From the NCBI RefSeq assembly GCF_000328685.1, contig NC_019974.1, positions 611,001 to 675,000 on the forward strand: a stretch of DNA of 64,000 bases, read 5' to 3'. The notes below the pieces were generated by a model. The model was given only the letters and a program-made list of their open reading frames with translations. It made no database searches and had not been told where the DNA came from. The DNA is from Natronococcus occultus SP4. GTDB lineage: Archaea; Halobacteriota; Halobacteria; Halobacteriales; Natrialbaceae. This document shows positions 1 through 64,000 of this stretch, in pieces. The translations under genes and the position numbers were made by a program. Within the stretch, counting starts at the first letter, position 1. Each line of letters opens with the position of its first letter.

Positions 1-776
1 ATCGGAATCACGTCGGGGCGATCGGAGTCGAACTCCGCGCTCACGATCCCCGTCTCGGTCGTCCCCGACATCGCGACCATCGTCGCCAGCGAGACGACGA
101 TCAGCAGCGCGGCCAGCCCGAGGACGAGCGTCCGCGCGTCGTACACGTCCTCGCGCGAGCGCTCCCGGTTGCGCTCGCGGGTCGCACCGCTCCATCGCTC
201 GAGCGCGAGCGAGACACCGAGGACGACTAGGCCGAACGCGAGCAACAGAGACGACAGCCCCTGCGTGCCGAGTACGGCAGTCGTCCCGAGCGTCGACGCC
301 AGCCACCGCTGGCTCGACTCGAGGCCGTTCTCGACGCCCATTACCGCCGTCCCGAGGTGCGGGATCGTCACTGGCTCGCCGTTCACCTGATGCGCCGTCG
401 CGGCGACCTGGCCGTCGGTGACGACGGGTTCGCCGGAGTCCTGATCGGTAAACGGGTTCGCGTCGCCCTGGGTGACGTAGCCCTGCTCGGTAACCTCGAC
501 GACCCGGTGGGTCGTGAGTCCGCCGCCCTCGATCTCCTGGGCGTCGAAGACGATCACGTCGCCCTCCTCGGCCGGGCCGGCGACGGCAGACGGAACCGCG
601 ACGAAGCCGTCGCCGGTCTCGATCGTCGGCTCCATACTCCCCGTTTCGACGTAGCTGAGCGCGATCGGGATCCCGAGGACGTGTCCCGCGACGATCGCGA
701 GCAACGCGAGCGCGGCGACGCCGATCGCGACGAGCGTGACGACACGCATCGGTCCCCCCTGCTGTCCTGTTCCCAT
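1..776 (-). CDS. Signal peptidase I, archaeal/ER (SipW-like) type, C-terminus off the left edge
   Basis: Membrane-bound type I signal peptidase that would remove signal peptides from exported proteins. An N-terminal membrane segment (about residues 11-31) leads into TGSMEPT with the candidate catalytic Ser47. His90 lies in TTHRV and an Asp lies in QGDANP near residue 105. A His in place of the bacterial catalytic Lys is what defines the archaeal/ER/SipW class. A second hydrophobic segment follows around residue 170 and a third begins just before the edge. About 258 residues are visible and the frame is open at base 1. I chose the ATG at 774-776; an in-frame ATG nine codons later is possible. 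It is divergent from a regulator and an exported protein that could be its substrate. Confidence 0.9.
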   Translation of the reverse strand, partial: MGTGQQGGPMRVVTLVAIGVAALALLAIVAGHVLGIPIALSYVETGSMEPTIETGDGFVAVPSAVAGPAEEGDVIVFDAQEIEGGGLTTHRVVEVTEQGYVTQGDANPFTDQDSGEPVVTDGQVAATAHQVNGEPVTIPHLGTAVMGVENGLESSQRWLASTLGTTAVLGTQGLSSLLLAFGLVVLGVSLALERWSGATRERNRERSREDVYDARTLVLGLAALLIVVSLATMVAMSGTTETGIVSAEFDSDRPDVIP

Positions 777-1034
777 CGTTCCCCTCGTCCGTCCGAACGC
801 CCACAGCCGAGCGATCGGCCGTCCGGAATCGACCACACTCCGTCGGCCCCTTACTATAGGCACGTTAGGGAACGTCTGGCATCGTCTGCAGGTCGACAAG
901 ACGACCCTGAAGCGTCCCGACAGCGTCGCGAGGGTCGTCAAGGCAGCCTTGAACTGTAGTGGCAGTGTCAAACGGACCGACAAGTAGTGCCAGAACGTCG
1001 CTTCTATTCCTTCCACTAGAACTATCGGTGACGT

Positions 1035-1054
1035 GCTTCTATAGGCTTAGAAGC
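1035..1054. promoter_or_regulatory. Operator-like palindrome GCTTCTA-N6-TAGAAGC
   Basis: The arms GCTTCTA (1035-1041) and TAGAAGC (1048-1054) are perfect reverse complements separated by six bases. A third copy of GCTTCTA lies at 1000-1006. The site is upstream of both divergent promoters, so a dimeric regulator could bind it; the regulator is unknown. Confidence 0.45.
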
Positions 1055-1110
1055 GCTTTTGACGGGTATCTGGAAAGAGTAGTATCCGTCGAGTGATAGC
1101 TACACTGTCA

Positions 1111-1120
1111 ATAATAAAAA
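1111..1120 (+). promoter_or_regulatory. TATA-like element for DUF7344 gene
   Basis: ATAATAAAAA stands out in GC-rich surroundings. A start site about 25 bp downstream (near 1140) would give a leader of about 50 nt. A purine-rich GGAGGTGG at 1171-1178 could act as a Shine-Dalgarno sequence. A leadered mRNA would be less usual here, because many haloarchaeal messages are leaderless. Confidence 0.45.
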
Positions 1121-1191
1121 CCATCGGTAGAGACGTGAGATGTACCTCGCGCTCACCGGGGGGTGGCGTCGGAGGTGGAAGGGGGATCAGA

Positions 1192-1761
1192 ATGAGTGTC
1201 AGCAAGCTAGACGAGGAGGAGCTCGAGCCGGAGGAACTGAATCGAGACGAGGTCTTCGAGATGTTGAGCAACCAGCGCCGGCGCTGGGTGTTGCACTACC
1301 TGAAACAACAGAACGAGGACCGTGTCGACCTCCGATCGCTCGTCGACTCGGTGTCGTCCTGGGAGTACGAGACGCCTGCAGACGAACTCCCGTGGAAGAA
1401 ACGCAAGCGCGTGTACACGTCACTGCGCCAGTCACACCTGCCACGGCTCGACGAGTCCGGCGTCATCGAGTACGACCGCAACCGCGGCGAGGTCGCGCTT
1501 ACCAACGAGGCACGGAAGCTGCAGCTGTACCTCGAGTACGTTCCCGAAGACGACATTCCCTGGAGCCACTGCTATCTCGGTCTATCGGGGGTCAGCGCCG
1601 CCATCACGGCGCTGGCGTGGTATCCGGTGTACCCGATCGGGGAGCTCTCGGCCGTCGCGCTCGGCGCGTTGGTCACCGCGATGTTCGGCCTCTCGGCGGT
1701 CGTCCACACCTACCACTCGCGGCGGAACCGGATCGGCCACCAGGGGCCGCCGAAACGATGA
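1192..1761 (+). CDS. DUF7344-type winged-helix protein with C-terminal membrane segments
   Basis: Predicted 189-residue protein. Residues about 20-110 look like the haloarchaeal DUF7344 winged-helix domain: an EMLSNQRRRWVLHYL start, KRKRVYTSLRQSHLPRLDE in the recognition-helix region and a GVIEYDRNRGEV wing. Two hydrophobic segments (about 125-145 and 150-170) would anchor it in the membrane. I start at 1192 because the domain begins soon after and a purine-rich tract precedes it; an in-frame ATG at 1093 would add an unconvincing basic extension. The stop overlaps the next start (ATGA), so the exported protein that follows is translationally coupled. It is probably a regulator, with a target I cannot see. 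Confidence 0.82.
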   Translation: MSVSKLDEEELEPEELNRDEVFEMLSNQRRRWVLHYLKQQNEDRVDLRSLVDSVSSWEYETPADELPWKKRKRVYTSLRQSHLPRLDESGVIEYDRNRGEVALTNEARKLQLYLEYVPEDDIPWSHCYLGLSGVSAAITALAWYPVYPIGELSAVALGALVTAMFGLSAVVHTYHSRRNRIGHQGPPKR

Positions 1762-2261
1762 GCGCGCGAGTCGGAGTCGGGCTGATCGTCGTCGCGATCG
1801 CACTGCTGATCACCGCAAGCGCCGGTGCGAGCGTCGCCTCGGTGGAGCGCCCACTCTCCGTGGAGGTCGTCGATGGTGACGAGGCGGGCGTCGCCGTCGA
1901 GGCCGTCGAGGCTGAACTGCTCGACAACGCCGGATCGGAGACCGCAGCCGAAAGGGCGGACGAGAACGCGACGGATGCGGCGCCACCACTGGGCGAACGA
2001 GAGCTGCTGGTCGTCACGAACCAGCTCGGCGAGGAGATCACAGTAACGGAGATCGAGGTTCCGGACGGAATCGACCAAGAGGACGCGTCGGGCTGGGTCG
2101 GCACCGAGATCGAGACCGGCGAAAACGCCACCCTCGAGGGAACGGTCGACTGCAGCGAGCTCGAGCCGGTGCCGGAGGTGTCCGTCGAACTCTCCGGGAG
2201 CGACGTCACGATCTCTCAGACAGTCGAACTCGCAGTGACGTGTCCGTCCGAATCGGTCTGA
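1758..2261 (+). CDS. Small exported protein with SipW/TasA-type signal region
   Basis: Predicted 167-residue secreted protein. The N-terminus is short and basic, followed by a hydrophobic core (about residues 6-25) ending in SAGASVAS. The segment ERPLSVEVVDGDEAGVAV right after it resembles the start of mature TasA/camelysin and haloarchaeal DUF1102-like proteins, which are processed by SipW-type peptidases. The rest is acidic and looks beta-rich, with one Cys in TVDCSELEP and another in the C-terminal AVTCPSES; these could form a disulphide. It overlaps the upstream regulator by 4 bp and sits beside a SipW-type peptidase gene. The TasA-like assignment rests on pattern and context, not on an alignment. 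Confidence 0.7.
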   Translation: MSARVGVGLIVVAIALLITASAGASVASVERPLSVEVVDGDEAGVAVEAVEAELLDNAGSETAAERADENATDAAPPLGERELLVVTNQLGEEITVTEIEVPDGIDQEDASGWVGTEIETGENATLEGTVDCSELEPVPEVSVELSGSDVTISQTVELAVTCPSESV

Positions 2262-2311
2262 CGAGAAACCGGAATGTTAACGGCGACAGTTCCCAACTGA
2301 ACGGACGTACA

Positions 2312-2743
2312 ATGACTTGGATCCGCGCGCTCGCGGCTGCCGGACTCTCCGTCCTCCTTCCCGGCGCGGGCCACGTATTTATCCGTGATTGGGTTCGTGG
2401 TCTCGCCTTTGGCGGTATCTTTCTCGCGTCGCTGGCGATCTTCCTCCCGCCGACCGACCAGATCATGGCCGCTGACTCGGTCACCGGAATGATCGGCGTC
2501 GTCACGACCGAAACCGACACGATAAGTCAGTTTGTCGTCTCGTTTATCGTCCTCTTCGCCGCGATCGACGCGACGTTTCGCTCGATGGGGTTCCCGCCGG
2601 GCTCGACCAACGGCGCCGATCAGGATGGCCCGAGCTGTCCCGAGTGTGGGAAACCGCTCGACGAGGACCTCACGTTCTGTCACTGGTGTACGACTCGACT
2701 CGAACCGGCCGAGCCCGAAGAAGAGGAACCGACGAACACGTGA
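2312..2743 (+). CDS. Membrane protein with C-terminal zinc ribbon (DUF7575-like)
   Basis: Predicted 143-residue protein. Two or three hydrophobic segments fill residues 5-95: a first pair around 8-50, in a pattern that recurs in small TM2-like proteins, and a third near 70-90. A C-terminal zinc ribbon follows with CPEC and CHWC. It ends in an acidic tail. This combination is common and uncharacterised in haloarchaea. It follows the exported-protein gene by 50 bp on the same strand. The start is the first ATG in front of the hydrophobic region. Confidence 0.75.
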   Translation: MTWIRALAAAGLSVLLPGAGHVFIRDWVRGLAFGGIFLASLAIFLPPTDQIMAADSVTGMIGVVTTETDTISQFVVSFIVLFAAIDATFRSMGFPPGSTNGADQDGPSCPECGKPLDEDLTFCHWCTTRLEPAEPEEEEPTNT

Positions 2744-2758
2744 CGTCGGGCCGGGGCG

Positions 2759-3973
2759 TTACTTCTCGATAATACTTTCCTCGACGGCTTCCCCGAAGTG
2801 CCGCGCCGTGTCCTCGTAGTACAACAGGAGCTCGTCGCCGGCCTCGAGCTCGGTCACCGCCTTCCGCCCCTCGCTCGTGGGTACCTTGATCGTCTCGGCG
2901 TTCTGGAGCAGGGTCTCGACGCGATCGCCGTCCGCGGTCTCTAAGGCGATCCGGAACATCGGTCGCTGCTCGATTTTGACGCGGCCGACGATCGCCTCGC
3001 GGGTGTTGCCGTCGGTGTCGACGACCTGGACCTCGTCGCCGCTCTGTAGCTCCGAGAGGTACTTCGTGCCGCCGTCGGGCGTGCGGACGTAGGCGTGGAC
3101 TGCGCCCGCGTTGACCCGGAACGGACGGGAGGCGACGTACGGCGATTCGGCGGTCTCGGCGTGGACGAAGACGAGCCCGCGGGCCATCGAGCCGACGAGC
3201 ATCCCCTCGTCGTGTTCGAGCAGGGAGCCGGTGTCGACACAGACCCGGTCGGCGCTGCCGATCTGCTCGATATCGAGGACGTCGGCGTACTCCAGCTCCA
3301 GGGACTCGCGTTCGGCCTCGTCGCGCACCTCGACGGTACGGCGGATCTCGTCGGGGTCGTCCGAATCCAGCAACACGGCGTCGGCGCCGAGCTCAAGGGT
3401 CTCGAAGGCGGTTCTGGCCTCGTCGGCGGAGGTGACCCCCGCGACGAGTTCGGTCTCGTCGCCGATGCGTGCGATCAGGTTCTCCAGCGGGATGATCGTC
3501 CAGTCCTCGCCGACGACGATCGTGTGGTCGGCCTCCTGGGCGGCCGACTCGGCGAAGGCCTCGTACTCCTTTCCGAGGATGCGGACGTACGCGCCCCGAT
3601 CCAGCTCGCCCTCGCGGCGCAGCGTCGAGAGATCGGCCGAGCCCGAGAGGTCGCCCGGAAGATCGATCGTTCCGTCACCCTCGCCGTCCTTGCCGACGAC
3701 GACGGCGTCGGGTTCGGCGGTCGACTCCGGCTCCGATTCGGTCTCGGCCTCGTCGACGACGTCGACGTCGTCGACGTCGTCGACCAGCGTGACGTCCCCG
3801 TCGGTGCGAAACGCCGCGACGTTGATCTCGCCGAGTTCGCGGACGCGTTCGACGTCGTCCTCGTCGACCAGTACCCAGTCCGCGCCCGCCTCGAGCGCGG
3901 CCGTGATCCGTGCGCGGCGGGCGTCCCAGTCGCCGACGGCGTCGTCGGCTTTGACCCAGACAGCTCTCGTCAT
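2759..3973 (-). CDS. aroB': 3-dehydroquinate synthase II (archaeal type)
   Basis: 404 residues. In archaea that lack DAHP synthase, this NAD-dependent enzyme converts the C7 amino sugar made by AroA' into 3-dehydroquinate, the first ring of the shikimate pathway. The N-terminus MTRAVWVKADDAVGDWD, the internal GADWVLVDEDDVERV, the Lys-bearing VVVGKDGEGDGTIDLP, IIPLENLIA and the C-terminal GDELLLYYEDTARHFG are characteristic of the family. An acidic low-complexity stretch (about residues 66-88), encoded by a run of GACGTC repeats, separates two conserved blocks. Its partner aroA' is about 3.7 kb away in the trp operon. The start ATG at 3971-3973 begins the conserved sequence. Confidence 0.93.
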   Translation of the reverse strand: MTRAVWVKADDAVGDWDARRARITAALEAGADWVLVDEDDVERVRELGEINVAAFRTDGDVTLVDDVDDVDVVDEAETESEPESTAEPDAVVVGKDGEGDGTIDLPGDLSGSADLSTLRREGELDRGAYVRILGKEYEAFAESAAQEADHTIVVGEDWTIIPLENLIARIGDETELVAGVTSADEARTAFETLELGADAVLLDSDDPDEIRRTVEVRDEAERESLELEYADVLDIEQIGSADRVCVDTGSLLEHDEGMLVGSMARGLVFVHAETAESPYVASRPFRVNAGAVHAYVRTPDGGTKYLSELQSGDEVQVVDTDGNTREAIVGRVKIEQRPMFRIALETADGDRVETLLQNAETIKVPTSEGRKAVTELEAGDELLLYYEDTARHFGEAVEESIIEK

Positions 3974-4123
3974 AGCTCGAGTCTCGAAGGGGAGTGGCTT
4001 GAACGTGGCGAATCCGACAGCAGTCGTGGGGATCGAAACTCCGCGTACGACACCAACTGTCACGTGCCACCATCTGTCGTGGTACGAAACGTTCAGAACG
4101 ATCGACCCCGTACGAGGAGTCAG

Positions 4124-4798
4124 ATGGCTGCCTACGACGCGATCTGTTTCGATCTCGACAGCACCCTCTGCGAGCCCACGCAGGATCCGGACGTCGTCCT
4201 CGAGCGGGCCTTCGAGGACGTCGACCGCGATCCCTTCTGTACGCCTGCCGATCTCCGCGCGGCCGTTCCCGAGGTGCCGACCGTTCAGACTGCCGAGCAG
4301 TTCTACACGGAGCTGTTCAAAGCAGTCGCCGAACGGACCGACGCCGACTCCGCACTCGCACCCGATCTGGCACAGCGGTATCTCGAGGTGCAGGATCCGA
4401 CCGCCGTCCGGTTTCGCCCCGGCGCCGAGGACGCCCTCGAGTACGCCCGTGCCCGCGGACGGGTAGGACTCATTACGAACGGTGGCCGGAAGACCCAGAT
4501 CCAGAAGCTGCGGGCACTCGGAATCGCGGACGCCTTCGACGTTCGGGTGTACACGGATCCGAACGCCGGCGTCTACCCGAAACCCGACGCCGCGCCGTTC
4601 GAGCGGGCGCTGGGCGCGCTCGAGACCAGCCCCGAGCGGGCGATCCACGTCGGCGACTCCCTGCGGGCCGACGTCGCGGGCGCCAACGCGATGGGGCTCG
4701 ACTCGGCGTGGATCGATCCCGGGCGCGACGACGTCGCCCGCGAACACGAGCCGACCTACGAGCTCGACACGCTCGAGCGCCTCGAGTCGATCGTCTGA
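4124..4798 (+). CDS. HAD superfamily hydrolase
   Basis: 224-residue haloacid dehalogenase-fold phosphatase. Motif I is FDLDSTLCE (nucleophile Asp near residue 10), motif II is LITNGG, motif III is the Lys of YPKPD, and motif IV is HVGDSLRADVAGA. A helical cap occupies about residues 20-85. The motifs fit a phosphoglycolate-phosphatase-like or pyrimidine-nucleotidase-like subfamily, but the substrate cannot be read from the sequence. The ATG starts just before motif I. It is divergent from aroB' with a 150-bp gap. Confidence 0.88.
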   Translation: MAAYDAICFDLDSTLCEPTQDPDVVLERAFEDVDRDPFCTPADLRAAVPEVPTVQTAEQFYTELFKAVAERTDADSALAPDLAQRYLEVQDPTAVRFRPGAEDALEYARARGRVGLITNGGRKTQIQKLRALGIADAFDVRVYTDPNAGVYPKPDAAPFERALGALETSPERAIHVGDSLRADVAGANAMGLDSAWIDPGRDDVAREHEPTYELDTLERLESIV

Positions 4799-4804
4799 TC
4801 GCGA

Positions 4805-5344
4805 CTACGCCTCGGGCAGTAGATCGGTGTGGACGACCGCGCGATACCGGCTGTCGGTCGTCTCGCCGAGTCGAGCCAGTAGGGCGGCGACGGCGGGCAT
4901 CGACTCCGGGAGTTCGAACTCGTCGTACCGCTCGTCGCGGTCCGTGCAGCGTTTGACGAACGCGCGGATCGCCTCGAACTCGGCCTGCTGGACGTAGACG
5001 ACTCCGATCCCGTCGTCGTCCTCGGGAACCTGCTCGCGCCAGGTCTCCAGGACGCGTTCGACCGTCCCGCGGGCCTCCCGCTCCCGGTCGGCGACGGCGG
5101 TCGCGTCGGGACCGTCGCCGTCGAACAGCTCGTCGAATGTATCCTGGAGCTCGTCGGCGTTGTCGGCAAGCGACGGCGCCGCCTCGTCGGCCGCGAGCAG
5201 CGCTTCGAGCGCCTCGAGCTCGATCCGTCGGACGGCGACGGGGTAGACGAACTCGTGGTTCTCCTCGGGCAGCTTGTAGGAGTGGCCCTCGATTCCCTGT
5301 TGGCCCTCGCCCGACCGACCGAACATCAGATCGAGTAATCCCAT
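4805..5344 (-). CDS. Conserved haloarchaeal protein of unknown function
   Basis: 179-residue soluble acidic protein that I do not recognise. It starts MGLLDLMFGRSG and carries a largely helical middle (residues 40-110). It has no signal peptide, membrane segment or obvious catalytic motif. Its codon use and acidic composition are typical of the replicon, so it is very probably a real gene. It converges on the HAD hydrolase with 6 bp between stops. Confidence 0.7.
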   Translation of the reverse strand: MGLLDLMFGRSGEGQQGIEGHSYKLPEENHEFVYPVAVRRIELEALEALLAADEAAPSLADNADELQDTFDELFDGDGPDATAVADREREARGTVERVLETWREQVPEDDDGIGVVYVQQAEFEAIRAFVKRCTDRDERYDEFELPESMPAVAALLARLGETTDSRYRAVVHTDLLPEA

Positions 5345-5389
5345 GGCTGGACCTGTACTCGGTCTCCGGATAAGTGTTCCGCGCTCCGC

Positions 5390-6043
5390 TCACCAATCCT
5401 TGCCGAGCGCGGCCTTCGCGCCGCCGTACCCGCTCGCGGCGTTCCAGGTTCGGCCGCTGTCCGTGTGCTCGACCTCGAGGACGTCCCCGCAGTCGCCACA
5501 CCGGTACCGGTCTGGCGCCTTCACCGGCTTCGACGCGCGATGACGCGTCGCCGTCCACGCGCAGTCGTCCGCGAGACAGCGGAGCACGTACCGGGGCTCG
5601 GTGAACGACCGACAGCGACGCGGCGCCTCGAGCCGGGCCGCAAGCTCGAGAAACCGCTCGCCGTGGCCCGACTCGCCGGTGCGCTGGAACTGCAGGGCGT
5701 GGACGAGCTCGTGGCGCACGCCCGCCGCGAACTCGGCCCACTCGTAGCGCTCGTAGGCCCGGCGGGCGAGGACGATCGTCGCCACCTCGCGATCTGCGTC
5801 CCACCGACACAGCCCCGCGCGGCGACGCGCCCGTCCCGACACCGCCCACTCGAGCGCGTCGAACTCGAGGGCGAGGTCGTGGTCGTCGATCACCTCGCGG
5901 GCGTGGATCCGCGCCCGGGCGCGGATCTCGTCGTCGATTGTCAGTGACTCCTCGATCACGGCTCGACGGACGACCCCCCGTTCCGAAACGGTTTCGACGC
6001 GCCGCCGGCAGGCCTTTTCCCCCACGCTGCGATCCTCGACCAT
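5390..6043 (-). CDS. SprT-like zinc metalloprotease-domain protein
   Basis: 217 residues. The central HELVH (residues 111-115, in GVRHELVHALQFQ) is the HExxH zinc site of SprT/Spartan-like proteins, and the later HGERFLELA can supply the third ligand. A C-terminal zinc ribbon has CLADDC and CGDCGD pairs, as SprT proteins do. The family includes proteases that act on DNA-protein crosslinks, but this haloarchaeal branch is untested. The start ATG (6041-6043) overlaps the start codon of the divergent gene, which is unusual, so the true start may lie further in. Confidence 0.82.
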   Translation of the reverse strand: MVEDRSVGEKACRRRVETVSERGVVRRAVIEESLTIDDEIRARARIHAREVIDDHDLALEFDALEWAVSGRARRRAGLCRWDADREVATIVLARRAYERYEWAEFAAGVRHELVHALQFQRTGESGHGERFLELAARLEAPRRCRSFTEPRYVLRCLADDCAWTATRHRASKPVKAPDRYRCGDCGDVLEVEHTDSGRTWNAASGYGGAKAALGKDW

Positions 6044-6965
6044 GAGCAAACTCTCGCTGCCGACGCCGCGTCCCCTCGATCCGAACGACCCCGTCCGCCT
6101 CGCGGGGCTCGTCCTCGTCGCAGTTGCCGAACCGCCCCTTGACGAGCGCCGGCCCTGGATCGAGCGCGCCGCGATCGCCGACGCGCTGACCGTTCCGGGC
6201 GCCGACGCGCCGCTCTATCTCACCGACGACGGGATCGCGATTGCGACCACCGGAATCGGGAAAAGCGACGCCGCGACGACGACGGCCGCATTGCTCGCGA
6301 CCCCCGGGCTCGACCTCGAGTCGGCGTACGTCCTCTCGGCGGGGATCGCCGGCGGTCCGCCGAACGGGGCCCCGCTGGGGTCGGTCGTCCTCGCGGACGC
6401 GGTCGTCGACTGGGATCGCAAACACCGCTGGGACGGCAGCGATGCTCCGGGCGAGCGGATCGACACCCTCGCCTACCGCCCGCGGGACTACGTCCACCAC
6501 CTTGCCGATCGCGTCCTCGAGCCCGCGCTGGCAGCCGCCGAGGAGACGCCCCTCGAGGACGACCCCGAGGTCCGGGCCTACCGGGAGCGGTACCCGACGT
6601 CGCCCGACGCCGAGCCGACCGTCGCGGTCGGAACGACCGTCTGTGGCGACGAGTTCTGGCACGGCCCGCGACGCGCCGAGGAAGTGGCGTGGCTCTGTGA
6701 CGCCTACGGCGTCGGTCCCTACGCGACGACCCAGATGGAAGACGCCGCGACGGCGACCGCCCTCGAGCGGTTCGGCCTGCTCGATCGGTACCTGAGTGTG
6801 CGTGCGGTCGCGAACTACGACCGTCCGGCACCGGGCCAGTCCGCTGCGGAGAGCTTCGACGGCACCGACGCCAGCCTCGCGCTGGCGATAGAGAACGCCG
6901 AGCGCGTCGGATCGACGGTTCTCGAAAAACTGCTCGAGACGGATCCGCTCGGGATCCGTCCGTAA
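6042..6965 (+). CDS. Purine nucleoside permease (NUP)/nucleoside phosphorylase-fold protein
   Basis: 307 residues resembling the NUP family, whose members share the nucleoside phosphorylase fold. Visible landmarks are YLTDDGIAIATTGIGKSDAA, the glycine-rich VLSAGIAGGPPN, the WDRKHRW segment, VGTTVCGDEFWHG, and TTQMEDAATATALERFG, which corresponds to the substrate-binding Met-Glu of purine phosphorylases. There is no signal peptide, so a cytoplasmic phosphorylase or hydrolase acting on nucleosides is more likely than an exported permease component. The start codon overlaps that of the divergent SprT-like gene. Confidence 0.8.
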   Translation: MSKLSLPTPRPLDPNDPVRLAGLVLVAVAEPPLDERRPWIERAAIADALTVPGADAPLYLTDDGIAIATTGIGKSDAATTTAALLATPGLDLESAYVLSAGIAGGPPNGAPLGSVVLADAVVDWDRKHRWDGSDAPGERIDTLAYRPRDYVHHLADRVLEPALAAAEETPLEDDPEVRAYRERYPTSPDAEPTVAVGTTVCGDEFWHGPRRAEEVAWLCDAYGVGPYATTQMEDAATATALERFGLLDRYLSVRAVANYDRPAPGQSAAESFDGTDASLALAIENAERVGSTVLEKLLETDPLGIRP

Positions 6966-6976
6966 TCGGAACGCGG

Positions 6977-7573
6977 TCAGGCGCGCCGGGGTTCGGTCGC
7001 GCCAGCGACGTCCTCGTCGAGACGACGGCCGCCGTAGGCGACGGCGACCATCGAGAGCCCGGTCGTCAGGAGACTGATCCCGACGAGCAGTCCGATCGCC
7101 CAGGCCGCGTCGGCGGGGAAGCCGGCCCAGAGCAGCCCAGCGAGGACGATCGACGCCACTCCGCTGGCCGCGATCCACCCTCGTCCGCTGCCGTCGCTCA
7201 TCCGCAGGCTCGCCGCGAGCTCCGCGATCCCCTCGACGAGCAGGTAGGCGGTTGCCAGGATCGTCAGACTCAGCAGTCCGACGATCGGATCCGCGAGGAT
7301 GACGATCCCGGCGACGGCCGAGACGGCCGCCAGGGCCAGCTGCCAGAGCGACCCCCGCCAGCCGCGTGCGGTGAACGCGTGTCCGGCGTGGACGACTGCG
7401 CCGACGAGCAACAACGCGCCCACGAGGACGCCCATCGCGATTCCGGTCGCGAACGGAAGGGTCATCGCGAGCAGTCCGAGCAGTGCAACGACACCCCCCG
7501 CGAGGGCGAGCGTTCGCCAGTTGCGTCGCAGGGAGAACGCATCGGGTTCGGTGGAAGTTTCGGTTTCGCTCAT
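6977..7573 (-). CDS. HdeD/DUF308-type integral membrane protein
   Basis: 198-residue protein with six predicted membrane helices between residues 22 and 185, ending in a short charged tail. The repeated small-residue helices (VVALLGLLAMTLPFATGIAM, then AVAGIVILADPIVGLLSLTI) match the HdeD/DUF308 pattern of internally repeated helix pairs. In E. coli HdeD is linked to acid resistance; the archaeal role is unknown. It converges on the NUP-family gene with an 11-bp gap. Confidence 0.85.
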   Translation of the reverse strand: MSETETSTEPDAFSLRRNWRTLALAGGVVALLGLLAMTLPFATGIAMGVLVGALLLVGAVVHAGHAFTARGWRGSLWQLALAAVSAVAGIVILADPIVGLLSLTILATAYLLVEGIAELAASLRMSDGSGRGWIAASGVASIVLAGLLWAGFPADAAWAIGLLVGISLLTTGLSMVAVAYGGRRLDEDVAGATEPRRA

Positions 7574-7690
7574 ACCGCTACTGAGTAGGCGCCGCGAGGA
7601 GATAGCGGTTGTTCACGAGCTGACAGTAACTCCGAAAACCGGACCGGTCGGCGCGTGAGAGGGTCGAGCGCAAGCGAGACGGACGACCGA

Positions 7691-8485
7691 TCAGACCTCG
7701 AGTGCCAGCCCCGACTCGGTCAGCGCCTCGTCGACCGAGAGATCGTCGTGGACGATCCCTGCGACGGCCGTCGCGATCGCCTCTGGGTCCTCGTGCTGGA
7801 AGATCGAGCGCCCCATCGAGATCCCGTCGCCGCCGGCGTCCATGGCGCCCCGGACCATCTCGAGAGTGTTTCGGTCGGTGCCTCGCGAGCCGCCGGCGAT
7901 GACGACCGGGAGGCGGGTCGACTCGACGACGTGTTTGAAGCTGTCAGCGTCGCCGCTGTAGCCCGTCTTGACGACGTCGGCGCCGACCTCCTCGGCGAGG
8001 CGGACGGCGTGGCCGAGCGACTCGGGGTCGGCCGAGTCGATTCCCGGACCGCGGGCGTAGGCCATCGCGAGGACGGGGATACCGAACCGGTCGGCCTTCG
8101 CAGTGATCTCCGCGAGCTGGCTGGTCTGATCGGGCTCGTAGTCCGAGCCGACGTTGATGTGGAAGGAGACGGCGTCGGCGCCGACGCGGATCGCCTCCTC
8201 GACGGTGCCGGTTACCCGTTTGTCCTGCTCGTCTGGGCCGATCGTCGTCGACCCGTTGAGGTGGACGATGTACCCCTTGCCGTTCTTGTTGTCGTGGACC
8301 CGCGGGGCGATCCCCTTCTGGGTGAGGACGGCGTCGGCGCCGCCGCGTGTCACGCCGTCGATCGTCGATTCGATGTCTTTCAGCCCCTGGACGGCACCCA
8401 TCGTGATGCCGTGGTCCATCGGGACGATTACGTACGATCCGTCTGTACCGATCCGCTCGAGTCGTGCCTCGGTGCCTGTAGTCAT
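7691..8485 (-). CDS. aroA': 2-amino-3,7-dideoxy-D-threo-hept-6-ulosonate synthase
   Basis: 264 residues, class I aldolase fold. The enzyme condenses a ketose donor with L-aspartate semialdehyde to give the C7 amino sugar used by AroB', the first step of the archaeal shikimate route. PMDHGITMGAVQGL is the family's opening active-site block, VVKTGYSGD carries the Schiff-base Lys and GGSRGTDRNT is the phosphate-binding loop. Length and motifs match the family, which is often mis-annotated as fructose-bisphosphate aldolase. It is the last gene of trpC-trpB-trpA-aroA', 24 bp after trpA, so early shikimate and tryptophan synthesis are probably co-transcribed. Confidence 0.93.
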   Translation of the reverse strand: MTTGTEARLERIGTDGSYVIVPMDHGITMGAVQGLKDIESTIDGVTRGGADAVLTQKGIAPRVHDNKNGKGYIVHLNGSTTIGPDEQDKRVTGTVEEAIRVGADAVSFHINVGSDYEPDQTSQLAEITAKADRFGIPVLAMAYARGPGIDSADPESLGHAVRLAEEVGADVVKTGYSGDADSFKHVVESTRLPVVIAGGSRGTDRNTLEMVRGAMDAGGDGISMGRSIFQHEDPEAIATAVAGIVHDDLSVDEALTESGLALEV

Positions 8486-8509
8486 TGCGAGTGTCTAGCA
8501 ATCAGGTGG

Positions 8510-9388
8510 TTATGGCTGTTCTGGTTCCGGTACATCTACCCCGGCGCCGCGGACCGCGCCGCGTTTGAGCTCTGCCGCTTTGGCCTCGAGGGCGTCGGCC
8601 GCGGGGACGTCGCCCTCGCCGTGTTCGGCAATAATGTCGACGAGCGCGCTGCCGACGATGACGCCGTCGGCGCCGGCCTCGACGATCTCGGCCGCGTGGT
8701 CGCCCTCGCTGACGCCGAAGCCGACCGCCTTGGGCACGTCGTACTCCTCGAGTCGCGCGAGGCTGTCGTGGGTGGCGTTCGAGACGTCCGCGCGCGCGCC
8801 AGTCGTGCCGAGACGAGCCTGGACGTACGCGAAGCCCGAGATTTGGGACATAATCCGATCAAGGCGCTCGCCCTCGGTCGTCGGCGCGACGATGAAGACG
8901 AGGTCGAGCCCGTGGTCGTCACAGGCCGATCGCAGCGGGCCGGCCTCTTCCGCGGGCAGGTCGGGGACGATGATTCCGGAGAGCCCGACCTCGGCGGCGC
9001 GCTCGACGAACGGCCGAACGTCGGCTTCGTTCCGCGGTTTTGCCGCGTCACCTTCCGAGGCGCGTTGCGCCTCGCTTGGCCCATACTGGAGCAGCATGTT
9101 GTAGTAGGTCATCACCAGCAGCGGCGCCTCGGTCTCGAGGTCCTCGACCAGCTCGAAGAAGCCCTCGGGGGTCGTCCCTGCCTCGAGCGCGCGGTTGATT
9201 GCCGCCTGGATCGTCGGCCCCTCGGCGATCGGCTCCGAGAACGGCAGCCCCAGCTCGATCAGGTCCGCGCCACCACGGTCCAGGGCCTCGACGTACTCTT
9301 TGGTGTCCTCGAGCGAGGGATCGCCCGCGGTGATGTACGTGATCAGGGCGGGATGGTTCTCGCGGATGGCGTCCTCGATCTCGCTCAC
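8510..9388 (-). CDS. trpA: Tryptophan synthase alpha subunit
   Basis: 292-residue TIM barrel that cleaves indole-3-glycerol phosphate to indole and glyceraldehyde 3-phosphate and passes indole to Trp[20 protein letters not shown] holds the catalytic Glu45; at the position of the second catalytic acid (Asp60 in Salmonella) this protein has Glu56. Phosphate-binding glycines appear in [11 protein letters not shown] and VIVGSALVD. The start is GTG, overlapping the trpB stop by 4 bp (GTGA), which indicates coupled translation. Confidence 0.95.
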
Positions 9389-10692
9389 CGGTCGAACACC
9401 TCCACGTCCGGCGCGGCCTCGAGATCGCGCTTCTCGGTCTCCTCGAGGACGGTTTCGAGATCCTTGTCGCCCCGGCCGGAGACGTTGACGACGACGAGCT
9501 CGCCGAGCTCCTCGTGGTTCGCGTCTCGCGGCTTCGCCGCTCGATCATCCGCGGCGGGGCCCGCCGCGCGCTCCAGGTACCCGAGGGCGTGGGAGGACTC
9601 GAGCGCTGGGATGATCCCCTCGAGGTTCGAGAGGCGGTGGAAGCCGTTCAGCGCCGCCTCGTCGGGGACGCTGACGGGCGTCACCCGTCCGGTGGCGACG
9701 AGATGGGAGAGTTCGGGGCCGACACCGGCGTAGTCCAGTCCCGCGCTGACGCTGTGGGATTCGACGATCTGGCCCTCCGTACTCTGGAGCAGCTTGGTCA
9801 TCGCGCCGTGGAGCACGCCGTCGGTCCCCGTCGACAGCGTCGCGGAGTTCGGCGCGACGCCCTCTGCCTCGTCGATCTCGAGGCTCGAGCCGCCCGCCTC
9901 GACGGCGACGAGGTCGACGTCGTCGTCGGGCACGAACTCGTGAAAGGCCCCGATGGTGTTCGACCCCCCGCCCGCACACGCGAGGACGCTGTCGGGGAGC
10001 TGGCCCGCCTGCTCGCGGATCTGCTCGCGGGCCTCGCGACCGATCACCGACTGGAACTCCCGAACCAGCTTCGGGAAGGGGTGGGGACCGACGATCGAGC
10101 CGATCACGTAGTGGGTTCGCTCGACGGTCGTCGCCCAGTCGCGCATCGTCTCGTTGATCGCCTCCTTCAGGGTGCCGCTGCCGGCGTCGACGGGATTTAC
10201 GTCGGCGCCGTTCATTCGCATCCGGTAGACGTTCGGGCGCTGGCGGTTGATGTCGGTTCGGCCCATGTAGATCTCGCAGGGCATATCGAGGTGGGCCGCG
10301 GCCATCGCCGTCGCGGTGCCGTGCTGGCCGGCCCCGGTCTCGGCGACGATCCGTTCTTTGCCCATGTACTTGGCCAGCAGGACCTGCCCCAGCGCGTTGT
10401 TGAGCTTGTGAGCGCCGCCGTGGACCAGATCCTCGCGCTTGAGGTAGATCTCGCGGTCGTAGCGCTCGCTGAGCCGATCCGCGCGCTGCAGTGGGGTCGG
10501 TCGGCCGCCGAAGTCCCGCATCCGCTCGCGGAACTCGTCCATGAAGCCGTCCTCGTTCTCGAGGACGTAGCGTTCGAAGGCGTCCTCGAGCTCCTGGAGG
10601 GCAGGCATCAGCGCCTCGGGGACGTACTGGCCGCCGTACTCGCCGAACGTCGCCTCGCTGTCTCGGTCGCGGTTTCGTTCCGGTTTACTCAT
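9385..10692 (-). CDS. trpB: Tryptophan synthase beta subunit
   Basis: 435-residue PLP enzyme that joins indole and serine to make tryptophan. The PLP lysine is in [12 protein letters not shown], the loop [10 protein letters not shown] is conserved, and [10 protein letters not shown] binds the PLP phosphate. The N-terminal [20 protein letters not shown] is the usual TrpB1 opening. An acidic or low-complexity region near the C-terminus ([20 protein letters not shown]) interrupts the otherwise conserved end ([11 protein letters not shown]). The start overlaps the trpC stop (ATGA). Confidence 0.96.
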
Positions 10693-11462
10693 TGTGTTGT
10701 CTCCGTCAGTCGTCGCACGTTCTCGGTCACGTCGCTCTCCTCGCCGTGGTCCATGATCGCGCTGCCGACGAGCAAGGCGTCGGCGCCCGCCGCACGCATC
10801 CGCCGGACGTCCGCCGGCGAGGAGACGCCGCTTTCGGCGATCACGGTCACGTCGTCTGGCACGTGGGGCGCCACGGACTCGAACGTTCCGAGATCGACCT
10901 CGAGGCGCGCGAGATCCCGGTTGTTGATCCCGACGATCTCGGCGCCGGCCGCGAGGGCGTCCTCGAGCTCGTCGCGATCGTGAACCTCCACGAGCGGCTG
11001 GAACCCTCGCTCGCGGGCGGCGGTTACCAGCTTCTCCAGATCGTCCACGAACCGCGCGATGAGCAGGAGGAGGTCGGCCTCGACAGCGTCTAGCTGGGCC
11101 TCGCGGAGCAGGAAGTCCTTCCGCAACACGGGGACGTCGACGGCCTGTCGGATCCGTCGCAGGGCCTCGGGGGAGCCCCCGAAGTGGTCGGGTTCGGTCA
11201 GCACCGAGATCGCCGCCGCGCCGCCCGCGACCATCGCCTCGGCCAGCTCGACCGGGTCGTCCGCGCGTGTGCCCTCGGCGGTCGGGCTCGTCGGCTTTAC
11301 CTCCGCGACGATCGGCACGCGGCCCTCGCGCTCCGCCCGGGCCAGCGCGTCGGGCAGCGATCGCGCGTCGACCGACACCCGCTCCCGGCCGTCGGTCGAG
11401 CGCTCCCGCGCGGCCGCGAGGATCTCCCGGACCGCGGAGTCGAGCTCCGTTTGAGAGGTCAT
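10689..11462 (-). CDS. trpC: Indole-3-glycerol phosphate synthase
   Basis: 257-residue TIM barrel that closes the indole ring from CdRP. Landmarks are [15 protein letters not shown] (catalytic Lys), VLRKDFLL (second catalytic Lys), IGINNRDL-like [11 protein letters not shown] and [13 protein letters not shown]. It is not fused to TrpF, and no trpF, trpD or trpE-like gene is adjacent. It is first in the operon trpC-trpB-trpA-aroA'. I start at ATG 11460-11462, because the predicted promoter lies just upstream and leaves no room for an in-frame extension. Confidence 0.95.
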
Positions 11463-11465
11463 TAT

Positions 11466-11495
11466 TGTACATCGACGTACTGTTGTGTACATAAG
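11466..11495 (-). promoter_or_regulatory. trpC promoter with three phased GTAC cores (two TGTACA)
   Basis: On the minus strand a TATA-like CTTATGTA (about 11488-11495) precedes the trpC start by about 26 bp. TGTACA occurs at 11486-11491, touching the TATA element, and at 11466-11471, at the predicted transcription start. A third GTAC core at 11477-11480 makes an exact 10-bp array (11467, 11477, 11487). TGTACA is the box bound by the methanogen tryptophan repressor TrpY. Placement suits repression, but no regulator is identified here. Confidence 0.55.
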
Positions 11496-11558
11496 ACTTG
11501 CGTCCGTGGCGTCCGACCGACCGGCGAATATTCAAGCCCGTCGCCCGTATCGCCGTCC

Positions 11559-12029
11559 ATGGAGGATGTCACCGACGCCGGGATCTACGCGCGGGAGTCG
11601 TCGTACCTCGACCGATACGTGCAGGTCGGCGTCGCGGGCGGACGGGTGTTGCGTGTCACGTTCCCCGAGACGCCCGAGGACGACGCCGAGGACGCCCACC
11701 CCGTCCTCGATCGGATCTTCGAATATCTCGACGGGCTCGAGGAGATCGCGTTCGACGACGTCCAGGTCGCGATGACGATGCCGACCGACCAGCGCGCGGT
11801 GCTCGAGGGGGTTCGGGAGATCCCGTACGGCGACCAGGTCGACGTCCGGACCCTGACACGGATGACTCCGGAGCTCGATCACGAGGACGATGCGGATCTG
11901 ACGCTGGTCCGGACGGCGCTCGACAGCAACCCCGCACCGATTCTCGTCCCGGACCATCGGGTCCGCGACGGACCGAGCGCCGCGCCCCCGCCGATCGAGC
12001 AGAAGCTGCGCTCGCTCGAGGGGCTGTAG
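11559..12029 (+). CDS. Alkyltransferase (MGMT/ATL)-like protein without active-site Cys
   Basis: 156 residues. The C-terminal half has the MGMT/ATL DNA-binding layout: [15 protein letters not shown] matches the region following the first helix, [18 protein letters not shown] matches the usual NP...PCHRV block, and a C-terminal KLRSLEGL follows. The alkyl-acceptor Cys is replaced by Asp132 (codon GAC at 11952-11954), so it cannot be a classical suicide methyltransferase. It could be an alkyltransferase-like sensor of damaged bases. It is divergent from the trp operon; the start is the ATG at 11559. Confidence 0.72.
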
Positions 12030-12100
12030 CAGTAGTTGGTACTACGTATTTTTATCAGAACGAGGAACTCGGATCGGCTGAATCGTTACGTAGAGCGTAC

Positions 12101-12373
12101 TTAGCTATCGTCAGACAGTTCATCCTTTTTAGTGAAGAGAAGTATCGCTATTACCGCTCCGAAAACTGCATGAGACAGTCTAAGAGTGTTGGTATCGACC
12201 GTATCCGAAAACTGGGTTAACACGATTACGAAGGCAGTTCCATAGAGGACACACGGAACAATGAGATATACTGTGAGCGCCCTACTTCGTTCCATACCAC
12301 TAGTTTTCATATGCTTATTCATGTACTCTTCGACAAGAGATATGTTTACTCTACTGATTGGTTCGTGGGCCAC
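12101..12373 (-). CDS. Small membrane protein, unknown, AT-rich
   Basis: 90-residue open frame with two hydrophobic segments (about residues 30-55 and 63-80) and a charged C-terminus, KKDELSDDS. Its codons are much more AT-rich than those of the neighbours and it is less acidic. This suggests recent acquisition, or that it is not a conserved gene. I do not recognise it. Confidence 0.45.
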   Translation of the reverse strand: MAHEPISRVNISLVEEYMNKHMKTSGMERSRALTVYLIVPCVLYGTAFVIVLTQFSDTVDTNTLRLSHAVFGAVIAILLFTKKDELSDDS

Positions 12374-12585
12374 TATATGTAGCGGCTGTCGCTCTTGAGT
12401 ACAATTGCGCTTGAAATGAACAGGCGTTACGCAGAGATGCCCACGTACCTTTTTCTCGTCGGGTTCGATCGCGTGGCTCGCTCACCACTCCTCCAAAAAT
12501 CTACGCTAAAAAACCGCTCGCTCCCGATGGTCGCTCGCGGGTGCCGTACTTGAACCGCACCGCAGCGTTACCTGTTCCGCCTGTA

Positions 12586-12603
12586 TGTGACACTGATGTC
12601 ACA
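12586..12603. promoter_or_regulatory. Inverted repeat TGTGACA-CTGA-TGTCACA
   Basis: Perfect 7-bp arms with a 4-bp spacer, followed at 12608-12620 by a second short palindrome (ATTCC-GTG-GGAAT). It lies in the 274-bp non-coding gap upstream of the small AT-rich ORF and downstream of the four-helix protein. It could be an operator or a terminator hairpin for the gene on its right; which is undetermined. Confidence 0.35.
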
Positions 12604-12647
12604 AAACATTCCGTGGGAATAATTCGTACTACTCTCTACTGGGATAC

Positions 12648-12992
12648 CTAGCTGTTCCAGGCCGCGTAGATGTAGCACCCGATACCGGCATAGACCAGCA
12701 GCGTGCTCGCCAGATCGACGACCACCAGCCCGCTGGCCAGGTGCGCGAACTGGAGCACCCCGCCCGCGATCAGACAGACCGCCGCAGCCATCACCACCGA
12801 CCGCGTCTTCTCGGCCTCCCCGTAGAGGATCGCGCCGATCCCGACCGCGATCACGCCGAAGGCAAACTCCGTCGCGAGCATCGCCAGCGCGTCCTCGGCG
12901 AAGGTGGCGTACGCGAACAGCGCGAAGTAAAGCAGGATTCCGTAGACGATCAACCGCCGCATCGACGCCGAGAGCTCGATCGTATCGCTCAT
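12648..12992 (-). CDS. Four-helix membrane protein, unknown
   Basis: 114 residues with four predicted membrane helices (about 10-30, 34-52, 58-78 and 84-108) and almost no soluble part. It starts MSDTIELSASMRRL at ATG 12990-12992; an upstream extension in the same frame overlaps the next gene and is serine-rich, so I rejected it. It lies 25 bp downstream of the CPBP protease gene on the same strand and may be in its operon. It resembles small haloarchaeal membrane proteins, without assigned function. Confidence 0.7.
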   Translation of the reverse strand: MSDTIELSASMRRLIVYGILLYFALFAYATFAEDALAMLATEFAFGVIAVGIGAILYGEAEKTRSVVMAAAVCLIAGGVLQFAHLASGLVVVDLASTLLVYAGIGCYIYAAWNS

Positions 12993-13017
12993 ACCCGACC
13001 CCAGCGGCCGGGGACCC

Positions 13018-13968
13018 TTAGCTTTCGAGGGTTCGGGCCCACTCGAGCTCGATCCCCTCGTGGACGACGAACTCGAAGGCATTGATCAGGTAGTGGGCAA
13101 CGACGACCACCAGGAAGCTCCCGGTTACGATAAAGACCGCCGCCAGCACGAATCCGAGCAGTCCGGTGACGACGACGCCGACGTCGCCCTGCATCCCGTG
13201 ACCGAGCGCGAACGCGACCGAGGACGCCACCGCGAGCAGCCACGGCGAGACTCCGAACCCGACCGAGAGCGCGCCGATCAGCGCCGCCCGAAACAGAAGC
13301 TCCTCGAAGACGGCGATCAGCGGGAGCACGCCTCCGAGCAGGGCGACCCACCCCCGCCCCGTGTCGGGTGCGAGCAGCTCCCGGAGCTGTTCGTCGTGGT
13401 CAAACCCCAGTCGCGTCGCGAGCGCGGCGCCGACCTCGTTGGCGAGATAGAGGACGATCCCGACTGCGGTGCCGACGATCAGCCCCGTTTCGAGGTACGC
13501 CCGCGAGAACTCGATCCCGAGCGCGTCGGCCGGCACGCCGGTGTAGACGACGGCACCCACCAACACGAGCGCGAACAGCCCCTGGGAAACCGCGACGTTG
13601 GCAAGCACCGCCCCCGTGGTCAACGCGTCGGGATCGATGCCGTCCTCGCGCGTCTGCGGACGCCGCTGTCTGTTCGGCTCGGTCGCGTCGGGTGCGACGT
13701 TCTCGTCGGGGTCGATCCCGCGGCGATCGGCTGCCGGCTCCGGCGCTGTCGGTGCGGTGTTCGTCGTCGCGGGTTCGCCTTCGGCGTCACGCTCGACGGC
13801 GTCGTCACGTTCACGCTCGGCGACCGACGTGTCGTCCGCGTCGCTGGAGTCGTCGGTGACGTCCTCGAGATCGATCTCGTCGAACGCGGACTGCGTGAAA
13901 TGCGAGAGAACGAGAAGGACGATGAGGACGACGCCCGTGATCGCCGCGAACGCCGTCCAGCTGGTCAT
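13018..13968 (-). CDS. CPBP-family intramembrane metalloprotease
   Basis: 316 residues. The N-terminus has one membrane helix (about 5-25) and a long acidic, disordered stretch (about 27-115). The C-terminal domain (120-305) has several helices with the CPBP/Rce1 motifs: EELLFRAAL with the Glu-Glu pair, FALGHGMQG with the metal-binding His, and HYLIN. Rce1-like members process prenylated proteins and others handle bacteriocin maturation or membrane-protein turnover. The start ATG directly abuts the LonB stop with no gap, so the two proteases are probably co-expressed. Confidence 0.85.
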   Translation of the reverse strand: MTSWTAFAAITGVVLIVLLVLSHFTQSAFDEIDLEDVTDDSSDADDTSVAERERDDAVERDAEGEPATTNTAPTAPEPAADRRGIDPDENVAPDATEPNRQRRPQTREDGIDPDALTTGAVLANVAVSQGLFALVLVGAVVYTGVPADALGIEFSRAYLETGLIVGTAVGIVLYLANEVGAALATRLGFDHDEQLRELLAPDTGRGWVALLGGVLPLIAVFEELLFRAALIGALSVGFGVSPWLLAVASSVAFALGHGMQGDVGVVVTGLLGFVLAAVFIVTGSFLVVVVAHYLINAFEFVVHEGIELEWARTLES

Positions 13969-16176
13969 CTACTGGGGACTCGGGTTCGAGCCGCTGGCCG
14001 AGCCGACGGCCTGCTGGTCGAACGCCGATCCGGTGATCGACTTGAGCCGATCGACCAGCGAGTCCTTCTTGGGTTCGCCCATCAGGGCGACGTCCAGAAC
14101 CTCGCTGATGTTCGAACAGGGGATGATCTCGATCATCTCGTCGTACTCGTCTTCGATCATCACGTCCTGCTCGTTCGCCTTGGGGATGATGACCTTGGTG
14201 CAGCCAGCCTTGGCGGCGGCCTCGATCTTGTGGGTGACGCCGCCGACCGGGAGGACGTCGCCCCGAACCGACAGCGACCCGGTCATCGCGACCGACTGGT
14301 CGACCGGAATGTCCTCCAGGGCGGAGATGACGGCCGTCGCCACCGTGATGGAGGCGGAGTCGCCGTCGACGCCCTGCTGACCGGCCTGGACGAACTGGAT
14401 GTGGACGTCCTTCTCCGAGAGGTTGACGTCGGAGAACTTCTTGATGATCGCCGAGACGTTCTGGACCGACTCTTCGGCCATCTCCTGGAGTTTACCGGTG
14501 GCGATCACCTGGCCCTGGCCCTGGGCGGGTGCGATCTCGGCCATCACGGGGAGCATGATCCCCGAGTCCTCGCCCATGACCGCGAGGCCGTTGACGCGTC
14601 CCTCCATGCCGTCGTGAGTGACCTGGAGCTCGTAGTCCTTGCGCCGTTCGATGTAGTCGTCGGCGAGCTGTTGCTCGATCGAGCGCGAGCGGCCCTTCGC
14701 CTCGAGGACGTCCTCTCGGGTCGTGTGCTCGGCGTCCTCGGCTCGGGCGATGTCGCCGGCGACCCGAACCAGTCCGCCGAGGCTCCGGAACTCGAGGGTG
14801 AGATGCTCCTTGCGGCCCGCGCGGCGCTTGGCCTCGAGGATGACTTCCTGGACGGCCTCGCGGGTGAAGTGGGGGAGCCGCCCGTCGCGGTCGACCTCCT
14901 GGGCGATAAACCGGGCGTACTTCCGGCGCATCTCGGGGGTGTCCTCGATAGTGTCGTCCATGTACACCTCGTACCCGTACCCCTTGATCCGCGAGCGCAG
15001 GGCGGGGTGCATGTTCTCCATCGCGTCGAGGTTCCCCGCAGCGATCATGACGAAGTCACAGGGGACGGGCTCGGTCTGGACCATCGCGCCCGAGGAGCGC
15101 TCGGACTGGCCCGTAATGGAGAACTCGCCCTCCTGGATCGCCGTCATCAGCTTCTGCTGGGTGCGGACGTCGAGCGTGTTGATCTCGTCGACGAACAGCA
15201 CGCCCTTGTTGGCCTTGTGGATGCCGCCGGGCTCGACCCGGTCGTGACTGGGCGTCTCCATCCCGCCGGACTGGAACGGGTCGTGGCGGACGTCGCCCAG
15301 CAGTGCACCGGCGTGGGCGCCGGTGGCGTCCTCGAAGGGCGCCTGGCGCTGGTCGCCGTTGTCGACGATCATGTTCGGCACCATCGCGTCCGTGCCCCGC
15401 GAGGTGTACCGGAAGATAAACCAGATGATACCCGCCGCGAGGATCCCGATCAGGATCTGGCCGGAGAGGATCGCGTACCCGACGACGATCGCGATGATGA
15501 TCCACATCAGGATCGAGCGCATCTGGTTGCGCTTGCGGGCTTCTTCCTTGTGGGCGTCGATGATCTGTTCGCCCTTCCCCGCCGGAACCGTCCGGACCTT
15601 CGGCTCGTTGCCGTCGTCGGGGTTGTGGTAGACTAACACGTCCTGGAGATCTTCCTGGGGGAGCAGCTGGCTCATCGCCTTGGCCAGCATCGACTTCCCG
15701 GTCCCCGGCGAGCCGATCATCATCACGTGGCGCCGTTGCTTTGCGGCCTTGATGATGATGTCACGCGCCTCGTCCTGTCCGATGACCTGGTCGACGAGCC
15801 GATCCGGAACCTCGATGTCTGCCGTCGAGTCGATCTTGAGGCCGCCGAGCAGGTCGTCCTCGGCGTTTTCCTCGTCGATCTCGACACCGGGATCGACGTC
15901 AACCTCGCTGCCGAGGTCCTCGACCGTCTCGATGTCGTCCTCGTCGTCGGGTTCCTCGTCGAACCCGTCGGACGGACGTTGCTCGGACTCGTCAGGCCCC
16001 GATTCGCGGCCGAACTCCTCGTTCGACCGTTCGTCGGACTCGTCGGGCCGATCGCCGGACTCGGTCACTGGCGACCGATCCTCCTGGCGGTCCGGGACCT
16101 GCTCCCGTTCGGCCTCGCCGGGAGCGGCCTCAGATGTGCCTTCGGAGGAGTCGTCAACGTTCGTATCGTTACTCAT
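13969..16176 (-). CDS. lonB: Membrane-bound ATP-dependent protease LonB
   Basis: 735 residues. LonB is the essential archaeal membrane protease, which degrades regulatory and unneeded proteins. Order: an acidic disordered N-terminal tail (1-115), AAA+ domain with Walker A GSPGTGKS (about 150), two membrane helices inserted in the AAA+ domain (about 215-255), Walker B VLFVDEIN, and a C-terminal Ser/Lys protease domain. The Ser is in GVDGDSASITVATA (about 607) and the Lys in AAAKAGCTKVIIP. I use ATG 16174-16176; 22 in-frame codons upstream run through the TATA element. It leads an operon with the CPBP protease. Confidence 0.96.
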   Translation of the reverse strand: MSNDTNVDDSSEGTSEAAPGEAEREQVPDRQEDRSPVTESGDRPDESDERSNEEFGRESGPDESEQRPSDGFDEEPDDEDDIETVEDLGSEVDVDPGVEIDEENAEDDLLGGLKIDSTADIEVPDRLVDQVIGQDEARDIIIKAAKQRRHVMMIGSPGTGKSMLAKAMSQLLPQEDLQDVLVYHNPDDGNEPKVRTVPAGKGEQIIDAHKEEARKRNQMRSILMWIIIAIVVGYAILSGQILIGILAAGIIWFIFRYTSRGTDAMVPNMIVDNGDQRQAPFEDATGAHAGALLGDVRHDPFQSGGMETPSHDRVEPGGIHKANKGVLFVDEINTLDVRTQQKLMTAIQEGEFSITGQSERSSGAMVQTEPVPCDFVMIAAGNLDAMENMHPALRSRIKGYGYEVYMDDTIEDTPEMRRKYARFIAQEVDRDGRLPHFTREAVQEVILEAKRRAGRKEHLTLEFRSLGGLVRVAGDIARAEDAEHTTREDVLEAKGRSRSIEQQLADDYIERRKDYELQVTHDGMEGRVNGLAVMGEDSGIMLPVMAEIAPAQGQGQVIATGKLQEMAEESVQNVSAIIKKFSDVNLSEKDVHIQFVQAGQQGVDGDSASITVATAVISALEDIPVDQSVAMTGSLSVRGDVLPVGGVTHKIEAAAKAGCTKVIIPKANEQDVMIEDEYDEMIEIIPCSNISEVLDVALMGEPKKDSLVDRLKSITGSAFDQQAVGSASGSNPSPQ

Positions 16177-16213
16177 AGAACTCTGTTCAGTACCTGATTC
16201 GAAGGGATTGCGA

Positions 16214-16230
16214 CTGATATACTTTCCCCA
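16214..16230 (-). promoter_or_regulatory. lonB promoter (BRE + TATA)
   Basis: Read on the minus strand, GGGGAAAGTATATCA is a purine-rich BRE-like tract followed by TATA. It is about 40 bp upstream of the lonB ATG, which implies a leader of roughly 15-20 nt. Confidence 0.6.
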
Positions 16231-16399
16231 TGCGGATCGCAACGGGTAGTGCCGAAATCGGTAGCTACGGGGCTCGAAGCGCCCGATCGGTCCGGCGGGG
16301 ACGGTGCCGACGTTCGCGATCGACGGTAAATACCGACCGTACGCCGACCCGCGAACGAACTACGCCACGCTTAAGCGGGATCCCAAAACAGTACTCGCC

Positions 16400-16915
16400 A
16401 TGAGGGGGTTCTACATCGGTCGCTTCCAGCCGTTCCACAACGGCCACCGCAACATGGTCGCCCAGATCGCCGAGGACGTCGACGAGCTCGTTCTGGGAAT
16501 CGGAAGCGCCGACGACTCACACTCCGTGCGCAACCCGTTCACTGCCGGCGAGCGGATCATGATGATCACCAAGTCGCTGGTCGACACCGACCTCGTGACC
16601 TACGCCGTCCCGATCGAGGACCTGGATCGGAACTCGGTGTGGGTGAGCCACGTCCGCAGCATGAGCCCACACTTCGACGTCGCCTACTCGAACAACCCGC
16701 TTGTCATCCAGCTGTTCCGCGAGGCCGACTTCGAGGTGCGCCAGTCGCCGATGTTCAACCGCGACGTCCTCGAGGGGACCGAGGTTCGCGAGCGGATGAT
16801 CAACGGCGGCGACTGGGAGTCGCTGGTCCCGGAGGCCGTCGTCGAGGTTATCGAGGAGATAGACGGGATCGAGCGGATCCAGATGGTCAGCGGATCGGAC
16901 TCGAACGGCGAGTAG
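16400..16915 (+). CDS. nadM: Nicotinamide-nucleotide adenylyltransferase (archaeal NadM)
   Basis: 171 residues. Transfers AMP from ATP to NMN to make NAD+. The start MRGFYIGRFQPFHNGH contains the nucleotidyltransferase GRFQPFHxGH block, and the PFTAGERIMMI and DRNSVWVSHVRSM segments are typical. The usual C-terminal ISSTxxR-type motif appears as LEGTEVRERMINGG. Length matches archaeal NadM. I begin at ATG 16400 because the conserved motif starts there; a TATA-like CTTAAG about 30 bp upstream would give a nearly leaderless mRNA. Confidence 0.93.
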   Translation: MRGFYIGRFQPFHNGHRNMVAQIAEDVDELVLGIGSADDSHSVRNPFTAGERIMMITKSLVDTDLVTYAVPIEDLDRNSVWVSHVRSMSPHFDVAYSNNPLVIQLFREADFEVRQSPMFNRDVLEGTEVRERMINGGDWESLVPEAVVEVIEEIDGIERIQMVSGSDSNGE

Positions 16916-16999
16916 CGCGACGGCATCCGACGACGACGCCCCGCCTCGTGACGTCCGCGAGCCGTATCCGTTTTCATCGACCGTGCCCTACCCCAGCCC

Positions 17000-17812
17000 A
17001 TGATTACGCTCGCGTCAGACTTCGGAACGCCGTATCCCGCCGCGATGAAAGGCGTCCTGCTCCGGCGGGCCGACGCGCGACTGGTCGACGTCGGCCACGA
17101 CTTCCCGCGCCAGGACGTCCGCACCGCGGCGTTCTGGCTCCGGGAGACGCTGCCGTACTTCCCGCCGGCGACCCATCTGGTCGTCGTCGATCCAGGCGTC
17201 GGCACCGACCGCGCGGCGATCGCGATCCGGGCCGGCGACCATGCGCTCGTCGGTCCCGACAACGGCGTCCTGGTTCCTGCGGCCCGGCGTCTCGCCGGCG
17301 ACGAATCGCTCGAAACGTACGCGATCGACGAGCGTGCGCTCGACCCGGTCGTCCCCGCGGGCGAGTCGGCGGCGAGCTCCGGCGCCGGCCCGCGAAGCAA
17401 CACCTTCCACGGGCGGGACGTCTTCGCGCCCGCCGCGGCCGCGGTCCACGGGGCCGACCGCGATCGGCTCGGCTCGCTCGCGATACTCGAGGACACCGAC
17501 GACCGCGTCGAGCTCGCGTTACCCGAGGCGACAGTCGAGGACGGACGGGCCGACGGCGAGGTGCTGGTCGTCGACGATTTCGGCAACGTCGTCACGAACG
17601 TCCCCGGGAGCTACCTCGAGGGCCGCGAGCGCGTCCTCGCGAACAGCGAGCCCGTCCCCGTCGGCGATACCTTCGCGGCCGTTCCGGTCGGCCAGCGGCT
17701 CGCGACCGTCGGGAGCCACGGCTACGTCGAGCTCGACGTCAACCAGGGCCGGGGCGAGACGGCGTTCGAACTCGGGGTCGGCGACCGGGTCGTCCTCGAG
17801 CCCGAGTCGTGA
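17000..17812 (+). CDS. S-adenosyl-L-methionine hydrolase (adenosine-forming), DUF62/SAM hydroxide adenosyltransferase
   Basis: 270 residues. This family hydrolyses SAM to adenosine and methionine and is structurally related to fluorinase/chlorinase. Landmarks: the N-terminal ITLASDFGTPYPAAMKG, VVVDPGVGTDRAA, VGPDNGVL, NTFHGRDVFAPAAA and the C-terminal-domain VVDDFGNVVTNV. The distinctive insertion of true fluorinases is not seen. Its physiological role in archaea is still unclear; removal of SAM or coupling to nucleoside salvage are possibilities. It follows nadM by 84 bp on the same strand. Confidence 0.88.
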   Translation: MITLASDFGTPYPAAMKGVLLRRADARLVDVGHDFPRQDVRTAAFWLRETLPYFPPATHLVVVDPGVGTDRAAIAIRAGDHALVGPDNGVLVPAARRLAGDESLETYAIDERALDPVVPAGESAASSGAGPRSNTFHGRDVFAPAAAAVHGADRDRLGSLAILEDTDDRVELALPEATVEDGRADGEVLVVDDFGNVVTNVPGSYLEGRERVLANSEPVPVGDTFAAVPVGQRLATVGSHGYVELDVNQGRGETAFELGVGDRVVLEPES

Positions 17813-17823
17813 TCGCCGTCGGC

Positions 17824-18171
17824 TCAGTCGCTGTCGGGGAGTTCGATACGGAACTCGCCGGAGGCGTACCCGGTGACCGAACAGCGGGCAAACTGAAAGG
17901 AGACGCGTCCGCTCTCGAGACCGTGGCGCGCCCAGTGGGAGAACAACGCGTCGAGCGCGTCGGGATCGACCCGTCGCGACAGGGCCTCGAGCTCCGCCGG
18001 ATCGGTTTCGAGGACCGCTCCGACGGCCAACACCAGCGCCGTGCTCGCTGACTGGGGCCCGTCGTCAGTCCACCACACGTGGTAGGTGTCGCGGTCCGCG
18101 TCGTAGTAGACGGTTCGGCCGGCCGCGTCGTCGATCGGGGTCAGCCGATCCGAGGGAGGTGAGACGGACAT
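17824..18171 (-). CDS. HalOD1 output-domain protein
   Basis: 115-residue stand-alone halobacterial output domain 1. The arrangement ALVLAVGAVLETDPAELEALS, VDPDALDALF, then a VSFQFARCSVTGYASGEFRI strand pair is typical. HalOD1 domains occur with two-component and light-signalling proteins but have no demonstrated activity. I start at ATG 18169-18171, where the conserved sequence begins. It converges on the SAM hydrolase with an 11-bp gap. A second HalOD1 gene is at 41.7 kb. Confidence 0.82.
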   Translation of the reverse strand: MSVSPPSDRLTPIDDAAGRTVYYDADRDTYHVWWTDDGPQSASTALVLAVGAVLETDPAELEALSRRVDPDALDALFSHWARHGLESGRVSFQFARCSVTGYASGEFRIELPDSD

Positions 18172-18250
18172 ACTACAGCCTGTTCGTACATTATTCCTTA
18201 ACTCTATCGTCAAAAATACAATTAGTTCGGGGAGAGATACGACTGCGACC

Positions 18251-19828
18251 TTACTCGGCGGCGATGACGTCGTCGATGCGGACGATCATCGTCGCGGCCT
18301 CGGTCGCGCTCTCGATGGCCTCGCGTTTGACGTCGGCGGGGTCGACGACGCCGTACTCGAAGGGGTCGTCGATGGTGACGGTCTCGCCGTCGGTGATGAG
18401 ACCGGCGCGCTCGCCACCCTCGTGGGCCGCACGCAGGTCGACCAGGGTGTCGATCGGGTCCTGGCCGGTGTTGGTCGCCAGCGTCCGCGGAACGACGTCT
18501 AAGGCGTCGGCGAAGGAGGTGACCGCGAGCTGCTTGCGGCCCTCGATGCCGGCGGCCTCCGAGCGGATCTTGTCGGCGATGGCGATCTCGGTCGCGCCGG
18601 CGCCGGGGACGACCTCGCCCGAGTCGAGCGCCGTCGAGACGACGTCCAGGGCGTCGCCGATGGCCCGCTCGAGTTCGTCGACGACGTGTTCGGTGCCGCC
18701 GCGGACGAAGACGGTGACGGCCTCGGCGGCCGCCCCACCCTCGACGAACGCGAGATCGTCGTCGCCGTAGTTCTGTGCACGGACGCGGTCGGCCGCGCCG
18801 AAGTCCGCCTCTTCGAGGTCCTCGAGGGCGCCGACGCGGTTGGCGCCGGTCGCGGAGACGATCTGTCGGGCGTCGGAGTTACCGATGTTGTCGAAGACGA
18901 GCACGCCTTCCTTCGCGAGGTGGGCGCTGACGCGGTCGTCGACGTCGTCGGTCGTGAAGACGACGTCCGCACCGCTCTCGGCCAGCGTCTCGGCGTACCC
19001 CTGTACTTCGCTTTCCTCGGCGTCGATGGCCTGGTTGAGCTGGTCGATCGAGTCGATGGCGTACTCGGCGTCGATCTCGCCGGTGCGGACGCCGAGCTCG
19101 ACGTCCAGTACGGCGATCGAGGCGTCCTCGACCTCGCCGGGCATCGAGTCGTGAGCGGCCTCCTCGTCGATGACGATGCCGGGGACGAGCTCGGTCGCGT
19201 TCGAGGACGCACCGATCTGGGTGTGGACGGTGACGTTGTCCCGGTGGACGCCGTCGTCGTCCTCGACGTGGCGGATGGCCTCGACGACCGTCTCGCCCAG
19301 CGACTCGGCGGTCAGGCCGCCGGTTCCCTTGCCCGTCATGCTGGATTCGGCGACCTGCTTGAGCACCTCGTCGTCGACGGTCTCTTCGCTGACCTGCTCG
19401 GCGATCGCCTCGAGGGCGATCTCGGCGGCCTCGTGGTAGCCCTCGACGATCGTCGTCGGGTGGACGTCCTGTTCGATGAGGTCCTCGGCCTCACCGAGCA
19501 GGTTGCCGGCGATCACGGCCGCCGTCGTCGTTCCGTCGCCGACCTCCTCCTCCTGGGAGTCGGCGACCTCGACGAGCATCTGGGCCGCGGGGTGTTCGAT
19601 GTCCATCTCGTTGAGGATGGTCGCGCCGTCGTTGGTGATGACGACCTCGCCGCCCGAGTCGACGAGCATCTTGTCCATCCCGCGGGGGCCGAGTGTCGTC
19701 CGTACCGACTCGGCGACGGCCTTGCCGGCCATAATGTTCGACGACTGGGCGTCTCGGCCCTGGGTTCGCTGGCTGTCCTCGCTCAGAATAAACATCGGCT
19801 GTCCGCCCATGCGTTGCTGTTGTGCCAT
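18251..19828 (-). CDS. Thermosome (group II chaperonin) subunit
   Basis: 525 residues forming an ATP-driven double-ring protein-folding chamber. It shows [40 protein letters not shown] and the later [13 protein letters not shown] plus an [10 protein letters not shown] block. It ends at [10 protein letters not shown], without the flexible GGM-rich tail common in archaeal thermosomes, so it resembles the tail-less CCT3-type paralogue of Haloferax; other subunits would be elsewhere. It has a strong promoter. The ATG at 19826-19828 begins [20 protein letters not shown], the family's normal start. Confidence 0.96.
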
Positions 19829-20153
19829 TGTGGATCCTCAGTAACCATGTCGTTAGCACTTCTATATAACTTTTTTGCTACCCGGCGCACTCCCGTCTTG
19901 CGATTTTCCCTGGTACTGGTCGACACACCCTCGCTCCAGGGGGAACCGGGCGCCGTCGCTTCCAGCATCGCCGATTCCGTTCGAAACGACGTCGCTGACC
20001 CCGTCGAACCGCCGAACCGGGGCTGTGTCGGGTTCGCATCCGCCGGACCGAGTGAGTCGATTTATGTCGGAGCCGAAACGTTCGCTACGTATGGTCGCGA
20101 AACGGGCGGTCGGTGCGCCGCCGTCGACGACGATCGGACGGTGACTCTCAGGT
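19829..20153. other. Divergent intergenic region, thermosome promoter
   Basis: 325 bp between the divergent thermosome and DUF368 genes. The left end holds the thermosome promoter. The right 250 bp are GC-rich with no ORF of coding character, a TATA-like GATTTATG near 20059-20066, and no palindrome I could find. Confidence 0.55.
19862..19878 (-). promoter_or_regulatory. Thermosome promoter (BRE + TATA)
   Basis: Read on the minus strand, GCAAAAAAGTTATATAG combines an A-rich BRE with a strong TATA box about 38 bp upstream of the thermosome ATG. It is among the clearest promoters in the window and fits a heat-inducible, highly expressed gene. Confidence 0.7.
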
Positions 20154-21116
20154 ATGTTACACGCTCTCGAACAGCGGCTCGGACTGCGCCTCTCCGTGTT
20201 GCGGGTCTACTGCTACGGGCTCTGTATGGGGACCGCCGACGCCCTCCCAGGCGTCTCCGGCGGCACCGTCGCCTTGCTGCTTGGCTTCTACGGCCGGCTG
20301 ATCGCCGCCGTCACCGCGCTCACGCCGGGCCGAGCGATCGACGTCCTCAGAGGGTACGATTCCGATCGACGAGGGCGCGCCAAGGAAGCGCTCCTCGAGA
20401 TGGATCTCCAGTTCCTGCTTCCCCTCGGTGTCGGGATGGTCACCGCCGTCGCGCTCATCGCGGGCGCAGTTACGGCACTGGCGGAGTCGAACCCGATCGC
20501 GCTCTTTGGCTTTTTCATCGGGCTGATCGCCGCCTCCGCCGTCGTGCTCTTCCGGAGTCTCACCTTCGCCTCGGCCCGACACGCCCTCGCGGCCGCCGCC
20601 GGCACCGTCCTCGCCCTGCTGGTCGCGGCCAACGTCCTCCAGCTGCCGGGCAGTGGCGCCGTCCTGATCTTTCTCTCGGGCGGGCTGGCGATCAGCGCGA
20701 TGATCCTTCCCGGGGTCTCGGGCTCGCTCATCCTGATCCTGCTGGGCCAGTACGTCTTCCTCTCCTCGGAGCTGACCGCCTTCCTCCAGTCGCTCCGGGA
20801 TCTCGCCTTCGGCAACGGCAGCCTCGCGGGCGTCCTCGATCCCGGAACGACGGTCGTCGTCTTCGTCGCCGGCGGCGTCGTCGGCCTCGTCACGATCGCG
20901 CGGGTGGTCCGGTTCGCGCTGGATCGCCACCGGGAGCTGACGCTGCTCTTTCTGGTCGGGCTCATCGCCGGCTCGATTCCTGCGCCGCTCCACGAGGTCG
21001 CCGCCGCACACGCCCTGACGGGCGACGTCCTGGCACTGACCGCGGCCTGGGCGGTGGTCGGTGCGGTCGCGCTGTTCGCGCTCGATCGGCTCGCGGGCGG
21101 GTTCGATCCCGAGTGA
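20154..21116 (+). CDS. DUF368 membrane protein (PopT-type polyprenyl-phosphate transporter candidate)
   Basis: 320 residues with about eight or nine membrane helices. The N-terminal CMGTADALPGVSGGTVALLLGFY and the internal MILPGVSGSLILILLGQY are the paired DUF368 signatures; each has the PGVSG motif, reflecting an internal repeat. In bacteria DUF368 proteins were shown to recycle undecaprenyl phosphate across the membrane. In an archaeon the analogous cargo would be dolichyl phosphate used in S-layer glycosylation. It faces a GT2 glycosyltransferase (convergent, 16-bp gap). The ATG at 20154 is the only usable start. Confidence 0.88.
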   Translation: MLHALEQRLGLRLSVLRVYCYGLCMGTADALPGVSGGTVALLLGFYGRLIAAVTALTPGRAIDVLRGYDSDRRGRAKEALLEMDLQFLLPLGVGMVTAVALIAGAVTALAESNPIALFGFFIGLIAASAVVLFRSLTFASARHALAAAAGTVLALLVAANVLQLPGSGAVLIFLSGGLAISAMILPGVSGSLILILLGQYVFLSSELTAFLQSLRDLAFGNGSLAGVLDPGTTVVVFVAGGVVGLVTIARVVRFALDRHRELTLLFLVGLIAGSIPAPLHEVAAAHALTGDVLALTAAWAVVGAVALFALDRLAGGFDPE

Positions 21117-21132
21117 GAACTGTACGCGTGGA

Positions 21133-22032
21133 CTACCGGCGGTCGTAGATCCGAACCGCCCGATCGTGCCGAACCGACACCCCGTTGGGGTTCCGCCGGG
21201 TCGATCGGTCGGCGTATCGGGCTCGGACTCCGTCTTTGAGACCGACGGTGGCGTTCGTGACGACGTCGACGCCGTCGGAGAACCAGCCCGTCGGCGTCGC
21301 GTCGCCGGTGACGATTTCCCGAACTCCGGCGGCCCCGTCCCGGATCGCGCTGCCGACGGTCCGCCCGAGGACGGTCGGTCGGGGTCCGTAGTTCTTCCCG
21401 AGCCCGTAGGCCAGCGCTCGGTAGGTCGTCCCCCAGTCGGGGTCGGCCCGTCCCCCGTCGGCGCCGACGTCGCTGCGGGCGGCCATCGACGGCTCCCAGG
21501 CGACCTCGAAGCCGAGCCCGCCCACGCGGTGGGCGCAGTCGCGTGCGCCGTCGTCCTCGAGGTACTCGTCGAACCCATCCAGGGCCTCGAGCGAGGTGCG
21601 ATCGAACGCGACGTTCCCCCCGTCGAACAGCGTCACGTCTCGGCCGGCGATCGATCGGCTGCGTTCGGCGCCGTCGGTTCCGTCGACGTCGCCGGTCGGG
21701 CCGGCGACGACGTCGGCGCCGTCGGCGACCGCGTCCGCGAGGGCGCCGTACCACCCCGGCTCGATCGCGTACTCGGCGTCGAGGAAGGCGACGATATCGC
21801 CCGTCGCCGTCTCGAAGCCGGCGTTACGGGAAACGTTGGGGTTTCGCTCGGAGATCTCGACGAGGACGTCGACGTCCTCGCGCTCGCGGACGACCCCTGT
21901 GGTGCCGTCGGAGGAGGGGCCGTTGACGACGACGAGCTCCGTCTCGTCGGGAGTTTCGGCCTCGAGCGCGTCGAGACAGGACAGCAGTCGCTCCCGGTCG
22001 TTGAGCGTCGAGACGACTACCGAGAGCTCCAT
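21133..22032 (-). CDS. GT2-family glycosyltransferase
   Basis: 299 residues with a GT-A fold at the N-terminus: MELSVVVSTLNDRERL, VVVNGPSSDGT, SRNAGFETATGDIVAFLDAE (the Asp-Ala-Glu in the DXD position) and GGNVAFDR. It lacks a C-terminal membrane pair, so it is cytoplasmic or peripheral. The later RALAYGLGKNYGPRPTV fits haloarchaeal glycosyl transferases involved in N-glycan or lipid-linked sugar assembly. Donor and acceptor are unknown. It is the second of two same-strand genes, downstream of a methyltransferase by 52 bp. Confidence 0.86.
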   Translation of the reverse strand: MELSVVVSTLNDRERLLSCLDALEAETPDETELVVVNGPSSDGTTGVVREREDVDVLVEISERNPNVSRNAGFETATGDIVAFLDAEYAIEPGWYGALADAVADGADVVAGPTGDVDGTDGAERSRSIAGRDVTLFDGGNVAFDRTSLEALDGFDEYLEDDGARDCAHRVGGLGFEVAWEPSMAARSDVGADGGRADPDWGTTYRALAYGLGKNYGPRPTVLGRTVGSAIRDGAAGVREIVTGDATPTGWFSDGVDVVTNATVGLKDGVRARYADRSTRRNPNGVSVRHDRAVRIYDRR

Positions 22033-22084
22033 ACCGTATAGTAGCCGCGTCCGAGGATAAAAAGAGGGTGGGATTCGATCCCGA

Positions 22085-22792
22085 CTACCTGACCCGGGTG
22101 TTCCAGTAGGAAACCGACGCGAAGTGGTCGGTCACCGGATGCCCGCCGACCGTCTCGTCGAGCGTGCGGATCGCGGTCGCCAGTCGGTTCGGGATCGACC
22201 GGTAGAGTCCGTACGGCGCCAGGAAGTCGTCCTCGACGTCGACCAGCGTTAGGTCGGTCTTCGCGAGCAACACGCTGACCTCGCTTTTCGAGTAGAGCCG
22301 CGATCCCATCGGTAGCGCCCAGTTGTAGACGCTGCGGGCCGAAAAGCGGTTGAACGTGTCGAAGACGATCTGGTCGCGCGAGACCCGGCGCATCTCCCGG
22401 AGGAACGCCTCGGGGTCGTCCGCCAGGTGGAAAAACCGCATCGCGATGACGGTGTCGAAGTGATCGTCCGGAAACGGTAGCCGTCCGGCGTCGCCCCGCA
22501 GGAACTCGAGGGTTCCCTCGAGGGTTGCCGACTGCGCTTTCTTGCGTCCCTGTTGCAGCATCGCCGCCGAAATGTCCAGCCCCACGACGTCTGCGCCGCG
22601 TTCGGCGAGCATGACCGTAAACCGCCCGGTACCACAGGCGATCTCGAGGACGTTGCGGCCCTCGACGGGCATGATCGCGTCGAGTACGGCCTCCTTCTCC
22701 CGGCGGTCGATCAGCTGTCCGCCCTGGGAGAAGCGCTTGTCGTCGTACTCGGCGGCGACGTCGTCGGCCTGGTACCACTCCTGTCCTTTCAC
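22085..22792 (-). CDS. Class I SAM-dependent methyltransferase
   Basis: 235 residues. SAM-binding motif VLEIACGTGRFTVML (about 55-68), a second acidic residue in VGLDISAAML, and the post-I block LPFPDDHFDTVIAMRFFHLADD. I start at the GTG at 22790-22792 (protein begins VKGQEWYQADDVAAEYDDKR), since this is where related haloarchaeal proteins begin; a longer frame upstream is basic and unlike coding sequence. Substrate unknown; UbiE-like or small-molecule methylation is possible. It sits directly upstream of the GT2 gene. Confidence 0.8.
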   Translation of the reverse strand: MKGQEWYQADDVAAEYDDKRFSQGGQLIDRREKEAVLDAIMPVEGRNVLEIACGTGRFTVMLAERGADVVGLDISAAMLQQGRKKAQSATLEGTLEFLRGDAGRLPFPDDHFDTVIAMRFFHLADDPEAFLREMRRVSRDQIVFDTFNRFSARSVYNWALPMGSRLYSKSEVSVLLAKTDLTLVDVEDDFLAPYGLYRSIPNRLATAIRTLDETVGGHPVTDHFASVSYWNTRVR

Positions 22793-23017
22793 ACTGGCTC
22801 CAACTACAGCGGCGATGGGATAAAACGATACTGGAGTCGCCCGGGGACCGTCCGATATCTGACAGCTCCACACAGCACGGAAACGACGCCGATGGCGGCG
22901 CTGTCCGACGCGTTCGGTTCCTCGGCGAGCTGATCGGTCCGTTCGCGGGCGGACCCGTCGCTCGAGGGTGGTAATATGACGTCTAGACACCTTATACAAA
23001 CTGGATTGTTCGTATCC

Positions 23018-23024
23018 ACATATA
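23018..23024 (+). promoter_or_regulatory. TATA box for small wHTH gene
   Basis: ACATATAG, about 38 bp before the ATG at 23062, would give a leader of about 12-15 nt. It lies in an AT-rich 60-bp interval between the divergent methyltransferase and regulator genes. Confidence 0.5.
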
Positions 23025-23061
23025 GGGAAGCTTTACCACTACTGACTCCGCTGTGAGTGGT

Positions 23062-23343
23062 ATGAGCATGAGTACCGCAGAGGAACGTGCTGCCGCTACC
23101 GAGGAGTCACTCTCCGACGAAGAGTACCGCGACCGCCTCCGTGACCTGCCTCCGAGCGCGAAGCTCGTCGCCAAGGTCCTCGAAACCGAATCGCCGCTCT
23201 CCCAGGGCCAGCTCGCCGAGGAGTCGCTGCTGCCCGACCGGACCGTCCGCTACGCGCTCAACCGCCTCGAGGACGTCGAGCTGATCGGCTCCCGGTACAG
23301 CTTCCGGGACGCACGCAAGCAGGTGTACTTCCTGAAACGGTAA
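23062..23343 (+). CDS. Small winged-helix (MarR/ArsR-like) transcriptional regulator
   Basis: 93 residues. After a charged N-terminus, SAKLVAKVLETESPLSQGQLAEESLLPDRTVRYALNRLEDVELI forms a winged helix: SQGQLAEE is helix 2 and RTVRYALNRLE the recognition helix. The wing is SRYSFRDARKQVYFLKR. It contains no other domain, so it is a compact DNA-binding protein widespread in haloarchaea. A GTG at 23053 and an ATG at 23068 are alternative starts; I chose the ATG at 23062 by spacing to the TATA box. Targets unknown. Confidence 0.82.
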   Translation: MSMSTAEERAAATEESLSDEEYRDRLRDLPPSAKLVAKVLETESPLSQGQLAEESLLPDRTVRYALNRLEDVELIGSRYSFRDARKQVYFLKR

Positions 23344-23379
23344 CGACACCTCCTTTTCCCTCGACCGTAACGTCCGCCT

Positions 23380-24186
23380 GTGAACGTCGTTTCCAGTGCC
23401 GTCTCCGTGCCGACCCGCGCGCCCGGCGGTGAGACCAACGCCTACCTGCTCGGCGAGGAGCCGTCGGTCCTCGTCGATCCCGCGGCCCGAACCGACGCGC
23501 TCGATGCCCTGGTCGCGGCCCGATCCGTCGACCACATCGTCGTCACCCACACCCACCCCGACCACGTCGGCGCGGTCGCGGCCTACGCGGCCGAGACCGA
23601 CGCGACCGTCTGGGCGCGGTACGGCCGCACCGAGCGGTTCCGCGAGGCGACGGGAGTCGACCCCGACCGACAGCTCCGTCCCGGCACGACGATCGGTCTC
23701 GGCGACGAGCGGGTGCGGGTCCTCGACGCCCCGGGTCACGCGCCGGACCACCTCGCGTTCGAGGCGGGCGAGGACGGCCCGATCGTCTGTGGCGACTGTG
23801 CGGTCCGTGAGGGCAGCGTCGTCGTCGGCGCCCCCGAGGGCGATCTGCGGGCGTACCTGACGACGCTGCGTCGGCTCCGGGCGATCGATCCACCGACGCT
23901 GTACCCGGGCCACGGCCCCGTCATCGAGACTCCCCGGGAGACCCTCGAACGGCTCATCGCCCACCGGAACCGGCGTGAGCGACGCGTCCTCGAGGCAGTC
24001 GAGGACGGCGCGCGCACGCTCCCGGACGTCCTCGAGGCGGCCTACGAGAAGGATCTCTCGGGTGTCCGCGACCTCGCGCGGGCGACGGTACGAGCCCACC
24101 TCGAGAAGCTCGCTGTCGAGGACCGCGTCGAGTGGAACGGCGAGGACGTCGCAGCCACCGGATCGGGAGCTACTCGGTCGAGGTGA
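23380..24186 (+). CDS. Metallo-beta-lactamase-fold hydrolase (LACTB2-like)
   Basis: 268 residues. The zinc motif THTHPDHVGA (HxHxDH) is near residues 53-62, followed by DAPGHAPDHLAF, GDCAV and the late YPGHGPVIETP. The C-terminal 60 residues form a small helical winged-helix-like domain, as in LACTB2 and related MBL hydrolases. LACTB2 members include RNases; other members act on thioesters, so the activity is not fixed. The start is GTG at 23380, 37 bp after the regulator, so the two may be co-transcribed. It overlaps the 3' end of the next gene by 17 bp on the opposite strand. Confidence 0.87.
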   Translation: MNVVSSAVSVPTRAPGGETNAYLLGEEPSVLVDPAARTDALDALVAARSVDHIVVTHTHPDHVGAVAAYAAETDATVWARYGRTERFREATGVDPDRQLRPGTTIGLGDERVRVLDAPGHAPDHLAFEAGEDGPIVCGDCAVREGSVVVGAPEGDLRAYLTTLRRLRAIDPPTLYPGHGPVIETPRETLERLIAHRNRRERRVLEAVEDGARTLPDVLEAAYEKDLSGVRDLARATVRAHLEKLAVEDRVEWNGEDVAATGSGATRSR

Positions 24187-24433
24187 ACTGGAACTCGAAG
24201 CTGAGCTGGTCTTCCGTTTTGACTCGGACGCCGCCGAACTCCTCGGCGATCTGTTTCTGGGCCTCCGAGCTCGGTTCGACGGTACACGCGACGCTGTTGT
24301 GGTTCGCGTTGTACTCGATCGCGGTGACGGTAACGTCGAACGCGAACAGCTCGGGCACCTCCATCCGAAGCCGTTCCCGGACGCGATCGATCTCGGTCTG
24401 GACGTCGGCCATCTCCTCGTTGAGCGTTGCCAT
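24170..24433 (-). CDS. Conserved small haloarchaeal protein
   Basis: 87 residues with an N-terminal helix (ATLNEEMADVQTEIDRVRERLR) and a beta-rich remainder ending LSFEFQFTSTE. Highly acidic, without motifs I can name. The composition supports a real gene. It overlaps the convergent MBL gene by 17 bp. Function unknown. Confidence 0.7.
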   Translation of the reverse strand: MATLNEEMADVQTEIDRVRERLRMEVPELFAFDVTVTAIEYNANHNSVACTVEPSSEAQKQIAEEFGGVRVKTEDQLSFEFQFTSTE

Positions 24434-24555
24434 GTGGTAACGTAGAACTCGATCGATCCTAACGGTTCGTTCCCGTTCGAGACGACACTCCGGTCTGTTG
24501 AGTAAAGGGAACTCCCAAGCGACCGGCTTTTGCCCCTCGAGGCGTACGAACTGGT

Positions 24556-25269
24556 GTGCAATCGCTTGAGTCCGAACTCGAGACCGCCCGCGAGCTCGCC
24601 GTCGACGACCTGGCCGACGCCATCGAGTCGATCGGTTTCGAGTGCACCCGCTGTGGCGCCTGCTGTACGGGACACGGCGACGAGGAGCATACGGCGACGG
24701 TGTTCCCCGACGAGGTCCGCCGGCTCGAGGACGCAGAGACCGCCTCGGTCGGAGCTGACGGAGGCGAGGACGACGCGGTCTCCGAGGCCGACGAGCGGGA
24801 CTGGCGCGACGTCGCCAGACCGATGCCGTACGGACTCACGGAGGGCAAGGACGGCCTCGAGGGCGAGACCTTCGAGTGGGCGCTCCAGAACGACGGCTGT
24901 GGCGACTGTGCGTTTTACGCCGAGGACGACGACGGCGTCGGCGCCTGCACCGTCCACGACGACCGCCCGCTGATCTGTCGTACCTACCCCTTTAGCGTCG
25001 GACTCGCGGGCACGAGCCAGCCGATGGGCGAGGCGGTTGACGAGGAGGGTGTCGTCCGCGCCCACGAGTGTGAGGGGCTCGGCCGGGAGATCTCCCGCGA
25101 GGACGCCGAGGAGCTCGCCCGGACGCTGAAGGAACGCGCTGTTCGAGAGCTCGAGGAGGCGATCGGCGTCCGAGACAACTACGAGCCCGCCGATCCGGAG
25201 CCGGGCGAGATCGTCGTCCACGACTCCGAGGGAGCCAAACGGATCGACGGAACCTCTCTCGAGGACTAA
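24556..25269 (+). CDS. YkgJ-family cysteine cluster protein
   Basis: 237 residues. FECTRCGACCTGHG (about residues 33-46) is the CxxCxxCC signature of the YkgJ/UPF0153 family, and CGDCAFY, CTVHDDRPLICRTYPF supply further cysteines; together they probably bind zinc or an iron-sulfur cluster. An acidic linker occupies residues 60-85. The start is GTG at 24556, giving MQSLESELETARELAVDD. The cellular role of the family is unknown. The next gene (GGGP synthase) follows on the same strand after 84 bp. Confidence 0.85.
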   Translation: MQSLESELETARELAVDDLADAIESIGFECTRCGACCTGHGDEEHTATVFPDEVRRLEDAETASVGADGGEDDAVSEADERDWRDVARPMPYGLTEGKDGLEGETFEWALQNDGCGDCAFYAEDDDGVGACTVHDDRPLICRTYPFSVGLAGTSQPMGEAVDEEGVVRAHECEGLGREISREDAEELARTLKERAVRELEEAIGVRDNYEPADPEPGEIVVHDSEGAKRIDGTSLED

Positions 25270-25353
25270 CCCGGTAGTGCCCGCGGACCCGTGCCCCGAG
25301 ACGGCCGCGCCCGAGACCGACAGGATTTTGCGCCGACCGCGGGATCCGTGGCT

Positions 25354-26118
25354 ATGGACATCGACTGGGACGCGATCAGCCACGTCACCAAGGTCGATCC
25401 GGCGAAACCCCTCCCGTCGGATCTCGGCGCCCTCGAGGGGACGGATCTGGTGCTCGTCGGCGGCTCTGACGACGTCACCGAGGCAAACAGCCTGGCTGCG
25501 ATCGAACGGGTCGCCGACTCGTTTCCGTCGCTGCCGGTCTGCCAGGAACCCTACAGCTCCGACCACGTCTCCCGGGAGACCGTCGAGGCGGCCGACGCCG
25601 TCTCGATCCCCGCCGTCTACAACGGCGACCGGGACCACTTCGTGGGCAAACACCTCGAGCTGTTCACCGAGGTCGGAAAGAAACCCGACGAGCTGCTGGG
25701 CTCGAGCGTCCCGCTCGTCGGCGAACTGATCGCCTCGAAGGGCGTCGACGTAGTCGCCGAACTCGCGGACAAACTCGTCGGCGAAGGGTACGTCGTTCAA
25801 CACCTCGACTCGACCGCCGCGGCCGTCTCGGGGGTCAACGCGAAGTACACCCCCGAGGAGGTCGCCGGCGCCGCACTGGCGACCGAATCGTTCTACGGCT
25901 TTCCGATCTTCTACGTCGAGTACTCGGGCACCTACGGCGGGACCGAAGACGTCGAGGCGGCCGCACGCTATCTGGAGGAAACGACGCTGCTTTACGGCGG
26001 CGGGATCGACAGCGCCGAGAAGACCCGCGAGGTCCTCGAGGCCGGCGCGGACGCCGTTGTCGTCGGTGATTGCTTCCACGACGACCCCGAGACGTTCCGG
26101 GAGACGATCCCTCGATAG
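25354..26118 (+). CDS. Geranylgeranylglyceryl-phosphate synthase
   Basis: 254 residues, TIM barrel. Forms the first ether bond of archaeal membrane lipids by joining geranylgeranyl diphosphate to sn-glycerol 1-phosphate. Landmarks: MDIDWDAISHVTKVDPAKPL, LVLVGGSDDVTE, VPLVGELIASKG, FYVEYSGTYGG (substrate loop), LLYGGGIDSAEKT and AVVVGDCFHDD, the phosphate-binding end. This is the group I form of haloarchaea. I use ATG 25354, where the family begins, although the frame is open upstream. The geranylgeranyl reductase of the same pathway is at the right edge of the window. Confidence 0.93.
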   Translation: MDIDWDAISHVTKVDPAKPLPSDLGALEGTDLVLVGGSDDVTEANSLAAIERVADSFPSLPVCQEPYSSDHVSRETVEAADAVSIPAVYNGDRDHFVGKHLELFTEVGKKPDELLGSSVPLVGELIASKGVDVVAELADKLVGEGYVVQHLDSTAAAVSGVNAKYTPEEVAGAALATESFYGFPIFYVEYSGTYGGTEDVEAAARYLEETTLLYGGGIDSAEKTREVLEAGADAVVVGDCFHDDPETFRETIPR

Positions 26119-26192
26119 GTCCTCCGTCCTCGCCGTCGTTCGGAACGAATCTCCGACGTTGATCGTTCTACGTAACGTTCGAAATCATAACC

Positions 26193-26202
26193 GAAATAAA
26201 AC
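26193..26202 (+). promoter_or_regulatory. Trehalase TATA-like element
   Basis: GAAATAAAAC about 27 bp upstream of the trehalase ATG; the mRNA would be nearly leaderless. The bases before it (CGTTCTACGTAACG, 26165-26178) form a short imperfect palindrome that could be an operator. Confidence 0.5.
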
Positions 26203-26223
26203 CGGTCCAGCTATCGCGACCGT

Positions 26224-27720
26224 ATGGGCTCGCTTTCTTCGTACCCGCAACTCGCCGGAGAGCTCTTCGAGACCGTCCAGCTGTCGCGGACGCTCGAAGA
26301 CTCGAAGACGTTCGTCGACGCGATCCCCCGCGGTGAGAGCGAGGCGATCAGGAAGCGCTTCGAGCAGCGACGCGGCGAGCCCGACTTCGATCTCGAGGCC
26401 TTCGTTTCCGACTCGTTTGCCCTCCCGGAGGATCCCGTCACCGCCGCCGACCCGTCGCGGCTCTCGATGGAGCGCTACATCGACGAGCTCTGGGAGTACC
26501 TCATCAGGGAGCCCGCCGAGGAGGTCGACGGAAGCACGTTGCTGTCGGTTCCGAGTCGGTACGTCGTCCCCGGCGGACGGTTTCGCGAGAGCTACTACTG
26601 GGACACCTACTTCACCGCGACCGGGCTCGCCGTCACCGGGCGGCTCGATCTCATCGACGAGCTCGCGGAGAACTTCGCGGCGCTTATCGACCGGTACGGC
26701 TGCGTTCCCAACGGAAACCGCATCTACTACTCGAGCCGATCGAATCCGCCGATGTTCTGTCACCTCCTCGACATCCTCGAGAACGAACGCGGGTTCGAGG
26801 CGGTCCGGCCGTACCTGCCGGCGCTTTGCCGCGAGTACGAGTTCTGGATGGACGGCCGGAGCGACGTCTCCGAGGACGACCGTGCCGTCCGACGCGTCGT
26901 CCACACCGACGACGGACCACTGAACCGATACTGGGACGATCGCGCGGCCCCGCGCGAGGAATCGTACCACGAGGACGTCGCACTCGCCGAGTCGACCGCG
27001 CGTCCGGACCGGGAGCTGTTCCGGGACGTCCGGGCGGCCTGCGAGTCGGGCTGGGACTTCAGCAGCCGGTGGCTCGCGGGCGACGAGCTGGCGACGATCC
27101 GGACGACCGAGCTGCTCCCGGTCGACCTGAACGCCCTCTGTTACGCCCTGGAGCACAACCTCTCGCGGTGGGAGCGGGCCCGCGGGAACCTGGGCGAGGC
27201 CGACCGGTACGCCCGGGCCGCACGGCGGCGCCAGCAGGCGATCGACGCCTCCTGCTGGGACGCCGAGGCGGGTTTTTACTTCGATTACTGCTGGACCGAG
27301 GAGCGGCGAACCGACAGCTGGTCGCTCGCCGCGGCGGTGCCGCTGTTTTGCGGGCTGGCAACCGAGGACCAGGCGGCCGCGGTCGCCGCCCACCTCGAGG
27401 AACGGTTTCTCCACCCCGGCGGGCTGGTGACGACGCTGACCGAGTCGGGCGAGCAGTGGGACTCCCCGAACGGGTGGGCGCCGCTGCACTGGATGACTGT
27501 CGTGGGTCTCCGCCAGTACGGCCACGACGAGCTCGCGGAGACGATCGCCGGCCGCTGGCTCGATCTCAACCGCGACGTCTTCGATCGCAGCGGGCTGATG
27601 CTCGAGAAGTACGACGTCGCCGGGGGCTCTGGCGTCGGCGGAGGCGGCGAGTACCCGCTGCAGTTCGGCTTCGGCTGGACGAACGGCGTCGCGCTGGCGC
27701 TCCCGGCACTGTTTTACTGA
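26224..27720 (+). CDS. Trehalase (GH37)
   Basis: 498 residues. Hydrolyses trehalose to two glucoses. Both GH37 signatures are intact: PGGRFRESYYWDTYF at about 116-130 and QWDSPNGWAP at about 411-420. There is no signal peptide, so it should act in the cytoplasm on imported or internally made trehalose. Length and motif order match bacterial TreF-type enzymes. The C-terminus GGEYPLQFGFGWTNGV is the usual end. It has its own promoter 105 bp after GGGP synthase. No trehalose synthase gene is in the window. Confidence 0.94.
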   Translation: MGSLSSYPQLAGELFETVQLSRTLEDSKTFVDAIPRGESEAIRKRFEQRRGEPDFDLEAFVSDSFALPEDPVTAADPSRLSMERYIDELWEYLIREPAEEVDGSTLLSVPSRYVVPGGRFRESYYWDTYFTATGLAVTGRLDLIDELAENFAALIDRYGCVPNGNRIYYSSRSNPPMFCHLLDILENERGFEAVRPYLPALCREYEFWMDGRSDVSEDDRAVRRVVHTDDGPLNRYWDDRAAPREESYHEDVALAESTARPDRELFRDVRAACESGWDFSSRWLAGDELATIRTTELLPVDLNALCYALEHNLSRWERARGNLGEADRYARAARRRQQAIDASCWDAEAGFYFDYCWTEERRTDSWSLAAAVPLFCGLATEDQAAAVAAHLEERFLHPGGLVTTLTESGEQWDSPNGWAPLHWMTVVGLRQYGHDELAETIAGRWLDLNRDVFDRSGLMLEKYDVAGGSGVGGGGEYPLQFGFGWTNGVALALPALFY

Positions 27721-27828
27721 GCAGCGCCGCTCGCGGACCGACCCTTTCTGCGTACCGACGGCTCGAGCGGTTCGTCGCGACGGAGCGGACCTGGTTGGCG
27801 CGGTCCGTCGACCGCGCTCGAACCCCCC

Positions 27829-28236
27829 TCAGAACGTGTCTTCGATGATCTCGCCGACCGCGAAGTTCGACTTGACCTCGGTGATCTCGACTTTGACGCG
27901 CTCGCCGACCTCGGCGCCGGGCACGATGATCACGTACCCCCGCTCGACGCGGGCGATGCCGTCGCCCTGTTTGCCGATGTCCTCGATCTCGACGTACCGG
28001 GTCTCGTTGACGTCGACCGGCGGCTGGGGCTCGGACGGTGCGGTCTGGGGTTGGGACGCCGAGCCCGAGGCGTCCTCGGTTGCTTCATCACGAGAGATGA
28101 GTGCGACGCGGTAGACGTCACCGGCGTCGATATCGCCGGTTTCGACTTCCTGTCGTGGCACCTCGATGACGTACCGATCCTCCTCTTCCGAGACTTCCGT
28201 ACTGAACAAACACAACAGTTTTTCAGATATTTCCAC
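27829..28236 (-). CDS. TRAM-domain protein
   Basis: 135 residues. The C-terminal TRAM domain (about 72-135) has the pattern YVEIEDIGKQGDGIARVERGYVIIVPGAEVGERVKVEI. It is the small nucleic-acid-binding beta-barrel found in tRNA-modification enzymes and in archaeal stand-alone TRAM proteins, reported as RNA chaperones. The N-terminal 70 residues contain an acidic beta-rich region and a Ser/Pro/Gln-rich linker. The start ATG at 28234-28236 gives MEISEKLLCLF. Confidence 0.87.
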   Translation of the reverse strand: MEISEKLLCLFSTEVSEEEDRYVIEVPRQEVETGDIDAGDVYRVALISRDEATEDASGSASQPQTAPSEPQPPVDVNETRYVEIEDIGKQGDGIARVERGYVIIVPGAEVGERVKVEITEVKSNFAVGEIIEDTF

Positions 28237-28344
28237 AGGTAGACCCTCGAGTGTGACTCTGCGTGCCGACCGTAATAGAACTACCGAACGACTACCGTGG
28301 TGGACCGTCCCAGTCCCGGGTCGTCTCGTCCGGCACAGAACCGG

Positions 28345-30084
28345 TCAGTCGGCGTGTTCGAGCGGCCGTGCCGTCGCGAACCCCTCGATATCGACCTCGC
28401 CGCCGAACTCGGCGTCGGCCACCGACTCGTAGGGCCGGTTGACGACGATGTCGCCCGCCGTCGAGTCGCCGATTCCCGGGATCGTCGTCAGCTCGTCCAT
28501 CGACGCTGCGTTGAGATCCAGCGGGTACGGTACGCCCGTTACGGAGCGGTACCCGTGGTCGACGACCGCGATGTCGGTCGTCTCTCCGAGCGGACGCTCG
28601 CCGGGAATGCCAACGAGCAGCGGGTACGTGCCCAGCTGGCGGCCGAACGTCTTCCCGTCCTGGTGGTACTCGAGGTGGACGTCCGGCAGGACGGTGCCGC
28701 GGGGCGCGACCCGAGCGAGCATCGGGTTGTCGATCTCCTTGCGGACCTGCTGCTTGTAGCGCTTGAACAGTTTCTTGTGGTCGTTTGCAATCTCCGCACC
28801 CGTATCGCTCATCTCGGTGCCGTCAAACGACATCACCTGCCGGATGTTCACCCGGCGGAGCATGTACCCCTCGTCGTACACCCGGTGGAGAAAGTCGAGG
28901 TTGCGCTGGTAGGTCTCCTCGCGCTCGCCCTTGAGCCCGTGCAGGAGGTTGATCCCGGGTAGGAGCTTGGGGAGACGCGTCGGGGCGTCCTCGGCCGCAC
29001 TCGCGTGGTCGGCGGGCTTCGGATCTCTCGGCCCTCCCGGCCTCCAGCCAGCCTCCTCGTTGACGATCTTGACGGCCTCGAAACACTCCTTGGCGGTGAC
29101 GTTGAGGTTGTTCTCTTCCTGGACCAGCGGGTCGGCCGACTCGAGCCCGAACGCCGCGGTGTCACCGGGCGTGTTGTGCTCGGCGATGATTCGGATCCCC
29201 TCACGAGATTTTTCGGGCCACTCGACGATCGTGATGGGGTTCATGTTGTCCAGATGCAGCGTCTCGAGGTCGGGCGCGACCTCGCGGATCCCGCCGTACA
29301 GCGAGCGCAAGGCGTCGGGGTTGGGCGCCTCGCCGTCGCCGCCGTAGGCGAGGATGTCGGCCTGGCGGCCGATTCGGAAGTGTCTCACCCCCAGATCGGA
29401 GAGGGCGTCGACCTCGCCGACGACCGACGGCGGCGGGCGGAACGTCGGGTTGCCGTACAGCGGTTCGGTACAGAACGAACACCGGTAGGCACACCCTCGA
29501 GAGGTTTCGAGCTCGGCGATCAGGTACTCTGGGTGGTTGGGGTGTTGCTCGACGATAAAGGCGCCCTCCTGTGCCCACCGGGAGACTTCGTCGATATCGC
29601 GCATCCGGTTGTTGAACCCCTCGAGCCCGCTCTCGACGAGATCGTGGACGGCAGCCTCGACGTCACCCTTGGCGACGAAATCGAAGTCCAGATCCTGCCG
29701 TTCCGTTTCCGTGGCACCGGCGTTTTCCTCGCCGACGCCGAACTTGACGGGCCCGCCCATCAGGCTCGTTCCGCTTGCGGTCCAGGCAAGCTTGCGTACC
29801 TCGTCGGGCTCGGCGGGCGTGCCGCCGACGTACTTCCCGGGGACGGTCATCCCGCCCAGGTAGATCAGGAGATCGGTCTCGTCGACGTCGCGCCACCGAT
29901 CGGGCTCATCGCGCAGTCCGTCGATCGTGTGGTAGGTGATCCCCTCGCGGGGGACGCCCGCGTCGACAAGCGCTCCCGCGGTGTAGCGGGGGTACGTCGA
30001 GATGTACGGCGGCACCCCGAAGTGAGCGGGCTCGTCGACGTAGCCGTCGACGATCGTCACCGACAGCGTCTCGGGGTCAGTCAT
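28345..30084 (-). CDS. Radical SAM protein with C-terminal helix-hairpin-helix
   Basis: 579 residues. An N-terminal B12-binding-like segment (1-150) is followed by the radical SAM CAYRCSFC cluster motif (about 197-204), which binds a 4Fe-4S cluster. The C-terminus has LDLNAASMDELTTIPGIGDSTAGDIV, a ComEA-like helix-hairpin-helix (about 530-560). This layout is an archaeal conserved radical SAM family sometimes associated with tRNA or nucleic-acid modification; substrate unknown. The start ATG 30082-30084 gives MTDPETLSVTIVDGY. A 24-bp direct repeat lies just upstream. Confidence 0.88.
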   Translation of the reverse strand: MTDPETLSVTIVDGYVDEPAHFGVPPYISTYPRYTAGALVDAGVPREGITYHTIDGLRDEPDRWRDVDETDLLIYLGGMTVPGKYVGGTPAEPDEVRKLAWTASGTSLMGGPVKFGVGEENAGATETERQDLDFDFVAKGDVEAAVHDLVESGLEGFNNRMRDIDEVSRWAQEGAFIVEQHPNHPEYLIAELETSRGCAYRCSFCTEPLYGNPTFRPPPSVVGEVDALSDLGVRHFRIGRQADILAYGGDGEAPNPDALRSLYGGIREVAPDLETLHLDNMNPITIVEWPEKSREGIRIIAEHNTPGDTAAFGLESADPLVQEENNLNVTAKECFEAVKIVNEEAGWRPGGPRDPKPADHASAAEDAPTRLPKLLPGINLLHGLKGEREETYQRNLDFLHRVYDEGYMLRRVNIRQVMSFDGTEMSDTGAEIANDHKKLFKRYKQQVRKEIDNPMLARVAPRGTVLPDVHLEYHQDGKTFGRQLGTYPLLVGIPGERPLGETTDIAVVDHGYRSVTGVPYPLDLNAASMDELTTIPGIGDSTAGDIVVNRPYESVADAEFGGEVDIEGFATARPLEHAD

Positions 30085-30126
30085 AGCGGCAGGTAGCGCC
30101 TCGAGCGGTAAAACGGTGACTACACG

Positions 30127-30200
30127 AACGCCCTCCGCAGTCGCGTCGCGTTGTTGCGGCCGGCGACCTGGAAGCCAACGCCCTCCGCAGTCGCGTCGCG
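30127..30200. repeat. Pair of identical 24-bp direct repeats, 50-bp period
   Basis: AACGCCCTCCGCAGTCGCGTCGCG minus its last few bases is seen first at 30127-30150 and again, identical, at 30177-30200, separated by 26 bp. It lies in the gap between the radical SAM gene and the small zinc protein gene. Only two copies exist, so it is not a CRISPR. Confidence 0.75.
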
Positions 30201-30294
30201 ACCGCCGTCCCCGTTCGATCCCGCCCGAAATCCCCGACGCACCCACCGTGCCGTAACCCCGACGTTGATGGTCGTGCTGACGGTACGCTCTCGT

Positions 30295-30453
30295 ATGCCA
30301 CCGACCGAGGAGATCGTCTGCACCGCCGAGGACTGCTTTCTCGACCTCTTCGAGAACCACTACACCTACGACGTTCCCGAGGAGTTCGACGTCTCGGAGC
30401 TCTCCTGTCCCGTCTGTGGGGGGACCGACTGTCTGCGGCCCGTCGAGCTCTGA
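30295..30453 (+). CDS. Small zinc-binding protein (DUF7559-like)
   Basis: 52 residues, MPPTEEIVCTAEDCFLDLFE..., with two Cys pairs (CTAEDC and CPVCGGTDC) that could hold one zinc. This short protein type recurs in haloarchaea. I start at ATG 30295. Function unknown; possibly nucleic-acid binding. Confidence 0.72.
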   Translation: MPPTEEIVCTAEDCFLDLFENHYTYDVPEEFDVSELSCPVCGGTDCLRPVEL

Positions 30454-30614
30454 TCGGTCGCTGTCGCCGCCGACCCATATTTTTCACGGGCACAATCACT
30501 AAGAGCGAGCCGATCGTACCGTTCGAACCTGACGATGACCAGGATCTCCCGACCGGTCGCCGCCCCGTCGTTCGGGCGTCCCCGTCCGAACCGTTCGCGT
30601 GGAGGACGGCGCCG

Positions 30615-31058
30615 ATGAGCCTCTCGGATTTCGCGGGTGCGGTGAGCGCGGCCCTCTACCGACAGATCGGACGCGCCAACGGACGCATGCAGCGCCACCG
30701 CCCGCTCGCGGTCGACGTCCTCGAGGACGAGACCAGCTACCTCGTCGTCTTCGACGCGCCGGGGGCCGGCCCCGACGACGTCCAGGTCCGCTACCTCGAG
30801 GGAACCGTCAAGGTACAGCTCGACCGGTTCCGGCAGTTCCACGACGGCTACGAGATGCGGTTTCCAGGCCGCGGGATGGAACTGGAGGGCGAGGCCGAGC
30901 TCCCGGGTGACGCGCTCGTCGAGCCCGACGCGGGAATGGCAACTCTCACCGAGTCGGGCGCCCTGCAAATCGAGATTCCGAAGCGATCAGCCGTCGACGA
31001 CGTCGATATCGAGGACACGACCGAATCCGGAACCGACGGGATCGCGATCGACGACTAG
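30615..31058 (+). CDS. Hsp20/alpha-crystallin family protein
   Basis: 147 residues. The central domain has PLAVDVLEDETSYLVVFDAPGAGPDDVQVRYLEGTVKVQ, the beginning of an alpha-crystallin domain, and ALQIEIPKR, the family's closing strand before the C-terminal tail. Small heat-shock proteins hold unfolding proteins in an ATP-independent way. It lies 160 bp after the small zinc protein; an AT-rich CATATTTTTC at about 30476-30485 is a possible TATA, which would imply a long leader. Its 3' end overlaps the convergent oxidoreductase by 4 bp (CTAG). Confidence 0.82.
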   Translation: MSLSDFAGAVSAALYRQIGRANGRMQRHRPLAVDVLEDETSYLVVFDAPGAGPDDVQVRYLEGTVKVQLDRFRQFHDGYEMRFPGRGMELEGEAELPGDALVEPDAGMATLTESGALQIEIPKRSAVDDVDIEDTTESGTDGIAIDD

Positions 31059-32242
31059 TTCTCCCGAAGCGACATTCCCTCGGCGACGGAAAACGCCTCG
31101 TCCCCGTCGAACCGCGTCGGATCGAACGCGTCGATCCCGTCGCCGCCAAGCACCTGGTCGGCAACGCGCTCGCCGATCGCGGGCGCGCGCATGAACCCGT
31201 GGCCCTGGAACCCGGTGGCGACGTAGAGCCCGTCCTCGAGTTCGCCGACCAGCGGGTCCCGGTCCGGCGTCGCCGTACACAGCCCCGCCCAGGCGCGAAC
31301 GAGGTCGTCGTCCTCGAGGTGGATTCCCGAAACTCGGTGGTCGACGCGCTCGAGTAAGTCCGTCGCGAACCCCGGCGAGGCGTCGCGGTCGTACGCGTCG
31401 GGGTCGGCCTCGACGTACTCGGTGCCGTCGCCCGCCAGCACGCCGTCGGCGTGCGGCCGCAGATAGAACTCCGCGGTCGCGTCGTAACACATCGGCTCGG
31501 CGAGCTCGCAGTCGGCGACCAGCGCCTGGACGCGGTAGGGTTTCATCGCGATCGCAACTCCCGCGTCCGCGAGCAGCCGTTTCGTGTGGGCGCCCGCGGC
31601 GACGAGGACGCGGTCGAACTCGCGGCTGGCGCCGTCGGCGTCACGGACGACCCGTGTGGGATCGGTCCGAACCCGAACGGGCGTCTCCGGGCGCAACGTC
31701 GCGCCGGCGCCGTCGGCAGCGGCTGCGAGACAGGCCGTATACTCGGCCGGGTCGGTGTAGCCCGCGGCGCCGGCGATCCCCGCGACAGCGACATCGTCGG
31801 TTCGAAACGCCCGAAACCGCTCGGCCAGTTCGTCGCCGTCGACCTCGAGCGCGATCGTCCCGTTTTCCTGCATTCGCGTGATCTGGTCGCGAAGTGCCTC
31901 GGCGTTTCGTTCGTCGCCCTCCCGAGCGAGCCAGACGTAGGGACACTCGACGAACGGGAACGTGTCGTCGCCCGACAGCGAGCGAAAGCGCTCGATCGCG
32001 TCACTGCCGATCTCGGCGTCAAGCGGGTCGGCGAAGGCGTCGTAACAGACCCCCGCCGCGCGACCGCTCGAGCCGGCCGCGATCGTCCCGCGGTCGTACA
32101 GCGTCACGTCGGCCCCCTCCCGGGCCAGGTCGTAGGCCGCGGTCGCCCCGATCGCGCCCCCGCCAACGACGGCCACCTCGAGGTCCCGACCGCGCTCGGT
32201 GAAGGCGTCCGCACCGACCGCGAGCTCGGGCTCTCCGCTCAT
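31055..32242 (-). CDS. FAD-dependent oxidoreductase (DAO family)
   Basis: 395 residues. The Rossmann motif VAVVGGGAIGATAAYDLAREG (about 22-42) binds FAD, and SSGRAAGVCYD, the central VAGAAGYTDPAEY and GLCTATPDRDPLVGEL fit the D-amino acid oxidase/glycine oxidase/sarcosine oxidase family. It ends GFQGHGFMRAPAIGERVADQ, the usual FAD-tail motif. The substrate, perhaps an amino acid or amine, is not determined. It overlaps the creatininase gene by 4 bp (ATGA). Confidence 0.88.
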   Translation of the reverse strand: MSGEPELAVGADAFTERGRDLEVAVVGGGAIGATAAYDLAREGADVTLYDRGTIAAGSSGRAAGVCYDAFADPLDAEIGSDAIERFRSLSGDDTFPFVECPYVWLAREGDERNAEALRDQITRMQENGTIALEVDGDELAERFRAFRTDDVAVAGIAGAAGYTDPAEYTACLAAAADGAGATLRPETPVRVRTDPTRVVRDADGASREFDRVLVAAGAHTKRLLADAGVAIAMKPYRVQALVADCELAEPMCYDATAEFYLRPHADGVLAGDGTEYVEADPDAYDRDASPGFATDLLERVDHRVSGIHLEDDDLVRAWAGLCTATPDRDPLVGELEDGLYVATGFQGHGFMRAPAIGERVADQVLGGDGIDAFDPTRFDGDEAFSVAEGMSLREN

Positions 32243-33003
32243 CGGCCATCACGAGGCCAGCAGGCCTCGAGCGGGCGCTCGGCGAGCCAATCGAGCAGCG
32301 CGTGGAGCCGATCCCGCCCGGTCTCGAACAGCTGCCGCCCCTTCTCGGGATCGGCCTGGGTCGGTCGCCCGACCGCGCCGCTCTCGGAGAAGTCGATCGT
32401 GTCGAACCCGAGGACGGCGCCGTGGATCGACTCGCCCCAGCGCTCGCTCGCGCCGGCCTCGGCGGCCTCGAGCGCGTCGGGTCGCACGAGGTCCTCGCGG
32501 AGGTGCCACAGCAGGCTCGACTCCGCCGCGTCGGCGTGGCCGCCGTCCTCGTCGAACAGCTCGTCGGCGAGCTCGTCGACGGCGTCCCACCAGTTCCAGG
32601 GCGGGGCGAACGCCGTTCGCTCCTCGCGCAGCCGACGGGCGGCCCGGCGGAGCGCCTCCGAGTTGCCGCCGTGGCCGTTGACTACGACGACCTTCCGGAC
32701 GCCGTGGGCGGCGAGGCTCGAGATCGTCTCTCGGACGTAGTCCTCGAAGGTCTCCGGGCCGACGTACAGCGTCCCGTCGAACTGGCGGTGGTGTTCGCTG
32801 ACGCCGACCGGCAGCGTCGGGAGGACGACCGCGTCCTCGCGGTCGGTCGCCGTGTGAGCGAAACCTTCGGCTGCCATGTGGTCCATCCCCAGCGGGAGCG
32901 CGGGGCCGTGCTGTTCGGTGCTTCCGACGGGAAGGACGGCGACGTCGGCCGCGTCGACGTCCTCGGCGGCCGCCGTCGTCGTCCGTTCGGCGAGCAATGT
33001 CAT
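32239..33003 (-). CDS. Creatininase-family amidohydrolase
   Basis: 254 residues. Metal-binding motifs: VGSTEQHGPALPLGMDH (with the Glu, His and Asp ligands), VVVNGHGGNSEALRRA and GGHADAAESS. Creatininase-fold enzymes hydrolyse cyclic amides; the archaeal homologue ArfB removes the formyl group from a riboflavin/F420 precursor, an equally likely role. I use ATG 33001-33003 (MTLLAERTT); upstream frame includes repeats and looks non-coding. The ATGA overlap with the FAD oxidoreductase shows coupled translation. Confidence 0.87.
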   Translation of the reverse strand: MTLLAERTTTAAAEDVDAADVAVLPVGSTEQHGPALPLGMDHMAAEGFAHTATDREDAVVLPTLPVGVSEHHRQFDGTLYVGPETFEDYVRETISSLAAHGVRKVVVVNGHGGNSEALRRAARRLREERTAFAPPWNWWDAVDELADELFDEDGGHADAAESSLLWHLREDLVRPDALEAAEAGASERWGESIHGAVLGFDTIDFSESGAVGRPTQADPEKGRQLFETGRDRLHALLDWLAERPLEACWPRDGR

Positions 33004-33140
33004 ACCCGTCGGTGGGCGCCGGAGGAACTTATTTACACGGGGAAGAATCGAAAAAGAGAGCGGACGAAACCACTTGGGGTGGTCGAACGCGTCTGCCTGA
33101 GTGTGTGTGGTCGTAGTCACGTTGATACCAAACCGAGACA

Positions 33141-33248
33141 CACCGCCGTTTCAGCAATTCTGGAAGACGACCCTCTTATCCCACCCACCACCGTTTCAGC
33201 AATTCCGAAAGGTAGACTGCTTGCCCACCCACCACCGTTTCGTGAATT
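33141..33248 (-). repeat. Degenerate 44/45-bp tandem repeat with CCACCACCGTTTC cores
   Basis: CCGTTTCAGCAATTC occurs at 33146 and 33191 and a diverged CCGTTTCGTGAATT at 33235, giving periods of 45 and 44 bp. Each copy is preceded by C/A-rich CACCxACC. On the minus strand the core reads GAAACGGTGGTGGGTGG, loosely like an archaeal origin-recognition box. It lies in the AT-rich interval upstream of the creatininase operon. Confidence 0.6.
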
Positions 33249-33415
33249 ATATCAGTAGATAGTATCACGTTTTCTTTCTTCAGGATCTTGTCTGAAACTC
33301 GCGTTACGTCCAGGAAAAGCAGGTAACGCCGCAACAATTGACTCCTTTGATAGCTGTCAAAAGAACCCTGCTGAATATAGAGGATGGATTCAGCACGTAG
33401 CTTTTGATTCACCAC
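33176..33415 (-). CDS. Doubtful 79-residue ORF in AT-rich island
   Basis: Begins GTG and overlaps the lipoprotein stop by 7 bp. Its C-terminal third is encoded inside the tandem repeat. It lacks haloarchaeal acidity and any recognisable motif. It may be a remnant of a larger gene or non-coding; I list it only because of the coupled-looking start. Confidence 0.2.
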   Translation of the reverse strand: MVNQKLRAESILYIQQGSFDSYQRSQLLRRYLLFLDVTRVSDKILKKENVILSTDIIHETVVGGQAVYLSELLKRWWVG

Positions 33416-34131
33416 GTCAGATTGCCGTCTTCATCCCACTGACAAAATGGCGTCTCATCTCTCACGTAGAGTGCTTCAAAGCGTAACTCCTCATCAGAAG
33501 TAATCCACAGACCTTTCGTTGAAGCGTTTTCGTGGACGCGCCACGTTTCTTCGGTTGAGAGGTTCAATTCCGAGACTGCGAATTCTCCGGTATATTCTCC
33601 AAAATAGTCAGTATTGGAAACAGTAGTCTGACTCCTTGCTTCAATCTTGATCTGCTCATCTATGAGAACCGGGTCATCCAGCAATTTGCCTTCGCTATGT
33701 TCATGTTCGATCCGAATATCAATACTCACATCCTCCTTCAGTCGGTTCTTTACCGTCAGTTCTCTCCCTTCTCTGGGAAGCGTTTCCTCTACCTGAAGTT
33801 GACTCACTTCCCCGTCTTCTGTAACAGCAGGTTCGTAGTACGCACCACTGTCGGTAATATATGTCGTACCAATATCAATTAACTCCGGCAATAGTAGCTC
33901 GTCGGTGGTTTCGTATTTTCCCCCTTCAATCGCGGCAACCGTCTCTTCCTCAGCAGGCTCCGGCAACCGATTGACGGGTGCCCATTCGTGATCGCACACT
34001 TCATAATCGCTATACTTGACCTCATTATCACCGCTACTTGTGTTTCCACCATCCTGTTCATCATCGCTTAGACAACCAGCAACCACAGACGTTCCCAGAC
34101 CTATGCTGGCGAGGAGTTTCCGGCGTTTCAT
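33409..34131 (-). CDS. Predicted exported lipoprotein, unknown
   Basis: 240 residues. MKRRKLLASIGLGTSVVAGC has an N-terminal Arg pair (Tat-like), a hydrophobic core and a lipobox-like VAGC; lipid attachment at Cys20 is likely. After a short Ser/Asp/Gly linker the body is beta-rich (VKNRLKEDVSIDIRIEHEHS), a pattern shared by many haloarchaeal surface lipoproteins. Base composition is distinctly AT-rich compared with the surrounding chromosome, which suggests horizontal acquisition. Start is the ATG in a short AT-rich leader. Confidence 0.78.
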   Translation of the reverse strand: MKRRKLLASIGLGTSVVAGCLSDDEQDGGNTSSGDNEVKYSDYEVCDHEWAPVNRLPEPAEEETVAAIEGGKYETTDELLLPELIDIGTTYITDSGAYYEPAVTEDGEVSQLQVEETLPREGRELTVKNRLKEDVSIDIRIEHEHSEGKLLDDPVLIDEQIKIEARSQTTVSNTDYFGEYTGEFAVSELNLSTEETWRVHENASTKGLWITSDEELRFEALYVRDETPFCQWDEDGNLTW

Positions 34132-34591
34132 ATCAATAATCTTTCAACTACTGTGCAAGTACTTTCTGGTGTGATGATTTCTCAGTGCCTCACGTGTTCA
34201 GGATGAGGTCTGATACATTCGCGCTCTGTATTCAGCACGACTCTCTCTCTCTCTCTCAACATCTCGCCTTCCTGATGGAAGTATCCGCATTACGTACGCA
34301 CGCTCTACGTAACGATCCGACCGACTCAGATTCACGATCCAGAGTGAATAAAAAACCGGACTACCAACTACTGTTACTACCGGGGACTGATTGAGCCCAC
34401 CCACCTGCGTCTCCTCCCCACTCCATTTTCCGAGAGGAACGCTACTCGTGGGGTCGCGGCGGGAAGAAAACTCCGCGATGACCCGTCGAGAGAATCGTCT
34501 CTCACACCTCGGTTCATCACTGTACCACCCATTCGAGAACAGTGTGATTGGACCGCCGTCGTGCCATCTCTCTAGCTAGCAGACTCTATTC

Positions 34592-34604
34592 TATATTATA
34601 TACA
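34592..34604 (+). promoter_or_regulatory. Strong TATA-like tract without a following gene
   Basis: TATATTATATACA is one of the most TATA-like stretches in the window. A start site about 25 bp on would be near 34620, just ahead of two perfect hairpins and no clear ORF, so the product, if any, may be a non-coding RNA. Confidence 0.4.
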
Positions 34605-34619
34605 ATACATTTATTAAAG

Positions 34620-34815
34620 ATGCTGTGAAACCACAACCGAAGAGTACGTCGTCGTAGGATGACGCGGAGTACTGGTACTCCGCCACGAGAGTCGAAGATG
34701 CCCCTTCGCACACTTGTTCCGTTTTCCCGCCTTTCGCTCTTGGACAGTTGCTCTCAACTGTCCGCTCGATGGTTCACCCTTCCTTTCGATTGGACCAACA
34801 TGGAGGTACCTCCAC
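34620..34815 (+). ncRNA. Candidate structured RNA, unassigned
   Basis: Downstream of the TATA tract lie a hairpin with arms GCGGAGTAC/GTACTCCGC (34664-34672, 34675-34683), a hairpin with arms GGACAGTTG/CAACTGTCC and a CTCT loop (34742-34750, 34755-34763), and the palindrome GGAGGTACCTCC (34802-34813). All are perfectly paired. Ends are guesses. The family is unknown; a transposon end or terminator pair is an alternative explanation. Confidence 0.25.
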
Positions 34816-35260
34816 TCTTGTACCCGCCGGTATAGTCATGAACCGAAGTGCGTGCCGTGTTCCCAGTCATGAACTGAGGTGCACGCTTTGGACGAGAGGA
34901 CTCTGCAGAACTCTCAGGTCGGGAATCATGGGGACTCTGACTTCACGCGTAGAACGAGTCTCTCGTCGGATGATGCTATCGAATTCAATATGTTGTATAA
35001 TTGCTACTATCCTAATTATGAATATTGTTGTGGTCGAGCCTTCCTAAACAGAGGAAGAGTAAGTAACGCTGTGGAAGACATCGAGCGTAGCATCCGCAAG
35101 CAACCAACGGGAGCGAATGGCCTTTTTCATCGAAGTTTTTGCACCGAGTGGTTCCACGCTTCGCGCGGAATCCCGAGGCGGAAAAACTTCGGTTCGCATC
35201 TCTCCGTAACGATTCGCTGTCAGCAATTCTTGAGAACTGAGATCCGGAGACGGAACGGCG

Positions 35261-36040
35261 TTACTCGAGGACGCGATCGATCCCTCGCGCGGGGTAGCCG
35301 ACGACGGTCGTCGCGCCGGCCTCCCGCAGGGCGTCGGTCTGCTCGTTGACCTCTCGTTCGGTGCCGACCAGCGCGTAGTCGTCGACGGCCTTGAGCAGTA
35401 CCTCGCGTGCGCGCCCGGTAGCGCTCGCGTCGGTGGCGGCGTCCTCGGGGAGCGCGCGGGCGACGGGGCGTCGCCGGGCGACGTAGTCGCCGACGGCGTC
35501 GAGGACGGCGTCGTCGTCCTCGGCGAACACCGCGGGTGCGTAGACCGCGAGCTCGCCCTCGAAGCCGGCCGCCCGAAGCGCGCGCAGCTCGTGGGGGGTG
35601 GACCGCGAGAGCAGGTCGTACTGGGTCGCTCCGGTGGCCATCGCGATCCGTTCGACGCTTTCGGTGCCGACCCAGGCGTCGGGGTCGTCCTCGAGGGCGG
35701 CGCCCAGCCGGGGCGCGACCGCTCGCTCGCGTTCCTCGTCGGTGAGGTAGGCGGGGTGGCCGGCGACTAGCACGCGGCTCACGCTCGCGGGGAGTTCGGC
35801 AAGCAGTGAGTCGTCGCCGAGCGGATCGAAGCCGTCGGCCCGGACCGGGGTCGTCACGAGGACGTCGGCGTCGGCCGACAGCGACTCGAGGACGTGGGGC
35901 GCCGGGACGTGGTCCCGACCCTCGTAGTCGATCGCGAGCGTCTCGGCGGGGATCGATTCGGCTGCCGAGACCTCACATTCGGTGGGTTTCAGTGCGATGG
36001 CGTCCAGTCCGGCGCGGGCGACGGTGCTCGTGGTTAGCAT
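35261..36040 (-). CDS. Conserved haloarchaeal protein, DUF7388/luciferase-like
   Basis: 259 residues. No membrane segment or signal. It has Rossmann/TIM-like alternation and ends in ALVGTEREVNEQTDALREAGATTVVGYP, which resembles the closing segment of F420-dependent luciferase-like enzymes, where the C-terminal helix follows a GTPEEV-type loop. The rest, including the N-terminal third, does not match a luciferase clearly. Calling it luciferase-like is therefore tentative. Confidence 0.7.
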   Translation of the reverse strand: MLTTSTVARAGLDAIALKPTECEVSAAESIPAETLAIDYEGRDHVPAPHVLESLSADADVLVTTPVRADGFDPLGDDSLLAELPASVSRVLVAGHPAYLTDEERERAVAPRLGAALEDDPDAWVGTESVERIAMATGATQYDLLSRSTPHELRALRAAGFEGELAVYAPAVFAEDDDAVLDAVGDYVARRRPVARALPEDAATDASATGRAREVLLKAVDDYALVGTEREVNEQTDALREAGATTVVGYPARGIDRVLE

Positions 36041-36166
36041 TGGAACGTACTTCGCGCGACGAAAAGACGGCTACGATCGGTGCGGAACTCGATCACTCGT
36101 CTGCGCGATCATGGCCGTTCTGGGTGGGCCGCGAGCAAAAAGCTGACGTTCCGCGCAGGGCTTTCC

Positions 36167-36757
36167 TCACGGCGTCGAGCGGTCGATCCGCTCGGGGGCC
36201 TCGAACTCGGTGGTCAGCTCGAGCAGCTGGACAAGCATCCGTCCCGTCGCCCCCCAGACGGTGTAGCCGTCGACGTGGAAGTAGTGGATGACGATGTCGC
36301 CATAGTAGGGGTGCTCGCGGCGCTCGCACTCGTAGTTTTCGGGGTCGAGAAACCCCGACAGCGGGAGGACGACGATTTCGGCGACCTCGACCCCGTCGCG
36401 CTCGTACTCCCGGTCGGGGACCCGGGTGACGAAGGGGGTGACGGCGTACTCCGAGATCGTCCGGATGTCGTCGAGCTGGCCGACGACCTCGGTCTCGTCG
36501 GGCTCGAGCCCGATCTCCTCGTTGGCCTCCCGGAGCGCCGTCGCGAGGATCGACTCGTCTTCGGGTTCGGCACCGCCACCGGGGAAGCTCATCTGTCCAG
36601 GGTGGTTGCCCAGGTCGTCCGATCGGCGGGTAAACAGCAGGTAGTCCTCGTCGGCGCGCTCGATGACGGGAGCGACGACGGCCGCGTCGTGTTCCTGGTC
36701 GTCGATCCCGACGGGCGGGTGATCCGCGATCGGCGCGAGGTTCAGTCTCGGTCCCAT
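36167..36757 (-). CDS. Nudix hydrolase, CoA-pyrophosphatase-like
   Basis: 196 residues. The Nudix box is GGAEPEDESILATALREANEEIGL (about 61-84), with Glu residues of REANEE binding the metal. Directly before it, LLFTRRSDDLGNHPGQMSFPGG is the extended motif of the CoA/NADH pyrophosphatase subfamily (NUDT7-like). It probably cleaves CoA to 3',5'-ADP and phosphopantetheine. The start ATG at 36755-36757 gives MGPRLNLAPIADHPP. It follows an unknown gene by 4 bp. Confidence 0.88.
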   Translation of the reverse strand: MGPRLNLAPIADHPPVGIDDQEHDAAVVAPVIERADEDYLLFTRRSDDLGNHPGQMSFPGGGAEPEDESILATALREANEEIGLEPDETEVVGQLDDIRTISEYAVTPFVTRVPDREYERDGVEVAEIVVLPLSGFLDPENYECERREHPYYGDIVIHYFHVDGYTVWGATGRMLVQLLELTTEFEAPERIDRSTP

Positions 36758-36761
36758 CTGA

Positions 36762-37259
36762 TCACTCGAGGACGTCCTCCAGGCGCGCGCGTTCGTCGGC
36801 GAGCTCGACGGGCGCCCAGGTTTCGACGTCGTAGCTCGCGTCGAGCAGCGTCTCGATACGGTCGTGGTCGCTGTCGGCGATCGCCTCCTCGGCCGTCGCG
36901 ACGAACGACTCGCGGACCGTCTCCCCGAGGGCCTCGCGGTCGAACCGCCTGGGTTCGATATCGAGGATGTGGGGGACGTCCTCGGCGCCGTCGGGGACGG
37001 TCGGAAACGCGGTCGGGCCGGCGACCAGCAGCTCCTCGCCGGGCTCGACCCCGTCGGGAGCCGATCCTGCAGGAGGCTCGTAGGCGACGAGAGAGAACGA
37101 CTCGAGGGCTCGATCGATCCGCGCCTCGAGGACGTCGGGATCGACCTCGCTGCCGCCGTCGCGAAACGCCGCCTCGGCGAGGGCCCGGTCCAGCTCGGCC
37201 CGGGTGAGCCCGCCGAAGAGGTCGACGACGCCAGCGAGTTCGTCGGCGGTCGCGTTCAT
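36762..37259 (-). CDS. Conserved haloarchaeal protein of unknown function (DUF7109-like)
   Basis: 165 residues, soluble and strongly acidic. MNATADELAGVVDLFGGLTRAELDRALAEAAFR is a helical N-terminus resembling a small regulatory or structural module; the middle EPGEELLVAGPTAFPTVPDG and DIEPRRFDREALGETVRES are typical of the group. It precedes the Nudix gene by 4 bp on the same strand and is likely co-transcribed, but no function can be inferred. Confidence 0.72.
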   Translation of the reverse strand: MNATADELAGVVDLFGGLTRAELDRALAEAAFRDGGSEVDPDVLEARIDRALESFSLVAYEPPAGSAPDGVEPGEELLVAGPTAFPTVPDGAEDVPHILDIEPRRFDREALGETVRESFVATAEEAIADSDHDRIETLLDASYDVETWAPVELADERARLEDVLE

Positions 37260-37299
37260 ACGCCGTCCAACGGACGGTACGCTGATAAAGGTTGAGAGG

Positions 37300-38427
37300 T
37301 CAGTCGCCGCCCGCGGAGCCGATACGGGGTTCGAGCCACGGTCGAGCCCGTTCGCGGACGAACTCGGGATCGATCGGAGCGTCGCGCCACCGGGGGAGTC
37401 GGCGGTCGGGGCCGGGCGGAGCGATCGCCTCGGCGTAGCGATCGAGCTGGTCGCGCTCGCCCTCGGGGTCGTACGCGAGCCCGTTGAACGCCGCGTCGGC
37501 CCGGTACTGGGAGATCAGCGCCCGACCCGTCTCCCGGTAGCGCGCTGGCAGGGTCTCGTAATCGGGATCGACCCCACCCGCCTCGAGGACGCGAAGCAGC
37601 TCCGCGCCGACCGTGTGGCTCATCCCTTCGAGTCCCGCCTCGCCGGCGACGGCACGGTGGTCGTGCTCGTGGACGCCGAGGTCGACCTGGGCGGTTCCCT
37701 CGAAGCCGGCGTGCTCGAAGGCGTCGCCGAGGGTCCCGACCTCGAGACCCCAGGTACGGGGCGGGCGAAGCTCGCGGGCCAGCTCGGCGGTCATCGCGAA
37801 CTCGCCGGCCAGCGCGTACCGGAAGGCGCCGCAGTACTCGAGGATCGGCTCGTCGTGGCGCGCCGCGAGCGTCCGGACCAGCGGCTCGTAGAACAGCCGG
37901 AACAGGCGGCCGTAGAGCCGACCCCGCTCGACGCGCGCGTAGTACCCCTTCGAGAAGGCGAAGTCCATCGTCAGGGGCGCGAGCAGGCGACGGACGTGGT
38001 CGGCCCCGTAGCTTCGGGCGTCAGCGTCGTGGACGACGACGTAGTCGCCGGCCTCGGCAGCGGGGCCGAGCGCGAGCCAGACGTCCCGCCCTTTCCCCGT
38101 CTCGCCCTCGAGGCCGACGGCCGCGAGCCCGTCCTCGAACGTCGGCGCGTTACACCACAGCACCTCGATCGGCAGGGCAAACGACTCGAGCCACTCGCGA
38201 AAGGGACCGATCCGTTCGGACGAGGCCCGGACCGGGACGACGACCGCTGCGGGATCGAGCGCTTCGAGCTCGCCGAGGACGCGGGCCGCGGCGGGGCTCT
38301 CGTGTTCCCGGTCGGTCATCGGGACGACGACGGCCGTCTCGGCGACGGGGTCGTCCCCGAGGCCGTCGGGAAGTCCCGCGTCACCGAGATCGTGGAGCGT
38401 CGTGATCCGCTCCTGGACGTACTCCAT
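37300..38427 (-). CDS. GpgS-like glycosyltransferase (glucosyl-3-phosphoglycerate synthase family)
   Basis: 375 residues. The GT-A core shows TAVVVPMTDREHES, GKGRDVWLALGPAAEAGDYVVVHDADAR (DXD-like Asp-Ala-Asp), FAFSKGYYAR, LRPPRTWGLEVGTLGDAF and AQVDLGVHEHDHRA. The block order matches glucosyl-3-phosphoglycerate synthase (GT81), which builds the solute glucosylglycerate from a sugar nucleotide and 3-phosphoglycerate. Mannosyl-transfer is also possible. No cognate phosphatase is adjacent. The ATG at 38425-38427 starts the conserved sequence. Confidence 0.78.
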   Translation of the reverse strand: MEYVQERITTLHDLGDAGLPDGLGDDPVAETAVVVPMTDREHESPAAARVLGELEALDPAAVVVPVRASSERIGPFREWLESFALPIEVLWCNAPTFEDGLAAVGLEGETGKGRDVWLALGPAAEAGDYVVVHDADARSYGADHVRRLLAPLTMDFAFSKGYYARVERGRLYGRLFRLFYEPLVRTLAARHDEPILEYCGAFRYALAGEFAMTAELARELRPPRTWGLEVGTLGDAFEHAGFEGTAQVDLGVHEHDHRAVAGEAGLEGMSHTVGAELLRVLEAGGVDPDYETLPARYRETGRALISQYRADAAFNGLAYDPEGERDQLDRYAEAIAPPGPDRRLPRWRDAPIDPEFVRERARPWLEPRIGSAGGD

Positions 38428-38556
38428 CGATCAACTGTTGGAGCGAACCGATAAAACGGCCACGACTCCGGCGAGCCGGGCGCGGGCTCCCGTCGGGCCC
38501 ACGGGCCGGCGCGAGCACCGCGTACCCTTTTGTCGGCCTCGGTCCCAGTGTGGCCC

Positions 38557-38724
38557 GTGACCGACGCGCTCGTCGACCGACTCGAGGACGACCCCGACGG
38601 AGCGCCGCGGATCGTCTCCCCGCCCGACGGGAGCGTCGACTACTGCTACCAGGTCGCGGGACGCGAGGGCGAGCGCTTCGAGTCCGGGGCGGCGCTGGCG
38701 GCGTTTCTGCGCGAGCGGGACTGA
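38557..38724 (+). CDS. Small conserved haloarchaeal protein
   Basis: 55 residues beginning at GTG (VTDALVDRLEDDPDG), with acidic character and a GRxGERFESGAALAAFLRE end. A TTG upstream would extend it by nine codons; I prefer the GTG. It has no motif I can name. Its composition is like its neighbours, and the short protein is likely real. Confidence 0.55.
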   Translation: MTDALVDRLEDDPDGAPRIVSPPDGSVDYCYQVAGREGERFESGAALAAFLRERD

Positions 38725-38729
38725 CCGCA

Positions 38730-39917
38730 CTACCGCCACTTGCCGGCCATCGCCGCGAACAGCCGCTCGTCGAACCCCTCCCGCCCGCTGCCGTCCTCGG
38801 TCTCGATCGCCTGGAGGTGGTCGACCGGAATCTGACCCCCGCCCATCCTGGCGTGGCCGCCGGCGTTGGCCATCGGAACGTCGCTGACGGCGTGGCGAAG
38901 CGTCTCGCCCATGTGGACCCGATCGTCGCGGGACCGACCCGAGACGTGGATCGTCCCGTCGTACTCGCCGTAGACGGCGACCGCGGTGACCCCTTCGAGC
39001 TGGAGCAGCTCGTCGGCGGCCTGGGAGATCGCGTCGACGTTGTCGACCGCGCCGACGTCGCAGACGGCGAAGGAGCCCTCGACCCGGCGCTCGGTGATCG
39101 CGCGGGCCTTCGTCTTGAGGACGTCGTCGCTGACCTGGGGGTTGGCGATCCGATCGAGGACGTCCTCGTCGATCCCATCGTAGAGGTATCCGCAGGCGTC
39201 GAACTCGGCCCACGAGCAACCGCGGGTCAGCCGGTTCGTATCCGACTGGATACCGTAGAGCAGCCCCGTCGCCAGCGCGGGCGAGAGCGCTGGTCCGGCC
39301 TCGCGTTCGGTCTCGCCGGCGAGGACGTCCAGTTCCTCGAAGTACTCGGCGACGATCGTCGAGGCCGCGCCGTAGTCGGTCCGGACGTCGGTGAACTCGG
39401 TTCCGGTGCCGTTCCCGGGATGGTGGTCGACGACGGCGACGGGTTCGACGAGCTGGGCTCCCGTGAACCCGCGTGGCGTGTTGTGATCGACGAGGACGAC
39501 GGCGTCTGCAGCAAGCTCCGAGGCCGCCTCGACTCGCTCGAGGTCGAGTTCGAGAACGGTCCGAAACGCGCGGTTCTCCTGGTGGCGGATCTCCCCGGGG
39601 AACTGCAGGGTCGGATCGGTGCCGACCGACGAGGCGATCTCGGCGATCCCCATCGCACACGCCATCGCGTCGGGGTCGGGGTTGGGGTGTAACAGCACCG
39701 CGACCTCGTCGTAGCTCTCGAGCAGGTTCCGGAGCCGCACGCCGGGCGGTCGGCGAACCCAGCGAAAGAGCCACCAGCCGGCGACGGCGACGCCACAGAC
39801 CGCAAGGACGAGTAGCGAGACCGCGAGCGGATCGAGCGATCGAACCGCCTCCGCGACGGGGTCGAGCGCGAGGACGGCGTCCCCGAACCCGTCGCCGTCG
39901 GCGCCTCGGCGTCGCAT
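38730..39917 (-). CDS. Membrane-anchored DHH/DHHA1 phosphoesterase
   Basis: 395 residues. One membrane helix (about 31-52), then the DHH domain with HPNPDPDAMACAMGIAEIA, VLVDHNTPRG and VDHHPGN, and a DHHA1 domain ending GGHARMGGGQIP. The metal-binding Asp/His set is complete, so catalysis is likely. DHH-DHHA1 proteins include RecJ-like nucleases, nanoRNases and c-di-AMP phosphodiesterases (GdpP is membrane-anchored). I start at ATG 39915-39917; an ATG five codons upstream is possible. Confidence 0.87.
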   Translation of the reverse strand: MRRRGADGDGFGDAVLALDPVAEAVRSLDPLAVSLLVLAVCGVAVAGWWLFRWVRRPPGVRLRNLLESYDEVAVLLHPNPDPDAMACAMGIAEIASSVGTDPTLQFPGEIRHQENRAFRTVLELDLERVEAASELAADAVVLVDHNTPRGFTGAQLVEPVAVVDHHPGNGTGTEFTDVRTDYGAASTIVAEYFEELDVLAGETEREAGPALSPALATGLLYGIQSDTNRLTRGCSWAEFDACGYLYDGIDEDVLDRIANPQVSDDVLKTKARAITERRVEGSFAVCDVGAVDNVDAISQAADELLQLEGVTAVAVYGEYDGTIHVSGRSRDDRVHMGETLRHAVSDVPMANAGGHARMGGGQIPVDHLQAIETEDGSGREGFDERLFAAMAGKWR

Positions 39918-39979
39918 ATCGCACCATTCCATCGGACCCCCAAGAACTTTCGCCCCGAACCCCCTCCCGTAGCCGGCCC

Positions 39980-40864
39980 CTACTCGCGGGCGGCGAGGAC
40001 CTCGCGGTACCCCTCCCGGAAGGTCGGGTACGCCAACTCGTATCCCAGCTCCCGGAGCTTCGCGTTCGAGCAGCGCTTGCTCGTCAGGATCCGGCGGCGC
40101 GCCGTCTCGGAGAGCTCGTCGTCCTCGAGTCGCTCCGCTTTCGTCCGCTTGGGCGGTCGCTCGACCCCGGCCTCGTCGGCCAGCCAGTCGGCGAACGCCC
40201 ACTTCTCGACGGGCTCGTCGTCGACGACCTGAACGATCTCGCCGCGGGCGAGGTCGTCCTCGAGCAGGTAGCGGACGGCGCCGGCGGCGTCGTCGCGGTG
40301 GATCATGTTCAGATAGCCCGCCGTAACCGGCCCCTCGAGGTAGCGATCGAGTCGGTAGCGGTCCGGGCCGTACAGTCCCGCGTAGCGCGCGACGGTGCCG
40401 TCGAACCCGTACTCCGCCGGGAGCTCGCGGGCGACCCGTTCGGCCTCGGCCAGCACCTCGGTCTTTGCGGTCGTTGGCTCGATCCGCGTCGACTCGTCGA
40501 CCCAGTCGCCGTCGTGGTCGCCGTAGACGCCCGTCGAGGACGTGTAGATCACTCGGTCGGGCGCGTCCTCGCGCTCGCCGAACGCCGCGATCGCCGTCTC
40601 GAGCCCCTCGACGTAGATCTCGCGGGCGGCCTCCGCGTCGCGACCGCCGCTGCTGGCCGCGAAGACGATCGCGTCGACGTCGGGGACCGCCTCGAGCTCG
40701 CTCGGGTCGGTGAGGTCGGCCCGGACCGCGTCGATGCCGTCGTCCTCGAGCCGTTCGATACCGTCCTCGGAGCGACGCACCCCGATCGCCTCGTGCCCGC
40801 GCTCGAGGAGCTGGCGGCCCAGTTCGCGACCGACGTAGCCACAGCCGAGAATCGCAACTCGCAT
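39980..40864 (-). CDS. NAD-dependent epimerase/dehydratase (extended SDR)
   Basis: 294 residues. N-terminal GxxGxxG is MRVAILGCGYVGRELGRQLLE; DAIVFAAS and the catalytic-type SSTGVYG with YGFDGTVARYAGLYGP follow. It lacks a typical YxxxK in the exact spacing, as several atypical SDRs (e.g. YeeZ-like) do. Such proteins act on nucleotide-sugar or lipid-derived substrates; none is identified. The start ATG 40862-40864 is fixed by the dinucleotide-binding motif. Confidence 0.83.
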   Translation of the reverse strand: MRVAILGCGYVGRELGRQLLERGHEAIGVRRSEDGIERLEDDGIDAVRADLTDPSELEAVPDVDAIVFAASSGGRDAEAAREIYVEGLETAIAAFGEREDAPDRVIYTSSTGVYGDHDGDWVDESTRIEPTTAKTEVLAEAERVARELPAEYGFDGTVARYAGLYGPDRYRLDRYLEGPVTAGYLNMIHRDDAAGAVRYLLEDDLARGEIVQVVDDEPVEKWAFADWLADEAGVERPPKRTKAERLEDDELSETARRRILTSKRCSNAKLRELGYELAYPTFREGYREVLAARE

Positions 40865-41018
40865 ACTCCGTCTCGGGGCCGGGCGCCCATAACCGCACCG
40901 ACGGCACCGGGGCGCGTGGCCCGATCGGGAACCTCGAACGACGACCGCCGAAGCTCCGGATGCGATCGGGAACCCGGCGTCGGAGAGAACCTATCCCGCT
41001 CGAGGTCGAAAAGCGGGT

Positions 41019-41669
41019 ATGAGCTTCATCGTCGAGTTCGAGCTCTCGACGCCGGTCCTTCGGGAAACGGCGACCGCGAGCGCGAAACTCGTCATCGAGC
41101 AGGTGTACCGCTCGGAGGACGGCGCCACGAAACTCGTCTTCTGGGCCCACGGGGACGACCCCGAACCGATCGAGGCGGCCCTCGAGGACGACCGCACCGT
41201 CGCCGACTCCTCGCTGCTCGAGGTGCTGTCCGAGCGCCGGCTCTACAGCGCGGCGCTGAGCGACTGGGGAGCCGACCTGCTGATCTACCCCGAGGCCGCG
41301 GTCAACGATATCACCTTCCGCGACATTACCGTTGCTGGGGATGGGGAGACGCGGATCCGCGCCCGCGTCCCCTCCCGGGAGGCCCTCCAGGACTACCGCG
41401 AGAGCTGCCGGGAGCGAGATATTCCGTTCCGGCTGCAGCGGATCTTCGAGGAGTCCGACAGTGGTCGGGACTACTACGGCGTCTCCGAACGCCAGTGCGA
41501 AGCGCTGCTGACTGCCCTCGAGGACGGCTACTTCGACGTGCCCCGGGAGACGACGCTGGCGGCGGTCGCCGAGGAGCTCGACATCTCCGACCAGGCGCTG
41601 TCGGCACGGCTCCGGCGGGGGCAGGCGACGCTGCTCCGGAACACGCTCGTGACTGCCGACCCCACTTGA
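41019..41669 (+). CDS. Bacterio-opsin-activator-type HTH regulator
   Basis: 216 residues. An N-terminal ligand-type domain (1-155) and a C-terminal HTH_10 domain: VSERQCEALLTALEDGYFDVPRETTLAAVAEELDISDQALSARLRRGQATLLRNTL. This is the bat/HTH_10 layout, in which the DNA-binding helix sits in SDQALSARLRRG. Family members regulate light- or redox-responsive and metabolic genes. Targets unknown. A paralogue is at 48.5 kb. Confidence 0.88.
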   Translation: MSFIVEFELSTPVLRETATASAKLVIEQVYRSEDGATKLVFWAHGDDPEPIEAALEDDRTVADSSLLEVLSERRLYSAALSDWGADLLIYPEAAVNDITFRDITVAGDGETRIRARVPSREALQDYRESCRERDIPFRLQRIFEESDSGRDYYGVSERQCEALLTALEDGYFDVPRETTLAAVAEELDISDQALSARLRRGQATLLRNTLVTADPT

Positions 41670-41723
41670 AACGTTGGCGCTCCAATCAGTGCCGTTTCAC
41701 CGCTCCCGACGATACGGGAAGGT

Positions 41724-42020
41724 ATGAGTTCGATGACAGCATCCGAGGAGACGAACCAGACACCGACGACCTACCAGGCCGACCCCGACCAGTCGCTCAG
41801 CCAGGCGGTCCTCGAGGCCGTCGGCGAGGCCACCGGCATCGACCAGCTCGAGCTGGCCGACGAGTACGGCCCGCTGTATCACGCGATCGATCCCTCGGCG
41901 CTGGACGCGTTGTTCCACGACCGTGCCGAGACCGACCGTCCAGTCGGCTCGGTAACCTTCGAGTACGCCGGCTACCTGGTCTCGGTCGACCGAACCGGAC
42001 AGGTAACGCTGACGTCCTAA
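41724..42020 (+). CDS. HalOD1 output-domain protein
   Basis: 98-residue stand-alone HalOD1. After a Thr/Gln-rich N-terminus come SLSQAVLEAVGEATGIDQLE, IDPSALDALFHD and GSVTFEYAGYLVSVDRTGQVTL, matching the domain. An alternative ATG three codons later is possible. It follows the HTH regulator by 54 bp on the same strand and could be co-regulated. No catalytic role is known. Confidence 0.82.
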   Translation: MSSMTASEETNQTPTTYQADPDQSLSQAVLEAVGEATGIDQLELADEYGPLYHAIDPSALDALFHDRAETDRPVGSVTFEYAGYLVSVDRTGQVTLTS

Positions 42021-42023
42021 CCG

Positions 42024-42446
42024 CTACATACGGCCGGCGATAACGTGTTGAAGGTGGACGTACTCCTCGAACGACATCGGCGCACGCCGTTCGATCTTCT
42101 GTTGAACCTCCTTGGCGTCGAGCTCCATTTCGAGGTGACTCTCGACGGCGTCGACGTCCAGTACCGCCGTCGTCATCCCGAGTAGCAGGTGTTCGCAGGC
42201 CATCGTCTCGATCGTCTCGGCGTCGGGCTCGTCGTCCTCGAGGGCCTGGATCTCGGCGGCGTCTGCGAGCGAGAGGTCGGGGGATCCGTCCTCGAGCAGC
42301 GCCTCGAGGACGGCCGGGTCGACGTCGGTTCGGTCAGCGGTGTCCTCAAGGCCGCGTTGCTCGACGATCGAGGCGAGCTGATCGTCGTACTCCGCGCGGA
42401 GGTCGGCCGGCGTCTCGGGGACGGTCGTCCGCTGTTCGTAGAACAT
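42024..42446 (-). CDS. Conserved haloarchaeal protein (DUF5791-like)
   Basis: 140 residues starting MFYEQRTTVPETPADLRAEYDDQL. Helical and acidic, with VDPAVLEALLEDGSPDLSLADAAEIQAL resembling an HTH-like helical pair, and VESHLEMELDAKEVQQKIE-RRAPMSFEEYVHLQHVIA at the end. Recurs in haloarchaea without known function. A strong TATA-like ATATAAATATCG on this strand (about 42498-42509) is its promoter. It converges on HalOD1 with a 3-bp gap. Confidence 0.75.
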   Translation of the reverse strand: MFYEQRTTVPETPADLRAEYDDQLASIVEQRGLEDTADRTDVDPAVLEALLEDGSPDLSLADAAEIQALEDDEPDAETIETMACEHLLLGMTTAVLDVDAVESHLEMELDAKEVQQKIERRAPMSFEEYVHLQHVIAGRM

Positions 42447-42821
42447 ACCCGACACCACAGCGGTCGGCCACAAGTGAATTGCCTTTCCGGCGGCGTCGAT
42501 ATTTATATCTCTCCTTCGTGCTCCCCGAACCGTTCGAGCTCGCTCCACGCGCCCCCTGCTAACGGTTTTCACGGGTTTGATGACCGGTACATTTAAATTA
42601 TCGGCGGCAGTAGATGTGGGTACCAGAACGCCACCGGGGCGCGTATCGCTCGACGATCGATGACAGGAAATCTTATTCACCGAGGTTTCGCAGGTCGTGA
42701 GCGAACGCTGTATGCGGCGAAGCGACGAGCCGGCAACTCGCCGAACGCGCGGGTCGACGCCGGTGACGAGCCGCTTCGACCGCTCCCCGGTGCGGGTATG
42801 GCACAGAGGTTTGACTAACAC
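42447..42821. other. Intergenic region with two divergent TATA boxes
   Basis: 375 bp. A strong TATA on the minus strand (about 42498-42509) serves the DUF5791-like gene. A second TATA-like CATTTAAATTA (about 42590-42600) on the plus strand would start transcription near 42618, about 200 nt before the coiled-coil gene. That means either a long leader or a short non-coding RNA. I found no ORF or tRNA in between. Confidence 0.5.
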
Positions 42822-43703
42822 ATGGTAGACGAATCGAAAAACATCGAACTGACAGAGGACGACCTCGAAAACAACTCCAAAGGACAGCTCATCAAGAAGG
42901 CCGGACAGCTCCGAGATCGGCGAAACGAGCTGAACCAGATGGCCTCCGAGCGCGCTTCCGAGCGCGACGACCTCAACGCGAAGACTCGCGAGAAGGTCGA
43001 CGAGGCCCAGGAGCACCGCGAGAAACGCGACGAGTTAAACGAGCAGGTCCAGGAGCACAAGGACAAGCGCAACGAACTCAACGCCGAGGCCAACGAACTG
43101 TTCGACCGCGTCGAGGAGCTCAAATCCGACATGGAGCTCGACGACGGGAAGGACCTCGAGGAGCTCGAGGAGGAGATCGAGCAACTCGAGTTCAAACAGC
43201 AGACCGAAGTCCTCTCGAGCGAGGAAGAGCAGGAGCTCATCGAGAAGATCGAGTCCAAACGCGAGGAGTACGAGGAGCGCAAGCAGAAGCTCGACCAGAA
43301 CGAGGACTTAGAGGAGCTCGTCGAGGAAGCCGAGGAAGTGCGCTCGGAAGCCTCCAAACACCACCAGAAGGTCACGGAGCTTGCGGACAAGGCCCAGGAA
43401 CACCACAACCAGATGATCGAGGCCTACCGCGAGGCCGACGACATCCGTGACGAGGCCGACGAGATGCACGAGAAGTTCGTCGAGGCCCAGGAGGCTGCCG
43501 ACCGCCACCACGAGGACTTCGTCCGCGTCCAGAAGCGTCTGCGCGAGCTGGACAAACAGGAGGAAGAGGAGCGCAAGTCCCAGCGCGACAAGAAGAAAGA
43601 GGAGGCCAAAGAAGAGGCCGAGGAGATCTATCAGAAGTTCAAGGAGGGCGAGACCCTCGACACCGAGGACCTGATGAAGCTCCAGAAGACGGGACTGCTG
43701 TAG
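42822..43703 (+). CDS. Long coiled-coil protein (COG1340-like)
   Basis: 293 residues, almost entirely Lys/Glu/Arg-rich heptad repeats from residue 10 to 270, with no membrane segment. It matches the archaeal uncharacterised coiled-coil family COG1340, often mis-annotated as phosphoserine phosphatase or transporter. The unusually high Lys content (contrasting with Arg/Glu-poor norm for haloarchaea) is normal for this family. It may be structural or a scaffold. A conserved role remains unknown. Starts at ATG 42822. Confidence 0.82.
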   Translation: MVDESKNIELTEDDLENNSKGQLIKKAGQLRDRRNELNQMASERASERDDLNAKTREKVDEAQEHREKRDELNEQVQEHKDKRNELNAEANELFDRVEELKSDMELDDGKDLEELEEEIEQLEFKQQTEVLSSEEEQELIEKIESKREEYEERKQKLDQNEDLEELVEEAEEVRSEASKHHQKVTELADKAQEHHNQMIEAYREADDIRDEADEMHEKFVEAQEAADRHHEDFVRVQKRLRELDKQEEEERKSQRDKKKEEAKEEAEEIYQKFKEGETLDTEDLMKLQKTGLL

Positions 43704-43912
43704 GCCGATTCGTCAACCTGTGTCTGCTGCCGTTCGTGTCTGTCGGTAGCGGCCGCGATTCTGTTCTCTCTTCGTCGCCGGGCCGAGCGCGTTTCCCAAA
43801 ACCCCGGTAACCGCGACTTACAGCGCCGTTCGGACCGCATTCTCACGCGTCGAAATTGACCGGCGCCGGTAGTTCAGCAATAACAATGCGTCCATCTCGT
43901 GGCCCGACGTAC

Positions 43913-45214
43913 ATGCACGAGTCCAGCGCGGACGTCGCCGTCTTCGTACCCGGGATCGACGCCCCGAGTACGGTCGCCTGTCTTCGCTCCCTCCGTCCGC
44001 GGGGGATCCGGACGATCGTCGGCTCCGAGACCGCGACCACGCCCGGCGCGGTCTCGCGGTACTGTGACGAGTTCGTCCGCCTGCCGGATCCGGGCGAGGA
44101 CCTGGCCGCCTACGGCGACGCCCTCCTCTCTGTTGCCCGTCGGCCCGACGTGAAGACGATCGTTCCGGTCCGCGAGGAGGACGTCTATACGCTCGCGCGC
44201 CACCGGGAAACGTTCGCGGCGTCGATCGCGACGCCGTGGCCGACGTTCGAGACGCTCCGGACGGTACAAGACCGGATCGAGCTGTTCGAAGCGGCCGATC
44301 GGGCCGGTGTCGCCGCCCCCGAGACCGCCCTCCTCGACGAGTGGGACGACTGGGATCGCGAGACGATCGTCAAACCACGCTACTCGGTCGCCACCCCGGA
44401 GTACCTCGGCCCGACGTACGATCGGGTCGCGGTCGGCTCGACGGCCTACCAGACCCCCGGGACGCCACCGAACGCGGCCGCGGAGATCGAGAGACGGGGG
44501 CATGTCCCGCTGGTCCAGGAGCGGGTCGCCGACTCCAGGGAGTACGGCTTCTTCGCGCTGTACGACCGCGGCGAGGCGGTCGCGACCTTCCAGCACTGCC
44601 AGCGCCGGGGCTGGGAGTACTGCGGGGGACCCAGCGCCTACCGCGAGTCGATCTACCTCCCCGAACTCGAGGCCGACGGCCGGGCGCTGCTGGACGAACT
44701 CGAGTGGCACGGGCTAGCGATGGTCGAGTTCCTGCGAGACCCTACCACGGGCGAGTTCAAACTGATGGAGATCAACCCCCGGTTCTGGTCGTCACTTCCC
44801 TTTACCGTGCAGGCCGGCGCGGACTTCCCGTTTTACTACTGGCAGCTGGCGGTCGACGAGCCGATCCCGGGGAACCCGACTTACGAGACGGGGCTGGGTG
44901 GCCACCTCCTTCGAGGGGAGCTGAGCTACCTCCACAGCGTCCTCGCCGAGGAGTACCCCGCCGTCGAGCGCCCCTCACCCTGGCGTGCCGCCCGCGATGT
45001 CGGGCTGTCGCTGGTCCGTCAACCCCGGTTCGACTACGCCGTTCGGGACGATCCGCTCCCGTTTCTGCGGGACGGGCTGAACGTCCTGCGGGAGTGGGTC
45101 GAGGACTGGACCGCTGACCCCGACGGTGAACTCCCCGCCGGGTTCGACGCCGACGGACGAGTCCCCGACGATGGGGACCCCGCCGACGCGCCCGGGGGCG
45201 TCACCGCCGAGTGA
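43913..45214 (+). CDS. ATP-grasp carboxylate-amine ligase-like protein
   Basis: 433 residues. N-terminal pre-ATP-grasp domain VAVFVPGIDAPSTVACLRSL; ATP-grasp core with ETIVKPRYSVATPE, VPLVQERVADSREYGFFALYD, GLAMVEFLRDPTTGEFKLMEINPRFWSS (Glu and Asn for Mg-ATP). It would link an amine to a carboxylate via an acyl phosphate; substrate unknown. Alternative start at ATG 43886 adds nine codons. It heads a colinear run with sppA, a DUF373 gene and dph6. Confidence 0.82.
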   Translation: MHESSADVAVFVPGIDAPSTVACLRSLRPRGIRTIVGSETATTPGAVSRYCDEFVRLPDPGEDLAAYGDALLSVARRPDVKTIVPVREEDVYTLARHRETFAASIATPWPTFETLRTVQDRIELFEAADRAGVAAPETALLDEWDDWDRETIVKPRYSVATPEYLGPTYDRVAVGSTAYQTPGTPPNAAAEIERRGHVPLVQERVADSREYGFFALYDRGEAVATFQHCQRRGWEYCGGPSAYRESIYLPELEADGRALLDELEWHGLAMVEFLRDPTTGEFKLMEINPRFWSSLPFTVQAGADFPFYYWQLAVDEPIPGNPTYETGLGGHLLRGELSYLHSVLAEEYPAVERPSPWRAARDVGLSLVRQPRFDYAVRDDPLPFLRDGLNVLREWVEDWTADPDGELPAGFDADGRVPDDGDPADAPGGVTAE

Positions 45215-45273
45215 CGACGTCGGATCGCCAATCCTTAACGGGGTTGCGTCGTCACTCACGGGTATGACTCGAG

Positions 45274-46278
45274 GTGTCCGGAGTGGTCAGTAGCGAAGGT
45301 ATCGGTCGACTCGCCGTCCTCGCGGTCGGCGCCGCGGTGTTCGCCGCGATCGGCGTGGCGCTGTTCGTGCTCTATCCCGACACGCTCGCCGATCTGCTCG
45401 GCGTGCTGGTCGCGCTGGCTGTGGTCGTCCTCGGGGTCCGGATCGCGGGCTCAATCGCCGGCAGCCTCTTTCCGAACTACGACGTCGCCGAGGTCGCCGT
45501 CGAGGGACCGATCACCCGCGACGGCGGCGGCGGACGCTTTCCGTCGGGTCCGCGGTCGACGCCGGCCGACGACATCGTCGAGCAGATCGACCGGGCCGAC
45601 GAGGACGACACCGTCGACGCCCTCCTGTTGAAGCTGAACACCCCTGGAGGCGAGGTCGTCCCCAGCGACGACATCAAACTCGCCGCCGAACGGTTCGACG
45701 GGCCGACGATCGCGTACGCGACCGACGTCTGTGCCAGCGGCGGCTACTGGATCGCCAGCGGCTGCGACGAACTTTGGGCGCGGGACGGCTCGATCGTCGG
45801 CTCGATTGGGGTTATCGGCTCGCGGGTCAACGCCAGCGATCTCGCCGACAAGGTCGGGCTCTCTTACGAACGGTTCGCCGCGGGGAAGTTCAAGGACGCC
45901 GGCAGCCCACTGAAGGAGATGGACGACGACGAACGGACCTACCTCCAGGGGCTGATCGACGACTACTACGAGAACTTCGTCGAACGGGTCAGCGAGGGGC
46001 GGGATCTCGACGCGGCGTTCGTCCGCGAGACCGAGGCCCGGATCTACCTCGGCGAACAGGCCGCGGAGATGGAGCTGGTCGACGAGCTCGGCACTCGCCG
46101 CGAGATCGAGGACGAGCTCGCCGATCGGCTCGACCGCGAGGACGTGACCGTCGAGGAGTTCGAGCCCGAGCGCCCATTGATGGCCCGCGTCGGCGGAGGC
46201 GCCCGGAGCCTCGCCTACGCCTTCGGCGCCGGGATCGCAAGCGTCGTCGGCGACCGCGAGTTCCGGCTGCGATTCTAG
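45274..46278 (+). CDS. sppA: Signal peptide peptidase SppA (S49 family)
   Basis: 334 residues. Two N-terminal hydrophobic segments (about 10-65) lead into the S49 domain: NYDVAEVAVEGPI, LLLKLNTPGGEV, YATDVCASGGYWIAS with the catalytic Ser, and the catalytic Lys in AAGKFKDAGSPLKEM. SppA degrades signal peptides left in the membrane after secretion. The start is GTG at 45274 and the spacing from the previous gene is 59 bp. Confidence 0.92.
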   Translation: MSGVVSSEGIGRLAVLAVGAAVFAAIGVALFVLYPDTLADLLGVLVALAVVVLGVRIAGSIAGSLFPNYDVAEVAVEGPITRDGGGGRFPSGPRSTPADDIVEQIDRADEDDTVDALLLKLNTPGGEVVPSDDIKLAAERFDGPTIAYATDVCASGGYWIASGCDELWARDGSIVGSIGVIGSRVNASDLADKVGLSYERFAAGKFKDAGSPLKEMDDDERTYLQGLIDDYYENFVERVSEGRDLDAAFVRETEARIYLGEQAAEMELVDELGTRREIEDELADRLDREDVTVEEFEPERPLMARVGGGARSLAYAFGAGIASVVGDREFRLRF

Positions 46279-46315
46279 CCGTGGTTTTATCGTCGCACGG
46301 GATCGAACGCCTACC

Positions 46316-47605
46316 GTGACAACGCTGGTGGTCTGTCTCGACCGGACCGACGACGTCGGGCGCAAGACCGGGCTCCGGTCGCCCGTCGTCGGCTGGGAGG
46401 CAGTTCGCGCGCTGGTGACCGACGTCGGCCTCGCCGACCCCGAGGACTCCGGCGTCAACTCGCTGCTCGAGACGCTCCGGGTCGCCCAGGACCTCCGCGA
46501 CGACGGCGAGGACGTCGTGGTTGCGGTCGTCTCGGGGGACCGCGAGTCGATGGTGTCGGCAGACCGATCGGTCGCGAGCCAGCTCGACGAGCTGATGGCG
46601 ACTCACGACCCCGAGTCGGCGGTCGTCGTCATCGACAGCGCCGAGGACGAGCGGCTGGTGCCAATCGTCGAGAGCCGGGTCCGGGTCGACTCCGTCGACC
46701 GCGTGGTCGTCCGCCAGGCCAGAGACATCGAGTCGACGTACTACCTGCTCAAGCAGTTCCTGGCCGACGAGGAGCTGCGCCAGACCGTGCTGGTCCCGAT
46801 CGGGCTGACGCTTTTGGTGTTTCCGATGCTCGCGTGGTTCGTCGGCCCCGCGGAAGGCGCCGCGGCGATCACGACCGTAATCGGCCTCTTCCTGCTCTAC
46901 AAGGGCTTCAACGTCGACGAGCTCGTCACCGGGCTCGCCCACCGGGTTCGCGAGTCGCTGTACTCCGGGCAGGTCTCGGTCGTCACCTACGCCGTCGCGG
47001 CCGGGCTCACTCTCGTCGGGATCTTCGTCGGCGTGCTGGGCGTCTCGAACCTCGAGGACGCATCCGGGATCGCGCTCCCGGCGGTGCAGTTCGCCTTCGA
47101 CAGCGCCCCCTGGCTCGCCGCGGCCGCCCTGACCGCGAGTGCCGGACGGCTACTCGACGAGGCGATCGGCGAGGAGCCGATCCGCAGCTCCTATCTCAAC
47201 CTGCCCTTTATCGTCGTCGCCGTCGGGCTGGTCGTTCGGGGGTTCTCGGCGTACTTCCTCGAGCAGCAGGCGGCGATCGACTCGGTTCAGGTGCCCGCGA
47301 TCGAGCTGGGCGTGCTCTCGATTGACAGCTTCGGAATCACCGCCGGCGAACGGCTGGCGGTCTACGTCCTCGGTGCGATCGTCATCAGTCTCGTCGGCGC
47401 CAAGGTCGCCGCGACCTTCAGCGGCGACGACGACCGAACCGTCCTCGAGGACGTCACGTCCGAGTCGGGGCTCACCGACGGCGGTCCCCAGGGAATCGAC
47501 GAGTGGCGGTCCGACGCCGGGTCGGACGCGAACACGAACGCGGACGCCGACTCCGAGAACTCGACGCGCGACGAGGACGGATCGGGTCCCGACTACCCCC
47601 GGTAG
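46316..47605 (+). CDS. DUF373 membrane protein
   Basis: 429 residues. The N-terminal 155 residues form a soluble domain starting TTLVVCLDRTDDVGRKTG, and the C-terminal portion carries about seven membrane helices, followed by an acidic tail rich in Asp/Asn/Ser. DUF373 proteins are archaea-specific and of unknown function; a DNA- or nucleotide-binding role has been suggested by others but is not shown here. GTG start at 46316, 37 bp after sppA, suggests the same transcript. Confidence 0.85.
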   Translation: MTTLVVCLDRTDDVGRKTGLRSPVVGWEAVRALVTDVGLADPEDSGVNSLLETLRVAQDLRDDGEDVVVAVVSGDRESMVSADRSVASQLDELMATHDPESAVVVIDSAEDERLVPIVESRVRVDSVDRVVVRQARDIESTYYLLKQFLADEELRQTVLVPIGLTLLVFPMLAWFVGPAEGAAAITTVIGLFLLYKGFNVDELVTGLAHRVRESLYSGQVSVVTYAVAAGLTLVGIFVGVLGVSNLEDASGIALPAVQFAFDSAPWLAAAALTASAGRLLDEAIGEEPIRSSYLNLPFIVVAVGLVVRGFSAYFLEQQAAIDSVQVPAIELGVLSIDSFGITAGERLAVYVLGAIVISLVGAKVAATFSGDDDRTVLEDVTSESGLTDGGPQGIDEWRSDAGSDANTNADADSENSTRDEDGSGPDYPR

Positions 47606-47664
47606 CAGTAGCGGTAGCGCCTGGAACTCGTCACCCCTATAGTTCTCTCGGTCCAGGTGTCGGT

Positions 47665-48390
47665 ATGAGCGACGCAGACGGCGCCTGGGTCAGTCTCTTC
47701 TCGGGCGGCAAGGACTCGGCGTGGGCGCTGTACCGGGCTCTCGAACGGGGGCTGAACGTCGAACGGCTCGTCACCGTCCACCCGACGGGCGACTCTTATA
47801 TGTACCACGTTCCCGCGACCGAGCTGGCGGGACTGGCCGCCGAGAGCATCGGCATTCCGCTGCTGGAGGTCGAACCCGAGGACTTCGGAGCCGATACCGC
47901 GACCGACTCGAGTGTGCAGGGCGACGACGAGCTCGAACCCCTCGAGGCGGCTCTGCGGGAGCTCGACGCCGAGCTCCCGGGCGGGATCGCGGGCGTGACC
48001 GCCGGCGCTGTCGAGAGCGAGTACCAGACCAGCCGGATCGAGGCGATGTGCGAGCGACTGGACTGCGATCTGTTCGCGCCGCTGTGGCGCGAGGACCCCC
48101 GCGAGCTCGCCGACGCGATGCTCGCCGCGGGCTTCGAGATTCGGATCATCCGGGTCGCGGCCTACGGCCTCGAGGAGTCCTGGCTCGGTCGCACGATCGA
48201 CGCGGACGCTCTTGCGGAGCTCGAGGAACTCAACCGGGAGTACGGCGTCCACGTTCTGGGGGAGGGTGGCGAGTTCGAGACGTTAGTCGTCGACGGCCCG
48301 CATATGGATCGTCGCATCGATCTCGCGTACGAGACCGAGTGGGACGGGACTCGCGGGACGCTGCGAGTGACCGACGCGCGACTGGAGTGA
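47665..48390 (+). CDS. dph6: Diphthine--ammonia ligase
   Basis: 241 residues. N-type ATP pyrophosphatase motif LFSGGKDSAWALYRA (SGGKDS) at about 12-25, EYQTSRIEAMCERL and GEGGEFETLVVDGP at the family's positions. This enzyme performs the last amidation of diphthamide on elongation factor 2. It is the last of the colinear run after the DUF373 gene, 59 bp on. Start ATG 47665. Confidence 0.93.
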   Translation: MSDADGAWVSLFSGGKDSAWALYRALERGLNVERLVTVHPTGDSYMYHVPATELAGLAAESIGIPLLEVEPEDFGADTATDSSVQGDDELEPLEAALRELDAELPGGIAGVTAGAVESEYQTSRIEAMCERLDCDLFAPLWREDPRELADAMLAAGFEIRIIRVAAYGLEESWLGRTIDADALAELEELNREYGVHVLGEGGEFETLVVDGPHMDRRIDLAYETEWDGTRGTLRVTDARLE

Positions 48391-48467
48391 GCGTCCCGAA
48401 CCGCGAGTGAGCGGAGAGAGCGGGTCCAGATTTTTCTCAAGAGGTTCGACCGAACGAAGGTGCTGTC

Positions 48468-49151
48468 CTACTCGGCCGGCATCGAGGACTCCCGCGGTCC
48501 CTGGCCCGGCGGCGTCACCGCCAGGGCGTTCTCGATCAGCGCCTGGTGGCCCCGCTGGAGGCGTTCGGACAGCGACTGCGGCGTGATTCCGAGCTCGTCG
48601 GCGACGTCCGCGAGCGAGACAGACTGCGAGGAGAAGTAGCCCATCTCCCAGGCGGTCACCAGCGCCTCGTGTTGTTTCTTGCTCAGCCCGTACTGGCCGA
48701 CGCCCCGGGAGTGTGCGCGGGCGAACAGCTGCGTGAGCCGGTAGGGGACATCGAACTCACTGCAGTAGGACTGGAACTCGTCGAGACTCTCCCGATCGGT
48801 AAACCGCATTCGAAGCTCCCACTCGTCGCGGTGTGCGGACGCCTCGAGAATCGTCGCCCCGAGCTCCGTGTACGCATAAACAAGCGAGTCGACATCCGAC
48901 GCCCACTCCCCGCGGTACAGCATCGAGCGCTCGTAGTCGTCGATGTGTTCGACGTTTCGGATCGACGGGTCGGCGTCGGTCGCGTGTTCGAACGCGCCGT
49001 GGTCGACGCCCGAGACCCACAGGTACGGCGTGAGCACCTCGTCGGCGGCGACGACGCGCTCGATTTCGATGACCAGCTCCGGTAGCGACCGGAGGGTCTC
49101 GTGGAGCGCGAACGCGTCGGCCGGAATACGAAACTCCCCGAACAGACTCAT
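48468..49151 (-). CDS. Bacterio-opsin-activator-type HTH regulator
   Basis: 227 residues. N-terminal sensor-like domain (1-150) and C-terminal HTH_10: GLSKKQHEALVTAWEMGYFSSQSVSLADVADELGITPQSLSERLQRGHQALIENAL. Same architecture as the 41.0-kb paralogue, with a diverged sensor region, so a separate effector is likely. Starts MSLFGEFRIPADAF at 49149-49151. It converges on dph6 with a 77-bp gap. Confidence 0.88.
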   Translation of the reverse strand: MSLFGEFRIPADAFALHETLRSLPELVIEIERVVAADEVLTPYLWVSGVDHGAFEHATDADPSIRNVEHIDDYERSMLYRGEWASDVDSLVYAYTELGATILEASAHRDEWELRMRFTDRESLDEFQSYCSEFDVPYRLTQLFARAHSRGVGQYGLSKKQHEALVTAWEMGYFSSQSVSLADVADELGITPQSLSERLQRGHQALIENALAVTPPGQGPRESSMPAE

Positions 49152-49350
49152 AGAACTTACTTTTCTCGCGGTGTCATAAGTGAACCGGGAGCCACCCCGC
49201 CGGCGCGTTCCGAATCCGTTCCCCGGATACCTGCCGGCGGAGATCGTCGACTCGCTCGAGGAGACGAAGGCCGAAGCCGAGGACGGCCCCGGACAGCTCC
49301 GGGAGCTGTCCGAGGATCCGAGCGGCGCGCCCGGGAGGCCGGGATCGCGA

Positions 49351-50325
49351 TCAGTCGTCCGACCCGTTCGTGATCGTCGTGTGCGCGCCGATCAGCGCGC
49401 CGGCGAGATCCAGCTCCTCGATGCGAGTCCCCTCGTCGATGATCGACCGCCGGACGGTCCCGCGTTCGACGGTCGCCTCCGGGAAGATGACGGCGTGGTC
49501 GAGGTCGGTCTCGACGAGCGTGGCGTCGTCCATCACGTGGACGTTCTCGCCGATCGTCGCGTCCTCGAGGGTGGCTGACTCGGCGACCAGCGACTCGCCC
49601 TCGAGATGCCAGGCGACGGCCTCGAGGTAGCTCTCGGGGGTCCCGATGTCGAACCACGCCCCCTCGAAGGTGAAGGCGTAGGTCGGCTCGCGGTCCTGGA
49701 GCCACTGGACGAACCAGCCCGGCTCGTCGGGGTTGTTATCGCCCTCGAGGTAGGTGTCGAACAGCGAGAGCAACCCCTGCGGGAAGGCATAACAGGCGAT
49801 CGAGACCAGCGTGCTGTTGGGATCGTCGGGTTTCTCCTGGAAGTCGACGACCCGATCGCCCTCGAGCTCGACCAGCCCGTAGGAGGTCGCTTTCTCCCTT
49901 GAGCCGACGTCGTAGGCCGCAAGCGTCGGGGCCTCCCGCTCGAAGAAGTCGTCGACGAACGCGGAGAGGTCGAAGCTCATCAGGTTGTCGCCCGCGACGA
50001 CCAGCAGGTCGTCGTCGACGTCCTCGCGGTCGATCAGCTGGGCCAGCGCGCCGACGACGCCGAACTTGTCGTCTTCCTCGGTGGTCTCCTCGACCGACAG
50101 CGTCGGCTTCTCGAACTCGCTGTCGGCGAGGTGGGACTCGAACTCGGGGGCGAACCGCTCGTTGGTGCTGACGTAGACCTCGTCGATCCGGTCGTCGTCC
50201 TCGAGTTCAGCGAAGATCCGATCGATAACCGTGGCGTCGCCGATCGGGAGGAACATCTTCGGACGATGTTTCGTGATCGGCCACATCCGTGTCGCGTACC
50301 CGCCTGCAAGAACGACGGCTTTCAT
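49351..50325 (-). CDS. Sugar nucleotidyltransferase (NDP-sugar synthase)
   Basis: 324 residues. MKAVVLAGGYATRMWPITKHRPKMFLPIGDATVID is the nucleotidyltransferase N-terminus, VVAGDNLMSFD contains the metal-binding Asp, and VVDFQEKPDDPNS and EGAWFDIGTPESYLEAV close the catalytic domain. A short beta-helix-like C-terminus follows (ATLEDATIGENVHVMDDATLVE). It forms NDP-hexoses for glycosylation, and glucose-1-phosphate thymidylyl- or uridylyltransferase are both possible. I use ATG 50323-50325, since upstream sequence lacks the domain. Confidence 0.88.
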   Translation of the reverse strand: MKAVVLAGGYATRMWPITKHRPKMFLPIGDATVIDRIFAELEDDDRIDEVYVSTNERFAPEFESHLADSEFEKPTLSVEETTEEDDKFGVVGALAQLIDREDVDDDLLVVAGDNLMSFDLSAFVDDFFEREAPTLAAYDVGSREKATSYGLVELEGDRVVDFQEKPDDPNSTLVSIACYAFPQGLLSLFDTYLEGDNNPDEPGWFVQWLQDREPTYAFTFEGAWFDIGTPESYLEAVAWHLEGESLVAESATLEDATIGENVHVMDDATLVETDLDHAVIFPEATVERGTVRRSIIDEGTRIEELDLAGALIGAHTTITNGSDD

Positions 50326-50421
50326 GCACCCGATTTCACCGACGCGACGTAAGTGGTTTGTCCCTGTACACCCCGACGGCGTCGGGAAACACATATGCCG
50401 GTCCGGACGATCCCCCTACGT

Positions 50422-50712
50422 ATGCGGGAAGCAGACGAGACGACCCGACAGCGACTCGCCGACGCGCTCCGAGCCGAGCCGGCGACCCCGAGCGAGCTCG
50501 CGGTCCAGTTCGAGCTGACCCCGGAGACGATCGTTCGCCACCTCGAGCACGTCTCGCGGTCGGTTGAGGGCGGCGACGAGCAGTTTCTCGTCGCGCCCCC
50601 GACCTGCCGGGAGTGTGGGTTCGACGACTTCGACGAGCTGTTGAACCGTCCGTCGCGGTGTCCCGACTGCAAGAGCGAGGCCGTCGACGAACCCGCGTTT
50701 ACGATCGAGTAG
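50422..50712 (+). CDS. Predicted transcriptional regulator: HTH plus zinc ribbon (COG3357-like)
   Basis: 96 residues. An HTH (QRLADALRAEPATPSELAVQFELTPETIVRHLEHVSRSV) is joined to a C-terminal zinc ribbon (CRECGFDDF and CPDCKSEA). COG3357-type proteins of this shape are predicted regulators of archaea. An in-frame ATG at 50395 would extend it; I prefer 50422 because the extension begins within a TATA-like ACATATG (about 50389-50395). It starts divergently from the sugar nucleotidyltransferase. Confidence 0.8.
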   Translation: MREADETTRQRLADALRAEPATPSELAVQFELTPETIVRHLEHVSRSVEGGDEQFLVAPPTCRECGFDDFDELLNRPSRCPDCKSEAVDEPAFTIE

Positions 50713-50847
50713 CCGGCGACGAACCGTCGCGTCGGTTTCGACACGCCTATCTGTCGCCGTGGCAAGGATCCGATATCGACGCCTCGAGCGGGCGGATCGC
50801 CGGTCCGCGACGGACGCCGCCGGCGCGGGGCCCGACGCAACATACGT

Positions 50848-51213
50848 ATGTCCACCTCTGATTCCGATTCCGATCTCGACTCTCCCGGGCTCGCCCTTGC
50901 CGTCCTCGAGTGGCTCGAGGACCGCGAGGAGGGCCCCGAGGACGTCGACGCCTGTCTCGAGTTGCTGGCCGATCGGCGCCGCCGGCTGCTGCTCGAGGTC
51001 ATGCGCACCTACGGCGAGGAGCTGACCCTCCCCGACGCCGCCGAGGAGGTCGCCGTCCGCGAGAGCGGCCGCAAGGTGACGGAGCTGTCGGCCGAACGGG
51101 TCGCGAACGTCTACATCTCGTTGTACCACGATCACATGCCGCGGCTCGTCGAGGCCGGCCTCATCGAGTACGACCAGGAGCGGGATCTGGTGCACCCGCT
51201 CGAGTGTCGCTAG
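50848..51213 (+). CDS. DUF7344 winged-helix protein (stand-alone)
   Basis: 121 residues. The DUF7344 winged helix is seen as LLADRRRRLLLEVMRTY, then AERVANVYISLYHDHMPRLVEAGLIEYDQERDLVHP, close in layout to the 1.2-kb gene but without membrane segments. Haloarchaea have many such genes of unknown target. Start ATG 50848, where an ACATACG element just upstream fits a TATA. The stop overlaps the Rieske gene stop by 4 bp. Confidence 0.82.
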   Translation: MSTSDSDSDLDSPGLALAVLEWLEDREEGPEDVDACLELLADRRRRLLLEVMRTYGEELTLPDAAEEVAVRESGRKVTELSAERVANVYISLYHDHMPRLVEAGLIEYDQERDLVHPLECR

Positions 51214-51626
51214 AACTCGACGTTCGAGGTCGAGGTCAGATCGTCGCCGTCGTCGATCGGGCCCGGACCGACGAACTCGTACTCGTCGTCGGTCAGATAG
51301 ACCGATCCGTCGGAGACGGTAACCTCGAGCGCCGAGAGGTACGCCCCCTCACAGGGGCCGAACGTACACTCGCCGGAGCCGGCCTCGAAGTACGCACCGT
51401 GGTTGGCACAGATCACCTCGCCGTCTCGCATCGGCGCGCCGTCGCCCTTGTCCAGTTTGATATGCGTGAAGTGCTGACAGTAGTTGAGCCAGCAAGCGAC
51501 GTCGCCGTCCTCGGTCGCGACGAGAATCGCCTCCTGCTGGTCGCCCAGCTCGTCGGCGACGCGAAACAGAAACGTCGACTCCGCGGGGACGTCCTCGAGG
51601 GTCGTAATCCGCTGTGTAGCCGCCAT
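51210..51626 (-). CDS. Rieske 2Fe-2S protein, small ferredoxin-like
   Basis: 138 residues, no membrane anchor. The Rieske cluster motifs are CQH (about 50) and CANHGAYF (about 74-81), giving the Cys-X-His and Cys-X2-His ligands. It begins at ATG 51624-51626 (MAATQRITTL). Single-domain Rieske proteins of this kind deliver electrons to oxygenases or nitrite/assimilatory reductases; no partner is nearby. It converges on the DUF7344 gene. Confidence 0.85.
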   Translation of the reverse strand: MAATQRITTLEDVPAESTFLFRVADELGDQQEAILVATEDGDVACWLNYCQHFTHIKLDKGDGAPMRDGEVICANHGAYFEAGSGECTFGPCEGAYLSALEVTVSDGSVYLTDDEYEFVGPGPIDDGDDLTSTSNVEF

Positions 51627-51710
51627 CGATTCCCGGTTACGAGTCAACCGTCGTGAACGTTTCGAGACCGTCTGACGGAGTTTTAACAGGCCGAGTCCCC
51701 AACGGCTGCC

Positions 51711-52793
51711 ATGGACTCCCTCCTCGTCTACGGCTCGTACGGCTACACCGGCCGGCTGATCGCGCGCGAGGCCGTAGCGCGCGGCGGTTCGCCGACGCTC
51801 GCGGGCCGGGACCACGACAGCGTCACCGAGCAGGCGGCCGACCTCGGCCTCGAGGGACGGGTGCTCGACCTCTCGGAAGGACCGCTCGAGGACGAGCTCC
51901 GCGAGTTCGACGCGGTGTTGAACTGCGCCGGGCCGTTCGAGCGCACCGCCGAGCCACTCGTGTTGGCCTGTCTCGAATCGGACACCGACTACCTCGACGT
52001 CACCGGCGAGTTCCCGGTGTTCGAACGGCTTCGCCAGTACGGCGAGACCGCCCGCGCGGCCGGGATCGGGATCCTGCCCGGCGTCGGCTTCGACGTCGTT
52101 CCGACGGACTGCCTGGCGGCGATGCTCCACGAGGAGCTGCCGACGGCAGATCGGCTCCGGCTAGGGATCAAAAGCGACTACGGCTTCTCGCCGGGGACCG
52201 CACGGACGTTCGTCGAACTCGCCGGCCAGGGCGGGGTCGTCCGCCGAAACGGACGCCTGCTCACCGTCCCTGCAGCCTACCGAAGTCGAAAGATCGACTT
52301 CGGCGACGGCCCCGAACACGCCGTGACGATCCCGATGGGCGACGTCGTCACCGCAGCCCACACGACCGGGATCGGCTCCATCGAGGTCTACGGCGCCGTC
52401 CCGGAGTGGAGCGAGCCGCTGCTGTCGGCCGCCGACTCGCTGCGCTGGCTCCTCGAGCGCCCGTCGATCGAACGGGCGGCGACCCGCGCGATCGACGCCT
52501 TCGTGGACGGTCCCGACGGGAAGACGCTCGCGACCGGCTCCGCGACCGTCTGGGGCGAGGTTGCCGACGAGGACGGCGGGCGCGCCATCGGGCGGCTATC
52601 GACGCCCAACCCCTACGCGCTGACGGCCGACGCCGCGGTCAGCGCCGCCGAGCGCGTCCTCGAAGACGGTCTCGAGGCCGGGTTCCGGACGCCCGCAACC
52701 GCGTTCGGCGCCGAGTTCGTCACGGAGCTTGCGGGAGTCGGACTGGACGTCCTCGAGTCGAGCGCGGCGTCGACGCTCGAGCCCGCCGACTGA
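51711..52793 (+). CDS. Saccharopine dehydrogenase-like / trans-acting enoyl reductase family protein
   Basis: 360 residues. The N-terminal Rossmann block is MDSLLVYGSYGYTGRLIAREAV, followed by AGRDHDSVTEQAADLG and VLNCAGPFERTAEPLVLACLE. PGVGFDVVPTDCLAAMLHEELP and the C-terminal region match the family represented by the mycobacterial trans-acting enoyl reductase. In archaea such proteins may reduce unsaturated lipid chains or act as homospermidine/saccharopine-type dehydrogenases; substrate uncertain. Start ATG 51711. Confidence 0.86.
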   Translation: MDSLLVYGSYGYTGRLIAREAVARGGSPTLAGRDHDSVTEQAADLGLEGRVLDLSEGPLEDELREFDAVLNCAGPFERTAEPLVLACLESDTDYLDVTGEFPVFERLRQYGETARAAGIGILPGVGFDVVPTDCLAAMLHEELPTADRLRLGIKSDYGFSPGTARTFVELAGQGGVVRRNGRLLTVPAAYRSRKIDFGDGPEHAVTIPMGDVVTAAHTTGIGSIEVYGAVPEWSEPLLSAADSLRWLLERPSIERAATRAIDAFVDGPDGKTLATGSATVWGEVADEDGGRAIGRLSTPNPYALTADAAVSAAERVLEDGLEAGFRTPATAFGAEFVTELAGVGLDVLESSAASTLEPAD

Positions 52794-52870
52794 GCGGGAG
52801 CGTCGGCTCGGGCGGAACGGAGGCCGTCGTTCCGAACGACTATTGGGTCTCGATCCGTCGGCACGACCCG

Positions 52871-53056
52871 ATGGTCGCCCCGTTCGCTCGCACGGTCGTC
52901 GGCTGGACGCTGGTCGCGTTTCTCTCCATCTCCGTCATCGAACTCCTGTTATTCGGTCGGCTCGAGCCGATTCGCTACCTTCCGGGGGCGATCGGCGGCG
53001 GGATCGGGCTAACCGCCGCCGATCGGCTCGTCGGGGTTTCTCTTCCCCGAGTCTGA
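52871..53056 (+). CDS. Small membrane protein, unknown
   Basis: 61 residues with two hydrophobic segments (about 8-27 and 36-52) linked by a short loop containing an Arg and a Glu. The ATG at 52871 is the only start in the frame near the start of the hydrophobic part. Composition resembles its surroundings. No function is evident. Confidence 0.5.
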   Translation: MVAPFARTVVGWTLVAFLSISVIELLLFGRLEPIRYLPGAIGGGIGLTAADRLVGVSLPRV

Positions 53057-53088
53057 TGACGCGGTTCGACCCTCCGGGCTCGCGGCTC

Positions 53089-53442
53089 TCAGGAGTTCGA
53101 ATCGTCTGCCGACTCCGCGGCGCCCGTCTCGTCCGACTCCATGTACGCGCGAAACTCCTGGAACCCGTCCGACGTGGGCACGAGGACGTCCTCGCGAATA
53201 CCACCCGAAAGCGCCCTGTATAGGTCATGGAGATCCTTGTAGTGAACCGCGACGACCGGGAAGTCCTCCGTCGTCAGGTCCCGTGCCTTCGCCTTCGTGA
53301 CGCCCTCCTCCTTCGCCGCTTTGCGGGTGAGAAACGTCCCGACGACCCGGTTCTGGCCCGTCGCGTCGACGAGACACCAGATAACCCCGGGGACCGGATC
53401 GTCCGGTTCGACGCGTCTGTGGGGGACTTCGTCCTCACCCAT
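53089..53442 (-). CDS. Conserved haloarchaeal protein of unknown function
   Basis: 117 residues starting MGEDEVPHRR. A compact alpha/beta core: VIWCLVDATGQNRVVGTFLTRKAAKEEGVTKAKA, FPVVAVHYKDLHDLYRALSGG and VLVPTSDGFQEFRAYME. The C-terminus is acidic and disordered. An in-frame ATG upstream would add a 32-residue disordered extension. I do not recognise the family. Confidence 0.6.
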   Translation of the reverse strand: MGEDEVPHRRVEPDDPVPGVIWCLVDATGQNRVVGTFLTRKAAKEEGVTKAKARDLTTEDFPVVAVHYKDLHDLYRALSGGIREDVLVPTSDGFQEFRAYMESDETGAAESADDSNS

Positions 53443-53766
53443 CGTTCGGCTCACCTCTTCGTCTCCGGTCGTGTCCCCGGGATCGCTCTCGGACGCTTCG
53501 GTCCGACCGTCCAGAGCCGCGTTGCGGGACGCTCGCACGTTCGGGGGACGGCCGATCGCGTCCTCGGGTGAACGGATCCTGTTTTTCGGAGAGTCGCTCC
53601 CGACCCATCGCGTTCGAGAGGAAACAGTAGCGTCGCATCGGATCGTTCTGTAGTATCAGCCCCCTTCATACTATCCGTTTCGGCCGCTAATCTACGGCCA
53701 TATCCCCAGTATCGGGTGTTTCTTTCCGATCGCCGTTCGCGGCGGGCGACGAGCCCGGAGAACGGC
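53443..53766. other. Intergenic region, no gene found
   Basis: 324 bp between the 53.1-kb gene and the pab operon end. A short AT-rich stretch at about 53646-53680 (TAGTATCAGCCCCCTTCATACTATCC) is a possible promoter or terminator. Open frames here lack coding character. I see no RNA gene. Confidence 0.45.
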
Positions 53767-54633
53767 TCACCGGTAACAGCGTTCCTCGACGCGCTCGTCG
53801 TACAGCCCCGAGAGCCGCTCGGTCACCGGGCCGCCCCCGAGTTCGACCCCGTCGAGGACGTCGATCGGTCGCAGCTCCCAGGTGCGGTTCGTGAGGAACG
53901 CCTCGTCGGCTCCGAGGACGTCGGCGAGGCCGTACCGTCCCTCCTCGACCTCGATCCCTGCCCCCCGGGCCAGCTCGAGGACGGTCGCCCGGGTGATCCC
54001 GGGCAGGACGTCGGCGTCGGTCGTCGGTGTGTGGAGACAGCCGTCGCGGACGAAAAACAGGTTGCTCGTGGCGCCCTCGGCGACATCGCCCTCGACCGTC
54101 GAGAGCAGGGCCTCGTCGGCGTCCTCGAGTTCGGTCCGCGCGAGGATCCCGTTGAGGTAGTTGTGCGTCTTCGCGCCAGAGGGAAGCGCTGCGTCGGGGA
54201 TCCGTCGGGTCTCGACGCTGCGGACCGTCGCGGGCTCGTCCCAGACGGGGTCGCCCTCGAGCCCGCCGCGGGGGAGCGGTTTGGCGTAAACGACGACCGT
54301 CGGCTCGACCTCGGGACGAGGGGTCAGCTTCCCGGGCTGGACGCCGCGGGTGATCGAGAGGCGGACGTAGGCGTCCACGAGGGCGTTCGCGTCGAGGGTC
54401 TCGTCGATTCTCGCCCGCAGGTCGCCCCCCGAGAGGCCGTGCTCCAGGGAGAGGGCCTCGCAGGTCTCCGCGAGGCGCTCGCGGTGGGCGTCCCACCCGA
54501 GGACGGAGCCGCCGTAGGCCCGTAGGGTCTCGAAGGCGGCGTCGCCGTACCGGAAGCCCCGGTCGTCGACGCTGACGGTCGCCTCTGCGGCGGGGACGAG
54601 CTCGCCGTCGACGTGGTACAGTCGGTCGCTCAT
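53767..54633 (-). CDS. pabC: Class IV aminotransferase, likely aminodeoxychorismate lyase
   Basis: 288 residues. N-terminal DDRGFRYGDAAFETLRAYGG, the PLP Lys in SGAKTHNYLNGILAR, and GATSNLFFVRDG are class IV features shared by PabC and branched-chain aminotransferase. Coupling to pabA by a 4-bp ATGA overlap favours 4-amino-4-deoxychorismate lyase, which releases p-aminobenzoate, over a BCAT. Start ATG 54631-54633. Confidence 0.84.
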   Translation of the reverse strand: MSDRLYHVDGELVPAAEATVSVDDRGFRYGDAAFETLRAYGGSVLGWDAHRERLAETCEALSLEHGLSGGDLRARIDETLDANALVDAYVRLSITRGVQPGKLTPRPEVEPTVVVYAKPLPRGGLEGDPVWDEPATVRSVETRRIPDAALPSGAKTHNYLNGILARTELEDADEALLSTVEGDVAEGATSNLFFVRDGCLHTPTTDADVLPGITRATVLELARGAGIEVEEGRYGLADVLGADEAFLTNRTWELRPIDVLDGVELGGGPVTERLSGLYDERVEERCYR

Positions 54634-55316
54634 CGCTCGCCCTCCGAGTCGGACCGCGAGGCGGCGAACCGACAGAAGTTCTCGATCATTCGCTTGCCGA
54701 CCGACAGCGAGATCTCCCCGTCGGCGTCCTCGCCGGGATCGCGCGTGAGGATGCTCTCGGGGTGAAACTGCACGCCGAGCTGGGGTTTCTCGCGGTGGCG
54801 CACCGCCATCAGGACGCTTCGCTCGTCGGCGGTCCGGGCGGTCTCGACGAGGCTCTCGGGCAGGTCGCCTCGCTCGACGGCCAGCGAGTGGTAGCGCCCG
54901 ACCTGGAACCGCTCGGGAAGCCCGTCGAACAGCCCCGAACCGTCGTGAGAGACCTGTGAGGGTTTGCCGTGAACGACGTGGGGTGCGTGCTCGACGGGCG
55001 CGCCCTCGGCGGCACACAGCGCCTGGTGACCCAGACAGACCCCGAGGATCGGGTACTCGGTCTCGGCAAACAGCGGGATCGAGATCCCGGCCTCCTGGGG
55101 CGTGCCGGGACCGGGCGAGACGACGATCCCCGTCGGATCGAGCTCGCGGACGTCCGCGAGATCGAGCTCGTCGTTGCGCCTGACGAGGACGGCGTCGGCG
55201 TCCTCGCTCCGGTTGCGGGCCGACGTCGCAGCGACCGCTTCGCCGACGTACTGGACGAGGTTGTACACGAAGGAGTCGTAGTTATCCACGACCAGTATTC
55301 GCGTTCGCTCAGTCAT
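54630..55316 (-). CDS. pabA: Glutamine amidotransferase of anthranilate/aminodeoxychorismate synthase
   Basis: 228 residues. [20 protein letters not shown], the glutaminase Cys in [11 protein letters not shown], then HPESILT giving the His/Glu of the triad. It supplies ammonia to PabB. A possible extra start three codons upstream exists; I choose the ATG at 55314-55316, which overlaps the pabB stop. The pair could serve TrpG/TrpE function; the order and PabC partner favour p-aminobenzoate synthesis. Confidence 0.88.
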
Positions 55317-56937
55317 CGCCGTCACCTCCGTCGCGTGCCTCGAGGCCCATTCCGGCGCGCTCCCCGAGCGCGTCGTCGACGGCGGTGATCAGGGCCCGTG
55401 CCTTGTCGAGGGTTTCGTCGTACTCGCCGTCGGGATCGGAGTCGTGGACGATCCCCGCGCCGACCCGGAGGTGGTACTCCTCGGCCTGGCGGACGAGGGT
55501 CCGGATGATGATGTTCAGCGTCGCCCGCCCGTCGAAGCCGAAGAGCCCGACGCTGCCGGTGTAGGGGCCCCGACGGGTCGCCTCGAGTTCGTCGATGATC
55601 TCCATCGTCCGGGGTTTGGGCGCGCCCGTGATCGTCCCCCCGGGGAACATCGCCGCGATCGCGTCGGCGAGCGACCGATCGGGGCGGAGCCGACCGGTGA
55701 CGTCGGAGACGAGGTGCATCACCTCCGAGTAGCGGTCGATCCGGCGGTACTCCTCGACTGCGACGCTGCCGTACTCACTTACCTTCCCCAGATCGTTGCG
55801 CTCCAGGTCGACGAGCATCGCGTGTTCGGCACGTTCTTTCTCGTCGGCGAGCAGGTCGGCCTCGAGGGCCTCGTCCTCCTCCGGGGTCGCTCCGCGGGGA
55901 CGGGTGCCCGCGATCGGCTCCGTCCGGAGGAACGTGGCCTCACCGCCTCGCGGACCGCGAGACTTCGAGGACGTCTCGTTCGAGGCGGTTCCATCGCCTC
56001 GCCGTCCGTTCGCTGACTCCGGGGCGCGTGGCGCCCCGCGCTCGAGCAGCAGCTCTGGGCTCGCGCTCACCAGGTCGGCGCTGCGGAACTCGAGCAGCCC
56101 CGAGTACGGCGCGGGGTTGACCCGACGCAGGGCGTCGTAGGCCGCGACGGGGTGGACCGCGGCGGGCGCGGCCAGCCGCTGGGAGATGTTCGCCTGGAAG
56201 GTGTCGCCGTCCCGGACGTACTCCTTGACCCGCCGCACGCGGTCGGCGAAGGCCTCGCGGCCGCAGTCGCTCTCGAATGTCGCCTCGTCGGTCGCGACGG
56301 GCGGGGCGCCGACTTCGGGATCGCCGCCGAGACACGCCCGGGCGAGCTCGAGGGCCCGCTCCCGCCCCCGTTCGTAGGCGTCCTCGAGGTCGTCGCCGGG
56401 TTCGACGCGCGGACAGGCCGCGATCCGGAGCTCGGTCGGTTTGGCGTCGTCGGTCGGCTCCTCCCAGGCCGCCAGTCGGTCGTAGACGCCGACCTCGAGG
56501 TGGGGCAGGCCACGGTCGTCAACCGCTGACTCGGGGAGCTCCTCGAGTTCGCGGGCGATGTCGTAGGAGAGCCAGCCGACGGCGCCACAGGGGTAGGGGA
56601 TCGAACACTCCCCGCGGGCGAGCGACTCACCGTCGAGGACGCCCTCGAGGGCGGCAAGCGTCGGGGACTCGCCGTCGGTTAGTCCGACGGCCTCTGGACC
56701 GACGGTGAGCCCGTCGACGGGATCGGTACCGAAGTACCCCCAGCCGGGCTGGCCGCCGGTGGTCTCGAGGTAGATGCCCCCGGAATCGTCGCGGGCTCGG
56801 CGGTACGCGAGAAAGGGATCGGAGACGTCGAGTCGAACGGTGATCGGAACGCGGACGGCCGTGGCGCCGGACGAAAACTCCTCGCGGACGGCGGCGCGAA
56901 CGGCGTCGACCGCGGTGACGACGCGCGGATCGCTCAT
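55309..56937 (-). CDS. pabB: Chorismate-binding enzyme, aminodeoxychorismate synthase component I (alt. anthranilate synthase)
   Basis: 542 residues. [22 protein letters not shown] and [21 protein letters not shown] are chorismate-enzyme blocks. The active-site loop is PIAGTRPRG (about 341-349). Many PabB have Lys (PIKGT) where this has Ala, so the assignment to PabB rests on the [11 protein letters not shown] sequence and the pabA-pabC neighbours. An acidic/Ser insertion at about 301-335 interrupts the conserved core. It begins the operon at ATG 56935-56937. Confidence 0.85.
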
Positions 56938-57051
56938 ACCCCAGGGTGGGGCGTTGGCCTAATCAGTGTACGGTTTCGATCGGTTCGGGCGGCTGCAGCC
57001 GATCGATTCGGGTCCGTGCTGACCGGGTGGGCCCGGAGAAATCGGTCCGTC

Positions 57052-57786
57052 TCAGCGAACTTTCGCGCGGTCGATCCAGCCCTGGATGCGCTTCTCGGAG
57101 ATTTCGGTCTCGGACTCGAGGACGGTGGCGTCGGCGTCGGCGAGCTCGGCGACGGTTTCGACGCCCGCGTCGGCCAGCCGGTCGGCGTAGGCGGGACCGA
57201 TTCCCTTGATGACGTCGACCGGCTCGTCGGGAACCTCGGCGGAATCGGCGTCGTCGTCGGCTGCTGCAGTCGAGTCCTCCCCGTCGGACGCCGCCGCGGG
57301 TTCGGCCTCGTCGACGACGTCTTCGTCGACCGCGTCCTCGCTCTCGGCCGCGGGGTCGTCGGCCGGTTCGGGCTCGCTCGCCGGTTCGCTTTCGGCCACC
57401 GGCTCGTTCTCGGCTCCGTCCTCGTCCGTGTCGTCCGACTCGGCCGGATCCTCGAGCTCGACGTCCTCGGCTTCCGGCTCGGCGTCGTCGACGAGCTCCT
57501 CGTCCCGGACGCCCGCCTCTCCGGGTGCTTTCGATTCGGTCGGCGTCGCGTCCGACTGGGTGGGTCCCGTCGCCTCGGCCGGTTCCGCCGCCGTATGCGG
57601 AGAGTCGTCGGCCTCGGTCATCGACCCCGTCGACGCCGATGCCGTGGTTCCAGCGGCCGCCGACTCCTCGTCGGGATCGGCCTCTCGTTCTCGTTCGACC
57701 GTTACCCCGACGTCCCGGCTGTCCCCACGCTCCGGGTCAGAGTCGTCGAACCCCAACAGCGACTTCAGCTTTTGGAGGATTGCCAT
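57052..57786 (-). CDS. Helix-hairpin-helix domain protein with long acidic linker
   Basis: 244 residues. An N-terminal short helix (MAILQKLKSLLGFDDSD) is followed by about 160 residues of Glu/Asp/Ala/Ser/Thr-rich, presumably disordered sequence, and a C-terminal HhH (DEPVDVIKGIGPAYADRLADAGVETVAELADADATVLES, about 190-230). The HhH suggests DNA or protein binding, as in haloarchaeal DUF4332-like proteins. Function not shown. It is not obviously in the pab operon (114-bp gap) or with aroE. Confidence 0.78.
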   Translation of the reverse strand: MAILQKLKSLLGFDDSDPERGDSRDVGVTVEREREADPDEESAAAGTTASASTGSMTEADDSPHTAAEPAEATGPTQSDATPTESKAPGEAGVRDEELVDDAEPEAEDVELEDPAESDDTDEDGAENEPVAESEPASEPEPADDPAAESEDAVDEDVVDEAEPAAASDGEDSTAAADDDADSAEVPDEPVDVIKGIGPAYADRLADAGVETVAELADADATVLESETEISEKRIQGWIDRAKVR

Positions 57787-57862
57787 TAGCTGGATATAGT
57801 TGACTCACGGCACTTAAATTCGCCTGATACCCGAGCTGAACGACAGGTTCGGCGGCCGAACG

Positions 57863-58663
57863 CTACAGTCGCGAACGCAGCGCCTCGTTCATCTCCTCGA
57901 CCGGGGCGGTTCGGTCCGTCCACAGCTCGAACGCCTCGACGCCCTGGTAGAGCAGCATCCACGCCCCGTCGACGGTCGTCGCGCCGGCGTCCTCGGCGTC
58001 CCGAAGCAGGCGGGTCTCGAGGGGGCGATACACCGCGTCTAACACCGCCAGCTCACCGTGGAGAGCCTCGGCTGGCACCGGCGTCGCGTCCTCCTCCATC
58101 CCGACGCTGGTCGCGTTGACCAGGACGTCGGCGTCGGCGAGGACGTCCCCGAGGTCCTCGAGACCCCGCCCGTCGGCGCCGGGAACGTCGGCGGCGAGCT
58201 CGCGGGCCGTCGAAGCGGTGCGGTTGGCGATCGTCACCGCGGCCCCGGCGTCCGCGAGCCCGAACGAGATCGCCCGCCCGGCGCCGCCGGCCCCAACCAC
58301 GAGGACGTCGGCGTCCTCGAGGACGACGCCGTCCTCGCGCAGAGCCCGCAGGGCGCCGGCAGCGTCGGTGTTGTGGCCGGTCGGCTCGGGGCCCGAGAAG
58401 TCGATCGTGTTCACCGCGCCGATCCGACCCGCCAGCTCGTCGGGCTCGACGAACTCGAGGACGTCCCGCTTGAACGGGATCGTCACGTTCAGTCCGCAAA
58501 CGCCGAGCGCCTCGGCGCCGCGGATCGCCGCCTCGAGCTCGTCGGGGGCGGGTTCGAAGGTGACGTATCGGGCGTCGATACCGAGTTCGTCGTAGGCCGC
58601 CTCGTGCATCGGCGGCGACAGCGAGTGACCGACGGGGTTGCCGATCAGTCCGTACACGTCCAT
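57863..58663 (-). CDS. aroE: Shikimate dehydrogenase
   Basis: 266 residues. Reduces 3-dehydroshikimate to shikimate with [29 protein letters not shown] is the family N-terminus with the shikimate-binding Ser; [13 protein letters not shown] carries the catalytic Lys and GHNTDAAG the catalytic Asp. NADP motif [12 protein letters not shown] and NATSVGM are intact. The end [15 protein letters not shown] is the conserved C-terminus. Start ATG 58661-58663. Confidence 0.95.
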
Positions 58664-58766
58664 GGGCTCACTCGCCGCGCGGCAGGGATAACCGGTGTGA
58701 CTCCGGCAGCGTTTCCCACCGTCCGGTTCCGGGTCGCTTATCCGTCGTTCGCGAGTAGCGGTCGCC

Positions 58767-59717
58767 ATGCTGTCGGAAACCGGGGTTTCGCTGCTCCTGC
58801 TGGTCGCCGGGGTCGTCGCGCTGTACGCCGGGGCCGAGCTGCTGGTCGCCGGTGCCGGTCGCCTCGCACTGGGAATCGGGCTCCGGGCGGCGACCGTCGG
58901 CGTGACCGTGATCGCGTTCGCGACGACCGCCCCCGAGCTGTTCGTCGCGACGATCGGCGCCCTCGACGTCTCGACCGACATCGGGCTGGGCGCCGTCCTC
59001 GGCTCGAACATCGCCAACGTGGGGCTGGTGCTGGGCGTCGCCGCGCTCATCAAGCCGCTGTCGGTCAGCGAGACCGTGATGAAACGCCACGTCCCGTTTA
59101 TGGTGTTCGCGGCGCTGTTGCTCGCCGCCTTCGGCGTGAACGGCCGAATCGGACGACTCGAGGGCGCGATCTTCCTGCTGGTGCTTGCCGGATTTACCGC
59201 CTACCTGCTGTACTACGTCAACGCCGATCCGATGCCCGTCGACGAGACACCCGAGGCCGGCGACCGCGACGGGGTCTCGGCCCGGGACCTCGCACTCGTC
59301 GGTGGGGGGCTGCTCGCGCTGGTCGTCGGCTCGCGGTGGCTCGTCGCCGGCGGCACCGACCTGCTGCTCGAACTCGGCTTCTCGGAGCTGTTCGTCGGGC
59401 TCACCGTGCTGGCGCTTGGCACCTCATTACCCGAACTCGCCGCCTCCGTCGTCGGCGCCGTCCGCGGCGAGACGGGGTTTGCCATCGGGAACGTCGTCGG
59501 CTCGAACATCTACAACGTCCTCGCGGTGCTCGGGATCGTCGCGCTGATCACGCCCATCGAGATCGCCCCGAGCACGCTTCGGTTCGAGCTTCCGATGCTG
59601 GTCGGCTTTACCGTTCTCCTGGTCGCAATGATGGGGTACGGGCGTCGTCTCTCCCGGCTCGACGGCGCGACCCTCCTCGCGGCCTACCTCGGTTTCGTTT
59701 ACCTGCTCCTCCCGTAG
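58767..59717 (+). CDS. Sodium/calcium exchanger family (NCX) antiporter
   Basis: 316 residues with ten predicted membrane helices in two inverted halves. Alpha repeats: [19 protein letters not shown] (first) and [20 protein letters not shown] (second), each followed by a GSNIxN motif ([11 protein letters not shown] and [11 protein letters not shown]). The Glu of each PEL and the Asn residues bind the cation. Substitution of the first-repeat Gly (GTSxPEL) by Ala-Thr-Thr is a mild divergence. Ca2+, Mg2+ or other cations possible. Start ATG 58767. Confidence 0.92.
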
Positions 59718-59769
59718 CACCCAAAAGATTTGGGAGTGGACTTTACGGAATACCCATTGTACGAAACGT

Positions 59770-60237
59770 ATGAGCGAAACGGAAGAAACCACGTACGTCG
59801 GGAAGGCCTGTGCGTACATTACCCGGGAGACGGGCGAGTTGCTCGTCTTCGAAGGGCCGGGGCATGAAGGCCTGCAGATTCCGAAGGGCACCCTCGAGGG
59901 CGACGAATCCCCTCGAGAGGGGCTGTTCCGCGAGGTACGCGAGGAGAGCGGTCTGGCGACGCTGCAGGGAACGGACCACCTCACGACTGACATCTGGGTG
60001 CGATACCAGTCCCCGCCGAAGTACTACGTCCGTCATTTCTTCCACGCGACCGTCCACGAGCCCCGCGACAGCTGGACGCATACGGTCCAAGACGGCGGCG
60101 ACGAGCACGGTGCCGAGTTCGAGTTCAGCTGGATCGAGCCGACGGGCGACCGCAAGTTCGCGCTGGATCTCGACGACTACGTCGGCCTGTTGCCATCCTC
60201 GACGGCCGGCCCCGATCGACGCGTCGCCTCCGACTGA
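59770..60237 (+). CDS. Nudix hydrolase
   Basis: 155 residues. The Nudix box is GTLEGDESPREGLFREVREESGL (about 37-59), complete with the REVREES metal-binding Glu set. The N-terminal KACAYITRETGELLVFEGPG strands and the YYVRHFFHATVHEPRDSW segment are typical of phosphohydrolases on nucleoside diphosphate derivatives. Substrate unknown. It starts at ATG 59770 in a short AT-containing leader (TACGAAACGT just upstream). Confidence 0.85.
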   Translation: MSETEETTYVGKACAYITRETGELLVFEGPGHEGLQIPKGTLEGDESPREGLFREVREESGLATLQGTDHLTTDIWVRYQSPPKYYVRHFFHATVHEPRDSWTHTVQDGGDEHGAEFEFSWIEPTGDRKFALDLDDYVGLLPSSTAGPDRRVASD

Positions 60238-60284
60238 GGGACGAAAGCGGAGGGTATTCGAGGCGCCGCCACCGAACGGTTCTC

Positions 60285-61604
60285 GTGATCGCAATCGTCG
60301 AGAGCCGCGCCGACAGCGCCTCCGTCCACATCTGCGAGCAGCTCCGTGAGCTCGCCGACTGGACCGAACGCGAGGACGACGCCCGTCCTGCGGGCGACGG
60401 CGGCGGCACGTACTACCGGCTCGAGGACGCCGAGCTGCGCTCGTTCGACGACCTCCACCTCGAGCTCGACCGTCCCGCCGAAGCCTTCGACTGTGACCCG
60501 GAGCTGCTGGTGTTTGCCTCCCGGCACTCGGGGGACACCGGTGCCCTGCTGACGGGACATTTCACGGGAAGCTTCGGCTCGGCCGAGTTCGGCGGCGAGG
60601 ACGACGCCCTCGCGGCAGCCTGTCCGAACGCCCTCGCCCGGCTGCTCGCGGCCTTCGAGACCCACGCGCCCGAGGAGTACGAGGTCGGGATGGAGTGTAC
60701 CCACCACGGTCCGAGCGACGTCGGCTGTCCGTCGCTGTTTGCGGAGCTGGGCAGCGACGAGCCCCAGTGGGCAGACCCTGACGGCGCCGCGGCCGTCGCG
60801 CGGGCGATCCTCGACCTCCGGGGGGTCGACGCCCACCGATCCAGGCAGGTCGTCGGCTTCGGGGGCAACCACTACGCGCCCCGCTTCCAGCGGATCGTCG
60901 AGGAGACCGAGTGGGCGGTCGGCCACATTGCCGCCGACTGGGCCCTCGAGTCGATGGGCCACCCCGAGAGCCACCGCGAGGTCATCGAGCGCGCCTTCGA
61001 GGCGAGCCGCGCCGAACTGGCGGTGCTCGACGGCGAGTGGCCCGTCCTCGAGGACGTCCTGGCCGACCTCGATCGCCGGATCGTCGGCGAGACCTGGCTG
61101 CGCGCGGTCGGCGATCGCTCGCTCGAACTCGTCGACGCAGTCGAGTCCGAGCTCGGTCGCGTCGCCAAGGGCGTTCGCTTCGGCGACCGCCGCGAGGACG
61201 CGTTCGTCGTTCGCGAGCTGCCGGCCGACCTGCTCGAGACCGCCCAGGGGATCGACCCCGACCGGGTCCGGAAGCTGGTCGAACGCCACGCGGTCGCCTT
61301 CGAGACCGAAAACGCCGGCAGCCGCGTTGGGAGCCGTGTCGCCCTCCCCGACTCCGGAGCGAAACGGGAGCTTATCGAGGCCGTCGCCGGCGTCCTCGAG
61401 GCGAAGTTCGAGACCGTCGCGGTCGAGGACGACGCCGTCGTCGCCGAGGAGCTGGCGTTCGACCCCGAGCTCGCCCGAACCCTCGGCGTTTCCGAGGGGC
61501 CGGCGTTCGGCGCGCTTGCGGACGGGGAGGCGGTAACGGTCAACGGCGAGGAGATCGACCCCGAGGCCGTCCACCGCGAGCGAACCCACCGGTTCGAGTT
61601 CTGA
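60285..61604 (+). CDS. dtdA: D-aminoacyl-tRNA deacylase (archaeal type)
   Basis: 439 residues. Removes D-amino acids mischarged to tRNA. Begins at GTG 60285 (MIAIVESRADSASVHI). The archaeal DtdA/GEK1 pattern includes ASRHSGDTGALLTGHFTGSF, MECTHHGPSDVGCPSLFAELGSDEPQW and VVGFGGNHYAPRF, with His-rich segments probably holding metal. The C-terminal about 200 residues form the extra haloarchaeal extension, so it is longer than many homologues. It precedes ftsZ1 by 157 bp. Confidence 0.93.
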   Translation: MIAIVESRADSASVHICEQLRELADWTEREDDARPAGDGGGTYYRLEDAELRSFDDLHLELDRPAEAFDCDPELLVFASRHSGDTGALLTGHFTGSFGSAEFGGEDDALAAACPNALARLLAAFETHAPEEYEVGMECTHHGPSDVGCPSLFAELGSDEPQWADPDGAAAVARAILDLRGVDAHRSRQVVGFGGNHYAPRFQRIVEETEWAVGHIAADWALESMGHPESHREVIERAFEASRAELAVLDGEWPVLEDVLADLDRRIVGETWLRAVGDRSLELVDAVESELGRVAKGVRFGDRREDAFVVRELPADLLETAQGIDPDRVRKLVERHAVAFETENAGSRVGSRVALPDSGAKRELIEAVAGVLEAKFETVAVEDDAVVAEELAFDPELARTLGVSEGPAFGALADGEAVTVNGEEIDPEAVHRERTHRFEF

Positions 61605-61728
61605 CCGGTTCGATCCCGGAGGGAAGTCCTTGGTTGTTCGGCCGTGTCCGCCGGTCCACCCGTTCTCGAGTCGTGACACGTAACTCCGCCTTATCCCGCC
61701 TCCGGGCGCCTGACGTGTAGGGGAAAGG

Positions 61729-61735
61729 TAATTAT
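61729..61735 (+). promoter_or_regulatory. ftsZ1 TATA-like element
   Basis: TAATTAT centred about 30 bp upstream of the ftsZ1 ATG would give a nearly leaderless mRNA. It stands out in GC-rich sequence. Confidence 0.5.
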
Positions 61736-61761
61736 GCTCCATCTACTACAGGCTCCCAGGA

Positions 61762-62955
61762 ATGGACTCTCTTATCGAAGACGCGATCGACGAGGCCGAG
61801 AACGCGGAGGGGGACGTCCCCGACGCGGCGGGGTCGGACCGGTCGAGCGCGAACGCCGTCGACAACAGCGGCACGATGACCGACGACGAACTCGAGGACG
61901 TTCTGCAGGATCTGCAGACCGATATTACGGTCGTCGGCTGCGGTGGCGCCGGCGGCAACACCGTCAATCGGATGCACGAAGAGGGGATCCACGGCGCGAA
62001 GCTCGTCGCGGCCAACACCGACGTTCAACATCTCGTCGAGATCGAGGCCGACACCAAGATCCTGATGGGTGAGGACAAGACCGGCGGTCGCGGTGCGGGC
62101 TCGCTCCCCCAGGTCGGCGAGGAGGCCGCCCTCGAGAGCCAAGAGGATATCGCCGGCGCGATCGACGGCTCCGACATGGTCTTCGTCACTGCGGGACTGG
62201 GCGGGGGTACCGGAACCGGCTCGGCGCCCGTCGTCGCGAAGGCCGCCCGGGAGTCCGGAGCGCTTACCATCTCGATCGTCACCACTCCCTTCACCGCTGA
62301 GGGCGAGGTCCGTCGAACCAACGCCGAGGCCGGCCTCGAGCGCCTGCGTGACGTCTCCGACACGGTCATCGTCGTCCCCAACGACCGCCTGCTGGATTCG
62401 GTCGGCAAACTGCCGGTCCGGCAGGCGTTCAAGGTCAGCGACGAGGTGCTAATGCGCAGCGTGAAGGGCATCACCGAGCTGATCACCAAGCCCGGCCTCG
62501 TCAACCTCGACTTCGCCGACGTCCGTACCGTCATGGAACGGGGCGGGGTCGCGATGATCGGTCTCGGCGAGTCCGACTCCGAGGCGAAAGCCGAGGACTC
62601 GGTCAAGACCGCGCTGCGATCGCCGCTTTTGGACGTCGACATCTCCGGGGCGACCTCCGCACTGGTCAACGTCACGGGTGGCAACGACATGTCCATCGAG
62701 GAAGCGGAGGGCGTCGTCGAGGAGATCTACGACCGGATCGACCCCGACGCCCGCATCATCTGGGGGACCTCGATCGACGAGACCCTCGAGGGAAGCATGC
62801 GGACGATGATCGTCGTCACGGGCGTCGAGTCGCCCCAGATCTACGGCAACGGCGACGAGCAGCCGACCCAGCCCGAAGGCGGCTCCCAGGCCGGAGGCCG
62901 AGGACGTGGCCGTGGCGGCGCTCGCGGCGACGACGATATCGACTTCGTCAACTGA
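61762..62955 (+). CDS. ftsZ1: Cell division protein FtsZ1
   Basis: 397 residues. Tubulin-like GTPase that organises the division site in haloarchaea. N-terminus [30 protein letters not shown], signature [13 protein letters not shown] and T7-type LINLDFADV region ([12 protein letters not shown]) with the catalytic Asp. C-terminus is Gly/Arg-rich and ends DDDIDFVN, as in the FtsZ1 branch. It has its own promoter, and it is divergent from nothing here; the ferredoxin gene lies convergent on its right. Confidence 0.96.
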
Positions 62956-63009
62956 TCGGCGGACGCGGTTCGCCGGACGCTTTTCGAGAATGCAGGATCG
63001 ACAGCGCCG

Positions 63010-63336
63010 TCAGTCGTCGGCCCTCGCCGGTTCGCCGCCCGCGAGGTCCCCTTCGATGCTCGGGGGGTACTTTCCGCGCTCGAGTTTCAGATCCGACTGG
63101 GGGCGGGCCATGCAGGTCAGCGCGTAGTTCTCGGCTTCCTCCTCGGTAAAGCCTCGCGCTGCGGGCTGGGTGACTTCTCCCTCGACGATCTCGGCCGAAC
63201 AGGCCAGACACATCCCGACCCGACAGGAGTACTCCTGGGCGATCCCCTCCTCGAGACAGCGGCTGAGGATCGTCTCCTTGTCCGTGCAGGTGATCGACTC
63301 CCCCGTACCGACGAACTCGACCGTGTACTCAGTCAT
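63010..63336 (-). CDS. 2Fe-2S ferredoxin (plant type)
   Basis: 108 residues, cytoplasmic electron carrier. Cluster ligands are in SCRVGMCLACSAEI (Cys-X4-Cys-X2-Cys) and the distal Cys in ALTCMARPQSDLKL. The fold's N-terminal beta strands are in TEYTVEFVGTGESITC. Acidic, like haloarchaeal ferredoxins, but without their long N-terminal insertion, so it is a short paralogue. I start at ATG 63334-63336. Partner unknown. Divergent from the geranylgeranyl reductase. Confidence 0.9.
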   Translation of the reverse strand: MTEYTVEFVGTGESITCTDKETILSRCLEEGIAQEYSCRVGMCLACSAEIVEGEVTQPAARGFTEEEAENYALTCMARPQSDLKLERGKYPPSIEGDLAGGEPARADD

Positions 63337-63498
63337 ACCGAACGGTACGGAAGACCGCACTAAAACTCTTTATTACATTTCGTGGCCGCCGCGCCGACGA
63401 AATCGACCGGCGCGGGGTCGTGCTCGTATATCGCGAGCCGGTCGAGCGAGGGCGTGCACATAAAACGTTTTCTTACCTCGCACTTCACACTGTCTTAT

Positions 63499-64000
63499 AT
63501 GAGTACGCAGGAGCAGTCGGCCGCCGATGCGGTCTCCAAGACTCGGTCGTCCGACGTGGTCGTCGTCGGCGCCGGAACCGCCGGCAGCTACGCCGCAGCG
63601 ACCGTCGCGAGCGAGGGGTACGACGTCGTCCTCCTCGAGCGCAAGTCCGAGCAGGAGGCGGGCCACATCGCCTGCGGGGACGCCCTGAAGGGCGCAGCGG
63701 ACTTCCCCGACGCGATCCCCAAGTCACAGCTCGAACCCGCCTTCACGAACACCGACGTCGACCACGGCCGCTTCGAGATCCCACAGGAAGACACCGTCCT
63801 CGAGATCCCGATTCCGGGAGAGCTGGCCGTCGTCGACCGCTGGGAGTACGGCAAGCTCGTCATCGAGGGCGCCGCGAAGGCGGGCGCGGAGATCCACTAC
63901 GACACCGTCGTCCAGGACGTCACCCAGGCCGAGGACGGTCGGGTCACGGGCGTCCGGGCGGTGCGGAAGGGCGACCCCGTCGAGTACGAGGCCGAGGTCG
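63499..64000 (+). CDS. Geranylgeranyl reductase family protein (5' part, runs off right edge)
   Basis: First 167 residues of an FAD-dependent flavoprotein. The Rossmann motif is DVVVVGAGTAGSYAAATVA, and EAGHIACGDALKG is the family's active-site-adjacent Cys block, as in digeranylgeranylglycerophospholipid reductase. These enzymes saturate the isoprenoid chains of archaeal lipids. The following ELAVVDRWEYGKLVIEGAAKAGAEI is typical. The adjacent ferredoxin could be an electron source. The start ATG 63499-63501 is preceded by a TATA-like ATAAAA (63460-63465). Confidence 0.87.
   Translation, partial: MSTQEQSAADAVSKTRSSDVVVVGAGTAGSYAAATVASEGYDVVLLERKSEQEAGHIACGDALKGAADFPDAIPKSQLEPAFTNTDVDHGRFEIPQEDTVLEIPIPGELAVVDRWEYGKLVIEGAAKAGAEIHYDTVVQDVTQAEDGRVTGVRAVRKGDPVEYEAEV

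Follow-up and report, generated by a model that had tools for sequence, protein, structure and literature searches.

Relation to described SipW-associated filaments

In the SipW systems of Bacillus, subunits encoded beside an ER-type signal peptidase make matrix fibres (PMC9674648, PMC10151520). In TasA fibres and in archaeal fibres an N-terminal strand completes the fold of the neighbouring subunit, and donor-strand complementation is also described for the filament known as the Sulfolobus thread (PMC9674648, citing Gaines et al.). From a haloarchaeon, the structure of a “Natrinema sp. J7-2 Tafi pilus” has been deposited (pdb-code: 9P0A), and Taf fimbriae are represented by the NCBIfam models TafA (NF052520), TafC (NF052521), TafE (NF052522) and TafF (NF052523).

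The stretch of DNA analysed here, the window, comprises 64,000 nucleotides (G000:C1:611001-675000) of a 4.31 Mb genome whose nearest relatives belong to Natronococcus (SipW 89% identical). Half of a conserved haloarchaeal gene cluster for a thin pilus of the cell surface, of the kind represented by TasA and the archaeal bundling pili, is located at the left edge of the window, i.e. at window base 1. We consider it highly probable that this is a Taf/Tafi-type pilus cluster, in which SipW-processed TasA-like pilins form a thin pilus by strand insertion, with DUF5305 at the base and DUF7344 as regulator. The parts of the cluster, their order, the homology of the pilin to that of a solved filament and the conservation of the whole are directly established in this work. 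The window module is a member of an already solved pilus kind, composed of already named protein families, and represents a variant without a recognisable TafF.

With the Tafi/Taf systems the module shares TasA-like pilins with a common signal peptide and first-strand motif, SipW, DUF5305, a divergent DUF7344 gene and a pilin-like exported protein encoded directly after DUF7344. It differs in the sub-cut-off equivalog scores of its proteins, in its single pilin gene and in the lack of a TafF-like protein in either copy of the window genome. The Bacillus subtilis TasA-SipW-TapA and B. cereus SipW-CalY systems likewise place a dedicated ER-type peptidase beside small exported beta-rich subunits; however, no TapA-like gene was recognised in the archaeal module, the archaeal SipW has roughly double the length and includes an extracytoplasmic part at its C-terminus, and TasA was not matched. 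The AbpA bundling pili of Pyrobaculum calidifontis (pdb-code: 7UEG) and the Sulfolobus acidocaldarius thread (pdb-code: 7PNB) are the second-best (E 0.0096) and third-best fold matches of the module pilin, although neither matches it in sequence and AbpA originates from another phylum. As regards type IV pili, the signal peptidase of the window cluster is of the S26 type, and visual inspection of the flanks read revealed no prepilin peptidase, assembly ATPase or platform protein gene.

The solved Tafi pilus and the Taf reference cluster

Genome G166 contains an ORF (locus L184) with 100% identity to the 186 residues of 9P0A that were tested. This ORF lies between a divergent DUF7344/exported-protein pair on one side and TafF-like, SipW and DUF5305 genes on the other. 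An earlier, sequence-only reading had proposed that the window module could make a matrix fibre or pilus, and this idea is now strongly backed because the gene of the 9P0A pilin is part of a cluster composed in the same way. The window genome contains a second complete copy (C1:2.316-2.321 Mb) with DUF5305, SipW, a pilin and a divergent DUF7344 gene plus exported protein, and this copy has flanks in common with L184, namely a small membrane protein and an ABCE1-like ATPase starting MADDSIAVVDLDRC. L184 and the second copy are therefore orthologous, and the window's copy is their paralogue. In Natrinema, a 902-aa exported-looking protein (L184:10478-13186), absent from the window's copy, is encoded between the 9P0A pilin gene and DUF7344.

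The reference cluster L176, in which TafA, TafC, TafE and TafF all score over their cut-offs, is arranged in the order TafF, TafE, divergent from TafA, DUF7344, TafC, DUF5305 and SipW. None of the window-module proteins reaches the curated TafA, TafC, TafE or TafF cut-offs, all matches remaining below. The Taf models represent narrow equivalogs; among 99 genomes of the order, just 4 have a TafC match that passes. Sub-cut-off scores thus bear on the named proteins and not on the kind of cluster. A TafF-like, C-terminally anchored protein was found between pilin and SipW in neither copy of the window genome, where the strict TafF model has no match; it is also absent from the nearest relatives (L090-L098) and present in about 50 of 80 loci. 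In the Halorubrum-type clusters L148 (8920-9825), L060 and L061, a protein of ca. 300 aa with multiple membrane segments is encoded between the TafF-like gene and SipW.

Signal peptidase and DUF5305 protein

The N-terminal two-thirds of the SipW/ER-type signal peptidase (S26) are encoded on the minus strand at positions 1-776, and the gene runs past the left edge to G000:C1:610613 (L009:14613), giving a whole protein of about 387 aa that has four membrane segments and ends in an extracytoplasmic part. It scores over the cut-offs of the archaeal signal peptidase model TIGR02228 (60 bits) and of PF10502 (E 7e-5), and under that of the Bacillus SipW model NF046067 (41 bits). Across 11 relatives there is no variation at Ser44, His87 and Asp102/Asp108 (numbered as in alignment A1). 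This Ser/His/Asp catalytic pattern is that of ER and SipW signal peptidases. A third archaeal-type signal peptidase match in the genome (C1:3617), under the model cut-off, may represent the housekeeping enzyme.

The sequence-only reading had also suggested looking for DUF5305/DUF1102 genes beyond the left edge, and the genome left of base 1 indeed contains them. Directly behind SipW on the same (minus) strand follows the gene of a DUF5305 protein with two membrane segments (G000:C1:609344-610555, L009:13344-14555; PF17231, E 1.1e-51), and next to it that of a DUF1102/TasA-like pilin. A DUF5305 gene elsewhere in the genome (C1:3484741-3485853, L084:8742-9854) was considered as a further pilus cluster and rejected, being surrounded by exopolysaccharide/glycosyltransferase genes with no SipW.

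The pilin

The main pilin is encoded off the left edge (G000:C1:608221-608841, L009:12221-12841, minus strand; MERRKFLIGAGSTAIGASALVGTGAFSSVTSTR...) and not by the exported-protein gene inside the window. It carries an R-R signal peptide and the first-strand motif GAFssVxAxR, both shared with Tafi pilins, and matches 9P0A with E 1.3e-10, the pilin family as a whole reaching E 4e-31 in a profile search. The TafE model (50 bits, E 2.5e-13) and PF06510 (DUF1102; E 6e-4) match it under their cut-offs, PF06510 also matching 18 of 31 relative pilins at E<0.01 (best 3.6e-9); the pilin profile A3 gives E 8e-52, though the sequence itself forms row 1 of that profile. None of the 31 module pilins has a Pfam match to Peptidase_M73 (camelysin), and the profile search of the PDB revealed no AbpA sequence match. 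Fold evidence was obtained from the same-position pilin of the relative L092, standing in for that of the window genome: its three best PDB matches are 9P0A, 7UEG and 7PNB, at modest scores (E 0.008-0.022, TM about 0.4, pLDDT 74). TasA is absent both from these fold matches and from the PDB sequence matches of the profile search.

Conservation among the pilins is highest in the signal peptide and in the strand after it, which is the best conserved mature segment. The mature part is otherwise highly variable, with a top-residue frequency of 0.33 in the C-terminal half; within Natronococcus the pilins are 42-52% identical over part of their length, and the number of pilin matches per locus ranges from 1 to 7, the window's copy containing a single pilin gene. 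Such variation of the mature part and of the gene number would be anticipated for a surface coat that varies, and could be taken to mean that the cluster provides a TasA-like matrix protein, present as surface or secreted monomers or as amorphous matrix and not as an ordered pilus. The orthologous Natrinema cluster, however, encodes a pilin that was solved as a filament, and we regard the matrix interpretation as very improbable compared with an ordered Tafi-type pilus.

Out of 64 loci (L009:12221-12841 and L090-L169), 59 show a lower third-position GC content in the pilin genes than in SipW, with medians of 0.65 and 0.87, respectively. This difference is compatible with frequent exchange or with a special mode of expression. 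Beside the pilin gene, a gene-poor segment (L009:11640-12040) with the hairpin-like sequence CCTCGGGGCTTGTCCCCGAGG is possibly a remnant of an IS200/IS605-like transposon.

The DUF7344 gene and the exported 167-residue protein

Divergent from SipW, the plus strand codes for a winged-helix protein of the DUF7344 family that has membrane segments at its C-terminus (1192-1761; PF24035, E 8.5e-29) and, starting inside its stop codon with a 4-base ATGA overlap, for an exported protein of 167 residues (1758-2261). This arrangement had been claimed from the sequence and is confirmed. The intergenic region contains a TATA-like element CCCCTTACTATAGGCACGTTAG on the minus strand (847-868), an invariant block in six Natronococcus-type loci and probably the promoter region of SipW/DUF5305. 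On the side of the DUF7344 gene, a plus-strand TATA-like element TCAATAATAAA (1108-1118) and a second block CTCACCGGGGGGTGGCG (1152-1168) are conserved in six loci, the former probably acting as the promoter of the DUF7344 gene.

The 167-residue protein had been described as resembling TasA, camelysin and DUF1102 proteins. Searches with the single sequence did not bear this out, no Pfam family passing and no PDB entry matching, whereas pilin homology was found at the level of family profiles: the profile of the 167-residue family matches that of the pilins (hhalign 98%, E 5e-14) and 9P0A (E 3.3e-5). On the basis of these profile matches, the protein is classified as a divergent pilin paralogue. 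It takes the position of TafC, which is the gene after DUF7344 in L176 and scores there over the cut-off; the TafC model itself matches the window protein under the cut-off (15.8 bits, E 0.006). Residues 80-157 are confidently predicted to form an Ig-like core, but the comparison with TasA and AbpA suggested by the sequence-only reading revealed an Ig-like sandwich without a specific match to either, Foldseek retrieving generic Ig-like folds and no specific PDB entry. Of its cysteines, 132 and 162, the latter is invariant in alignment A2. The protein is probably not the main fibre subunit.

A search with the single protein found two orthologues in 117 genomes, since the sequence diverges fast; the position after DUF7344 was successful instead. 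Within Natronococcus the 167-residue protein is 60-70% identical, compared with 80-90% for SipW, DUF5305 and DUF7344, and thus the fastest-changing part apart from the pilins. This rapid change relative to its neighbours, the ATGA overlap and the fact that nearly all loci keep the two genes together and divergent from the SipW operon would also suit a signalling unit that is not a structural part of the pilus. In such a unit the exported pilin-like protein would sense the export of pilins or contact with a surface, and the winged-helix membrane protein would relay the signal to the promoter. Such a role is compatible with a pilus-forming cluster; we nevertheless judge it rather unlikely, as the 167-residue protein is homologous to pilins, its counterpart in the reference cluster bears the name of a fimbrial protein (TafC), and DUF7344 is common in the window genome (37 matches, 36 over the cut-off), where the other strong DUF7344 loci read have no pilin-like partner beside them. 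That the overlapping pair acts as a surface sensor, a winged-helix regulator with a pilin-like probe reporting export or contact and switching the pilus genes on or off, is a proposition to which we attach little probability; if true, it would constitute a new kind of archaeal pilus control. We prefer a structural, pilin-related 167-residue protein in a Tafi-type cluster, with the DUF7344 protein as its likely local regulator.

Conservation of the gene order

SipW relatives, mostly full-length, are present in 72 of 117 genomes of the order. A first set comprised 42 loci read, 2 of the window genome itself and 40 of other genomes; here DUF5305 is located next to SipW in 35 and DUF7344 nearby in 34, in divergent orientation in 29. 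A second set of 63 GTDB loci with enough flank, chosen by SipW similarity, has DUF5305 after SipW in 59 and DUF7344 divergently upstream of SipW in 58. Conservation of the gene order across haloarchaea, which had been named as a check, was thereby found. The two sets overlap, were both picked by SipW similarity and include many closely related Halorubrum or Natrinema loci. In nearly all of the 58 divergent loci the exported protein encoded after DUF7344 contains the motif GxFSSxxAxRxxxVxVVxDxxA.

Given the abundance of DUF7344 and of acidic exported proteins in haloarchaea, one might regard the cluster as an extra signal peptidase that by chance neighbours unrelated regulator and exported-protein genes. 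The conserved arrangement excludes this, leaving a vanishingly small probability: DUF7344 is found within 8 kb of SipW in 59 of 63 loci versus about 12% expected from its density in the window genome, corresponding to P about 1e-48 under independence of the loci, an assumption that does not fully hold, and two of only three DUF5305 copies in the genome adjoin SipW.

The gene on the right, encoding a zinc-ribbon membrane protein (2312-2743, plus strand; DUF7575, E 3e-14), had been suggested as an accessory part. Relatives occur in only 27 of 80 loci and their place is not fixed, in Halorubrum being on the far side of the module; the gene is probably a syntenic neighbour and not a core part.

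Proposed mechanism and implications

Consistent with these data we propose the following scenario for the Tafi-type cluster. The pilin would be exported by the Tat route, as suggested by its R-R-K-F start (TAT matches are weak), and SipW would cut the signal peptides of the TasA-like pilins and of the 167-residue paralogue in the TafC position. The mature pilins might then polymerise on the cell surface to a thin pilus, the N-terminal strand of each inserting into the beta-sandwich of its neighbour. DUF5305, possibly together with the extracytoplasmic domain of SipW, may hold or assemble the pilus base, for which DUF5305, a protein that has two membrane segments and stays with SipW, is the best candidate. 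No TafF-like anchor was found in the window genome or in those closest to it, where base and anchor duties would therefore fall to other parts. The protein in the TafC position might be a minor subunit at the tip or base, and the divergent DUF7344 membrane protein would regulate the cluster. The pilus may serve in adhesion or biofilm formation.

The small Tafi/TasA-type pilus cluster is widespread in haloarchaea, often with more than one copy per genome, and combines a fixed core for processing, base and regulation with fast-changing pilins. Its analysis links DUF5305, DUF1102 and, in this context, DUF7344 to pilus making, and offers direct gene targets for testing the role of a SipW-type peptidase in the making of archaeal pili.

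Follow-up and report, generated by a model that had tools for sequence, protein, structure and literature searches.

A probable nest of mobile DNA in Natronococcus occultus SP4, centred on a passenger-gene element resembling a mobile insertion cassette

An AT-rich island in the genome of the haloarchaeon Natronococcus occultus SP4 (Natrialbaceae) is in good probability a nest of mobile DNA, whose main unit is a passenger-gene transposon similar to a mobile insertion cassette. It lies in the 64-kb stretch NC_019974.1:611001-675000, which we analyzed as a whole and refer to as the window, with positions counted from its first base. Five lines of direct evidence bear on this: the island is an insertion relative to related genomes, the ends of an element can be delimited within it, members of the element family are flanked by target duplications, their passengers are diverse, and one and the same element occurs at different places. 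Movement in trans and the order of events are what we infer from them.

The AT-rich island of the original prediction is evident in base composition: 1-kb bins 33001-34000 and 34001-35000 have 49% and 50% GC, compared with 61-74% in most bins of the window. The island site was compared across the genus genomes, among which G093 has no anchor there. Against two genomes that lack it, the island (33205-35219) is an insertion, and three others hold different inserts. In G087, the equivalent of position 33204 directly joins the equivalent of 35220, which marks an empty site in this same-genus comparison, and G088 is likewise empty, with a single copy of a repeat, CACCACCGTTTCAGCAATT, that borders the island on its left. 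The inserts of G090, G091, and G092, ∼0.75-1.0 kb long, occupy the same position as the island, and that of G091 (L018) has subterminal parts of the element in common with the window. G089 and G094 show a short intergenic space without the CACCACCGTTTCAGCAATT repeat. This insertion-prone spot is flanked by conserved genes, one creatininase-like and one DUF7388. The main parts of the island and its left border are listed below, where R1 denotes a 78-position sequence model of the element end, built from 18 aligned ends.

33138-33247, no strand: CACCACCGTTTCAGCAATT repeat, three copies at 45-bp spacing (the third divergent), left border of the island
33253-34373, plus strand: passenger-gene TIR element, CAGTAG...CTACTG, 1121 bp, delimited by R1 end matches
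33249-33313, minus strand: left TIR, R1 match of 47.1 bits
34303-34377, plus strand: right TIR, R1 match of 73.4 bits (E 7.5e-22)
33409-34131, minus strand: passenger gene for a 240-aa lipoprotein-like protein, with a lipobox-like VVAGC recognized by eye
34374-35059, no strand: orphan segment, ∼686 bp, 51% GC, no relative found
35060-35217, plus strand: remnant of a short family member, aligned to the complete 280-bp copy L117

Parts of the island recur across its own genome and on Natrialbaceae plasmids, where window-like left and right ends flank other contents. At E 0.01, R1 ends were present in all nine genus genomes (28, 37, 14, 75, 28, 40, 52, 27, and 24 matches), and at E 1e-6 in 92 of 125 Natrialbaceae genomes, covering 22 of 29 genera. 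We paired 39 sets of ends, mostly the best-listed R1 matches together with L036, L038-L040, and the window, which is not a random sample; loci with one end only (L124, L152, L153, L157, L159, and L165) were left out. The paired ends, ∼75 bp each in the window element, enclose units of 280 bp to 9.1 kb. Of the 39, 22 are flanked by a perfect 4-bp target duplication, nine more agree at three of four positions, and the other eight at two or fewer, whereas shuffled pairing yielded on average 2.2 perfect duplications and at most 9 in 10,000 shuffles. The bases duplicated by the family are NTAN.

One element was recovered from two species: L115 (G094, Natronococcus sp. CG52) and L116 (G093, AD-5) share 95% identity over their full length and lie in unrelated flanks. 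At the lower end of the size range, complete family members of 280 bp such as L036 and L117, the latter with a perfect GTAG duplication, agree with the description of MITEs (short, non-coding, with TIRs), which the 1121-bp gene-bearing window copy does not. The remnant at 35060-35217 matches the interior of L117 with 76% identity over 158 columns and has lost both termini. A second family member in the window (12026-12545) sits in the window's other AT-richer bin and combines the third R1 match (12026-12095, minus strand) with a match to the 35090-35211 block. Outside Natrialbaceae, a family end adjoins an OsmC gene on a plasmid of Haloarcula sp. JP-L23 (L206, 3002-3066), with a weakly matched right end.

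The passengers differ widely in kind. Twenty passenger proteins were scanned, ten against Pfam and ten against NCBIfam. In Pfam, the curated cut-off was exceeded by a methyltransferase, DUF2270, an alpha/beta hydrolase, a PHO4 transporter, an F420-dependent oxidoreductase domain with HTH_10, a BAT/HTH_10 regulator, and a Cys/Met PLP enzyme; NCBIfam gave an IS110 transposase within L106. Two passengers below the cut-off are clear in kind (a second hydrolase and a maltose-acetyltransferase-like protein), further matches are weaker (ArsR-like, sigma-like, MOSC-like, and UspG-like), and six of the 20, including the window lipoprotein, have no family in the library used. On annotated plasmids, paired ends enclose a Gfo/Idh/MocA oxidoreductase (H. 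turkmenica pHTUR01) and a hypothetical protein (N. versiforme pNVE500). Passengers of 89% identity, inverted relative to their ends, were found in L150 and L151 from two species; they form a pair of a PLP enzyme and a MOSC-like gene, and annotated genes of these kinds also adjoin an end in L211. The IS110 transposase is the only one among the 20 scanned passengers, and its gene (NF033542; L106 1602-2606) is inserted in a 3.9-kb element with a perfect TTAC duplication.

The lipoprotein-like protein carried by the window copy matches no Pfam or NCBIfam family, and 41 of 101 family genomes contain a relative. Element ends were absent from all 11 loci with such relatives that we examined, so the lipoprotein is no usual passenger of the family, and we rejected its relatives as regular cargo. 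Just within the element ends, an inner inverted repeat, CTGCTGAATATAGAG ... CTCTGTATTCAGCACG (33362-33397 / 34215-34245), weakly resembles short stretches of plasmids from several haloarchaea; it may belong to the ends or represent a nested element of greater age.

A helper transposase was sought among genes with DDE_5 and DDE_3 domains in Pfam, which we take to be of the IS701 and IS630 types, respectively. Family ends bracket DDE_5 genes at none of 26 loci, and a single partial end accompanies DDE_3 genes at one of 30, so that a helper of either type is not supported. Two plasmids have a transposase gene adjoining a short family copy, but outside it, and an IS5-type neighbour in L205 was discarded as helper, its ends differing from the family ends.

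Together with inverted ends on both sides, the target duplications of the family and its unrelated passengers without a transposase are traits of a mobile insertion cassette; the window copy taken alone lacks the duplication, its flanking 4-mers being ATAT and TTAC, and it may thus be a recombinant of two elements. Mobile insertion cassettes such as MIC231 of Bacillus cereus likewise have transposon-type ends, a passenger, no transposase of their own, and target duplications; in its accessible part, PMC2266710 mentions passenger genes for IS231-type elements and has MIC231 among its references. In contrast to these, the Natrialbaceae family is archaeal, occurs family-wide, and carries many passengers in units of 0.28-9 kb, and we found no insertion sequence with its ends.

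Haloarchaeal MITEs are the other close comparison. According to the accessible text of PMC3119063, those of Haloquadratum are transposase-free, mostly non-coding, and ∼520 bp long or shorter, with one type having a probable protein-coding ORF. TIRs, the lack of a transposase, dispersal, and target duplications are common to both groups, and the short members of our family (280-500 bp) are MITE-like, but many Natrialbaceae members hold ordinary genes. In its available main text, a review of MITEs in prokaryotes from 2024 (PMC10969869) uses none of the terms passenger, cargo, or mobile insertion cassette. A literature search that left subscription papers and ISfinder outside its scope returned no account of such cassettes in Natrialbaceae, which is therefore weak evidence of novelty.

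On the reading that we favour, a nest of cassette-like elements, the unit 33253-34373 consists of inverted ends that bracket an ordinary gene, here the lipoprotein-like one. A transposase encoded elsewhere would recognize these ends, insert the unit at NTAN, and duplicate 4 bp. A second, shorter member would have inserted to the right of the first and decayed to the remnant at 35060-35217, and the orphan segment would have arrived with the mobile DNA or through recombination at the site.

Provided that the family is what it resembles, a transposase-less cassette would be present throughout a whole family of haloarchaea, would carry individual genes for metabolism, transport, and regulation to new places, replicons, and species, and would represent a concrete route of gene exchange in these organisms. 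The R1 end model offers a ready search tool for such cassettes, and how they pick up genes and which enzyme moves them would become testable. A more far-reaching version, which we consider improbable, sees in the family an undescribed Natrialbaceae gene shuttle with CAGTAG...CTACTG ends, moved in trans and able to take up almost any gene, with the orphan segment as its first non-coding (RNA-gene) passenger.

The orphan segment (34374-35059) lies between the two elements, with the right TIR of the first on one side and the decayed second member on the other. It contains all the features that had drawn attention to the region, and the TATA box, the two 9-bp hairpins, the palindrome, and the repeat of 31-bp period lie exactly where they had been predicted; one further motif copy had been missed:

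34592-34604, plus strand: TATA-like box TATATTATATACA, unique in the window
34664-34683, plus strand: perfect 9-bp hairpin GCGGAGTAC-TG-GTACTCCGC
34742-34763, plus strand: perfect 9-bp hairpin GGACAGTTG-CTCT-CAACTGTCC, 4-nt loop
34802-34813, no strand: 12-bp palindrome GGAGGTACCTCC
34834-34881, plus strand: two direct motif copies AGTCATGAACYGARGTGC, 31 bp apart (34834, 34865)
34505-34521, minus strand: third, inverted copy of the motif, AGTSATGAACYGARGTG
34618-34905, plus strand: stable predicted fold, a string of hairpins, candidate small RNA

The sequence TATATTATATA likewise has a single occurrence in the 64-kb window. Perfect stems of at least 8 bp with loops of 2-8 gave four counted hits (two hairpins) in 34578-35000, while shuffles of this stretch averaged 0.042 and reached the observed count in 0 of 500. 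Across the window there are 14 perfect stems of at least 9 bp with loops of 2-6, of which the hairpins at 34664 and 34742 are the only pair less than 120 nt apart, compared with ∼0.3-0.4 pairs at random placement by rough arithmetic. The longest perfect hairpin of the window, with a 15-bp stem and a 3-nt loop, is at 3752-3784.

Searches for relatives of the orphan segment were negative throughout. At the DNA level, the 125 family genomes matched only in its own genome, which holds no second copy. Among 391 genomes of the class, 56 including its own matched at E ≤ 0.1, with all foreign matches spanning at most ∼50 columns; the six loci inspected from this search were all chance-like. Plasmids and phages yielded no relative. 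Exact patterns from the segment were absent from genome contigs, and in viral contigs one was absent while others occurred in 2 and 7 contigs without similarity beyond the pattern. Rfam gave no match at the gathering score or at E 10, and a tRNA search found none. A covariance model of 34624-34764, built from a single sequence, recovered only itself in the 125 genomes (next best E 0.21 per genome).

A non-coding RNA from the hairpin segment is possible. It would be the product of a lineage-specific small-RNA gene, perhaps regulatory, that starts at ∼34625 and forms a 280-350-nt string of hairpins; we put this forward tentatively, and it can hold alongside a mobile-element origin of the flanks. 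The plus strand of 34618-34905 folds better than the minus strand (z -3.56, equalled by 0 of 200 shuffles, vs z -2.15, equalled by 7 of 200), its predicted minimum-energy structure equals the centroid, and six overlapping 120-nt windows of this strand have z of -2.4 to -3.2. A TATA-like box ∼20-30 nt upstream is at a distance that fits a plus-strand start, the body (34624-34980) has 55% GC between AT-rich borders of 33-34% GC, and no ORF with a family is present in the segment.

Against a small RNA, equal folding occurs among comparison windows of 288 nt, 172 in all: 64 from this window (32 positions) and 108 from 20 mobile loci (54 positions), both strands of each. Four of them (∼2%), three from one locus and one from elsewhere, are as stable as the core, which had z -3.38 in that run; by this measure the fold is unusual without being exceptional. 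The candidate has no relative in any collection searched, and the plus strand of 34132-35260 contains no T-run terminator. By eye, no CGAAA BRE, the haloarchaeal consensus given in the accessible part of PMC4983044, precedes the TATA box. A scan for promoters and terminators stayed near the shuffled expectation, using bacterial-type models unsuited to archaea. Intergenic small RNAs of Haloferax volcanii, as described in the same part of PMC4983044, resemble the candidate in their intergenic position, a TATA-like box upstream, and the lack of an ORF; the candidate differs in being known from sequence alone, in lacking the CGAAA BRE, and in having no relatives. We consider it slightly more likely that the segment is unexpressed acquired DNA than that it would give, from the TATA box at 34592, a structured RNA of ∼280-350 nt. 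By itself, the hairpin segment matters only given a transcript.

Rather unlikely, in our judgement, is that the hairpins and the three AGTSATGAACYGARGTG copies are DNA sites bound by a regulator or by a protein of replication or recombination, derived from captured plasmid or virus DNA, and that they act, if at all, in double-stranded form. Three exact copies of the motif, one of them inverted, fall within 380 bp of a segment that lies among mobile DNA, and at up to three mismatches the window has four matches against 0.42 expected from shuffling. The palindromes are strand-symmetric, and the minus strand too folds somewhat better than its shuffles. On the other hand, plasmids, phages, and viral contigs offer no match beyond the pattern itself, and no excess of the motif is apparent elsewhere in the genus: at up to two mismatches its own genome holds four matches, three of which are the orphan-segment copies, compared with two for a control.

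A decayed protein gene would suit an area of passenger genes, yet the six frames of the segment show no Pfam match at E 1 even when read through stops, and we think such an origin quite improbable. The same result for 34378-35260 agrees with the original prediction that the hairpin segment has no credible ORF.

The segment had also been proposed as the end of a mobile element carrying a guide-type RNA. The mobile-element part holds for the edges of the region, formed by the TIR end at 34303-34377 and the remnant at 35060-35217; the hairpins themselves sit between these edges in sequence without relatives. A guide RNA of an IS200/IS605 (TnpB) or IS110 element is very improbable. A structured non-coding stretch does adjoin a mobile-element end, and structured RNA beside mobile DNA is what the comparison with archaeal IS200/IS605 omegaRNAs (PMC12558985) had been based on, but the suggested search for tnpB/tnpA remnants in the flanks was negative, with no TnpB, TnpA, or IS110 protein among eight neighbouring proteins or in the six frames of the segment. 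In addition, the segment has no Rfam family and is single-copy in the genome, and the neighbouring element is of TIR type with family-level target duplications, unlike IS605-type elements as presented in the available portion of PMC3119063.

Equally hard to credit is an integron-like cassette array at the island site with CACCACCGTTTCAGCAATT as attachment site: copies of CACCACCGTTTCAGCAATT do border different inserts at one place, but at up to two mismatches the repeat is limited to this locus (1-2 copies, in five of nine genus genomes) and is thus no general attachment site, the window insert and the G090 insert have TIR ends instead, and we rejected the array for want of a recombination site common to many cassettes in the genome. 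The CACCACCGTTTCAGCAATT repeat may be a site for a regulator or for local recombination; its 45-bp-spaced copies lie upstream of the creatininase-like gene.
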